Positions 1 to 39,418 of a stretch of DNA of 39,418 nt are shown piece after piece. The translations under genes were made by a program, and so were the position numbers. Location of the stretch: positions 1-39,418 of the forward strand of contig JALOQY010000016.1 of NCBI GenBank assembly GCA_025459285.1. Reading direction: 5' to 3'. The notes under the pieces are model-generated. The model saw only the letters and a list, made by a program, of their open reading frames with translations. It did no database searches and was not told the origin of the DNA. Source of the DNA: Planctomycetota bacterium. GTDB taxonomy: Bacteria > Planctomycetota > JAJSAM01. The first letter of the stretch is position 1. The number at the start of each line of letters is the position of its first letter.

Positions 1-1
1 C

Positions 2-637
2 GGCGAGGGCTACCGCGCCCCGAAGCCGATCGAGTTCGACGACCCCTGGGTGGGGAACCCCGACCTGACCTCCGAGCGCAGCGCGAGTTTCGATGTCGGC
101 GCGGAGCAGGAGTTCCTCGGGGGAGACCTGGTCCTCGGCGTGACGTGGTTCTCGCTCCGCACTCGCGACCTCATCGCCTGGGACCCGGAGTCGATGATCC
201 TCGAGAACTTCGCGCGGGCCCGGGTGAGGGGGGCGGAATTCGAGGTCGTCGGCCGCCCGGCCGATGGGCTGCTCCTCCGCGCGTGGTTCACGCGGCAGCA
301 CCCGAAGGACCTCTCCGGTGGCGGGCGCCTCCCCGGCCGGCCCCGATGGTACAGCGGCGGTGAGGCGCGCTGGACCTCCGGGGACCTCACGCTCTCCCTC
401 GGCGTGGAGGCGGCCGGCGACCATCCGGGCACGGGGAAGATCGACCCCGATGGCGACGTGCGCCGCCACCCCGGGAAGCGTCTCCTCGTGGCTCTCCGCG
501 CGAGCTATGCCGCCACGGAATGGCTCTCGCTCCACGCCCGCGTGGAGAACCTCCTCGACCGGGACTGGTACGCCACCGAGGTCTCCCCTCCCGGCAACGG
601 AATCGGCTTCGTGCTGGGGGTGGAGGGGACCTTCTAG
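2..637 (+). CDS. TonB-dependent outer-membrane receptor, C-terminal fragment
   Basis: This is the C-terminal part of a beta-barrel receptor that imports siderophores, cobalamin or similar ligands across the outer membrane using TonB energy. The 5' end lies outside the window and the frame is open from base 2. The fragment starts with a GYRAP...F..P..GNPDL...S stretch, which is typical of TonB receptor barrels. Alternating polar and hydrophobic strands follow, then a NLLDRDW motif and a final aromatic residue (GTF), the signature recognised by the BAM machinery. About 211 residues remain. The ligand cannot be told from this end. The plug domain and TonB box are missing, so the family call rests on the barrel end only. 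Confidence 0.8.
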   Translation, partial: GEGYRAPKPIEFDDPWVGNPDLTSERSASFDVGAEQEFLGGDLVLGVTWFSLRTRDLIAWDPESMILENFARARVRGAEFEVVGRPADGLLLRAWFTRQHPKDLSGGGRLPGRPRWYSGGEARWTSGDLTLSLGVEAAGDHPGTGKIDPDGDVRRHPGKRLLVALRASYAATEWLSLHARVENLLDRDWYATEVSPPGNGIGFVLGVEGTF

Positions 638-667
638 CCCGCCGTCCGGAGCCGCACCGGCCGGTGG

Positions 668-673
668 TAGAAT
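668..673 (+). promoter_or_regulatory. candidate -10 box (TAGAAT) for the repeat protein gene
   Basis: GGTAGAAT lies about 53 bases before the ATG at 727. The same GGCCGGT...TAGAATGGCCG context appears at 30347, upstream of the ESCRT-like operon. No good -35 box is visible 16-18 bases upstream. The call rests on recurrence of this element in the window. Confidence 0.35.
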
Positions 674-726
674 GGCCGTGGATGCCGGCCGTCCGGTGGC
701 GCGCGGGCGGCGGCGGGGAGGGCTTC

Positions 727-3700
727 ATGACGCGACGGGGCGCGGTCGTCGCCGCGGTGATTCTGGCCGCGGTGCTGGTTCTCGCGATCCGGGGTTCCCG
801 GGGGCCCCGACCACCCGCGCCGGAACCGCCGCGCGTCACCTGCACGGTCTTCGGCCGGGTCCGGGCGCCGGAGACCCGGCTCCCGGTGGCGGGCCGGGTG
901 GTCGTGGCGGTCCAGGAGGGGCGGACGTTCCGGAGCGAACCCCTCGGGGAGGACGGCCTCTACGCCATCGAGGGGCTTTCGAGCGGGGCCCTGGTCCTCC
1001 TCGCGGTGGAGGGATGCGCCCCGGCGCGGCAGGCCTTCCCCGCCTGGCCGGGGGATCGGTGCGGCGCGGACCTCGACCTCTTCGCGGGCGGACCGCTCGA
1101 CGCGCGCGTCGTCGACGGCGCCGGTCGACCCGTCCCGGGGGCGCGGGTCTCCGTCACCCCGTACTTCGAACTGGACTGGCCTGCCGACCTGGAGGTCGTG
1201 CCGGCTCTGGCTCCAGTGGCCGAGGCGTTCACGGGACCCGACGGGATCGCGAGGTTCACCGATCCTCCGCGGGCCTTCGCGCACTGGCGCGTGGAGGCAC
1301 CCGGGTCCGGTCGGATCGACACCTTCGAGGGGGTCGGTGACACCGGGGACCCGGTGCAGTTCACCCTCTCCGCACCGGCGTCTCTCACCGGACGAGTCCT
1401 CGACGCGGAGGGGCGCCCGGTGCCGGACGCGAGGGTCGTGGCCACCGAAGCCGGAATGAACGACGACATGGCGGCGGTCGTCTCGCCGGGGACCTGGACC
1501 GACGCCGCGGGAGGCTTCCACCTGACCGGGCTGCCGGCGGACCTGTTGGACCTCGGGGTGGCCCTCCCCGGGGCCGCCCCCCGGTTCCTCGCCCGCGTCC
1601 GCCTGCCGGGAATCCAGCGCATCGACCTCGTGCTTCCGCCCGCGGCGCGGATCCACGGCCGCGTCACCGACCGTCTCACCGGAAGACCGATAGCCGGGGT
1701 GCGGGTCCACGGTTCGTCGACGAATCAGTCAGTCCTCTTTGCCACCGCGGTAGCGACCACCGACGGGGATGGCCGATACGGGATCGACTCGCTGCCGGAG
1801 GGCCGCCTCGCGGTCTCCTGGGTCGTCAAGCAGGGCTACGCCCCGTTCTACTCGGAGCAGTCGTTCGAGGAACGGCCGGGCGCCGAACTCGAGCGCGACA
1901 TCGCGCTCCTCCCCGCCCGCTGCTTCATCGAGGGCCGGGTGACCTCGCCGGAGGGACCCGTCGGAGGGGCCCTTGTCGAAAGCGGCGACGAGGATGCCGT
2001 GACCGACGGCCGGGGGCGCTACCGGCTCGGGCCGCTGGTCGAAGGGGAACACGGGGTCTCGGCCCGCCACCCGGACTTCCTGTCCGGTGATCCGAAGACC
2101 GTGCGGGTCTCCGAAGGAGCGGTCGCGGCGGCCGACTTCGAACTGCGACCCGGTCTCGGTGTGGAGGTCCTGCTCCGGGACCCGGCGGGGTGCCCGCTCT
2201 ACTGGGGCGTGAGCGTGATGGTGGATGCAGAAGATGTCGGGTTGACGGCCGAAGGCGGGACGGAGAGGCGGTTCGAGGTGCGCGGTCTGTCTCCGGGCAG
2301 CGTCATCGTTCGGGTCCGTGCGCCCTGGTGTCCGCGGGAAGTGGTCCGTCGGGTCGAGCCCGCGGATCCCCCGGCGCGACTGGAGGTCGTCCTGCCGGCG
2401 ATGCCTGCCCTGCGATCGGTCCGGGTCCGCGTGCGGGCGGTGGACGGGCCGGTGCCCCCCGGAGCGGGGGTGGAGACCGTCTGGTCCCGATCCGGCGTCT
2501 TCGCCTGGTCGACCAGGGGAAGATGGCCGGTGGATGCCGACGGGGTGGCGGAGATCTCGGGCCGGGAACCTCGCGTCCTTCTGCGGGCCGTGGCCCCGGG
2601 CCGCACCCCGGGCGCGCCGGTGGAGGTCTCCCTCGACGAGGAGGAGTCCGCGGAGCGCGTGCTGGTGCTCGGGCCCGGCCACCCGGTCGCGGGCGTCGTG
2701 CGCGCGGGGGAGGACGGGGCGGCGGTCGGCGGGGCGTGGGTCTGCCTCTGCGCCGGCGGGAGCGAGGCGGCCGGGGAGGCGGCGCGGGATGACCCGTTCA
2801 CGGTCCACGCGGTCGCCGCGGACGACGGTTCCTTCGCCCTCGATCCCGTGCCGCCGGGAGACTATGCGGTGGTCGCGCGGGCGCCGGGTTTCCTCCCGGG
2901 CCTCGCGACGTTTCGCGTGCCGGCGGATGGACCCGTCGAGGTGGACCTGGTCCGGGCGCGGGTCCTCGCGGGGATGCTCCGCCAGGCGGACGGATCGCCG
3001 GCCGCCGGCGTGCTCTTGCGCGCGACCGCGGCGGGGGGGGAGGGAGAGGCAGAAGCGGAGGCGTTCACCCGCGGGGACGGCCTCTTCCTCTTCCGCGACC
3101 TGGCCCCGGGCCGGTGGACGATCGAGCCCGAAGCCGGCGACGCGACCTCGGCGGTCGTGCCCGGTGCCCTGGGCTCCTACGAGGCGGGGGCATACTGCCT
3201 CGTCCTGAGGCTGCCCGCCGGAACGGAGATCCACGGACGGGTCCTCGACGAGGAGGGGCGGGGGATCGCGGGCGCCAGGTTCCAGGCGTCCGACGGCGCG
3301 GGCGGGCGGAAGTCGGGGGAGACGGGTCCGGAGGGGGAGTTCGTCGTGCGGGGGGTGCGGCCCGGGACCGTGGACCTGCGGATCTCCGCCGCCGGATACC
3401 TGGGCCGGCTGCTCACGGGCGTCGAGGCGGGCGCCACGGGCCTCGAGGTGCGGCTGTCCCGGGGCCTCGGCATCGCCGGTGTCGTGCTGTCGGAAACAGG
3501 TGCTTCTGTATCCGGATTACGGATCGTCGCGGAGCCCGTGGACCCCGCGGACCCGTCGTTGGATGTGGAGCGGGTCGCCGACCCGTCGGACGCCGGCGGC
3601 CGCTTCGAGGTCCGCGGACTCGCGGCGGGGAGCTTTCGGCTCGCCGTGGCGCGGCCGCGCATGACACTGGCCGGCGAAGTGCTCCTGGGAGGCAAGTCCG

Positions 3701-4218
3701 TCGAGGCGGGCCGGACCGACGTGCGGCTCGTGCTCTCGCCGGGCGCGGTTGTCGCGGGGTTCGTGACGGATGAGGAAGGCCGGGCGGTCCCCGGCGCCCT
3801 GGTCTATGGGAGCACCGGGGAGGGGGCGGACGGCGGCGGCGACGAGAGCCTGCCCGACGGCTCGTTCGAGATCGGGGGGCTGGCTCCGGGCCGTAGCTGC
3901 CTCCTTTCGGCGCGCGCGCCGGGCCGGGCTGCGGCCCGCCTCCGGGACGTGCCGGCCGGCACCCGCGACGCGCGAATCGTCCTCCTGCGGACGAAGCCGA
4001 TCTCCGGCACGCTGCTCGACGCCGCTGGCCGGCCGGCCGCCGGGGTGCGGCTCACCTTCGTCCCCCGGGGGGACTTCGAGGAACTCCATGCGGAGACGGA
4101 CGCCGACGGCCGCTTCCGACTGGACGCGGCGCCCGCCACCTACGATGTGGTGCGGTGGCCTCGGCTGCTCGGCGTGGCGGAGGGAGGCGCGCGGGACGTG
4201 ATCCTTCGGATGAGGTAG
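727..4218 (+). CDS. large exported protein with about ten carboxypeptidase-regulatory-like (beta-sandwich) repeats
   Basis: Protein of 1163 residues. The ATG at 727 has a GGGAGGG ribosome site and opens a short signal-anchor (residues 2-21: RRGAVVAAVILAAVLVLAI), so the bulk lies outside the cytoplasm. The rest is a tandem array of CarboxypepD_reg/CNA-B-like modules. Each has the pattern (I/V/L)xGxV.D..GrPv.GA.V....TD..G.F.l.gL.pG.y.l, with units starting near GRVRAPE, GRVLDAEG, GRVTDRLTG, GRVTSPEG, GVVRAGED, GMLRQADG, GRVLDEEG, GVVLSETG, GFVTDEEG and GTLLDAAG. Such arrays act as rigid stalks or binding surfaces in secreted proteins. No catalytic domain is visible. The gene follows the TonB receptor by 89 bases but has its own candidate promoter. 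The role is unknown; the fold assignment is confident. Confidence 0.85.
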   Translation: MTRRGAVVAAVILAAVLVLAIRGSRGPRPPAPEPPRVTCTVFGRVRAPETRLPVAGRVVVAVQEGRTFRSEPLGEDGLYAIEGLSSGALVLLAVEGCAPARQAFPAWPGDRCGADLDLFAGGPLDARVVDGAGRPVPGARVSVTPYFELDWPADLEVVPALAPVAEAFTGPDGIARFTDPPRAFAHWRVEAPGSGRIDTFEGVGDTGDPVQFTLSAPASLTGRVLDAEGRPVPDARVVATEAGMNDDMAAVVSPGTWTDAAGGFHLTGLPADLLDLGVALPGAAPRFLARVRLPGIQRIDLVLPPAARIHGRVTDRLTGRPIAGVRVHGSSTNQSVLFATAVATTDGDGRYGIDSLPEGRLAVSWVVKQGYAPFYSEQSFEERPGAELERDIALLPARCFIEGRVTSPEGPVGGALVESGDEDAVTDGRGRYRLGPLVEGEHGVSARHPDFLSGDPKTVRVSEGAVAAADFELRPGLGVEVLLRDPAGCPLYWGVSVMVDAEDVGLTAEGGTERRFEVRGLSPGSVIVRVRAPWCPREVVRRVEPADPPARLEVVLPAMPALRSVRVRVRAVDGPVPPGAGVETVWSRSGVFAWSTRGRWPVDADGVAEISGREPRVLLRAVAPGRTPGAPVEVSLDEEESAERVLVLGPGHPVAGVVRAGEDGAAVGGAWVCLCAGGSEAAGEAARDDPFTVHAVAADDGSFALDPVPPGDYAVVARAPGFLPGLATFRVPADGPVEVDLVRARVLAGMLRQADGSPAAGVLLRATAAGGEGEAEAEAFTRGDGLFLFRDLAPGRWTIEPEAGDATSAVVPGALGSYEAGAYCLVLRLPAGTEIHGRVLDEEGRGIAGARFQASDGAGGRKSGETGPEGEFVVRGVRPGTVDLRISAAGYLGRLLTGVEAGATGLEVRLSRGLGIAGVVLSETGASVSGLRIVAEPVDPADPSLDVERVADPSDAGGRFEVRGLAAGSFRLAVARPRMTLAGEVLLGGKSVEAGRTDVRLVLSPGAVVAGFVTDEEGRAVPGALVYGSTGEGADGGGDESLPDGSFEIGGLAPGRSCLLSARAPGRAAARLRDVPAGTRDARIVLLRTKPISGTLLDAAGRPAAGVRLTFVPRGDFEELHAETDADGRFRLDAAPATYDVVRWPRLLGVAEGGARDVILRMR

Positions 4219-4236
4219 AGACCCGCCGGGACGGCG

Positions 4237-4288
4237 GCAGCCCGTCGCCGAGAGGCTTCCACCAGTGCGGTGGCTCACGGCGACGGGC
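4237..4288. repeat. intergenic palindrome, family member 1
   Basis: Arms GCCCGTCGCCG (4240-4250) and CGGCGACGGGC (4278-4288) are perfect complements. Inside lies a second small stem, CCACC (4259-4263) with GGTGG (4269-4273). No T-run follows, so it is not an obvious intrinsic terminator. It shares its arm sequence with the palindromes at 28749-28809 and 38225-38271. Confidence 0.75.
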
Positions 4289-4339
4289 GGCCTGCGGCGG
4301 AACGCGGTTCGGTGGGCGGGCGATCGAGTGCGGATCAAT

Positions 4340-4368
4340 TTGGCGCGCGGGCGGTTCGGAAGTACGAT
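4340..4368 (+). promoter_or_regulatory. candidate sigma-70-type promoter of the DUF1015-serA-serC operon
   Basis: TTGGCG (4340-4345), a 17-base spacer and TACGAT (4363-4368) lie about 65 bases before the ATG at 4433. Each box matches 4 of 6 consensus positions. The same TTGGCG -35 sequence occurs in the SRP RNA promoter at 35087. Predicted start of transcription is near 4375. Confidence 0.45.
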
Positions 4369-4432
4369 GTTCGGCAACGCCCGCAACCGACGTGGAATTT
4401 CGAGTGTCGTCACCCAGCCGAGGACCCACCGC

Positions 4433-5692
4433 ATGTCCGATGTCCGCCCGTTCCGGGCCTTCCGCCCGAAGAAGGAACTCGCCGCCGAGGTGGCGGCGCC
4501 ACCGTACGACGTGCTGAACAGCGAAGAGGCGCGGGAGATGGCGAAGGGCCATCCCCTCTCCTTCCTCCACGTGGGGAAGCCCGAGATCGACCTCCCGCCG
4601 AAGACCGATCTCCATGCCCCCGAGGTCTACGCCAAGGGCGCGGAGAACCTGCGCCGGCTCGTTGGCGAGGGGGTCCTCGCGCAGGACCCGACGCCCTGCT
4701 ACTACGCCTATCAGCAGACGATGGGGAAACACGTGCAGGTCGGCCTCGTGGCCGCCGCCAGCGTCGCCGAGTACGACTCGGGACTCATCAAGAAGCACGA
4801 GTTGACCCGGCGTGACAAGGAAGACGACCGGACCCGGCACGTGGAGGTCCTGAACTCCCAGACCGGCCCGGTCTTCCTCACGTACCGGAAGAACCCCGCC
4901 ATCGACGCGATCATCGAGTCGGTGCGGCGCGAGCCGGCGTGGGTGGACTTCACCGCCCCCGACGGCATCGGCCACAAGGCGTGGGTGATCTCCGACCCTG
5001 GTCGGGTGGAGGGGCTCCGGCGCGAGTTCGGGAAGCTCAGCTGCCTCTACGTGGCCGACGGCCACCACCGCAGCGCCGCAGCCTCCCGCGTGGCCGCGAA
5101 CCGGAAGGCCGCGAACCCGAGGCACACCGGCCAGGAGGAGTACAACTACTTCCTCACCGTGATCTTCCCCGACGACCAGATGCAGATCCTCGACTACAAT
5201 CGCGTGGTCATGGACCTCCGGGGAATGACCGGGGAGCAGTTCCTTTCGAAGGTGGGCGAGAAGTTCACGGTGGCCCCGACGGACAGCCCGAAGCCCGGCG
5301 CGGCCCGCACGTTCGGCATGTACCTCGGCGGCAAGTGGTATCGGCTGGTCGCGAAGCCCGGAACCTTCCCCGAGAAGGACCCGGTGGGCTGCCTCGACAT
5401 CTCGATCCTGCAGAACAACCTGCTCGCGCCGGTCCTCGGCATCGAGGACCCGCGGACGGACAAGAGAGTAGACTTCGTGGGGGGCATCCGCGGGCTCACG
5501 GAGCTGGAGAAGCGTGTCTCCGGCGGCGCCGCGGTCGCCTTCGCACTTTTCCCGACGAGCATCCGGCAGTTGATGGCCATCGCGGACGCGGGGCAGATCA
5601 TGCCCCCGAAGTCCACGTGGTTCGAGCCCAAGCTCCGCGACGGGCTCTTCATCCACGCGCTGGACGACCGTCCCTTGGGAGGTCAGGCATGA
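4433..5692 (+). CDS. DUF1015 family protein, first gene of a serine-biosynthesis operon
   Basis: Protein of 419 residues. The start at 4433 gives the usual family N-terminus (MSDVRPFRAFRPKKE, then AAPPYDVL). Family hallmarks are LTRRDKEDDRTRH (124-136) and YVADGHHRSAAA (206-217). Its stop overlaps the serA start (ATGA), which implies translational coupling to serA and serC. The biochemical function of DUF1015 is not established to my knowledge. The DGHHR motif at 209-213 resembles that of ParB/sulfiredoxin-fold free-serine kinases (SerK, SbnI), and the gene sits beside serA and serC with no phosphoserine phosphatase in the window. A role in phosphoserine or serine metabolism is therefore an inference. 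Family membership is secure; function is not. Confidence 0.88.
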   Translation: MSDVRPFRAFRPKKELAAEVAAPPYDVLNSEEAREMAKGHPLSFLHVGKPEIDLPPKTDLHAPEVYAKGAENLRRLVGEGVLAQDPTPCYYAYQQTMGKHVQVGLVAAASVAEYDSGLIKKHELTRRDKEDDRTRHVEVLNSQTGPVFLTYRKNPAIDAIIESVRREPAWVDFTAPDGIGHKAWVISDPGRVEGLRREFGKLSCLYVADGHHRSAAASRVAANRKAANPRHTGQEEYNYFLTVIFPDDQMQILDYNRVVMDLRGMTGEQFLSKVGEKFTVAPTDSPKPGAARTFGMYLGGKWYRLVAKPGTFPEKDPVGCLDISILQNNLLAPVLGIEDPRTDKRVDFVGGIRGLTELEKRVSGGAAVAFALFPTSIRQLMAIADAGQIMPPKSTWFEPKLRDGLFIHALDDRPLGGQA

Positions 5693-6576
5693 AGATTCTC
5701 ATCCAGGACAAGTTCGACAAGTCGCTGCCCGGCCGGCTCGCGCGCTTCGGCGAGGTCTTCGAAGACCCCAAGCGCGTGGCGGAGGCCGAGGTGGTGCTCG
5801 TGCGCTCGGCGACAAAGTGCACGAAGGAGTACATCGACGGGGCGCCGAAGCTGAAGCTGATCATCCGCGGCGGCGTCGGCATCGACAACATCGACTCCGC
5901 GCACGCGAAGTCGAAGGGCATCCTGGTGATGAACACGCCGGAGGCGTCGAGCGTGGCCGTGGCCGAGCTGGCGATGGCTTTCCTCGTCGCGATCCCCGCG
6001 AAGCTCATCCCGGGCCACGTCGCCATGACGCAGAGCAAGTTCCTGAAGAAGGAGCTGAAGCGGACCGAGCTTTTCCAGAAGACGCTCGGCGTCCTCGGCA
6101 TGGGCCGCATCGGCACCGAGATCGCGAAGCGCGCGAAGGCCTTCGGCATGGAGGTCATCGGGTGCGACCCGCTCGTCCCGAAGAGCGAGCATGCGAAGAT
6201 GGTGAGCCTCGACGAACTGCTCGCGAAGTCGGACTTGATCTCCATGAACCTGCCGCTGAACGACTCCACGCGGGGCATGGTCAACGCCGCCGCGCTCGGC
6301 AAGGTGAAGAAGGGCGTGATCATCGTCAACACCGGCCGCGGGAAGACGGTGGACGAGGCGGCCCTGGCCGCCGCGCTGGCCGACGGCGTCGTCGGCGCCT
6401 ACGGGACCGACGTGTGGATGAGCGACCCGCCGGACTTCGAGAACTGCCCGCTCCTCAAGGCCCCCAACGTCTACATGACCCCGCACATCGGAGCGTCCTC
6501 GAACGAGAACCTGCTCCGGATCGGGGACTGCGTCGTCTCGATCCTCGACAAGCTCGCGAAGGAGGGAAAGCTGTGA
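5689..6576 (+). CDS. serA: short D-3-phosphoglycerate dehydrogenase (no ACT domain)
   Basis: Catalyses NAD-dependent oxidation of 3-phosphoglycerate to 3-phosphohydroxypyruvate, the first step of the phosphorylated serine pathway in the cytoplasm. The protein has 295 residues, so it is a minimal D-2-hydroxyacid dehydrogenase without the C-terminal serine-binding ACT domain. It shows RGGVGIDNID (60-69), the Rossmann loop GMGRIG (137-142), NTGRG with catalytic Arg217, and TPHIGASS with catalytic His266. The position of the conserved catalytic Glu (DVF..EP) reads DVWMSDP, so Asp246 replaces Glu. The ATG overlaps the DUF1015 stop by 4 bases and its own stop overlaps the serC GTG. Other dehydrogenases of the family are possible, but serC next door supports SerA. 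Confidence 0.88.
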   Translation: MKILIQDKFDKSLPGRLARFGEVFEDPKRVAEAEVVLVRSATKCTKEYIDGAPKLKLIIRGGVGIDNIDSAHAKSKGILVMNTPEASSVAVAELAMAFLVAIPAKLIPGHVAMTQSKFLKKELKRTELFQKTLGVLGMGRIGTEIAKRAKAFGMEVIGCDPLVPKSEHAKMVSLDELLAKSDLISMNLPLNDSTRGMVNAAALGKVKKGVIIVNTGRGKTVDEAALAAALADGVVGAYGTDVWMSDPPDFENCPLLKAPNVYMTPHIGASSNENLLRIGDCVVSILDKLAKEGKL

Positions 6577-7667
6577 CGAACCGCGCCCACAATTTCAACC
6601 CCGGTCCCGCCGCCCTGCCGCTGGAGGTCCTGAAGGAGGTCCAGGAGGAACTCCTCGACTTCAAGGGCTCCGGCATGAGCATCCTCGAGCACTCCCACCG
6701 CGGGAAGGACTACGAGGCGGTCCACAACCAGGCCCAGGCGCTCTTCGCCGAACTGCTCGGGCTGACCCCGGACTACAAGGTCGTCTTCCTCGGCGGCGGC
6801 GCCTCCACGCAGTTCTACATGGTGCCCCAGAACCTCATCACCGGCGGGAAGAAGGCCGACTACGTGAACACCGGCTCCTGGGCCGAGAAGGCCATCAAGG
6901 AGGCGAAGAAGTTCGGCGACGTGGCCCTCGCCCACGACGTGAAGGCGAGCGGCGGCTACACCTACATCCCGACCCAGGACCAGCTGAAACTGCGCCCGGA
7001 CGCCGTCTACCTCCACATCACGACGAACAACACGATCGAGGGGACGCAGTACCACGCCTTCCCACAGGCTCCGGCGGGCGTGCCCCTCGTGGCCGACATG
7101 TCCTCCGACTTCCTGTGGCGGAAGTTCGACCCCAGGCCCTTCGGACTGATTTACGCCGGGGCGCAGAAGAACCTCGGTCCCGCCGGCGTGACGGCGCTCA
7201 TCATCCGGCAGGACCTCGCGGCGAAGTTCGTCGAGGGCCTCCCGACCATGTGCAACCTGAAGAAGCACATGGACGAGAACTCGCTCTACAACACGCCCCC
7301 GGTCTTCGCCATTTACGTCACCGCGAAGGTCCTCGAGTGGATCAAGCGCCATGGCGGTCTGGAGGCGATGGAGAAGCGCAACCTCGAGAAGGCGAAGCTC
7401 CTCTACGACACCATCGACGCGCACCCGGCCTACTTCAAGTGCCCGGTCCGCAAGGACAGCCGCTCGATGATGAACGTCGTCTGGCGGCTTCCGAACGAGC
7501 AGCTCGAGGAGAAGTTCGTGAAGGAGAGCAAGGCCGCCGGGCTGGTGGGCCTCAAGGGCCACCGGTCGGTCGGCGGGCTCCGCGCCTCGATCTACAACGC
7601 CGTGCCGCACGCCTCGGTGAAGGCGCTCGTCGACTTCATGACCGACTTCATGAAGAAGAACGGCTGA
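6573..7667 (+). CDS. serC: phosphoserine aminotransferase
   Basis: PLP enzyme that transfers the glutamate amino group to 3-phosphohydroxypyruvate, giving O-phosphoserine. The protein has 364 residues, the family's usual length. The N-terminus NFNPGPAALP, then GGGASTQF (74-81), TTNNTIEGTQ (150-159), ADMSSDFL (174-181) and the PLP lysine in GAQKNLGPAG (Lys199) are all canonical. The GTG start overlaps the serA stop (GTGA), so the two are translationally coupled. An intrinsic terminator follows 20 bases after the stop and closes the three-gene operon. No serB is present in the window. Confidence 0.95.
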   Translation: MTNRAHNFNPGPAALPLEVLKEVQEELLDFKGSGMSILEHSHRGKDYEAVHNQAQALFAELLGLTPDYKVVFLGGGASTQFYMVPQNLITGGKKADYVNTGSWAEKAIKEAKKFGDVALAHDVKASGGYTYIPTQDQLKLRPDAVYLHITTNNTIEGTQYHAFPQAPAGVPLVADMSSDFLWRKFDPRPFGLIYAGAQKNLGPAGVTALIIRQDLAAKFVEGLPTMCNLKKHMDENSLYNTPPVFAIYVTAKVLEWIKRHGGLEAMEKRNLEKAKLLYDTIDAHPAYFKCPVRKDSRSMMNVVWRLPNEQLEEKFVKESKAAGLVGLKGHRSVGGLRASIYNAVPHASVKALVDFMTDFMKKNG

Positions 7668-7687
7668 TCGAATTCCCGAACATCCCG

Positions 7688-7722
7688 AAGGGGGGCGCCT
7701 CCGGCGTCCCCCTTTCCTTTTT
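7688..7722 (+). terminator. intrinsic terminator after serC
   Basis: A 12-base-pair stem, 7688-7699 with 7703-7714 (one G-U pair) and a TCC loop, is followed by a T-rich tract ending in TTTTT at 7718-7722. It ends the DUF1015-serA-serC operon. Confidence 0.88.
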
Positions 7723-7786
7723 GTGCGGAGCAAAGAGGACGGTCATTGGGTATCTTCAGGGACTCATCGACACCCTGGAGGAACCG

Positions 7787-9994
7787 ATGCGACATGCCCT
7801 CGTACTGACCCTGATCGCCCTGGTGGCGCTCGCGCCCGCGGCGGCCCAGGACACGAAGACTCCGCGTCTCGAGGAACTCGTTCCGGAAAACACGTTCCTC
7901 CTGGCCTCCATTCCCGACCTGCCGGCGGTGACGGCGGGCTGCAAGCAGACGGCGCTCGCGGCCCTCGTCCACGATGAGGAGGTGCAGCGATTCCTCGCCC
8001 CGCTCGGGAAGTTCATCGAGCAGGGACTCGCCGAGGTGGAGCGGGAGCTGGGCCATCCCCTCTCCTCGATCTACGCCATGCTGAAGGGCCAGATCGCCGT
8101 GGCGGTGGTGCACTTCGACCCGATGCAGGGCGGGATGGTGCCGGACGTCGCGTTCTACGCGGATCTCGGATCCTCGGTCTCCGACTTCCGGAAGCTCCAC
8201 GAGGAACTGCTGGCGAAGGGCGGCGAGGAGATGGGTGTCCGGGAGTCGGAGCACCGCGGCGTGAAGATCTGGACGATGGCGGTGCCGCCGGGGATCGACA
8301 TCTCCATGGCGTGCCTCGGCAACGCGCTCGTGGTCACGACGAGGCCGGAGCGGATGGCCGCGATGATCGACGCGGCGCAGGCCGGCCTGCCGGCGAGCCT
8401 CGCGGCGAACCAGACATTCCGCCGGGTGGGCGAGCTGACCGGCGGGGCCGGGAAGATGCTCGACGTCTTCGTGAACGTCGAGTCGATCCTCGGTTACTTC
8501 GCGGAGCAGATGGAGCCGGAGGTGATGCGCGGCCTCGAGAAGAGCGGGATCACCTCGATCAAGGGCGCGGGGTGGGGCTCGTCGTTCTCCGCCGAGGGCG
8601 TGCGCGACTCGCTGACCGTCTACGCCCCGGGCGAGAAGCGGGGTTTCCTCGCCCTGCCTTACGCGAGCAAGGGCGACGGGACCGGGCTCCTCGCGAGGAT
8701 GCCGAGGGAGGCCTTCTATGCCGCCTCCGGCTCGATGAACTTCGCCGCCTTCTACGGGATCCTCCTCGAGACCCTCGGGGCGATCGAACCGTCGGCCCTT
8801 GACGAGGCGACGGGGTACATCCAGCACTTCGAGGAGGTGATGGGCCTCCGGCTGCTGGAGGATCTGCTCGTCCCCATGGGCGAGGAGTTCGGGTTCTACT
8901 CGGCCATGCCGGACGGCGGCGGGCTCATCCCGGACCTCGTCCTCCTGATGCGCCCGAAGGACCCGGCGAAGCTCCTCGCGACCCTCGACCAGCTCGTGGC
9001 GAAGATCGGCGCCATGGCGGAGGACTCCGGCGACGCGAAGGTGGAGCACCGGCGGATGGATTTCTCGGGCCGGGAGATCCACTACGTCCACGTCACGCAG
9101 CGCTGGGGGGACCCGTTCCCGGTCACCCCGTGCTACGTCCTCCACGGCGACCTGGTCGCCTTCGGGCTCTACCCGCAGGTCCTGAAGGACTTCGTGGCGC
9201 GGCCGATCGACGCCCCGGCGGTGCTCACGCGGCCCGACTTCCAGCGCGTGGTGAAGGGCCTCCCGGAGGGCCTCGCCTCGCTCGAGTACATGGACCTGGC
9301 GGCGGGGGTCCGGCTGCTCTACGGAACGCTCGTGCCCATCGCCCAGATGTTCGGGAAGTCCGAGGAGATCCCGCTGGACATGGCGCTCCTCCCGCGCACG
9401 GCGATCGTGGCCAAGCACTTCTTCGGCATGGCCACCGGGATGAAGCTCGACGCGGACGGCTTCACGATGCACTGCTACTCGCCCACCGGCCTCATGCCCT
9501 TCATGGCGGCCATGATGGGAGTCGGGTACTTCACGGCGAGCCGGGCGCAGGCGGTCCGACCTCCGGACGTCTGGGTCCAGCCCGAACCCTACCGGCCGGA
9601 CGAGGAGCCGATGGAGGCCGACGGCGTCGAAGCCCAGCGTCTGCACGACCTGTACGTGGCACTCCTCGAGTACTTCAGCAAGCGCGAGGACTACCCCGCG
9701 GAGATCGGCCAGCTCGTGGAGGCCGAGTGCCTCGACTCGGCGGAGGCGCTCGTCCTGCCGGGCGATCCGGAGCCGGCCTCGACCGCATCGGGCCACAAGA
9801 CCTCCTTCGGCTATGCCGGCGGGGGAGTCGGTCACGTCCTCGACCGGCAGGACGAGGCGGTCTGGATCTACGAGCGGGATGGTCTTCGTGAGGAGGCCCG
9901 GTGGGTGCTCTTCGCGAGCGGCCGCGTCCGGCTCGTGCCGGAGGAGGAGTTCCGGAAGCTCCTCTCCGAGACGCTGAAGTTGATCGGGAAGTGA
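7787..9994 (+). CDS. large secreted DUF3352-like protein of unknown function
   Basis: Protein of 735 residues. The ATG at 7787 has a good GGAGG site and opens a signal peptide (MRHALVLTLIALVALAPAAA, cut near Gln21). The body has a duplicated pattern typical of DUF3352-like exported proteins: P.NT.L..SIPDL near the N-terminus, IAVAVVHFDP and DVAFYADLG strands, and later LLMRPKDPAKL and ALLPRTAIVAKHFFG. No catalytic motif or membrane anchor after the signal is evident. It stands alone between two hairpin terminators. Function is unknown. The family name is my recognition of overall pattern, not a motif-level proof. Confidence 0.72.
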   Translation: MRHALVLTLIALVALAPAAAQDTKTPRLEELVPENTFLLASIPDLPAVTAGCKQTALAALVHDEEVQRFLAPLGKFIEQGLAEVERELGHPLSSIYAMLKGQIAVAVVHFDPMQGGMVPDVAFYADLGSSVSDFRKLHEELLAKGGEEMGVRESEHRGVKIWTMAVPPGIDISMACLGNALVVTTRPERMAAMIDAAQAGLPASLAANQTFRRVGELTGGAGKMLDVFVNVESILGYFAEQMEPEVMRGLEKSGITSIKGAGWGSSFSAEGVRDSLTVYAPGEKRGFLALPYASKGDGTGLLARMPREAFYAASGSMNFAAFYGILLETLGAIEPSALDEATGYIQHFEEVMGLRLLEDLLVPMGEEFGFYSAMPDGGGLIPDLVLLMRPKDPAKLLATLDQLVAKIGAMAEDSGDAKVEHRRMDFSGREIHYVHVTQRWGDPFPVTPCYVLHGDLVAFGLYPQVLKDFVARPIDAPAVLTRPDFQRVVKGLPEGLASLEYMDLAAGVRLLYGTLVPIAQMFGKSEEIPLDMALLPRTAIVAKHFFGMATGMKLDADGFTMHCYSPTGLMPFMAAMMGVGYFTASRAQAVRPPDVWVQPEPYRPDEEPMEADGVEAQRLHDLYVALLEYFSKREDYPAEIGQLVEAECLDSAEALVLPGDPEPASTASGHKTSFGYAGGGVGHVLDRQDEAVWIYERDGLREEARWVLFASGRVRLVPEEEFRKLLSETLKLIGK

Positions 9995-10001
9995 GCTTTC
10001 G

Positions 10002-10030
10002 TTCAACCGTTCCGGGGCCGCGCGTAGACT
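10002..10030 (+). promoter_or_regulatory. candidate promoter for the threonine aldolase operon
   Basis: TTCAAC (10002-10007), a 17-base spacer and TAGACT (10025-10030). The -10 box falls inside the loop and stem of the upstream gene's terminator, so the two signals share sequence. It lies 45 bases before the ATG at 10076. Confidence 0.35.
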
Positions 10031-10050
10031 GGCGCGGCCCCGGTCGTTTT
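10012..10050 (+). terminator. hairpin terminator after the DUF3352-like gene
   Basis: A perfect 12-base-pair stem (10012-10023 with 10032-10043), an 8-base loop and TCGTTTT after it. The U-tract is short, so strength is uncertain. Confidence 0.65.
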
Positions 10051-10075
10051 CACGACCGACCTCACGGAGAGGCGC

Positions 10076-11116
10076 ATGCATGAGGTGGCGGACTTCCGAA
10101 GCGACACGGTGACCCGGCCGACGCCGGCGATGCGCCGGGCCATGGCCGAGGCCGAGGTAGGGGACGACGTCCTCGGCGACGACCCGACGGTCAAGCGCCT
10201 CGAAGCCCTCGTGGCCGGGCTCTTCGGGAAGGAGGCCGGCCTCTACGTCCCCTCGGGCACGATGGGCAACTCCGTCTCGATCGGCGCCCAGGTCCGCCCC
10301 GGCGAGGAGATGATCGCCGAGGAGTGGGCCCACTGCGTGAACTTCGAGGGGGGCGCGGCGGGGGCCGTCTGGGGGGCGATGGTGCGGACCCTGCCCGGGG
10401 GGCGGGGGGCGCTCGACCCGGACCTGGTCGCGAAGTGGATCCGGCCGGGCAGCCTCCACACGCCGCGGACGGCCCTCGTGGCGGTGGAGAACACCCACAA
10501 CTTCCACGGCGGGGCCGTCGTGCCCCTCGGGACTCTCCGGTCGCTCCGGGACCTGACACGCGAGAGAGGCGTGCGCCTGCACCTCGACGGGGCGAGGATC
10601 TGGAACGCCGCGACGGCCAGCGGGGTGACGCTCAGGGAGTACGGCTCGCTGGCGGATACCCTCTCGGTCTGCCTGTCGAAGGGGCTTTGCGCACCGGTGG
10701 GCTCGGTGGTCCTCGGTGACCGGGAGTTCATCGACCGCGCCCGGCAGCTCCGCAAGAGGCTGGGAGGGGGCATGCGGCAGGTCGGAGTGCTCGCCGCGGC
10801 GGGAATCGTCGCGGTTGAGGAGATGCGAGGGCGGCTCGCCGAGGACCACGCGAACGCCCGGCTCCTCGCCGACGGGATGGCGCGTCTCCCGGGCCTCGAG
10901 CGGGCCGGGGAGCTCGTGGAGACCAACATCTTCTTCGTGCGCACGACACGGGGGCCGGCACGGGATCTCGTCGAACGTCTTTCGAAGGAGCGCATCCTCG
11001 CCCTCGCCATGGGCGAGCGCCTCTGCCGGTTCGTGACGCATCACGACGTGGATCACGGCGACGTCGAACGCGCCCTCGCGGCGATGGGACGGATCCTCGG
11101 GGGAGGAGGTTCGTAG
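10076..11116 (+). CDS. low-specificity threonine aldolase
   Basis: PLP-dependent cleavage of threonine or allo-threonine to glycine and acetaldehyde (beta-eliminating lyase/aromatic aminotransferase fold). The protein has 346 residues. The opening [18 protein letters not shown] and [13 protein letters not shown] are diagnostic. His86 ([11 protein letters not shown]) stacks on [13 protein letters not shown] (169-178) binds the cofactor, and Lys202 in [12 protein letters not shown] is the Schiff-base lysine. The ATG at 10076 follows a GGAGAGG site. The stop shares one base with the next gene's GTG, so this is the first gene of a five-gene coupled string. Its stereospecificity cannot be read from sequence. 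Confidence 0.92.
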
Positions 11117-12447
11117 TGGGGATCTTCAAGGCCTACGACATCCGCGGACTCTACGGCTCGGAGATCACGCTGGAGACGGCGGAGAGGATCGGGCGCGCTT
11201 TCGCGGAGTTCCTGAAGGGGAAGCGGGTGGCGGTGGGCCGGGACATGCGTTCCCACGGGGAGGCGGTGAAGACCGCGCTCGTCCGGGGGCTGATCCGGGG
11301 CGGCCTCGAGGTCCTCGACATCGGTATCACCTCCACGCCGATGGGCTACTTCGCGGTGGGGCACTACGGCCTCTGCGGCGGCATCCAGGTGACGGCCTCC
11401 CACAACCCGGCCGCCTACACGGGCTTCAAACTGACCCGGGCGGGAGCCGTTCCGATCTCCGAGAACACCGGGATCGCGGAGATCCGGAAGCTCACGGAGC
11501 GGCCGCCGGCGAAGGACGTCGAGCCGAAGGGCACGGTCAAGCCGCTCGACATCCGGCGGGACTACGTGGCGCACGTCCTCGCCCTCGCCGGCGGCGTCGG
11601 GCCGCTCCATGTCGCGGTGGACGCCGCGAACGGCATGGGGGGACTGGAGACGGAGATGATCCTGCCGCACCTCCCGGTGCGACTCTCGGCCCTGTACCTG
11701 GAACGGGACGGCAGTTTCCCGAACCACGAGCCGAACCCGCTCCGTGCCGAGAACCTGAAGGACCTGATCCGGCTCGTGAAGCGGTCGGGAGCGGACCTCG
11801 GGGTCGCCTTCGACGGGGATGCCGACCGGGCGTGCTTCGTGGACGAGAAGGGCGGGATCGTCACGAACGACCTGACCACCGCGCTCCTCGCGATGGAGAT
11901 CCTGCCCGGCAATCCCGGACCGGTGGTCTACGACCTGCGATCCTCTCGCGTGCTCCCCGAGGTGATCCGGCAGTATGGTGGCACGCCGATCCGGGAGCGC
12001 GTGGGCCACGCCTTCCTCAAGGACCGCCTGCGCCGCGAGAACGGGGTTTTCGGCGGCGAGTTCTCGGGCCACTACTACTTCCGGGAGAACTTCGGTGCGG
12101 ACTCCGCCATCATCGCGCTCGTCATGGTGCTGAAACTCCTCTCGAAGGCCGGAAAGCCCTTCTCCGAGGTCCTTGCGCCGCTCCGCCGGTACCACATGAC
12201 CGGAGAGGTCAACTTCGAAGTCGAGGACAAGGACGCGAAGATCCGGGAACTGGCCGAGGCGTTCCCCGACGGGGAGATCGACGACCTCGACGGAGTCACG
12301 GTGCAGTACCCGGACTGGTGGTTCAACGTGCGGAAGTCCAACACCGAGCCGCTGCTCCGCCTGAACCTGGAGGGCATGACCGAGGAGGCCTTCCACAAGG
12401 GACGGGAGCGGGTGATGAAGATCCTCGGCACCCCGGTGGACCGATGA
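11116..12447 (+). CDS. phosphomannomutase/phosphoglucomutase family enzyme
   Basis: Interconverts hexose-1- and hexose-6-phosphates for cell-surface sugar synthesis. The protein has 443 residues with the four usual segments: KAYDIRGLYG at the N-terminus, the phosphoserine loop TASHNP (Ser95), the metal loop FDGDADR, the sugar-recognition loop GGEFSGHYYF, and the phosphate-binding RKSNTEPLLR near the C-terminus. The GTG start overlaps the threonine aldolase stop by one base, and the stop overlaps the lipA start by four. Mannose versus glucose preference (ManB or AlgC type) is not clear from the motifs. Confidence 0.92.
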   Translation: MGIFKAYDIRGLYGSEITLETAERIGRAFAEFLKGKRVAVGRDMRSHGEAVKTALVRGLIRGGLEVLDIGITSTPMGYFAVGHYGLCGGIQVTASHNPAAYTGFKLTRAGAVPISENTGIAEIRKLTERPPAKDVEPKGTVKPLDIRRDYVAHVLALAGGVGPLHVAVDAANGMGGLETEMILPHLPVRLSALYLERDGSFPNHEPNPLRAENLKDLIRLVKRSGADLGVAFDGDADRACFVDEKGGIVTNDLTTALLAMEILPGNPGPVVYDLRSSRVLPEVIRQYGGTPIRERVGHAFLKDRLRRENGVFGGEFSGHYYFRENFGADSAIIALVMVLKLLSKAGKPFSEVLAPLRRYHMTGEVNFEVEDKDAKIRELAEAFPDGEIDDLDGVTVQYPDWWFNVRKSNTEPLLRLNLEGMTEEAFHKGRERVMKILGTPVDR

Positions 12448-13385
12448 CCGACGGCACGCCGGACAAGGCCCCCGGCCTCGATGCCTACCGCGTCCGCCGG
12501 CCCGCGGCGGGGCGCTTTCCCGAGTGGCTCCGGAAGAAGCTGCCGGCCGGCGACCCCATGCGGCCGGTGCGGGACATCCTGAAAGGGCTGCGCCTCGTGA
12601 CGGTTTGTGAGGAGGCGCGCTGCCCCAACCTGTCCGAATGCTGGGGCGGCGGCACCGCCACCTTCATGGTGATGGGCGGTGTCTGCACGAGGAACTGCGG
12701 CTTCTGCGCCGTGGAAGGGCCGCGGCGCCCCGCGCCGCTCGACCCGGAGGAGCCGGAGCGCGTGGCGAAGGCGGCGGAGGCGATGGGTCTTCGCCACGTG
12801 GTCATCACTTCCGTGGACCGCGACGACCGGCCCGACGGGGGAAGCGCCCACTTCGCGGAGGTGGTGCGGGCGGTGAGGGCGAAACTCCCCCGGGCGAAGG
12901 TGGAGGTCCTCACGCCGGATTTCCGGGGCGTCCGCGAGGACATCCTGCGGGTCCACGCGGCGGGACCGCACGTCTACAACCACAACGTGGAGACCGTGCC
13001 GCGACTCTACGGGACGGCCCGGCCGATGGCGCGCTACGAGTGGTCGCTCTTCGTGCTCGACACGGCAAAGCGGGCGGGGGGCTGTTTCACGAAGTCCGGG
13101 CTGATGGTCGGCCTCGGCGAGACCTTCGAGGAACTCGTCGAGGTCTTCCGGGACCTGCGGGGGGTCGGCTGCGACATGCTGACGATCGGCCAGTACCTCC
13201 GGCCCTCGCCGGAGAACCTGCCGGTGGCGCGCTACGTGCCACCGGAGGAATTCGACGAACTGAAGCGTCGGGCGTTCGACCTCGGCTTCCGGGCGGTGGC
13301 CTCCGGCCCCTTCGTGCGATCGAGCTACCACGCGGCGGAGGTCTTCGACCCGGTCGGCGGCGAGACCACCGGGAAGGAGGGCTGA
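12444..13385 (+). CDS. lipA: lipoyl synthase
   Basis: Radical-SAM enzyme that inserts two sulfurs into protein-bound octanoate to make lipoate. The protein has 313 residues. The auxiliary-cluster cysteines are C55, C60 and C66 (CEEARCPNLSEC). The radical-SAM cluster is CTRNCGFC (C81, C85, C88). The C-terminal RSSYHA (292-297), whose serine ligates the auxiliary cluster, is present, as is YNHNVETV. The ATG overlaps the previous stop by four bases. No lipB or lipoate-accepting protein is nearby, so its placement among sugar and larC-type genes looks like simple operon packing. Confidence 0.96.
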   Translation: MTDGTPDKAPGLDAYRVRRPAAGRFPEWLRKKLPAGDPMRPVRDILKGLRLVTVCEEARCPNLSECWGGGTATFMVMGGVCTRNCGFCAVEGPRRPAPLDPEEPERVAKAAEAMGLRHVVITSVDRDDRPDGGSAHFAEVVRAVRAKLPRAKVEVLTPDFRGVREDILRVHAAGPHVYNHNVETVPRLYGTARPMARYEWSLFVLDTAKRAGGCFTKSGLMVGLGETFEELVEVFRDLRGVGCDMLTIGQYLRPSPENLPVARYVPPEEFDELKRRAFDLGFRAVASGPFVRSSYHAAEVFDPVGGETTGKEG

Positions 13386-14152
13386 TGGGACCGCTCATCA
13401 CCCTGACGACGGACTTCGGTGAGGGCACCTACGTGGCGCAGGTCCGCGGGGTGATCCTGTCCCTCCTGCCCGAGGCACGGGTGGAGGACCTCTGCCACGC
13501 CATCGCGCCGGGCGACGTGCGCGAGGCGGCGTACGTGCTGGAGACGGTCGTGCCGGCCTATCCGGAGGGATCGGTCCACCTCTGCGTGGTGGACCCGGGC
13601 GTCGGCGGGACACGCCGAGCGATCGCCGCGGCCTTTGCCGGGCGGATGCTGGTGGGGCCGGACAACGGCGTGTTCACGGCGTTCCTCGACCGGGCCGACG
13701 AGGTGCGGGAGGTCACGAACACCGCGCTCTTCCTGCCCGAGGTGAGCGCGACATTCCACGGCCGGGATGTCTTCGCTCCGGTCGCCGCGCAGCTCGCGGG
13801 AGGACTGCCGCTGCCAGTGGTGGGGCCCCTGCTGTCGGCGTCGCCGGTGCTCCTGTCGGACCTGCGGGCGGCCGGCGACGACGGCGTGGTGCTCCACGTG
13901 GACCGTTTCGGGAACCTCGTCACGAGCTTCCCGGCGAGGGCGCTGGAGGACCGGCCGGCGGCGGCGCTCTCCGGTCCGGGGGGCTCGGTGGCGGCCCGGG
14001 CACGCACGTTCTGCGAGGCGGAGGGGGACCGGCCCTTCCTCTACGCCGGGAGCGGCGGGCGGATCGAGGTGGCGGTGAACGGCGGGAGCGCCGCGGCCGT
14101 CCTCTCCTGGGGCCGGGGAACCGCGCTCGCGTTCCGGGAGGTGGTGTCGTGA
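13385..14152 (+). CDS. SAM hydroxide adenosyltransferase (DUF62 family)
   Basis: Hydrolyses S-adenosylmethionine to adenosine and methionine in characterised relatives (fluorinase/chlorinase superfamily). The protein has 255 residues. It carries LTTDFGEG.YVAQ.RGVIL at the N-terminus, VVDPGVGG, VGPDNGVF and TFHGRDVFAP, then DRFGNLVTSF in the second domain. The ATG overlaps the lipA stop (TGATG), and its stop overlaps the larC GTG by four bases, so it is probably co-translated with larC. The physiological reason for SAM hydrolysis is not known. Confidence 0.9.
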   Translation: MGPLITLTTDFGEGTYVAQVRGVILSLLPEARVEDLCHAIAPGDVREAAYVLETVVPAYPEGSVHLCVVDPGVGGTRRAIAAAFAGRMLVGPDNGVFTAFLDRADEVREVTNTALFLPEVSATFHGRDVFAPVAAQLAGGLPLPVVGPLLSASPVLLSDLRAAGDDGVVLHVDRFGNLVTSFPARALEDRPAAALSGPGGSVAARARTFCEAEGDRPFLYAGSGGRIEVAVNGGSAAAVLSWGRGTALAFREVVS

Positions 14153-15303
14153 CGGCGGCCCTGTTCGAGCCTTTCGGCGGCATCGCCGGCGACATGACGG
14201 TTTCGGCCTTCCTCGACCTGGGGATGGAGATCGAGGTGCTGCGCGCCGGTCTCTCGGCGCTGCCGCTGCCCGGCTATGCGGTTTCGGCGGAGAAGGTATG
14301 GCGCGGGGCGATCCGGGCCACGCACTTCTCGGTCGCCATCGACGAGCACCATCCGCACCGCGGACTCCGGGACGTCCGGGAGATCATCGAGAGGGGGAGG
14401 CTCCCCGCCCGCGTGACGGCGCGGGCGCTCGAAGTCTTCAAGCGCCTCGCGGAGGCCGAGGGGAAGGTCCACGGGGTACCCCCGGAGGAAGTGCACTTCC
14501 ATGAGGTGGGCGCCGTGGATGCGATCGTGGACGTGGTGGGGACGGCGCTGGCGCTGGAGCACTTCGGCGTGGAGAGGGTCCTCTGCACGAGGATCCGCAC
14601 CGGCACGGGGGAGGTCGAGTGCGCGCACGGCCGGATCCCGGCGCCGGGCCCGGCGACGCTCTCGCTCCTCACGGGGTTCCCCCTGGAGATCGCCGAGGGG
14701 GAGGGCGAGACGGTGACGCCCACCGGAGCGGCGATCCTCGCCGGGCTTTCGAAGCCCCTGGGCCACGGTGCGACCTTCACCCCGCGCGCCTGCGGCTTCG
14801 GCGCGGGCACCCGGGACGACACCGCCCGGCCGAACGTGCTGCGCATCACGCTGGGGGAGGCCGGACCCGGGGCCGCGGTCGACGAGGTGGAGGAGATCGA
14901 GGCGAACCTCGACGACCTCTCGCCGGAGGTCACGGCCCACGCGGCGGCGCAACTCCTTTCGGCGGGGGCCCTCGATGCGTGGCTGACCCCGATCGCCATG
15001 AAGAAGGGGCGGCCGGGGACTCTCCTCTCCGTCCTCGCCCGTCCGGTCGATGCGGACCGATTGGCGGAAATGGTGCTCCGGGAGACCAGCACGTTCGGCG
15101 TGCGGCGGAGCCGGAAGTCACGCACGGTCCTCGACCGCCGTCACGAGCGCGTGGAGACACCGTTCGGGCCGGTGCGGGTGAAGATCGGCCTCCGGCGCGG
15201 CGAAGTGCTCACGCGGGCCCCGGAGTACGAGGACTGCGCGCGACTCGCCGCGGAGAAGGGCGTGCCGGTCCGCGAGGTCTACCTCGCGGCGCTCCGGGCC
15301 TGA
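14149..15303 (+). CDS. larC: nickel-pincer cofactor nickel-insertion protein (LarC family)
   Basis: LarC inserts nickel into the pyridinium bis-thiocarboxylate nucleotide to complete the nickel-pincer cofactor first found in lactate racemase. The protein has 384 residues in one uninterrupted frame; some Lactobacillus larC genes need a programmed frameshift, this one does not. Visible hallmarks are FGGIAGDM near the N-terminus, HFHEVGAVDAIVDVVG, TPTGAAIL, and the C-terminal EIEANLDDLSPE, MKKGRPG and TSTFGVR. The GTG start overlaps the DUF62 stop. larA, larB and larE are not in this window, so the cofactor's user here is unknown. Confidence 0.92.
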   Translation: MTAALFEPFGGIAGDMTVSAFLDLGMEIEVLRAGLSALPLPGYAVSAEKVWRGAIRATHFSVAIDEHHPHRGLRDVREIIERGRLPARVTARALEVFKRLAEAEGKVHGVPPEEVHFHEVGAVDAIVDVVGTALALEHFGVERVLCTRIRTGTGEVECAHGRIPAPGPATLSLLTGFPLEIAEGEGETVTPTGAAILAGLSKPLGHGATFTPRACGFGAGTRDDTARPNVLRITLGEAGPGAAVDEVEEIEANLDDLSPEVTAHAAAQLLSAGALDAWLTPIAMKKGRPGTLLSVLARPVDADRLAEMVLRETSTFGVRRSRKSRTVLDRRHERVETPFGPVRVKIGLRRGEVLTRAPEYEDCARLAAEKGVPVREVYLAALRA

Positions 15304-15331
15304 AGCCGGTCCGGAATTCGCGGCGCCGATC

Positions 15332-15360
15332 TTGCATCGCAGTTGCAGGAGCGGTAGGCT
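15332..15360 (+). promoter_or_regulatory. candidate promoter of the Ser/Thr kinase gene
   Basis: TTGCAT (15332-15337), a 17-base spacer and TAGGCT (15355-15360). Transcription would start near 15367, just ahead of the GTG at 15377. This argues against the in-frame TTG at 15332 as a start codon, since it would be part of the -35 box. Confidence 0.4.
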
Positions 15361-15376
15361 GCTCCGGGGCTTCATC

Positions 15377-16682
15377 GTGCCAGCCACAGACCCATCGAAG
15401 GACCGCGGGGGACGCGCCGGGGAGGATGTCCGGGCGGCGGCCGACACGCGCCGGTTGCCGGAGGAGGTGACCGACTGGTTCGTGCGTGAGCCTGTCGGCG
15501 AGAGGGTTTCCCCGATCGTCCCGGCACCGGGTGGGGCCGGCCCGGTGGACATGCCGGATCTCCGGGTGGTGACGGACGGCCGATATGCCGAGTTCGAGTT
15601 CGTGGGTCGCGGCGGCATGGGCAGCGTGTACCGGGCACTCGATCGGGAAACCAACCGGCGCGTGGCGCTGAAGATCGTCCGGACCGAGGGCGAGAGGATC
15701 GCGGACCCGCTCTCGGCGACCGCGCCGCCGACCGGAACCGCGGACCACGCCCTGTTCCTCCGGACCGCGGTGAAGTTCCTGCAGGAAGCCTGGGTGACGG
15801 CGGGTCTCGAACATCCCGGCGTCATCCCGGTCTACGAGGTGGCCCGCACGAAGTCCGGGGTGCCCTTCTACACGATGCGCTACCTCGCGGGGCGGCGGAC
15901 CCTCGACAAGGCGATCGAGGAGTCGGGGGGCCTCGATGATCGACTGGCGCTCCTCGATGCGTTCCTCACGGTGTGCGGTGCGGTGGAGTACGCCCACACC
16001 CGGGGGGTGGTGCACCGGGACCTGAAGCCCTCGAACATCGGGCTCGGGGCGTTCGGCGAAGTCGTCGTCTTCGACTGGGGGCTCGCGAGGCTCCTGGGCC
16101 GGCCGGACTCGGAGGCGGACCGCTGGCGCGCACGGATCAGGGACCTGCGCCGCGGCCGCGATCCGCACGAACCGCAGGGCGTGTTCGGGACCCCCGGCTA
16201 CCTCTCGCCGGAGGCCGTCTTCGGGGGGCCGGAGGAGACCGACGAGCGCAGCGATGTCTACGCCCTCGGGGTGATCCTCTACCGGATCCTGACGAAGCGC
16301 CTGCCCTTCGACTTCGCGGAGTTACCCGGGTGTTCCCGGAGCCCTCTCGGCGGTCTGTGCCGGAGCGCTGGCGCGGAACCCCGCCGCGCGGACCCCGTCC
16401 GTGCGGGCCCTGAGCGACGGTGTACGGGCGCACCTCCGGGAGAGCGCCGGCGAGGCGGAGGTCGGCCGGCTCATGCGTGAGGCCCGGAAGGCCTGGGACG
16501 GGGCCGAGGACCTCTCGGGCCTCGATCTCCTCGGCCGGGTGGAGCAGGTGCTGGCCCGAACGGCCCGCGTGCTCGAACTGCGTCCGGGGCGGCCCGATGC
16601 CCTGTTGCTCGCGGAGTGCGCCCGCGCGGGCCGCATCCGGGCCGTGGAGACGCTCACCGGCCCGGGGCGGCGCGAAGGGTGA
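15377..16682 (+). pseudogene. eukaryotic-type Ser/Thr protein kinase, frameshifted near 16320
   Basis: A Hanks-type kinase. The domain is intact through subdomain IX: glycine loop GRGGMGSVYRA, VALKIV lysine, catalytic HRDLKPSNIG, metal-binding DWG (usually DFG), GTPGYLSPE, and DERSDVYALGVILYRILT. Near 16305-16325 the frame runs into an unrelated tail, while the next frame continues as a normal kinase C-lobe (PGVPGALSAVC, then ARTPSVRALSDGVRAHL) to the stop at 16680-16682. Dropping one base around GAGTTACCC restores one protein. This is either a recent mutation or a sequencing error; the tail shows no decay. No transmembrane helix is seen. The 3' end overlaps the convergent metallophosphoesterase gene by 29 bases. 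Confidence 0.8.
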
Positions 16683-17781
16683 CGAGGAACATCTCGGAAG
16701 GCTTGAAGAGCCGCATCCGCGGTCCCCAGGTGCCCGTGCCCCGGCAGACGAGGACGTCCATCCCGTCGACCCGGTAGGGACCCGCCTGGAGCGGGTAGCG
16801 GATCGCCGACACGTACCCGAAGGGCCAGATCTGGCCGGCGTGGGTGTGGCCCGAGACCATGAGGTCGGCGCCGGCCGCGGCGGCCTCCCGGGCATCGAGC
16901 GGCGAGTGGGAGAGGAGGATCACCGGACCGGACGCGGCCCTTTCGAGCGCCGCGACGACCGCGTGGTCCGTCTCCCCGTACTGGCGCCGTGCCGTGAGGT
17001 CGTCCACGCCGGCCAGCCAGAGTCCGGGCACCAGTTCGCTCGCCTCGTCGCGCAGGACGGTGAACCCCGCGTCCCGGAGGAGCCGGACGGAACGCTCGAG
17101 CCCGGCGTAGTACTCGTGGTTCCCGGTGACGGCGAAGACGCCGAGGGGAGCGCGAAGGCGCGAGAGGACCGGTCGCAACGGCTCCACCCGCCGGACGTTG
17201 CCGTCCACGAGGTCTCCCACGACGAAGACGGCGTCGGGCCGCAGGGCCTCGATCCGGTCCACGAGGTCTCCGAGCCAGCGCTCCCCGAGAATCGTGCCGA
17301 GGTGCAGGTCGGAGATCACGACGAATCGCAGCCCGTCCCGCTCCGGGGGAAGGCCGGGGAGCGAAACCTCGTGCTCCACGACGACCGGCGGGCGGAGCGC
17401 CTGGAACATGGCGAATGCGGAGAGACCGACCGCCGCAAGGGACGCCGCGATCCGCAGCGGGCGTGCCACCGCCGGCCAGAGCCGGCCGAAACCCGTCAGG
17501 ATGTCCGCGGCCAGCAGGAAGACCGTGAGCAGGAAGAGCACGCCGAGCCACGTGGAGCCGAACCAGTCGAAGGCCCGGGCCAGCCCCGCGGGGGCGGTGC
17601 GGTCGAAGATGCGGGCAAGGGGAAAACTGGTCCAGAGGAGGATCGCCGCGGAGCGCCGCGACCAGGGGCCCGCGTACGGCGCCACGAGCGACCCGACACG
17701 CCAGAACACGTAGGCATTCATGGCCGTCCAGACCAGGAGGACGGTCGCGATGAAGACCGGCATGCGGAGCGACTCGGGCAT
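16654..17781 (-). CDS. membrane-anchored metallophosphoesterase
   Basis: Calcineurin-like phosphoesterase of 375 residues from the ATG at 17779-17781. A longer in-frame start at 17931 gives a Ser/Pro/Arg-rich extension that looks non-coding. Four hydrophobic helices come first (around VFIATVLLVWTAMNAYVFW, AAILLWTSFPLA, LGVLFLLTVFLLAADIL and IAASLAAVGLSAFAMFQAL). The two-metal phosphatase domain follows with DLHLG, VGDLVDG, GNHEYY, LSHSP and SGHTHAGQ. This layout matches YkuE/YaeI-type enzymes, some of which act on lipid-linked phosphates such as UDP-diacylglucosamine-like substrates. The substrate here is unknown. It lies 79 bases downstream of the hydrolase gene on the same strand. Confidence 0.9.
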   Translation of the reverse strand: MPESLRMPVFIATVLLVWTAMNAYVFWRVGSLVAPYAGPWSRRSAAILLWTSFPLARIFDRTAPAGLARAFDWFGSTWLGVLFLLTVFLLAADILTGFGRLWPAVARPLRIAASLAAVGLSAFAMFQALRPPVVVEHEVSLPGLPPERDGLRFVVISDLHLGTILGERWLGDLVDRIEALRPDAVFVVGDLVDGNVRRVEPLRPVLSRLRAPLGVFAVTGNHEYYAGLERSVRLLRDAGFTVLRDEASELVPGLWLAGVDDLTARRQYGETDHAVVAALERAASGPVILLSHSPLDAREAAAAGADLMVSGHTHAGQIWPFGYVSAIRYPLQAGPYRVDGMDVLVCRGTGTWGPRMRLFKPSEMFLVTLRAAPGR

Positions 17782-17860
17782 CCGGAGATCATACGGGCTG
17801 CCAGGAGAAACGCGGCCTATCGCCGGAACCGGCGCCACGCGTCCGCCGGGAAGGGGAGGC

Positions 17861-18706
17861 TCACCGGGAACCGGCGGGGAGGGAGGAGAGGAAGGCCGCG
17901 ATCTCCCGCCAGAAGTCCTCGAACTGCGCACCCGAAGGCAGGCCGTTGTGGCCGGTGTCGTACTCGAGAAGGCGGGAACGGGGACAGAGGGCGGCGAGAC
18001 GGCGCGCGCCGGCGATCGGCGCGAGGCGGTCGTAGCGGCCGTGGAGGAACAGCACGGGAAGGTCGACCGACCGGAGCGCCTCGCCGGTGCGGTAGGGACT
18101 CCTCACGAGGAAGGACGGCGCTCCGTAACGGTTCGCGAGGGAGGCCACGCTCTCCGGCGTGGACTGGAGGACCAGCCCGGCGGGCAGCGGGTCGCCGCGC
18201 CGGGAGAGTTCCGCCGCGAGGTCCGCCGCGACGCCGCCGCCGATCGACCGGCCATGCAGGACGATGCGCCGCGGGTCGATGTCCGCGCGGAGCGGGAGAA
18301 GGCGCCAGAAACCGAGCGCGTCCTCGCGGATCGAGGCCTGCGAAGGCTTCCCGGTCGAGGATCCGTAGCCGGGATACTCCACGAGCAGCACCGACCAGCC
18401 GAGCCGGTGGTAGCCGTCGACGAGCCACTCCTGGTCCTCGGCGCGTTCGGCGTTTCCGTGGAAGAAGACGACCGCCGGCGCGCGGGCCGGACCGTCCGGC
18501 GCGCGTGCGAAGAACGCCCCGGTGCGGCGGCCGGGCCCCGCCTCGTGGACGAGGGTCTCCGCTCCGCGCGGAGCGGGCCGGTGGCCCCCCGGGACCATCT
18601 GGCGGGGGAAGACGAGGCGGTCCTGCAGGAGGTACAGGGCGGCGATCCAGAGGACGTAGAGGCCGGCCGGCACGAGGAGGAAGGTGAGCATCCTCCGGAC
18701 TCTCAT
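17861..18706 (-). CDS. membrane-anchored alpha/beta hydrolase
   Basis: Protein of 281 residues. The ATG (18704-18706) overlaps the upstream aminotransferase stop, so I chose it over the long upstream extension. An N-terminal hydrophobic helix (MLTFLLVPAGLYVLWIAALY) anchors or exports the enzyme. The hydrolase core has the oxyanion region FFHGNAE, the nucleophile elbow HGRSIGGG (serine nucleophile), the acid in HGRYDRLAP and the histidine in DTGHNGL. It resembles the ABHD13/ABHD17-like bacterial family (BEM46 type). The substrate is not predictable. Confidence 0.9.
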   Translation of the reverse strand: MRVRRMLTFLLVPAGLYVLWIAALYLLQDRLVFPRQMVPGGHRPAPRGAETLVHEAGPGRRTGAFFARAPDGPARAPAVVFFHGNAERAEDQEWLVDGYHRLGWSVLLVEYPGYGSSTGKPSQASIREDALGFWRLLPLRADIDPRRIVLHGRSIGGGVAADLAAELSRRGDPLPAGLVLQSTPESVASLANRYGAPSFLVRSPYRTGEALRSVDLPVLFLHGRYDRLAPIAGARRLAALCPRSRLLEYDTGHNGLPSGAQFEDFWREIAAFLSSLPAGSR

Positions 18707-19779
18707 CGGAAGCGCGGGAGCGCCTCGTCGAGGTGGGCGAGGCCGGCGGTCAGTCGTTCGGCGGATGCGCCGGCGGCCACGCGGATCCGCGTCGGGTCGC
18801 CGAAGAACCGTCCGGGCACGAAGGCCGTGTCCCGCTCGCGGCGCAGCCAGTCGCACAGCGGTTCGGTGTCCGCGATCCCGTCGAGGCGCGGGAAGGCCAC
18901 CACGCCGGCATCGGGAAGGACGCAATCCACGTCCGTCCGTCCGGCGAGCCAGCGGCCGAATGCCTCCCGGCCCGCCATCGTGCTGCGGCGGGCGTGGGCA
19001 AGCCGCTCGTCGATCGTGTCGAGCGCGGCGTCCACGGCGGCGGCCACGGGCGTGGGGGGGACGACGGTCAGGTAATCGAGGAGTTCGGCGGCCCGCCTTC
19101 TGAGAACCGGCGGGCAGAGGATCCAGCCGGCGCGAAGGGACCCTAGACCGTACACCTTGGTGAAGGACGAGGTGACGACGACCGTGGGATCCTCGGCGCG
19201 GTACGAGGTGGAGACGGGGCCCTCGAGGAAGTCGCGGTAGACCTCGTCGATGAGCACCGTCGCGCCGTGGGAGGCCGCGAGTTCCCGGATGGCGTGAAGC
19301 TCGTCGTCCGCGAGGTGCACGCCGGTCGGGTTGTGGAGGTCGGTGAGGAGGACCAGGCGCGCCCCGCAATCAAGGGCGGCACGCGTCTCCTCCAGATCCA
19401 GACGGTAGCGAAGGGCCGGCCGCCGGTGGAGGCTCACCACGGTTCCGCGGAGCAGGTTCACGAGGCCGGGCAGGTTCTCGTAGACCGGCTCTTCCACCGC
19501 CACCGGACCGTCCCGCTCGAGGAGGAGATACACGAGGAGGAAGTTCCCCATCGTGCTGCCGGGTACGAACAGGACGTGGTCCGGGGGCATGCCGTACCGG
19601 GTGGCGATCCGCTCCTCCACGAGGCGGTCGCCGTCACCGGTGGGATGCTGGCGGTGACCCTCGTAGTCCCGGACCGGTGGCAGGGGAAGCGGAGGCGCGG
19701 AGGACACCGTCAGGTCGATGCCGTGGACGGCGCCGTGTTCCTTGGCCCAGCGCATGTAGGAGAAGACGGGATGGCGCAT
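18703..19779 (-). CDS. class I/II pyridoxal-phosphate aminotransferase
   Basis: Protein of 358 residues with the fold-type I features DLHNPTG, LIDEVYRDF and the Schiff-base lysine in SSFTKVYGLGSLRAGW, followed by an arginine-containing VAAGAS segment near the end that could bind the substrate carboxylate. The ATG is at 19777-19779; a later ATG (MRWAKEHG) is possible but would remove conserved residues. The gene is translationally coupled (ATGA) to the hydrolase downstream. Which amino acid it uses is not clear; the short N-terminus recalls the unassigned aspartate/aromatic aminotransferase-like group. Confidence 0.85.
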   Translation of the reverse strand: MRHPVFSYMRWAKEHGAVHGIDLTVSSAPPLPLPPVRDYEGHRQHPTGDGDRLVEERIATRYGMPPDHVLFVPGSTMGNFLLVYLLLERDGPVAVEEPVYENLPGLVNLLRGTVVSLHRRPALRYRLDLEETRAALDCGARLVLLTDLHNPTGVHLADDELHAIRELAASHGATVLIDEVYRDFLEGPVSTSYRAEDPTVVVTSSFTKVYGLGSLRAGWILCPPVLRRRAAELLDYLTVVPPTPVAAAVDAALDTIDERLAHARRSTMAGREAFGRWLAGRTDVDCVLPDAGVVAFPRLDGIADTEPLCDWLRRERDTAFVPGRFFGDPTRIRVAAGASAERLTAGLAHLDEALPRFR

Positions 19780-19859
19780 CCGGGAATGAGAACCCCCGGC
19801 GGGTGGGGAACGAAGCTTTCCGTGCTCCCGCGCCGCCGTTTCCCGGTTAAGCTCTCACC

Positions 19860-20978
19860 ATGCGTGGGATCTCCTGTTTCGTCGCGGTCCTCCTTCTCCT
19901 TCCGGTGACGGCGGCCGCGGCCGACGGGCCGCGGGTGGCGGAAGCGGCGGCCGCCGATGTGCGCGTGCGCACCGGCCCGGCCATGAAGCACCCGGCCGTC
20001 GCGAAGCTCGCGCAGGGAGATCTCGTGCTCGTCCTCGGCGACGAGGGCCTCTGGAAGAAGGTGCGGCTTCCCGGCGGCTTCGCCTGCTTCGTCCACTCGT
20101 CACTGGTCCGGCGGGAACGGCCCGGGGAGGCGGTGGTGGACGCCGACCGTGTGCTCCTCCGTCCGACGGCGGGCAAGGAGCAGCTTCCTCTCGAGACCGT
20201 GCTGGGCAAGGGGGACCCGCTCGATGTGCTCGGAGAGGAGGGGGAGTGGCTCCGGGTGATCGCCCCGGAGTCCGCCCACCTCTACGTCTACGCGGAACTG
20301 CTGAAGGACCTCGGTCCGGCGGCGGAGTACCGGCGCCGCCTCGACGACGAGGCCTCGGCCCGGCGGGAGAGCCTGCTCTCCGGCCGGTCCCCGGAGGCCC
20401 TGAAAGCGGACCGCGAGGCGCGACAGAAGGCGCTCCGGGAGGAGGCGCTCGCTCTCGGCGAGCAGGTTCTTGCCGGGACGGGGGATGCGGCGGAACTCCG
20501 GCGGCGGATCGATTCCATCGCCCTCGCGGCCGAAGACGAACTGACGGGGGGGTACGCGAACGCCCTTCTCGCGCTGCTCGCCCTGCGGGAGAGCGTGGAG
20601 AGGCTCCGCCTCGAACTCGGATCCGCGGAGGCGGAGAAGAACCGGACCGCGGAGGAACTCCAGGCCATGCGGGGGCGCCTTTCGGCGGCGGAGCGGGACT
20701 ATCAGGCGTCCCTCGAGAAGGCCCGGGAGCTCCGGGCGCTGCGCGAGGGGGCCTTCCAGGCGGTGGGGGTGGTGGAGGCGCGGGAAGGTGGATTCGTGCT
20801 CGTCCACGGCGACCGTCCGCTCTACCGGCTGGAGTCGGAGCGGTTCCGACTGGCCGACTACCTCGGCCGTCGCGTGGCGGTGAGCGGGCGGATGGTCTTC
20901 GCCGGTCCGGACTCGACCTCGGGCCGCCTTCTCGTGGAGAAGCTGGAGATCCTGCCCGCGGAGCCGCGGCCGCGATGA
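19860..20978 (+). CDS. secreted SH3/coiled-coil protein, first gene of a two-component operon
   Basis: Protein of 372 residues with a signal peptide (MRGISCFVAVLLLLPVTAAAA). Two bacterial SH3 modules follow (about residues 25-85, with VRVRTGPAMKHPAVAKL and LWKKVRLP, and about 90-150, with VLLRPTAGK and WLRVIAPE). A long charged coiled coil spans about 155-300, and a small beta-rich C-terminal domain ends in LLVEKLEIL. SH3 modules of this type often bind cell-wall peptides. Its stop overlaps the histidine kinase ATG, so it may feed an envelope signal to that kinase; this is inference. A TAAGCT -10-like box ends only 6 bases before the ATG, suggesting a leaderless message. Confidence 0.8.
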   Translation: MRGISCFVAVLLLLPVTAAAADGPRVAEAAAADVRVRTGPAMKHPAVAKLAQGDLVLVLGDEGLWKKVRLPGGFACFVHSSLVRRERPGEAVVDADRVLLRPTAGKEQLPLETVLGKGDPLDVLGEEGEWLRVIAPESAHLYVYAELLKDLGPAAEYRRRLDDEASARRESLLSGRSPEALKADREARQKALREEALALGEQVLAGTGDAAELRRRIDSIALAAEDELTGGYANALLALLALRESVERLRLELGSAEAEKNRTAEELQAMRGRLSAAERDYQASLEKARELRALREGAFQAVGVVEAREGGFVLVHGDRPLYRLESERFRLADYLGRRVAVSGRMVFAGPDSTSGRLLVEKLEILPAEPRPR

Positions 20979-22339
20979 GCCTCCGGCTCCGGCTCGTGCT
21001 GTCCTTCGCCGTGGTGTTCGGCCTCGGCTTCGCCGCGCTCGGCTACGGGGCGGTGCGCATATCCGGGGAGATCGTGGAGCGCGAGCTCACCGCGCGGATC
21101 GAGATGGCGCGGGCGGTGATCGAGGCGAACCCGGCGTTCTTCCTCCATGAGGCATCGCTCCGACACAAGGAACTCGCCCAACTGGCGGCCCTCTCCGGGT
21201 TCGAGGTGGTCGTCCTGACCCGTGGCGAGGGGGCCGTGGTCGGAGCCAGTTGCCCCTTCGAGATGGCGGAGGAAGCGCGGATCCGGCTTCTCGGCACCTC
21301 GGAAGGGCGGACGGTCGAGGTGGGTGGATCGATGTACCGCGGCGTCAACGTCCGGGCGGCGGGACTGCCACTCCTCCTCCTGGCTCCCGAGAAGCACATC
21401 ATGGTCGCCAAAGCCCGCGCGCGCGAGCCGATCATCGTCGTCTCCATCGTCGGGCTTGTCGTCCTCCTGTGCCTCGGGACGCTGATCGCGGGGACCGTGA
21501 CGCGGCCGCTCCGGCGCCTCGCGGAGTGGGCGGGCCGGGCGCGGGAAGGAAGCCTCGACGAGGCGGTCCCGTCCGGGGGGACCGGGGAGGTCCGGGCACT
21601 GTCCCGGGCTTTCTCCGAGATGGTTTCGGGGCTTCGCCGGCACCGCGAGGAGATGATTGCCGGCGAGAAGCTCCGGTCGCTGGGACGGTTCTCCGCGGCG
21701 GTGGCGCACGAACTCCGGAATCCGCTCTCCGGGATGCGGATGACCGTCCAGCTGCTGCGCCGGTCCGCCACCGGGGAAGCCGCCGCCGATCTCGACTTCC
21801 TCCTGTCGGAGATGGCCCGGCTCGACCACTCCGTGGAGGAGTTGCTCTTCCACGCCGGGGAGCCGCGCTACGCGATGCGGGACGGCGACGTCCGGGAGGT
21901 GGTCCTCGCCACGGAGCGGGCGCTCGCGCCGCTGGCCGCCCACCTCGGAGTGACACTCGACGTAGAGCGGCCCGCCGGGGAGATCCGGCAGCGGGCCGAC
22001 GAGAGCCGGTTGCGGCAGGCGCTCATGAATCTCGTTCGCAATGCCCTGGAGGCCTCGCCGGTCGGGGGATCCGTGACGGTCTCGGTCGACGCCACCGCCC
22101 GCCTCGGGGTCGCCTTCACGGTCACCGACGGGGGGCCGGGAGTGCCTCCGGAGATCGAACCGCGCCTCTTCACCCCGTTCGCGAGCGGCCGGGAAGGCGG
22201 CACGGGCCTCGGCCTCTCCAACACGCGGGCGATCGCCCGCGCGCACGGCGGCGAGGTGAGATACGAACGGCGGGAAGGGCGGACGGTCTTCGTCCTCTCC
22301 ATACCCGCCGGGGAGGGCCCATGGCCCGCATCCTCGTGA
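20975..22339 (+). CDS. membrane sensor histidine kinase (NtrB-like)
   Basis: Protein of 454 residues. A first membrane helix (about 8-28), an extracytoplasmic sensor segment (about 30-150) and a second helix (about 152-174) are followed by a HAMP domain starting TRPLRRLAEW. The H-box is AAVAHELRNPLSG with phospho-acceptor His245. The ATPase part has the N-box QALMNLVRNALEAS, G1 DGGPGVP, F-box LFTPFAS and G2 GGTGLGLSNTRAIARAHGG. The ATG overlaps the SH3 gene stop, and the gene's end overlaps the response regulator start by 19 bases. The natural partner is therefore the regulator next door. The signal sensed is unknown. Confidence 0.93.
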   Translation: MSLRLRLVLSFAVVFGLGFAALGYGAVRISGEIVERELTARIEMARAVIEANPAFFLHEASLRHKELAQLAALSGFEVVVLTRGEGAVVGASCPFEMAEEARIRLLGTSEGRTVEVGGSMYRGVNVRAAGLPLLLLAPEKHIMVAKARAREPIIVVSIVGLVVLLCLGTLIAGTVTRPLRRLAEWAGRAREGSLDEAVPSGGTGEVRALSRAFSEMVSGLRRHREEMIAGEKLRSLGRFSAAVAHELRNPLSGMRMTVQLLRRSATGEAAADLDFLLSEMARLDHSVEELLFHAGEPRYAMRDGDVREVVLATERALAPLAAHLGVTLDVERPAGEIRQRADESRLRQALMNLVRNALEASPVGGSVTVSVDATARLGVAFTVTDGGPGVPPEIEPRLFTPFASGREGGTGLGLSNTRAIARAHGGEVRYERREGRTVFVLSIPAGEGPWPASS

Positions 22340-23694
22340 TCGACGACGAACCGGGCATCTGCCAGGCCCTGGAGAAGCTGTTCCGGGCCGAGGGGCACGA
22401 GGTGCGTACCTCCTCCCGGGCCGAGACCGGGGTCCCCCTGGCCGAGGCGTTCTGCCCGGACCTCGTGATCCTCGATGTCCGACTGCCCGGGATGAACGGG
22501 CTCGACGCACTGGCTCGCCTCCGCAAGGCCGATCCGCGCCTGCCGGCGATCGTGGTCACGGCCTACGGTACGGTGGACACCGCCGTGGAGGCCGTGCGGC
22601 GCGGGGCCTACGACTATCTCCTGAAGCCGCTCGACGTGGACCGGATCCTGGCCGTGGCGAACCGCGCGCTCTCGAGCCGGCGTTTCTCCGCCGAGATCGC
22701 GCTGAAGAGCGAGACGGAGGATTCGACACCGGTGCGCACCGCGATCGTGGGGCGCACTCCGGCGATGCAGGAGGTCTTCAAGCGGATCGGGGCACTGGCC
22801 CTCTCCGATGTCCCGGTCCTCGTGACCGGGGAGATCGGCACCGGGAAGGAACTCGTGGCCCGGGCCATCCACTACGCCTCGGCGCGGGCGCGCCGGCCCT
22901 TCGTCGCCGTTTCCTGCGGCGTGGTGCCGGAGGGCGAAGCGCGGGCGGAGCTCATGGGCGAGGCGGCGGCGGAGGGGCGGCCGGCCCGGGTGGGCCGCGT
23001 GGAGGGGGCGGAGGGCGGCACGCTCTTCCTCGACGACGTGACGGCGCTGCCCCCTGCGGTCCAGGTCGCCCTGCTGTCGCTGCTCGAGGAGCGAGCCTAC
23101 GAGCGGGGCGGCGACGCGGTTCGGCGCAAGGCGGATGTCCGCGTGATCTCGGCGGCCAGCGGCGACCTCCGGGGAGCCATCGACGGCGGGCGGTTCCGGG
23201 AAGACCTCTACTGGGGGCTGAACGTGGTGACGGTGCGCGTGCCTCCCCTGCGGGAGCGGCTCGCGGACCTGCCCGCCCTCGCTGCGCACTTCCTCCGGGG
23301 AACGGGCGCCGCTCTCTCCAAGGAGGCGCTGCGCGCGCTCCTCGGCCACTCCTGGCCGGGAAACGTCCGGGAACTCCGCGGTGCCCTGGAGCACGCAGTG
23401 GTTCTGTCCCGGGGGGGGGCCATCCTGGCCGAGCACCTGCCGGAGGCGGTGATCGGCGGTGCGGCGGAACGGCCCGGGCGGGACGAAGAGACGATCCGTG
23501 CCCTGGTCGGTCGCGCGGTGGAGGAGGCGCCGGAGGAGGGAAGCGACCTCTACGAACGACTGCTCGCGCGATTCGAGGCGCCACTGATCTCGGCCGTGCT
23601 GCACCGGACCGGGGGCAACCAGGTGCAGGCGGCGAAGCTGCTCGGCATCCACCGGACGACCCTGAGGAACAAGATCGACCGCTACGGGCTCTAG
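22321..23694 (+). CDS. NtrC-like response regulator lacking the GAFTGA loop
   Basis: Protein of 457 residues with three parts: a receiver domain (1-120, phospho-acceptor Asp52, Lys102), an AAA+ domain (about 140-380) and a Fis-type helix-turn-helix (about 421-457, ending AAKLLGIHRTTLRNKIDRYGL-like). Walker A is GEIGTGKE (170-177) and Walker B GGTLFLDDV (232-240). Where classic sigma-54 activators read ELFGHEKGAFTGA, this one has ELMGEAAAEGRPARVGR (210-226), so the sigma-54-contact loop is absent. FREDLYYR reads FREDLYWG, which removes the second arginine finger (Arg293 kept, Gly299 instead of Arg). It may bind DNA but act without sigma-54. It is the partner of the upstream kinase. Confidence 0.92.
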   Translation: MARILVIDDEPGICQALEKLFRAEGHEVRTSSRAETGVPLAEAFCPDLVILDVRLPGMNGLDALARLRKADPRLPAIVVTAYGTVDTAVEAVRRGAYDYLLKPLDVDRILAVANRALSSRRFSAEIALKSETEDSTPVRTAIVGRTPAMQEVFKRIGALALSDVPVLVTGEIGTGKELVARAIHYASARARRPFVAVSCGVVPEGEARAELMGEAAAEGRPARVGRVEGAEGGTLFLDDVTALPPAVQVALLSLLEERAYERGGDAVRRKADVRVISAASGDLRGAIDGGRFREDLYWGLNVVTVRVPPLRERLADLPALAAHFLRGTGAALSKEALRALLGHSWPGNVRELRGALEHAVVLSRGGAILAEHLPEAVIGGAAERPGRDEETIRALVGRAVEEAPEEGSDLYERLLARFEAPLISAVLHRTGGNQVQAAKLLGIHRTTLRNKIDRYGL

Positions 23695-24947
23695 CGCGCC
23701 GGCGTATCCTTCAGCATCTGGTAGCGGCGCTCGTACAGCTCCTTGAAGATCCGCTCCAGGCTGACGCCCCACTGCTCCTCGGCCTTCTCGAAGAGTTCGA
23801 TCGCTTCGGTGTATGCCTTCAGGGCCTTCTCGCGGTGGGCGGCACGGTCGGGAGCGCCGGGCTGCGCCTTCAGGTAGTGCGCGTCACCCTCGGACTTGAG
23901 CTTCGCGGCCCGCTCCAGGACGGCGTTCAGCTCGGGGTTGGCGCTTTTCGGGATCCGGGCGCCCACCGAGCCGATGCCGCTCGCGGGTTCCGGGCCGGAG
24001 GCGGTTTCGTCGCCGTCGCCCGTGCCGCCGGCGGGAGGCGCGGTCCCGCCGCGTTCCGCCTTCATCGCGGCGCGCGTGAGTTCGCCACTCCGGAAGAAGT
24101 GGCCGAGGAGTTCGTAGGAGGCCGAGGACTTCGGGCGGTCGCCCGCGACGCAGGCCTTCCGGTAGACTTCGTAGAGGGCGCGTTCCACGCCGTCACCGGG
24201 CTCCTCGAGGGCCTTCTCCAGAAGGTAGGTCACGTGGCTCGAAAGACCGTGGGCGCGGCAGAAGCGCGCGAGGTCGAGCCACGCCGCGGCGCCGCGCAGG
24301 CCGGCGTGGCGTCGCTGGTACTCGGTTTCTGCGAGCGCCTGCTTCTGCTCCGGGGTCCGGGCGATCATGGAATCCCCGAGTTCACCGCGCTTCACGCGGG
24401 CGCTGATCCCGCCCTCCTTGCGGAACGTCACCTCGACGGGAGTCTCCTCGACGAGGTCGGCGAGGAACGGATCGCCGCCGGCGAGCTGGATCCGCGCCAT
24501 CGGGGGGCCGTCGAGGGCGGCGCCGAGCCGGAGGTCCTCGAGGAGGAAGCGGAAGAGCCGGGCGCGGGCGAGCAGGCTCGATCCGCCGGCGGAATCGACG
24601 CCCGCCGCGGGGCGGGCGAGCGCCTTCTCGAGGAGCGGCACCGCGCCGGCGAAGTCGGCCTCCAGGTAGGCGCGCCGGCCCCGGGCGTACTGGTCCGCCG
24701 CGGGAACGGATGTCGGGGGAGGTTCGATGATCGAGCCCGCCACGGCGGGCGGCGGATCGGAGGGGGGGGGCTTCGGCGCGCCGGCAAAGAGGCCGACGAA
24801 CTCGCGGACGAGGTCCCGGGGAGCGTCCACCAGGGAATAGGCGGTGCCCTTCTCGCTCTCGGCGGCCCGGCGGTGCAGGTAGTAGCCGCCGGTGGCGATG
24901 AGGAAGATGGCGCCGAGGGCGGCGAGCGAATTGCGGAAAGCTCGCAT
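23691..24947 (-). CDS. membrane-anchored TPR-like protein of unknown function
   Basis: Protein of 418 residues from the ATG at 24945-24947; a start 13 codons upstream also exists but lacks support. An N-terminal anchor (LAALGAIFLIATGGYYL) and a proline-rich linker precede helical repeats with TPR-like spacing, for example YARGRRAYLEADFAGAVPLL and a final SEGDAHYLKA...AHREKALKAYTEAIELF. The repeats probably scaffold protein contacts in the periplasm; no enzymatic motif is seen. Its TAG stop and the regulator's TAG stop share a single CTAG (23691-23694), so the two convergent genes overlap by 4 bases. The next gene upstream on this strand is spoIID-like, 93 bases away. Confidence 0.75.
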   Translation of the reverse strand: MRAFRNSLAALGAIFLIATGGYYLHRRAAESEKGTAYSLVDAPRDLVREFVGLFAGAPKPPPSDPPPAVAGSIIEPPPTSVPAADQYARGRRAYLEADFAGAVPLLEKALARPAAGVDSAGGSSLLARARLFRFLLEDLRLGAALDGPPMARIQLAGGDPFLADLVEETPVEVTFRKEGGISARVKRGELGDSMIARTPEQKQALAETEYQRRHAGLRGAAAWLDLARFCRAHGLSSHVTYLLEKALEEPGDGVERALYEVYRKACVAGDRPKSSASYELLGHFFRSGELTRAAMKAERGGTAPPAGGTGDGDETASGPEPASGIGSVGARIPKSANPELNAVLERAAKLKSEGDAHYLKAQPGAPDRAAHREKALKAYTEAIELFEKAEEQWGVSLERIFKELYERRYQMLKDTPAR

Positions 24948-25040
24948 TCCCGCATTCTGCCACCCCCTGCGTCGTTCGCCGAACAACCGTCGGCCCCGGA
25001 GGCGCCGGCCGGGCGAGACCGTGGGAGATCGGGAGGACGA

Positions 25041-26150
25041 TCAGTACAGCCGGGTCAGCGCTGCGCCGGGGTAGTAATGGGCGAGGATGTCGGAGGCGGA
25101 GGCGCCGGCGCGGCCCATCCCCTGGGCGCCCATCTGGCACATGCCGACCCCGTGACCCCACCCGCCGCCCGAAAGCACGAAGTCGGGGCCGGACCTCGCG
25201 ATGTCGAGAATCAGTGTGGAACGGAGCTTCTCCGCGCCGAGGCGCAATCGGAGGTCCGAGGCGGCGAGAGTCGCGGGGCGGGCCCCCTCCACGAGCACGG
25301 AAAGGGCGCGGCCGCCGAAGCCGCGCCGGAGCACCGAGATCCCCGTCGCCGGGGGTGGCATCGATGCGGCGCGGGCGACGTCGTCGGCGGAGAGGCGGGT
25401 CTCCCAGCGGTAGTACTTCGCGGATCGGCAGAACTCGCACGGGACGCCGGAGAGAGGCGGGATCCCGGCGAGCCCGAAGACCTCTTCGGCGGGGGCCGTA
25501 TGGCCGCCGCAGGTGGAGTGGAAGTAGGCGGGGATCGGTGCGCCGCGCCAGGCGAGGATCAGGCCGCCGGTGTCGGCGGCGGCCTTGCGGAAGATCGGCT
25601 CCGGGGGTACCCCGACGAAGACCTGCGCGGTCACGTCGTCGGCGACGTGCCACGGTTGCCCGGGCGGCGTGGACCGGAGGCGGGAGAGGACGTAGGTGCG
25701 CGAGGCGACCGCCTGCGCCCGGAGCGCGGCGAGGGTGAACCCGGAGCCGAGTTCGCCCGCCAGCACCCCGACCACGTAGGCCTCGAGGTCGGTCTCGATC
25801 ACCGGCAGGAGCCCCCGGTCACCAGGTGCGAGACGGAGCGCGCCGGGGTAGGGCTTCCCGTTCACGACGACCGGCCCCTCCTCGGCGCGGATCCGCCGGG
25901 CCGGCGCGCCCGCGGCGAGAGGGAAGTCCTCCGACAGGCCGGTGCCCGCGCGCGCCACGCCCCGCCCTCCGAGCGGCTCGATGCGGACTCGTCCGCGGAT
26001 CTCCACGCGGACCGACGGGGCGGTGGAGGCCCTGCGGAGCAGGACCAGGATCACCGGGGGACCTCCGGGCCGCGGGGAGGAGGGGTCCTCCACCGGGGTG
26101 GCGCAGCCCGCGGCGAGGAGGAGGATCAGGGAAAGCCGGTGCCGGTTCAG
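25041..26150 (-). CDS. SpoIID/LytB-like lipoprotein with apparent CTG start
   Basis: Protein of 369 residues. SpoIID-family proteins are exported amidase-enhancer or lytic-transglycosylase-type enzymes acting on peptidoglycan. Conserved features are LEAYVVGVLAGELG, LRAQAVASRTYVL, YFHSTCGGHTA, the CEFC pair and the C-terminal GGGWGHGVGMCQMGAQGM. No ATG, GTG or TTG fits the N-terminus. A CTG at 26148-26150, eight bases after AAGGGAG and overlapping the ruvB stop (CTGA), gives a proper lipoprotein signal with lipobox LAAGC (Cys16). Coupled translation from ruvB would fit this weak start. The alternative is a truncated protein starting at the GTG after the lipobox, which would lose export. Confidence 0.85.
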   Translation of the reverse strand: MNRHRLSLILLLAAGCATPVEDPSSPRPGGPPVILVLLRRASTAPSVRVEIRGRVRIEPLGGRGVARAGTGLSEDFPLAAGAPARRIRAEEGPVVVNGKPYPGALRLAPGDRGLLPVIETDLEAYVVGVLAGELGSGFTLAALRAQAVASRTYVLSRLRSTPPGQPWHVADDVTAQVFVGVPPEPIFRKAAADTGGLILAWRGAPIPAYFHSTCGGHTAPAEEVFGLAGIPPLSGVPCEFCRSAKYYRWETRLSADDVARAASMPPPATGISVLRRGFGGRALSVLVEGARPATLAASDLRLRLGAEKLRSTLILDIARSGPDFVLSGGGWGHGVGMCQMGAQGMGRAGASASDILAHYYPGAALTRLY

Positions 26151-27172
26151 AAGAGCTCTCCCTTCTTGCCGGGCGCCGCCTCCTCGGGCAGGACCTCCGC
26201 GGCGCGCGGCGTGGCGAGCCGCCCGCGAGGGGTCTTCAGCACGAAGCTCTGCTGGATCAGCCAGGGCTCGTACACGTCCTCGATCGTCTGCTCCTCCTCG
26301 CCCACGGAGACCGCGATGGTCTTGAGTCCCACCGGGACGCCGCCGGCGCGGAGGAGCGTCGACAGGATCCTCCGGTCGACGGCGGAGAGACCGTGGGCGT
26401 CGATGCCGAGACGCGCGAGGCCCCTCTCGGCCACCGCGAGCGTGATCCGGTTTCCCGACTCCACCTGGGCGAAGTCCCGGACCCGCTTGAGAAACCGGTT
26501 CGCGAGGCGCGGGGTGCCGCGGGAGTGCCGCGCGATGCAGTCGGCGGCGTCCGGCTCGAGGGGGATGGCGAGCCGCTTCGCCGAGCGCAGGAGGATCTCG
26601 GTGAGCTCGGCGGCGGGGTAGAGATCGAGCTTCTCGTTCACCCCGAAGCGTCCGCGCAGTGGTCCGGAGAGCTGGCCTTCCCGCGTCGTCGCGCCGATCA
26701 GCGTGAAGCGCTTGAGGTTGATGCGGATGGAGCGCGCGGCGGGTCCCTGGTCGAGGACGATGTCGAGCGTGAAGTCCTCCATGGCCCCGTAGAGGTACTC
26801 CTCGACGGCCGCCGGGAGCCGGTGGATCTCGTCGATGAAGAGCACGTCGCCGGCCTCCAGGTTCGTGAGGATCCCGGCGAGGTCGCGCGGCCGGGCGAGG
26901 GCCGGGCCGGAGGTGGCGCGGAGCTCGGTGCCCATCTCCGTGGAGATGAGGAAGGAGAGGGTGGTTTTCCCGAGGCCCGGGAGGCCGGAGAAGAGGAGGT
27001 GGTCCAGGGGCTCGCCGCGTTGCTTCGCCGCCTTGATGTAGACGGACAGGTTCTCGACCAGACGCCGCTGGCCCACGAACTCGGCGAACGACCTCGGCCG
27101 GAGCGCCGTGTCGACGCTGCCGTCCTCGGGCAGCTGGCGTCCCGTGAAGACCGTCTCCTTGTCCTCGATCAC
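26147..27172 (-). CDS. ruvB: Holliday-junction branch-migration helicase RuvB
   Basis: AAA+ motor that with RuvA drives Holliday-junction migration in recombinational repair. The protein has 341 residues. Walker A is GLPGLGKT (63-70) and Walker B LFIDEIHRL (Asp114, Glu115). Sensor 1 is GATTREGQLSGPLRGRFGV, where the usual Ala-Gly after GATTR is Glu-Gly. The C-terminal winged helix reads TIEDVYEPWLIQQSF. The GTG start at 27172 follows a strong GGAGGG site. Its stop overlaps the CTG of the lipoprotein gene. ruvA and ruvC are not adjacent. Confidence 0.95.
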   Translation of the reverse strand: MIEDKETVFTGRQLPEDGSVDTALRPRSFAEFVGQRRLVENLSVYIKAAKQRGEPLDHLLFSGLPGLGKTTLSFLISTEMGTELRATSGPALARPRDLAGILTNLEAGDVLFIDEIHRLPAAVEEYLYGAMEDFTLDIVLDQGPAARSIRINLKRFTLIGATTREGQLSGPLRGRFGVNEKLDLYPAAELTEILLRSAKRLAIPLEPDAADCIARHSRGTPRLANRFLKRVRDFAQVESGNRITLAVAERGLARLGIDAHGLSAVDRRILSTLLRAGGVPVGLKTIAVSVGEEEQTIEDVYEPWLIQQSFVLKTPRGRLATPRAAEVLPEEAAPGKKGELF

Positions 27173-27246
27173 GCTTTCCCTCCGCAGGTCGGCCGTCGAT
27201 CGCCGGTGGCCGGTCGGGCCGGCCGCCCGGCGGATCGGCCGGGGGC

Positions 27247-27252
27247 ATTATC
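27247..27252 (-). promoter_or_regulatory. candidate -10 box for ruvB
   Basis: On the minus strand this reads GATAAT (5 of 6 to TATAAT), about 75 bases ahead of the ruvB GTG. No convincing -35 box is seen. It lies in the divergent region (27173-27347) between ruvB and the ubiE-like gene, which otherwise holds nothing I recognise. Confidence 0.3.
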
Positions 27253-27347
27253 CATGAAGGCGGCGACACTGCCGGCGGGAGATCGCGGGCCGGGCCGTGC
27301 CGGCGATAAAAATGTGCCTGGCACCGGGCGGAACTACACTCGGGCGC

Positions 27348-28070
27348 GTGGTGACGGAGCGGGACACGTTGCGCGAGGCGGGGGCGATCCGGAGCATGTT
27401 CGACGGGATCGCCCCGCGCTACGACTTCCTGAACCATCTCCTCTCCCTGAACCGGGATCGGGGGTGGCGGGACCGCGTCGTCGCCCTCTCCGCGCCGGCC
27501 GGGCCGGTCCTCGACGTCTGCGCCGGCACGGGGGACCTGACGCTCCGGTTCGCGGCCCGGGGGGAGCTTTCGGTGGGCGCGGATTTCAGCGAGCCGATGC
27601 TCCGGATCGGCCGGGAGAAGAGCGCCCGGGAGGGACGGCGGGCGGAGTTCGTGGCCGCCGACGCGCTGCACCTGCCGTTCCCCGACCGTGCCTTCGGGAC
27701 GGTCTCGGCGGCCTTCGGGGTCCGCAACCTCGCCGATCTCCGAGGGGGCCTCGAGGAGATGGCGCGGGTGGCGAGGCCCGGCGGCGAAGTCGTGGTGCTG
27801 GAGTTCACGACCCCCGAAAACCCGGTCCTCAGGGCCGTCTACCTCCTCTACTTCCTCATCGTCCTGCCGATCGTGGGAAATCTCCTGAGCGGGAGCCGGG
27901 ACGGGGCCTACTCCTACCTGCCCCGGTCCGTGCTCCGTTTCCCCGGCCGCGCACGCCTCGCGGCGATCCTCGCGGGGGTCGGTCTCATGGACGTCCGCGT
28001 CGTCGACCTGTCCCTCGGGATCGTGAACGTCCTCATCGGGCGCAAGCCCGGAGCCGGGGAGGGGCGGTGA
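27348..28070 (+). CDS. ubiE: quinone C-methyltransferase (UbiE/MenG family)
   Basis: SAM-dependent methyltransferase for a late step of menaquinone or ubiquinone synthesis. The protein has 240 residues from GTG 27348 (27351 is equally possible). Family motifs are FDGIAPRYDFLNHLLS at the N-terminus, the SAM loop VLDVCAGTGDLTL, FGVRNLADL, and PGGEVVVLEFTTP. A TACACT box ends 7 bases before the GTG and no ribosome site is visible, so the message may be leaderless. ubiX- and ubiA-like genes follow 0.8 to 1.4 kb downstream, supporting quinone synthesis; menaquinone by the futalosine route is likely but not shown. Confidence 0.9.
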   Translation: MVTERDTLREAGAIRSMFDGIAPRYDFLNHLLSLNRDRGWRDRVVALSAPAGPVLDVCAGTGDLTLRFAARGELSVGADFSEPMLRIGREKSAREGRRAEFVAADALHLPFPDRAFGTVSAAFGVRNLADLRGGLEEMARVARPGGEVVVLEFTTPENPVLRAVYLLYFLIVLPIVGNLLSGSRDGAYSYLPRSVLRFPGRARLAAILAGVGLMDVRVVDLSLGIVNVLIGRKPGAGEGR

Positions 28071-28750
28071 GGGGATACCTGAAGCCCTCGCGGACGCTCT
28101 CGGTGAGCCTCGTTTCGGTCCTGCCGCTTCTCGCGGCCTACGAGGTGGGGCTCCTGCTCTCCGGCGCCACCGTGGAGAACCACGCGGGTCTCCTCGTGAA
28201 GCGGATGATCCGGCATCTCGGCTTCAACGTCTATGCGGCCCTCACCGCGGCGGTCTCCCTCGCCTTCATCATCGCGCTCGTCTCGAAGCTCAAGGGGCCG
28301 GAGCGGGACTTTGGCGGTTATCCCCTCATCATCCTGGAGGGGGCGCTCTACGGCATGATGCTCGGGCCGTTCACGGACCGTCTTCTGGACCTGTGGGCGG
28401 CCCTCGCGACCCCCGCCGGCGGCCGGGGAACGAGGTTCCTCCTCTACATGGGGGCGGGGGTATGGGAGGAGCTGGTCTTCCGCTTCGCGCTCCTCGGCGG
28501 GCTCCTCTGGCTCTCGACGAAGGCGATGCGGGGCCACCCGGCGGTCTTCGGGACGCTCGCCGTCCTGCTCTCGGCCTTCGTCTTCGCCGCCTTCCACCAC
28601 ACCGGGACCTGGGCCGAGCCGCTGACCGCCCGGGTCTTCGCCTTCCGGCTGCTCGCCGGCGGCGCGCTGGGCGCCATCTATCTCGCCCGAGGTCTCGGCG
28701 TCTGCGTCTACACCCACGCGTTCCACAACTTCTGGCTCCTCATCCTGTAG
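28067..28750 (+). CDS. CPBP family membrane protease-like protein
   Basis: Protein of 227 residues with about six membrane helices. It carries the CPBP (Abi/Rce1-like) motifs: WEELVFRFAL (motif 1, EExxxR), AFHHTG (motif 2) and HAFHNF (motif 3), which together form the glutamate/histidine active site of intramembrane prenyl-protease-like enzymes. The GTG start overlaps the ubiE stop (GTGA), so it is co-translated with the methyltransferase. Substrates of bacterial CPBP proteins are mostly unknown. The stop codon lies inside the left arm of a palindromic repeat. Confidence 0.88.
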   Translation: MRGYLKPSRTLSVSLVSVLPLLAAYEVGLLLSGATVENHAGLLVKRMIRHLGFNVYAALTAAVSLAFIIALVSKLKGPERDFGGYPLIILEGALYGMMLGPFTDRLLDLWAALATPAGGRGTRFLLYMGAGVWEELVFRFALLGGLLWLSTKAMRGHPAVFGTLAVLLSAFVFAAFHHTGTWAEPLTARVFAFRLLAGGALGAIYLARGLGVCVYTHAFHNFWLLIL

Positions 28751-28809
28751 CAGCCCGTCGGGGTAGATGGTCGCAGCGCAGAAATCGTCCCTGGCCCCGA
28801 CGGGCTGCT
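28749..28809. repeat. intergenic palindrome, family member 2
   Basis: Perfect 15-base inverted repeat: 28749-28763 (AGCAGCCCGTCGGGG) with 28795-28809, 31-base loop. The left arm overlaps the CPBP stop codon. No T-run follows. It shares CAGCCCGTCG with the copies near 4240 and 38229. Confidence 0.8.
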
Positions 28810-28848
28810 GGGGCGGGAGGGATGTGCACGCGGCGGGGCGGACTCCGG

Positions 28849-28854
28849 TAGACT
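28849..28854 (+). promoter_or_regulatory. candidate -10 box (TAGACT) for ubiX
   Basis: CCGGTAGACTCCGG ends 9 bases before the ATG at 28864. This leaves almost no 5' leader. No clear -35 box. Confidence 0.35.
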
Positions 28855-28863
28855 CCGGCGCCG

Positions 28864-29469
28864 ATGGACCAGTCGGCGAAGCGAGTGTTCGTGGGGATCA
28901 CCGGAGCCAGCGGGGCGGTCTACGGGATCGCGCTCGTCCGGGCCCTGCTCCGGGCCGGGACGGAGGTGGTCCTCTGCGTCTCGGAGTCCGGGGCCAAGGT
29001 GCTGCGCCTCGAGATGGACTTCGAGCTGGACTACCGCGCGCCGGATCCGGACGCGCTCTTCCCCGGCCACGGCGGGCGCGTGATCGCGTTCCCCCCGGAC
29101 CGGGTGGAAGCCCCGGTCTCCTCCGGCTCCTACCGCACCGACGCCGCGGCGATCTGCCCCTGCTCCATGGGGACGCTCTCCGGCGTGGCCCACGGGGCCT
29201 CGGGCAACCTGATCGAACGGGTGGCCGACGTGATGCTGAAGGAGGGGCGGCCGCTCGTGCTCGTGCCGCGGGAGGCGCCCTACTCCCTCGTCCACCTCCG
29301 GAACATGACCCTGGCGGCGGAGGCCGGCGCGGCGGTCGTGCCCGCTTCCCCCGGCTTCTACCACCGGCCGAAGACGATCGAGGACCTCGTGGGCCACGTG
29401 GTCCAGAAAGTCACGGATCGGCTCGGGGTCCGGCTCGAACTCGTAGACCGGTGGGGCGGGGGCGGATGA
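28864..29469 (+). CDS. ubiX: flavin prenyltransferase (UbiX family)
   Basis: Makes the prenylated FMN cofactor used by UbiD-type decarboxylases. The protein has 201 residues, the usual size. It shows the FMN-binding VGITGASGA at the N-terminus, a serine-rich SSGSYRTD, CPCSMGTLSG, and the C-terminal PREAPYSLVHLRNM. The ATG is at 28864 with a -10 box directly upstream. The stop overlaps the prenyltransferase ATG (ATGA). No ubiD is in the window. In futalosine-pathway bacteria the equivalent pair is MqnL/MqnM. Confidence 0.94.
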   Translation: MDQSAKRVFVGITGASGAVYGIALVRALLRAGTEVVLCVSESGAKVLRLEMDFELDYRAPDPDALFPGHGGRVIAFPPDRVEAPVSSGSYRTDAAAICPCSMGTLSGVAHGASGNLIERVADVMLKEGRPLVLVPREAPYSLVHLRNMTLAAEAGAAVVPASPGFYHRPKTIEDLVGHVVQKVTDRLGVRLELVDRWGGGG

Positions 29470-30335
29470 GCCTCCTCGCCCGCGCCGTCACGTACGGCCG
29501 CTTCGTGCGGTTCTCGCACACGGTCTTCGCACTCCCCTTCGCGCTGATGGGGGCGGTGCTCGCGGCGGGGGGGATCCCGGACCTGCGGACGCTCCTGCTC
29601 CTCCTCCTCGCCATGGTGGGGGCGCGGTCGGCGGCGATGGCCATGAACCGCCTCGCCGACGCGGCGATCGACGCGGCGAACCCGCGGACGAAGGGCCGCG
29701 AACTGCCCTCCGGCGCGATGTCCCGGGCGGAGGCGATCGTCTTCCTCGCGGTTGCCGCGGGCCTCTTCCTGCTCGCCTGCGGCCTCCTTTCCCGCCTCGC
29801 GCTCCTGCTCGCGCCGGCCGTGCTGCTCGTCCTGCTCTCCTACCCTTTCGCCAAGCGGTTCACCTCCCTCTGCCACCTCTGGCTCGGCGCGGCCCTCGGC
29901 CTCGCGCCGGTGGGGGCCTGGGTGGCCGTCCGGGGGGAGTTCGGCGAGGGGGTGCTCGCGCCGGTCCTCCTCGGCGCGGCGGTGACGCTGTGGACCGCCG
30001 GCTTCGACGTGATCTACGCCCTCCTCGACGTGGACTTCGACCGGAAGAAGGGTCTCTTCTCGCTGCCCTCCCGGCTCGGACCGGGGCCGGCGCTCGCGCT
30101 CTCGGGCCTCTTCCACGCGTTCTCCGTGGTCTGCCTCGCCCTTGCCGCCCTGCCCGGGGGCCTCGGCGCGATCTGGTTCTGCGGCGTCGGCGCCGCGGCG
30201 GTCCTCCTTCTCGTCGAGCACCGCATCGTGCGTCCCGGCGACCTCTCCCGGGTGAACACGGCGTTCTTCACACTGAACGGGATCGTCAGCGCGCTCCTTT
30301 TCGGCGTACTCCTGCTGGACGTCCTCGCGGCGTGA
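29466..30335 (+). CDS. UbiA-family prenyltransferase (UbiA/MqnP-like)
   Basis: Integral membrane enzyme that attaches a polyprenyl chain to an aromatic acid in quinone synthesis. The protein has 289 residues and about eight or nine helices. The two Asp-rich motifs are NRLADAAIDAANPRTKGR and DVDFDRKKGLFSLPSRLG, which bind the prenyl diphosphate through magnesium. The linked ubiX and ubiE genes support a quinone role. If the organism uses the futalosine pathway it would be MqnP. It is translationally coupled to ubiX. Confidence 0.92.
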   Translation: MSLLARAVTYGRFVRFSHTVFALPFALMGAVLAAGGIPDLRTLLLLLLAMVGARSAAMAMNRLADAAIDAANPRTKGRELPSGAMSRAEAIVFLAVAAGLFLLACGLLSRLALLLAPAVLLVLLSYPFAKRFTSLCHLWLGAALGLAPVGAWVAVRGEFGEGVLAPVLLGAAVTLWTAGFDVIYALLDVDFDRKKGLFSLPSRLGPGPALALSGLFHAFSVVCLALAALPGGLGAIWFCGVGAAAVLLLVEHRIVRPGDLSRVNTAFFTLNGIVSALLFGVLLLDVLAA

Positions 30336-30346
30336 TGGCCGGTTGA

Positions 30347-30352
30347 TAGAAT
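30347..30352 (+). promoter_or_regulatory. candidate -10 box (TAGAAT) of the ESCRT-like operon
   Basis: GGTTGATAGAATGGCCG ends 12 bases before the ATG at 30365, so the operon may have its own promoter and a very short leader. The flanks match the element at 668. No clear -35 box. Confidence 0.4.
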
Positions 30353-30364
30353 GGCCGCATCGGC

Positions 30365-31126
30365 ATGGGAGAGAACCTGAACCTCGACCGGGCGGCCGCT
30401 CTGGAAGCGGACTTCATGACACGGGTTTCGGCGAGTGTCGCGCGCACGGACACCTTCCCGGTCACGGGGCGGCTCCGGCGCCGGGCGCGACGCGACGAGG
30501 ACTACCCGCCGGATTTCGAGGACGAAGTGCGGCGGCTCCTCCTCGCCGAGGGGCTCCTCGCGGGGGAGGTCCCGGAGCGCCTGCCCCGCGGGGCTCGGGC
30601 GCTGTGGACCGTGCGGCGCTGGCCTCTGGTCGGCCGGCCCTCGCTCCTGATCGCGGCCGGGGTGCGCCACGCGTTCCGGGCGCTCGCCCTGTCGCTCCCC
30701 GCGCCACCGCTTCCCGCGGCGGAGGGGCTGACCGTCCTGCCCCCGGACCGGGGTTCGCCCGTCTCCGCCGTGGCGCTGTCCTCCTCGGGATGGGCCGGCC
30801 GGCCCGGGGAGGTTCCGGCCGGAACGGAGCTGTGGCTCGTGGAGCCCGCGCCGGGCGGGGGGTTCCGGTTGGCCTTCGGGCCCGCCCGGCCTCTGCCGGA
30901 GCACTTCGCCCTGGAGACGGAGACGGAACTCCTCCGCCGCGCCGCGCGCCACACCGCCGCCCGGAGAGCCGATCTGGTCCTCCACGGCCTCCCCGCGGAC
31001 CGGGTCGCCGCGGAGACCGGGGTGCCGCTCATGCTCGTAGAGCGGGCCTTCCGCGATGAAGCGGCCCGTGACGAGTTCCTGCTCCTGCGGGAAGAAGACG
31101 GTACGCTGGTGCTGAGGAGGGCCTGA
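30365..31126 (+). CDS. winged-helix-like protein opening the ESCRT-like operon
   Basis: Protein of 253 residues, no known family recognised. There is no signal or membrane helix. The last 65 residues have a helix-turn-helix/winged-helix look: helix LLRRAARHTAARRADLVL, then LPADRVAAETGVPLMLVERAF as helices 2 and 3, then a two-stranded wing (FLLLREEDGTLVLRR). The middle is Pro/Ala/Gly-rich and beta-prone. In eukaryotic ESCRT-II and archaeal Cdv/ESCRT systems, tandem winged helices link membranes or cargo to ESCRT-III, so an adaptor role is plausible by context. A plain transcription factor is the main alternative. Four genes follow at spacings of 0 to 13 bases. Confidence 0.7.
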   Translation: MGENLNLDRAAALEADFMTRVSASVARTDTFPVTGRLRRRARRDEDYPPDFEDEVRRLLLAEGLLAGEVPERLPRGARALWTVRRWPLVGRPSLLIAAGVRHAFRALALSLPAPPLPAAEGLTVLPPDRGSPVSAVALSSSGWAGRPGEVPAGTELWLVEPAPGGGFRLAFGPARPLPEHFALETETELLRRAARHTAARRADLVLHGLPADRVAAETGVPLMLVERAFRDEAARDEFLLLREEDGTLVLRRA

Positions 31127-31765
31127 TTGTCCATACTCGACCGGATCCGGAAGCTCTTCGGCGGGGAGGAAATCCCCGAGGAGGCCGCCCGCATCTACCG
31201 GATGAGCCGGGACGAGCGGGAGGCCCTCGAACGCTTCGAGGAAGAGCGGGGCCGCGCCCACCGCCATCGCCTGACGCTGATGGATGACGTGTCCGCGCTG
31301 GCCGAAGAGGAGGAGAAACTGCTCGACAGGGGGCGGGCGGAGACCTCCGGCGTCCGCCGCCGGCTCGTGGCGAAGCAGGTAGCGGAGGTGCGGTCGGCGG
31401 TGGAGGCGCTGCTCCATCGCGTGGACCTCCTGACGCGACGGATCGCCGTCTTCGACCGGCAGACGGGGCTCATCCGGGACCGTGCGGTACTGGCCGCGCC
31501 GCTTCCCGGCCTCGACGAGGTCGAACGGACGGCGGGCGACGCGCTGGCCGCCCGGCGGAGCTTCGAGGAGGTGGAGGCGGCCTCGGAGCTGGCCGCGGCC
31601 GTCGCGCGGCCAACGGACGTGAGCGAAGCGGAGCGGCGGGCGGAACGCGCCTTCGCCGCGGAGCACGAGATCGAACCCTCGTTCGAAGAGATGCTCGCCG
31701 AAGAGGAGGCGCGCCTCCGTCCCCGGCGATCGGACGAGAAAGCCACGGAGGCGCTCGAGGGGTGA
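31127..31765 (+). CDS. ESCRT-III-like helical protein 1
   Basis: Protein of 212 residues, nearly all helix. The TTG start follows GAGGAGG and immediately abuts the upstream stop. The N-terminus MSILDRIRKLFGG is amphipathic, like the membrane-inserting ANCHR region of Snf7/CHMP proteins. Two long charged helices (about 27-66 and 72-120) would form the basic ESCRT-III hairpin, with VRRRL (76-80) at the start of the second. The C-terminal third is acidic and ends in EPSFEEMLAEEEARLRPRR (184-202), roughly like an MIT-interacting helix. It shares the VRRR(I/L)xA(R/K) stretch with the next protein. Resemblance is by layout and motif; sequence identity to known CHMPs is low. Confidence 0.6.
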   Translation: MSILDRIRKLFGGEEIPEEAARIYRMSRDEREALERFEEERGRAHRHRLTLMDDVSALAEEEEKLLDRGRAETSGVRRRLVAKQVAEVRSAVEALLHRVDLLTRRIAVFDRQTGLIRDRAVLAAPLPGLDEVERTAGDALAARRSFEEVEAASELAAAVARPTDVSEAERRAERAFAAEHEIEPSFEEMLAEEEARLRPRRSDEKATEALEG

Positions 31766-31769
31766 ACGG

Positions 31770-32387
31770 ATGGGATTTCTCGACTGGTTCCGCCGTGACA
31801 AGAAACTGACCGACTACTCACCGGAGGACCTTCGCCGCGAGGAGGGGAGGCTCGAAATCCGGGAGGCGCAGGCCGTGTCCCGGCTGGAGAAGGCCGAGGA
31901 GGCGCGCAAGGAGGTCTTCCGGCAGGGACTGGCCGTGAAGTCCCCGGTCCGGCGGCGGATCCTCGCCCGGAAGTACGAGGAGAGGGAGACGGAAATCCGG
32001 CGCCTCGAATCGGAGATCTCGCGGATCCTCAAGGAGAACATGACCGTCTCCGCGCTGCGCTACCGGCTGGAGCGCAAGGGCAAGTCGGAGTCGGCGCTCC
32101 TGAAGAAGATCGGAGAGGCGGACGTCGAGGCGCTCCGCGAGCTCGTGGAGAACGACGGGGTCGGCGAGGAGATGTACCGGGAGAAACTCACGACCCTCCT
32201 CGGCGTGCTCGAAGGGGCGGAGGCCGAGGCCGACCCGCTCGCGGCCGTGGGCCGGGAGGGCCGCGCCGTCCTCGAGGTCTGGGAGCGCATGGACCAGGGC
32301 GCGATCGCCTCCGTGGAGGAGGGGCTCCGGGAGGCCCGGGACCTCGCCGGTGGAACGGTCCCCGAATCGGGGGAAAGCCAGGCCTGA
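31770..32387 (+). CDS. ESCRT-III-like helical protein 2
   Basis: Protein of 205 residues. The N-terminal MGFLDWFRRDKK is amphipathic and aromatic. Helices at about 18-52 and 60-105 form a probable hairpin rich in Lys, Arg and Glu (SPVRRRILARKYEERE at 58-73). Shorter helices follow up to an acidic tail. The order basic hairpin, shorter helices, acidic tail is that of ESCRT-III subunits. Paralogy with protein 1 is suggested by the shared VRRR(I/L)xA(R/K) segment. The ATG lies 4 bases after the previous stop. A generic coiled-coil protein, or a PspA-like protein, is the alternative. Confidence 0.6.
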   Translation: MGFLDWFRRDKKLTDYSPEDLRREEGRLEIREAQAVSRLEKAEEARKEVFRQGLAVKSPVRRRILARKYEERETEIRRLESEISRILKENMTVSALRYRLERKGKSESALLKKIGEADVEALRELVENDGVGEEMYREKLTTLLGVLEGAEAEADPLAAVGREGRAVLEVWERMDQGAIASVEEGLREARDLAGGTVPESGESQA

Positions 32388-32388
32388 C

Positions 32389-32994
32389 ATGGGGATCTTC
32401 AAGTCGAAGGCCGAGAAGCGGATCGAGTGGGAGATCACGGTCCGCAAGGGGCTCGCGCGCATCCGCCGGCAGATCGGGAGCCTCGAGCGGAACGAGCAGG
32501 GCTTCGTGGCGAAGGCGCGGCGCGCGAAGGCGATGGGGGCCGCCGACCAGTTCGCGTTCCTCCGGGCGACGCTGAAGAAGACGGCGTCCCAGCGGCGACT
32601 CCTCGAGCGGCAGCTCCTGAACCTGGAGACCGCGGTGCAGATCCGCGACCAGGTCGAGGCGAACGCCTCCTTTGCCGAGGCCATGGGCGCCGTGAGCCGG
32701 GCCATCGGACAGATGTTCTCGTCCGTGGACCTGACGAAGACCCAGATGCAGTTCGAGAAGGCGATGGGGCAGGCGCAGAGCATGGAGGAGCGCGTCGCCC
32801 TCTTCCTCGACATGTCGGCGGGAGCGATGACCGACTACGAGGGAGCGCCGGAGGATCTCGTGCCGGACGACGAGGTGGACCGCATGCTCGGCGAGGAGGC
32901 CGCCGCCGCGGAGGGCGCGGTGAACGACCGCGAGATCGCCGAGGGGCTGGCCGCCGTCCGGGACGAACTCCGGAAGGACCGGGAGCGGAAATAG
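32389..32994 (+). CDS. ESCRT-III subunit, CHMP2/Vps2-like
   Basis: Protein of 201 residues. It lines up with eukaryotic CHMP2/Vps2 over most of its length: N-terminal GIFKSKAEKR, basic helices 1 and 2 (14-90, with AKARRAKAMG and LLERQLLNLETAVQ), then ANASFAEAMGAVSRAIGQM (91-109), which matches the N.SM..AM..V..AMG.M signature before helix 3. TKTQMQFEKAMGQAQSMEE (116-134) matches the M..FE....... M.. helix, and the acidic DLVPDDEVDRMLGEE matches the linker and helix 5. The C-terminal helix AEGLAAVRDELRK (184-196) resembles an MIT-interacting motif. ESCRT-III polymers bend and cut membranes. The adjacent MIT-AAA ATPase supports this strongly. PspA/Vipp1 is less likely given the CHMP-type signature. 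Confidence 0.82.
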   Translation: MGIFKSKAEKRIEWEITVRKGLARIRRQIGSLERNEQGFVAKARRAKAMGAADQFAFLRATLKKTASQRRLLERQLLNLETAVQIRDQVEANASFAEAMGAVSRAIGQMFSSVDLTKTQMQFEKAMGQAQSMEERVALFLDMSAGAMTDYEGAPEDLVPDDEVDRMLGEEAAAAEGAVNDREIAEGLAAVRDELRKDRERK

Positions 32995-33007
32995 CGGGGA
33001 GCAGCGG

Positions 33008-34087
33008 GTGCTGGACTTCGAACTGCGCAACTTCCGGCGACTGCGCGAAGAGGGCCTTGCCGCGTTCCGCGCGGGGCGCCGCCGGGAGGCGCGGCTCACG
33101 CTCCTTCGTGCGTCGGAGGCGCTCTTCCGGATCGCCTCGAAGTCCGACGAGCCCTTCCGGTCGGAGCGGAGCCGGGGGGCGCGCGAACTCCTCGGCCTCG
33201 CGAGGAGCATCTCCGGGGAAGCGCCCGCGGAGGGGGTGGGGGGCGAGGGCGCGCGCTTCGTCCCCGCCGAGCGGCCCGCCGTCACCTTCGCTTCCGTGGC
33301 CGGGCTCGACGAGGTGAAGGAGGAGATCCGGCTCCGGATGGTCTACCCCTTCCTCCACCCGGAGGCCGCGGCACGGTACGGGGTGCGGACCGGCGGCGGG
33401 CTCCTCCTTTACGGGCCGCCGGGCACCGGGAAGACGCTCCTCGCCCGGGCCACGGCGGGGGAGATCGACGCGGCCTTCTACACCGTGCGCCCCTCGGACG
33501 TCCTGTCGAAGTGGGTGGGGGAGGCGGAGAAAAACGTCGCCGCCCTCTTCGCCGAGGCGCGTGCGCGGCCGCGATCGGTGGTCTTCATCGACGAGGCGGA
33601 GGCGCTCGCCCCGGTGCGCACGGGTGACGCCGGCTCGGTGATGAGCCGGGTCGTCCCGCAGTTCCTCGCCGAACTGGAGGGGGTCGCGGGACGCGGCACG
33701 AACGCCCTCCTCTTCATCGGGGCGACGAACGCCCCCTGGAACCTCGACCCGGCGATCCTCCGGCCCGGGCGGTTCGACGAGTTGGTGTACGTCCCCCTGC
33801 CCGACGCCGAGGCGCGCGCGGGGATCCTCGCCCTCGAACTGGCCGGCAAGCCGCTGGTGCCGGAGGCGGACCTGGAGGCCCTGGCCGCCGCGCTCGACGG
33901 TTACTCCGGCGCCGACCTCCGGCTCGTGGTGGAGAAGGCCGTGGGGGAGTCGTTCCTGTCGGAGGTCCGGGGGGGCGCGCCACGCCGGATCGGGGTCGAG
34001 GATCTGCTGGCGGCGGCCCGGGAAGTCGCGCCGTCCGTGGCCCCGGAGGCGCTGAAGCGGTACGAGGAGTGGGCCGGGGCGGCGTGA
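33008..34087 (+). CDS. Vps4-like AAA ATPase with N-terminal MIT-like domain
   Basis: Protein of 359 residues; GTG start after a GGGGAG site. Residues 1-70 form a three-helix MIT-like bundle (EEGLAAFRAGRRREARLTLL, then AREL..LARSI). A linker leads to VAGLDEVKEEIRL. The AAA module has Walker A GPPGTGKT (136-143), the pore loop KWVGEAEKNV (Lys168-Trp169-Val170) typical of Vps4/katanin/spastin, Walker B VFIDEAEAL (Asp195, Glu196), sensor 1 GATNAPWNLD as in Vps4, and RPGRFDE with two arginines as in FtsH/p97. PSVAPEALKRYEEW at the C-terminus matches the meiotic-clade closing helix. The Vps4 beta domain is absent. It presumably disassembles the ESCRT-III proteins encoded upstream. Confidence 0.88.
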   Translation: MLDFELRNFRRLREEGLAAFRAGRRREARLTLLRASEALFRIASKSDEPFRSERSRGARELLGLARSISGEAPAEGVGGEGARFVPAERPAVTFASVAGLDEVKEEIRLRMVYPFLHPEAAARYGVRTGGGLLLYGPPGTGKTLLARATAGEIDAAFYTVRPSDVLSKWVGEAEKNVAALFAEARARPRSVVFIDEAEALAPVRTGDAGSVMSRVVPQFLAELEGVAGRGTNALLFIGATNAPWNLDPAILRPGRFDELVYVPLPDAEARAGILALELAGKPLVPEADLEALAAALDGYSGADLRLVVEKAVGESFLSEVRGGAPRRIGVEDLLAAAREVAPSVAPEALKRYEEWAGAA

Positions 34088-34105
34088 GAGCGTGAGGAGG
34101 CGGGG

Positions 34106-35074
34106 ATGGAAGCCCGGACGCGGAAGACCGGCGCGCGGTGGGTGTTCCTGCGGGTGTACTTCATCGCGTCGACGGTCGGGTGGTTCGGCGCCGGGGCGGT
34201 CTGCGCGACCCTGATGCAGAGCGGCGATCCCCTCTTCCTGATCCCCTTCGGGACGATGCTGCTCTGCGTCCCGGGCGTGATCATGATGTTCGGGCTTTTT
34301 GTGTTCCGGGTGCCGTACTGTGCCTTCGGTCCCCTCCGGCGGACCCCCTGGCCCCCGGGACCGCCGGCCCTCTCCCGGAGGGGAGGCCGGATCGGCTGGT
34401 GGTTGAGGGGGTCGTACACGTTCCACGTCTGGCCGGAGGGGATCGGCTTCTCCGCCCCGCTCCTCGGCCGGGGCTTCGCGCGACGCGAGGAGGTGCGGAG
34501 CGTGGGCCGCTCCGGGCGCCTCCGGCGCGTCGAGCACGCCTCGCCGGAGGTCCGGGGGGCGCTCATGGTCCCGGCGGAGGCGGCCGAGGCGCTGGCCCGG
34601 GTGCTCGACGCGCCGGCTCCTCCTCCGACCCCGGCCGGAACGGTCCGGCCATTCCGTCCGCCGCGTCCCGAGCGGATCCTCTACGCGCTGGCCGGGGGCT
34701 TCGCGGCCGTCGTCTATGGCGTGCTCGTGTGGACCTCCCTCTCCGCCCATTCCGCCCGGGGCGACATCCGGGGATTCGTCGACGGTTGCGGGCCGGAGGC
34801 CGTCGTCGTCGTGGACGGCATGACGCTTCCCCGCAACCGCGAGTTGCTCCCCCTCCTCCGGGACCTCGATCGCCGGCTCCCTTCCCGAGGCGGGGGGCGG
34901 CTCCGTCTTCCGGCGCGGATCATCGACGGGGCGCGCCGGCTCGACTTCGAACTGGCCCGGGTCCGCTCCGATCCCCGGTGCTGGCTCGTCTACCTTCCGA
35001 CCGGGGCCGCGACCGCGTCGAACCCGATCGGCAGCTTGCGGACGGAGGTCCTCGGCCCGATCACGACCGACTGA
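34106..35074 (+). CDS. three-helix membrane protein after the ESCRT-like genes
   Basis: Protein of 322 residues, no family recognised. Two helices near the N-terminus (about 13-36 and 42-67) are followed by a roughly 115-residue soluble segment with a PH-like beta pattern (SYTFHVWPEGIGFSAPLLG..FARREEV), a third helix (about 187-209) and a C-terminal soluble domain. The ATG at 34106 has a GAGGAGG site, 18 bases after the ATPase stop, so it is probably in the same transcript. It could be a membrane platform for the ESCRT-like system, but nothing in the sequence proves this. Confidence 0.7.
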   Translation: MEARTRKTGARWVFLRVYFIASTVGWFGAGAVCATLMQSGDPLFLIPFGTMLLCVPGVIMMFGLFVFRVPYCAFGPLRRTPWPPGPPALSRRGGRIGWWLRGSYTFHVWPEGIGFSAPLLGRGFARREEVRSVGRSGRLRRVEHASPEVRGALMVPAEAAEALARVLDAPAPPPTPAGTVRPFRPPRPERILYALAGGFAAVVYGVLVWTSLSAHSARGDIRGFVDGCGPEAVVVVDGMTLPRNRELLPLLRDLDRRLPSRGGGRLRLPARIIDGARRLDFELARVRSDPRCWLVYLPTGAATASNPIGSLRTEVLGPITTD

Positions 35075-35086
35075 CCGATCCTTGTC

Positions 35087-35114
35087 TTGGCGTCCGAGCG
35101 CGGGGTGGTAGGAT
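35087..35114 (+). promoter_or_regulatory. promoter of the SRP RNA
   Basis: TTGGCG (35087-35092), 16-base spacer, TAGGAT (35109-35114). The predicted start, 7 to 10 bases on, coincides with the 5' edge of the SRP RNA terminal helix (35122-35124). This agreement makes it the best supported promoter in the window. Confidence 0.65.
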
Positions 35115-35121
35115 CTTCCCC

Positions 35122-35421
35122 GCGGGCGCCTCGGCGACGGCCGTGCAACCGGGGAGTTAGCGGTGCCCTGTACCCGCAATCCGCTCCAGCGGGGGTGATG
35201 TCGGACCGAGGCCATCTTCGTAGTTGGTTACCGTGCGGCAAGTGGTGTCGAAGGCCATGTCCCGTGCAACGGGGGGCCGTGAACCAGGTCAGGCCCTGAC
35301 GGGAGCATCCTTAAGCGGAATTCCCCCGTGTGCCGCGGGGTAGCGTGGCTGGAGCCGGCTACCGACCGGGACCTTCTGCGGAGTGGTCGACGCGAGACGC
35401 ACGGCCATCCTCGGGGCGCCC
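35122..35421 (+). ncRNA. ffs: large signal recognition particle RNA (with Alu domain)
   Basis: About 300 bases. The 5' end shows the Alu-domain sequence of Bacillus-type scRNA: TTAGCGGTGCCCTGTACCCG (35158-35177), AATCCGCT and later GGCAAGTGGTGTCGAAGG. The universal S-domain follows, with ACCAGGTCAGGCCC (35284-35297), then GGGAGCATCCTTAAGCGGAA-type loops (about 35301-35320) and GTGCCGCGGGGTAGC. The ends pair: the GGGCGCC and CGGCCGTGC segments near 35124-35146 with GCACGGCC and GGGCGCCC at 35399-35421. Binds Ffh and targets membrane proteins. dnaX starts 20 bases later. Confidence 0.93.
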
Positions 35422-35440
35422 GCCCTGTTCGGGGGCGCCC

Positions 35441-37183
35441 GTGGAACCCTACGTCGTCATCGCCCGGAGATACCGCCCGCTCGCCTTCGGCGAGGTGCTG
35501 GGGCAGGAGCCGATCGCCCGCACGCTCGTCCACGCGATCGAGACCGGACGCATCGCCCACGCCTACCTCTTCTCCGGTCCGCGGGGCATCGGGAAGACCT
35601 CCATGGCGCGGATCCTCGCCAAGGCGCTCTGCTGCCAGAAGTCCGAGGGGCCGACCCCGAACCCCTGTGGAGAGTGCGAGGTCTGCCGTGGCGTGGGGCG
35701 GGGGGACGACCTCGACGTGATCGAGATCGACGGGGCCAGCAACCGCGGCATCGAGGAGGTGCGGACGCTCCGCGACAATGCCCGCTACCGCCCGGCCCGC
35801 GCGCGCCAGAAGATCTACATCATCGACGAAGTCCACATGCTCACGGTGGAGGCGTTCAACGCCCTGCTGAAGATCCTCGAGGAGCCGCCGCCCCACGTGA
35901 AGTTCATCTTCGCCACCACGGAGTCGCACCGGGTCCCGGCGACGATCCTCTCCCGCTGCCAGCGGTTCGACTTCCGGAGGATCCCCACCCGCACGATCGT
36001 GGAGCGACTCCGCGAGATCTGCGCGCAGGAAGGGATGAAGGCGGAAGATGGCGTCCTCTTCGGGGTGGCGCGCGCCTCGGCGGGCGGCATGCGGGATGCC
36101 CAGTCGCTCCTCGACCAGCTCATCACGCTCGGCGGCGGCGAGGCGCGGACGGAGGACCTCGAGGGGCTGATCGGAACCGTCTCGGGCCGGCGGATGGAGG
36201 ATCTCCTCGCCGCCGTGGCGAAGGGGGACGATGCCGGGGCCCTTGCGGTCTTCGGCGAGGCGTACGAGCGCGGGGTGGATGCCCCGGAGTTCCTGAAACA
36301 GCTCGTGGATACCGTGCGGGACTTCCTCGTGCTGCTCTCCTGCGGCCCCGACACCGACCTCGTGGAGCAGACGCCGGACGCCCGCGTCTCACTCGCCGCC
36401 ATGGCCCGGGAGTGGGGGAAGCCCCGCGTGCTCTATGCCCTCGGTCTCCTCACCGAGACCCTGAAGACGGTGAAGGCGGTGGGCGAGGGCCGCGCGCTGG
36501 TCGAGCTGGCCCTCGCACGGCTTTGCGGCATGGGCCGGCTGCGGACCCTCGACGAGGTGCTGGCGGACTTCGAGGACCTCGCGCGGCGGCTCTCCGCGGG
36601 CGGGGGGGCGCCGAGGCTCGCGGCCCCGGTTCCGGCACCGGCCGCGGCCCCGGCGCCGTCCGCCGCGGGGCCGGCTCCGCCGCCCGCCGGCCCGGCAAAG
36701 GGGCCGGAGCGCGGGCTCTTCGGCAACGCCGCCGTCCCGGAGGGGGCGCTGATCGGCGAGGAGGGCGAGAGCCTCACGATCGACCGGGTGCTCGCGGCGT
36801 GGGACGGAGTCCTCGCGAAAATCGCCGAGAGCAGCACCGCGACGACCTCGTTCCTGTCCGCGGGGCGGCCCGTGGGGCTCGAGGGGGACGCCCTGCTGGT
36901 CGGCTTCCCGGAGACCGCCGGGTTCCAGAAAGCGCAGTTCGAGGACCCGGACCGGATCCGTCTCGCCGAGCGGTCGCTCTCGGAGGTGCTCGGCCGGACG
37001 CTCCGGATCCGGACCACCGTGGCGGAGGCCGCCCCCACGCCGGTTCCGGAAGGCGCGGTTCCCGCCCCCGGCGCGGAACGCGCGGTGGGGCGGGAGGAGA
37101 TCGAGCGGATCCACCGCACCCCGATCATCGAGATGCTGAAGAGCCTCTTCCTGGCGAGGCTCGCGTTCGTGGAAAGGACCTGA
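35441..37183 (+). CDS. dnaX: DNA polymerase III subunit tau/gamma
   Basis: Clamp-loader ATPase of the replicative polymerase. The protein has 580 residues from GTG 35441, which gives the family N-terminus (VIARRYRPLAFGEVLGQEP). A longer in-frame start at 35330 would lie inside the SRP RNA and is rejected. Walker A is GPRGIGKTS (46-54). The zinc module uses C65, C76, C79 and C82. IEIDGASNRGIEEVR and the DEAD-like IIDEVHMLTVEAFNALLKILEEPP region follow. An Ala/Pro-rich linker (about 386-425) leads to a C-terminal tau-type domain. The gene is followed by ybaB after one base, then recR. Confidence 0.96.
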   Translation: MEPYVVIARRYRPLAFGEVLGQEPIARTLVHAIETGRIAHAYLFSGPRGIGKTSMARILAKALCCQKSEGPTPNPCGECEVCRGVGRGDDLDVIEIDGASNRGIEEVRTLRDNARYRPARARQKIYIIDEVHMLTVEAFNALLKILEEPPPHVKFIFATTESHRVPATILSRCQRFDFRRIPTRTIVERLREICAQEGMKAEDGVLFGVARASAGGMRDAQSLLDQLITLGGGEARTEDLEGLIGTVSGRRMEDLLAAVAKGDDAGALAVFGEAYERGVDAPEFLKQLVDTVRDFLVLLSCGPDTDLVEQTPDARVSLAAMAREWGKPRVLYALGLLTETLKTVKAVGEGRALVELALARLCGMGRLRTLDEVLADFEDLARRLSAGGGAPRLAAPVPAPAAAPAPSAAGPAPPPAGPAKGPERGLFGNAAVPEGALIGEEGESLTIDRVLAAWDGVLAKIAESSTATTSFLSAGRPVGLEGDALLVGFPETAGFQKAQFEDPDRIRLAERSLSEVLGRTLRIRTTVAEAAPTPVPEGAVPAPGAERAVGREEIERIHRTPIIEMLKSLFLARLAFVERT

Positions 37184-37184
37184 A

Positions 37185-37523
37185 ATGGCGAGAGGCATGG
37201 GCGGGATGGGCGATATCGGGAACCTGATGAAGCAGGCCCAGCAGATGATGAAGCAGCGGGAGAAGATCCTCGCCGACCTGAAGGAGCGCGTGGTGGACGC
37301 CACGGCCGGCGGCGGGATGGTCACCGCCTTCGTGAACGGGGTCCAGGAACTCGTGAAGCTGAAGCTCGAGCCGGAGGTCGTGGACCCCGCCGAGCGCGAG
37401 ATGCTCGAGGATCTCATCGTCGCGGCCGTGAACGAGGGCGTCCGCAAGAGCAAGGAGCTCTCGGAGCAGGAGATGGGCAAGCTGACCGGCGGGCTCGGTG
37501 GGCTCGGCGGGCTCCTGGGGTAG
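37185..37523 (+). CDS. ybaB: YbaB/EbfC nucleoid-associated protein
   Basis: Small DNA-binding protein of 112 residues that dimerises as tweezers around DNA. It has the GNLMKQAQQMMKQREKI helix, VVDATAGGGMVTAFVNG strand region, and EREMLEDLIVAAVNEG. The tail is unusually rich in glycine and leucine (GGLGGLGGLLG). The start is one base after the dnaX stop and recR begins 6 bases after its stop. This is the usual dnaX-ybaB-recR order. Confidence 0.95.
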   Translation: MARGMGGMGDIGNLMKQAQQMMKQREKILADLKERVVDATAGGGMVTAFVNGVQELVKLKLEPEVVDPAEREMLEDLIVAAVNEGVRKSKELSEQEMGKLTGGLGGLGGLLG

Positions 37524-37529
37524 GACACG

Positions 37530-38132
37530 ATGGCCCAGGGCTATTCCGAGCCGGTCGAGCGCCTCCTGTCGGAGCTGTCGAAGCTGCCCGGCGTCGGCCA
37601 GCGCACCGCCGAGAGGCTCGCCTACCACCTCCTCCGCCAATCCCCGGACGAGGCGATGAAGCTCGCGATCGCCATCCGCGACGTGAAGAAGCTCGTGAAG
37701 CCCTGCGGGGTCTGCGGGAACCCCGACGAGACCGACCCCTGCCGGGTCTGCGCCGACCCGGAGCGTGACCGGTCGGTCATCCTCGTGGTGGAGACCCCGA
37801 AGGACCTCGCGGCGATCGAGCGCTGCGGCGCGTACCGGGGCGTCTACCACGTCCTCGGGGGGCGAATCGCCCCGCTCGACGGCCTCGGTCCGGAGGATCT
37901 CCGGCTCGCCGAACTCACGAAGCGGATCGGCCCCGAGGTCCGCGAGGTCGTCCTCGGCACGAACCCCGACCTGGAAGGGGATGGCACCGCGCTCTACCTC
38001 CGGCGGATCCTCACGGGGAAGCCGGTGAAGCTCTCCCGCCTCGCCCGCGGCCTCCCCGCCGGCTCCTCGATCGAGTACGCCTCCGGCGCCGTCCTCGCCG
38101 AGGCCGTCTCCCGCCGCACGACGGTGGATTGA
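37530..38132 (+). CDS. recR: recombination mediator RecR
   Basis: Ring-forming recombination mediator that loads RecA with RecF/RecO. The protein has 200 residues. A helix-hairpin-helix (LSKLPGVGQRTAERLAYHLL, 16-35), a C4 zinc finger (C59, C62, C71, C74), and a Toprim domain (ILVVETPKDLAAIE, with LGTNPDLEGDGTALYL) are in the family order. It is the last gene of the dnaX operon. A palindromic repeat follows about 90 bases later. Confidence 0.97.
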   Translation: MAQGYSEPVERLLSELSKLPGVGQRTAERLAYHLLRQSPDEAMKLAIAIRDVKKLVKPCGVCGNPDETDPCRVCADPERDRSVILVVETPKDLAAIERCGAYRGVYHVLGGRIAPLDGLGPEDLRLAELTKRIGPEVREVVLGTNPDLEGDGTALYLRRILTGKPVKLSRLARGLPAGSSIEYASGAVLAEAVSRRTTVD

Positions 38133-38224
38133 CCGGACGATCCGCTCCGCCCCGCGCCGGACGGAGCGGGGAACGCGCGGCGGGGAGGGGATCGGGTCAG
38201 CGCCCTCCGGGCGGCGTCTCCCCT

Positions 38225-38271
38225 GGCAACCCGTCGCCGAGGGGCTGTCGTGCTTACGGCGACGGGCTGCC
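38225..38271. repeat. intergenic palindrome, family member 3
   Basis: 15-base arms, 38225-38239 and 38257-38271, complementary except for one G-U-type pair, with a 17-base loop. The inner core CCGTCGCCG/CGGCGACGG is identical to that near 4240. It sits between recR and rpoN and has no T-run. Confidence 0.8.
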
Positions 38272-38308
38272 TGGACGGAGGGAGTTTAAGCAAACTCCGT
38301 GCCCGTGC

Positions 38309-38314
38309 TAGAAT
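38309..38314 (+). promoter_or_regulatory. candidate -10 box (TAGAAT) for rpoN
   Basis: GCTAGAAT about 84 bases before the rpoN ATG. TTAAGC at 38286-38291 is 17 bases upstream and is a weak -35 match. It lies 38 bases after the palindrome. Confidence 0.4.
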
Positions 38315-38362
38315 CCACTCCACGAAGCCCGGCGGGCGGGCCGATCAGGGAGCGGTGAACGC

Positions 38363-38401
38363 ATGAGTGGCAGCAGGAACGAGCGGGAGCAGGGTCGATG
38401 A
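38363..38401 (+). CDS. possible 12-codon leader ORF coupled to rpoN
   Basis: ATG at 38363, preceded by GGGAG at a 10-base spacing, reads MSGSRNEREQGR and stops at 38399-38401, overlapping the rpoN ATG (38398-38400). It may couple or tune rpoN translation. It could also be chance: no conservation evidence is available. Confidence 0.3.
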   Translation: MSGSRNEREQGR

Positions 38402-39418
38402 GCAACATGCGCCTCGACATGTCCCTCCAGCAGCGACCGGAGCTCCAGCTTCGCCTCGCGCCGCAGATCATCCAGTCGATCGAGATCCTGCAGCTCCCCG
38501 CGCTCGACCTGAAGGACATGATCGAGGAGGAACTGCTCGAGAACGAGACTCTCGAGGTCCGGGACGCTCCGGAGGTCCGCGAGCCCACGCCCCTCGACCG
38601 GGCGAACCGGGAGGCCCACGAGAACGAGGAGTTCGAGGCCGCGTACGACCGGCTCGAACGGATGATGGAGGACGAGGGCTCCTACAGTTACGCCCGCCGG
38701 CGGCCCGAGCTGACGGAGGATGGCAAGGACAAGAAGCTCGAGGCGCTCCAGAACACGGCCGCGCGCGCCCCCGGACTGAAGGAGAGCCTCATCGCGCAGC
38801 TCACCTTCGAGAGCGTCCCCGACCGTCTCGTGCCGCTCGTGCGGGCGATCATCTACTCGCTCGACGAGGCCGGCTACCTCCTGTATCCCCTGGAGGAAGT
38901 CCTCCGCATCGTCAACGGGAACGCGGAGTGCGAGGAACCGTGGACGACGGAGGAGGCCGAGGCGGCCATCCGGATCGTCCAGGACCTCGAACCGCGGGGG
39001 GTGGGTGCGCGGAACCTCGCCGAGGGGCTGTTCCTCCAGATCAAGGACGACGCCGAGGACGTCGATCTCATGCGTCGCCTCGTACGCGACCACCTCGACG
39101 AGGTGGAGAAGAACCGGGTGCCGAAGATCGCCCGGGATCTCGGGGTCTCCGTGGAGAAGGTCAACGAGTTGATCGAGCGGGTGGCGCGACTCGACCCCCG
39201 GCCGGGGGCGGCCCTGGCTTCGACGGAGACCTACTACATCACCCCGGATGTGATGCTCGAGTGGGAGGACGGGGACTACCAGGTGCGGCTGGAGAACGGC
39301 TACATCCCGGCTCTCCGGATCAGCCCGCGGTACCTCCGCCTCCTCCACGATCACCGGCAGGACCCCAAGGTCCGCGAGCACATCAAGAAGAAGATCGAGG
39401 CCGCGCGCTGGCTCATCG
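38398..39418 (+). CDS. rpoN: RNA polymerase sigma-54 factor (5' part, runs off the window)
   Basis: Directs RNA polymerase to -24/-12 promoters under control of AAA+ activators. About 340 residues are present and the frame is open at the window end. Region I is the Gln/Leu-rich activator-contact segment (RPELQLRLAPQIIQSIEILQ), followed by an acidic region II and the core-binding region III with LEPRGVGARNL and LDPRPGAAL. The DNA-binding RpoN box lies beyond the window. The ATG at 38398 gives the usual N-terminus. Confidence 0.95.
   Translation, partial: MSNMRLDMSLQQRPELQLRLAPQIIQSIEILQLPALDLKDMIEEELLENETLEVRDAPEVREPTPLDRANREAHENEEFEAAYDRLERMMEDEGSYSYARRRPELTEDGKDKKLEALQNTAARAPGLKESLIAQLTFESVPDRLVPLVRAIIYSLDEAGYLLYPLEEVLRIVNGNAECEEPWTTEEAEAAIRIVQDLEPRGVGARNLAEGLFLQIKDDAEDVDLMRRLVRDHLDEVEKNRVPKIARDLGVSVEKVNELIERVARLDPRPGAALASTETYYITPDVMLEWEDGDYQVRLENGYIPALRISPRYLRLLHDHRQDPKVREHIKKKIEAARWLI

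Follow-up and report, generated by a model that had tools for sequence, protein, structure and literature searches.

A planctomycete operon encoding a putative set of three divergent ESCRT-III-superfamily subunits together with a Vps4-like AAA ATPase

The archaeal Cdv system combines several ESCRT-III-type subunits (CdvB, CdvB1 and CdvB2) with a single Vps4-like ATPase, CdvC, and the ESCRT-III machinery of eukaryotes and Asgard archaea likewise pairs multiple subunits (Snf7–Vps24–Vps2; the CHMP proteins) with Vps4. By one account such a system is confined to archaea and eukaryotes (PMC10936438), and bacteria are described as being without a clear Vps4 homologue (PMC7615534). Within the ESCRT-III superfamily, bacteria are represented by PspA/Vipp1/IM30, of which PspA usually acts as a single homopolymer without Vps4 (PMC7615534). 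Bacterial Snf7-clade genes in the neighborhood of AAA ATPase genes, as well as VPS4-like transfers to bacteria, have already been noted in the main text of a survey of PspA/Snf7–AAA neighborhoods (Ravi et al. 2024, PMC11237479), so the general idea of such a pairing is not wholly new. Unlike in the locus described here, however, a TPR/6TM gene had taken the place of snf7 in the VPS4-like transfers discussed there, and the Snf7 homologs discussed there carried a transmembrane segment. The main text of that survey contains no occurrence of the string "Planctomyc" and no three-subunit set from Planctomycetota; a targeted literature search did not find the three-subunit planctomycete operon either, although an earlier description may exist.

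The operon lies within a 39,418-nucleotide stretch (referred to here as the window) of contig JALOQY010000016.1 from a Planctomycetota bacterium, the source genome being a draft metagenome-assembled genome (MAG) of 5.0 Mb in 534 contigs that is 88% complete. It comprises the following genes:

P0001, 30365..31126, + strand: upstream partner of A, with a helix-turn-helix/winged-helix-like C-terminus as judged by eye
A, 31127..31765, + strand: 212 aa; ESCRT-III-superfamily-like subunit, closest to PspA/Vipp1
B, 31770..32387, + strand: 205 aa; ESCRT-III-like subunit, fold closest to archaeal CdvB/CdvB2
C, 32389..32994, + strand: 201 aa; CHMP/Snf7-family ESCRT-III protein with the MIM1-like C-terminus DREIAEGLAAVR
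AAA1, 33008..34087, + strand: 359 aa; Vps4-like AAA ATPase with an MIT-like N-domain

These genes form a tight operon with intergenic gaps of 0–13 nt, in which the stop codon of P0001 abuts the start of A. The preliminary description had been right about where the A and B reading frames lie and about their N-termini, MSILDRIRKLFGG and MGFLDWFRRDKK, respectively; A starts with a TTG codon preceded by AGGAGG, and B with ATG. At one end the operon is flanked by ruvB, ubiE, a gene for a UbiX-type flavoprotein and ubiA, and at the other by dnaX, ybaB and recR. Because of these ordinary bacterial neighbors and the recurrence of the operon in many genomes, misassembly of the contig was rejected. Moreover, A and B are real genes, since their homologs occur phylum-wide in the same order, with A detected by its profile in 49 of 294 Planctomycetota genomes. 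An anti-phage defense system was also considered and set aside, PADLOC having returned nothing for P0001 or the three subunits, and no more than generic AAA matches to the ATPases.

In combining several ESCRT-III-type subunits with a Vps4/CdvC-like ATPase the operon resembles the archaeal Cdv system; unlike that system, it resides on a bacterial chromosome, no CdvA was found, its subunits are far more divergent from one another, a second AAA ATPase is often present, and a role in division is without support. The resemblance to eukaryotic and Asgard ESCRT-III lies in the multiplicity of subunits, in the possibly MIT-like N-domain of the ATPase, and in C, which scores as a member of the Snf7 family, aligns to CHMP3, SNF7 and CHMP2A, and carries a candidate MIM1-like tail. 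A and B, in contrast, are not recognizable CHMP orthologs, and no link to ESCRT-I, ESCRT-II or ubiquitin was seen.

C is homologous to ESCRT-III. In the window, C exceeds the Pfam Snf7 cut-off (27.6 bits against 27.3), and 18 of 37 relatives match that model at E <= 0.01; a profile built from the 37 relatives retrieved only ESCRT-III chains from the PDB, the best being CHMP3 (E 6e-4). The charge of C by halves, +11 and -12, corresponds to a basic N-terminal and an acidic C-terminal half. Among 81 C tails, a relaxed MIM1 pattern occurs in 36 (about 6 in shuffles) and a strict pattern in 7 (0.35 in shuffles), which leaves more than half of the tails without a MIM1-like motif even by the relaxed pattern.

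AAA1 contains one AAA cassette (Pfam AAA, 2e-36) with a near-invariant pore loop, SKWVGE. Pore loops of this type are typical of Vps4, katanin and spastin. The Vps4_C domain scores 18.1 bits in AAA1 of the window, under the cut-off of 21.3, and exceeds the cut-off in the relatives at loci L051, L082, L116, L117 and L120. Against NCBIfam, the AAA domain of AAA1 scores 216 bits with CDC48, 203 with CdvC and 196 with PAN, and thus does not on its own separate Vps4 from CDC48; the CdvC model aligns along the full length of a clostridial AAA1. As for the N-domain, its profile reaches the MIT chains of Vps4B and Sulfolobus at E 0.04–0.6, with TPRs matching at better E-values, and the Pfam MIT model gives 24.5 bits in the clostridial member L116, below its cut-off of 30. 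The second ATPase, AAA2 (L045:6772-7971 and its equivalents), has the pore loop SKYFGESSK and an MIT-like N-domain that is homologous to the N-domain of AAA1 (E 2e-9).

Neither A nor B has a Pfam or NCBIfam match. AlphaFold2 modeled A (mean pLDDT 83 from 34 homologs) with helices at residues 3–10, 30–71, 75–123, 129–159, 167–175 and 186–197, and B (mean pLDDT 83 from 40 homologs) with helices at 18–55, 59–103, 116–127, 133–144, 162–175 and 182–193. The model of A has the predicted layout of an ESCRT-III fold, that is, a short N-terminal helix, a long α1–α2 helical hairpin (pLDDT over 90 throughout) and short C-terminal helices; that of B likewise has a predicted α1–α2 hairpin, short α3 and α4 helices, and α5. 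The hairpin, whose absence would have spoken against an ESCRT-III relationship, is thus predicted in both. When the models were compared with the PDB by Foldseek, ranks 1–9 for A were all Vipp1 (best E 0.13, prob 0.94), with CHMP2A–CHMP3, Asgard ESCRT-IIIB, PspA and Snf7 at lower ranks, and for B, filaments of CdvB2 or CdvB, the best neighbors of this subunit, occupied ranks 2–6, 9–11 and 13 (CdvB2 E 0.65, prob 0.92). By our own count, ESCRT-III-superfamily chains make up 22 of the top 50 matches of A and 17 of the top 50 of B. The best E-values were 0.13 for A and 0.62 for B, so that neither protein had a match at E 0.001, and generic hairpins such as CT398 and designed bundles also appear among the matches; the fold evidence is therefore suggestive rather than decisive.

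The affinity of A for PspA extends to its sequence profile. Compared by hhalign with a planctomycete PspA profile, A gave 69.9% (E 4e-5 local, 9e-7 global) and a score of 38.3, against at most 29.8 in 60 shuffles; B gave no match to the PspA profile. Both proteins end in acidic tails, as originally proposed, with a net charge of -8 (A) and -9 (B) over the last 60 residues. By halves, B is basic N-terminally and acidic C-terminally (+7/-13), and in A the first half is not basic (-1/-10), so that this pattern is weak. The suggestion that both begin with short amphipathic peptides held for A, the hydrophobic moment of which is high (0.67), but not for B, the N-terminus of which is hydrophobic with an amphipathicity not above that of shuffles of itself. 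A VRRR motif does stand where the second of the long helices is predicted to begin in each protein (VRRRLVAKQ from residue 76 of A, helix 75–123; VRRRILARK from residue 60 of B, helix 59–103). Close relatives keep the pattern VRRR(I/L)xA(R/K), but neither the wider A family nor the wider B family conserves it, and we rejected it as a shared family signature.

Are the three subunits related to one another? With small alignments, sequence comparison detected no A–B, A–C or B–C relation. We then used enlarged profiles, in which B was pooled with its common form B' (one family with B, E 1e-9) and with clostridial B, and A was pooled with the A domains of Phycisphaerae. With these, hhalign linked A to B (96.7%, E 3.8e-10) with a score of 68.7, where 60 heptad-block shuffles reached no more than 27.8, and B to C (E 5e-4) with a score of 30.2, against 23.5 in 60 such shuffles; the A–B and B–C scores from an earlier version of the profiles also exceeded those of reversed controls. 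The two links appeared only with the enlarged, diverse B profile, and a direct A–C relation was not found by hhalign even then. Pairwise profile comparison, which had been put forward as a check, therefore detects a relation among the three, although the link to C is thin, and the term "paralogs" used in the preliminary description stands only in the sense of deep homology (A–B strong, B–C weak, A–C undetected directly). Its assertion that A and B are ESCRT-III-like gains support from the predicted hairpin folds, the enrichment of ESCRT-III chains among the Foldseek matches, the A–B–C chain of profile scores above shuffles, and the linkage of both genes to one of the Snf7 family and to one for a Vps4-like ATPase.

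This linkage extends across the phylum. A Pfam Snf7 search identified carriers in 26 of the 294 genomes; the more sensitive C profile identified 53 (about 18%), and A and C occur together in 47 (Fisher p 3e-45, a value that overstates independence because the genomes are related). A single scan across the genomes of 84,980 species yielded 88 relatives of C, overwhelmingly from Planctomycetota MAGs, and we kept 80 loci (designated by L numbers), every one of them from a MAG. The order A–B–(AAA2)–C–(AAA1), in which the genes in brackets are not always present, recurs in dozens of Planctomycetota loci. AAA2 lies between B and C in most loci of the phylum and is missing from the operon and lineage of the window; some families have two copies of B. 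P0001, which has no Pfam match, has homologs directly 5' of A in L051, L056, L088, L045, L103, L076 and L044, and some of these homologs carry an extra N-terminal MerR-like helix-turn-helix. In all 24 Phycisphaerae loci examined, P0001 and A are joined in a single ORF, with a P0001-family domain (99.8%, E 1e-28) in front of the A domain (98.2%, E 3e-14). This fusion provides an independent functional tie between P0001 and A, and because A sits in the upstream ORF, most Phycisphaerae loci read B–C or B–C–AAA1.

Several further genes were seen in or beside relatives of the operon. In clostridial MAGs (L116, L117, L118 and L120), genes for a B-like protein, a C-like protein and a Vps4-like ATPase (in L117, at 4952-5548, 5707-6288 and 8212-9366) adjoin an SPFH/Band-7 gene that bears zinc ribbons, and in L116 a BrxL-like Lon ATPase is also encoded downstream; a Sumerlaeota MAG contig (L046) carries C and AAA1. 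Another partner, conserved and roughly 600 residues long (L045:9726-11624, L110:9835-11574, L056:1550-3373), the C-terminal half of which resembles WD40 propellers, has no Pfam match in the members scanned and was undetected in the window's own genome by a search that lacked a positive control. Next to the operon, a gene for a Ser/Thr protein kinase is seen repeatedly (L110:3883-5019, the copy scanned, Pkinase 122 bits; kinase-like N-termini by eye in L045, L071, L079, L103 and L119), and in family f25 a Kdo/WaaP-type kinase gene (L037:6653-7444) lies between AAA2 and C.

Taken together, we consider it fairly likely that A, B and C belong to the ESCRT-III superfamily as three divergent subunits and work with the Vps4-like ATPase of their operon as a membrane-remodeling machine. 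The main rival to such a machine, with its mixed filament, is a protective coat of the PspA kind, in which A, B and C would form a static or slowly exchanging layer that patches and stabilizes damaged membrane, the AAA ATPases and the winged-helix regulator would control its assembly, and no scission would occur. We regard this as rather unlikely, even though PspA/Vipp1 is the nearest relative of A in both fold and profile, the clostridial version adjoins an SPFH/Band-7 gene, pairings of PspA with SPFH and with winged-helix proteins have been described (PMC11188069), and PspA_IM30 has no match in the window's draft genome. C is of the Snf7 type and not of the PspA type, and canonical Psp systems are without a Vps4-like ATPase (PMC7615534), whereas the present operon pairs three subunits with one. 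PspA is, moreover, found above cut-off in 75 of the 294 phylum genomes, including 23 of the 53 carriers of C; since PspA and the system co-occur, simple replacement of PspA was dropped as a general rule. That A and B, as unrelated helical-hairpin scaffolds, have only converged on an ESCRT-like shape, leaving C as the sole ESCRT-III protein, strikes us as unlikely: the want of a Pfam family for A and B, the undetected A–C relation and the individually insignificant Foldseek scores would fit it, but A–B and B–C profile scores above all 60 heptad-preserving shuffles and above reversed controls, the enrichment of ESCRT-III chains in both Foldseek lists, and the phylum-wide linkage of A, B and C argue otherwise.

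A Cdv-like division machine, severing the bud neck or septum of FtsZ-less planctomycetes, appears very unlikely. An FtsZ/tubulin-family gene was undetected in the window's draft genome and in 288 of the 294 phylum genomes, C is present in none of the 6 FtsZ-bearing genomes, and proteins of the same kinds serve the archaeal Cdv systems; the association with the absence of FtsZ is not significant (p 0.6), however, and the genes adjoining the operon are not division genes. With the system carried by only about 18% of the genomes of the phylum, and with relatives from the same order lacking both the system and FtsZ, it is not the general division machine of the Planctomycetota.

For the membrane-remodeling machine that we favor, we envisage the following course. 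A, B and C would attach, probably through their N-terminal helices, to the inner face of the cytoplasmic membrane, where their hairpins would stack into a mixed filament composed of a PspA/Vipp1-like (A), a CdvB-like (B) and a CHMP/Snf7-like (C) subunit. The MIT-like domain of AAA1 would read the MIM1-like tail of C, and AAA1 might then extract subunits singly, so that the composition of the filament shifts and the changing filament deforms, seals or severs the membrane. Co-polymerization, the order in which subunits would be recruited, tail recognition, membrane binding and the cellular role are inferred; an ordered co-polymer of A, B and C, as put forward in the preliminary description, is compatible with the conserved three-subunit operon. 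An operon that is conserved in an FtsZ-poor phylum and that encodes three ESCRT-III-like subunits together with one or two Vps4-like motors would open two questions to direct tests in bacteria: how composite ESCRT-III filaments arose, and how membranes are cut independently of FtsZ.
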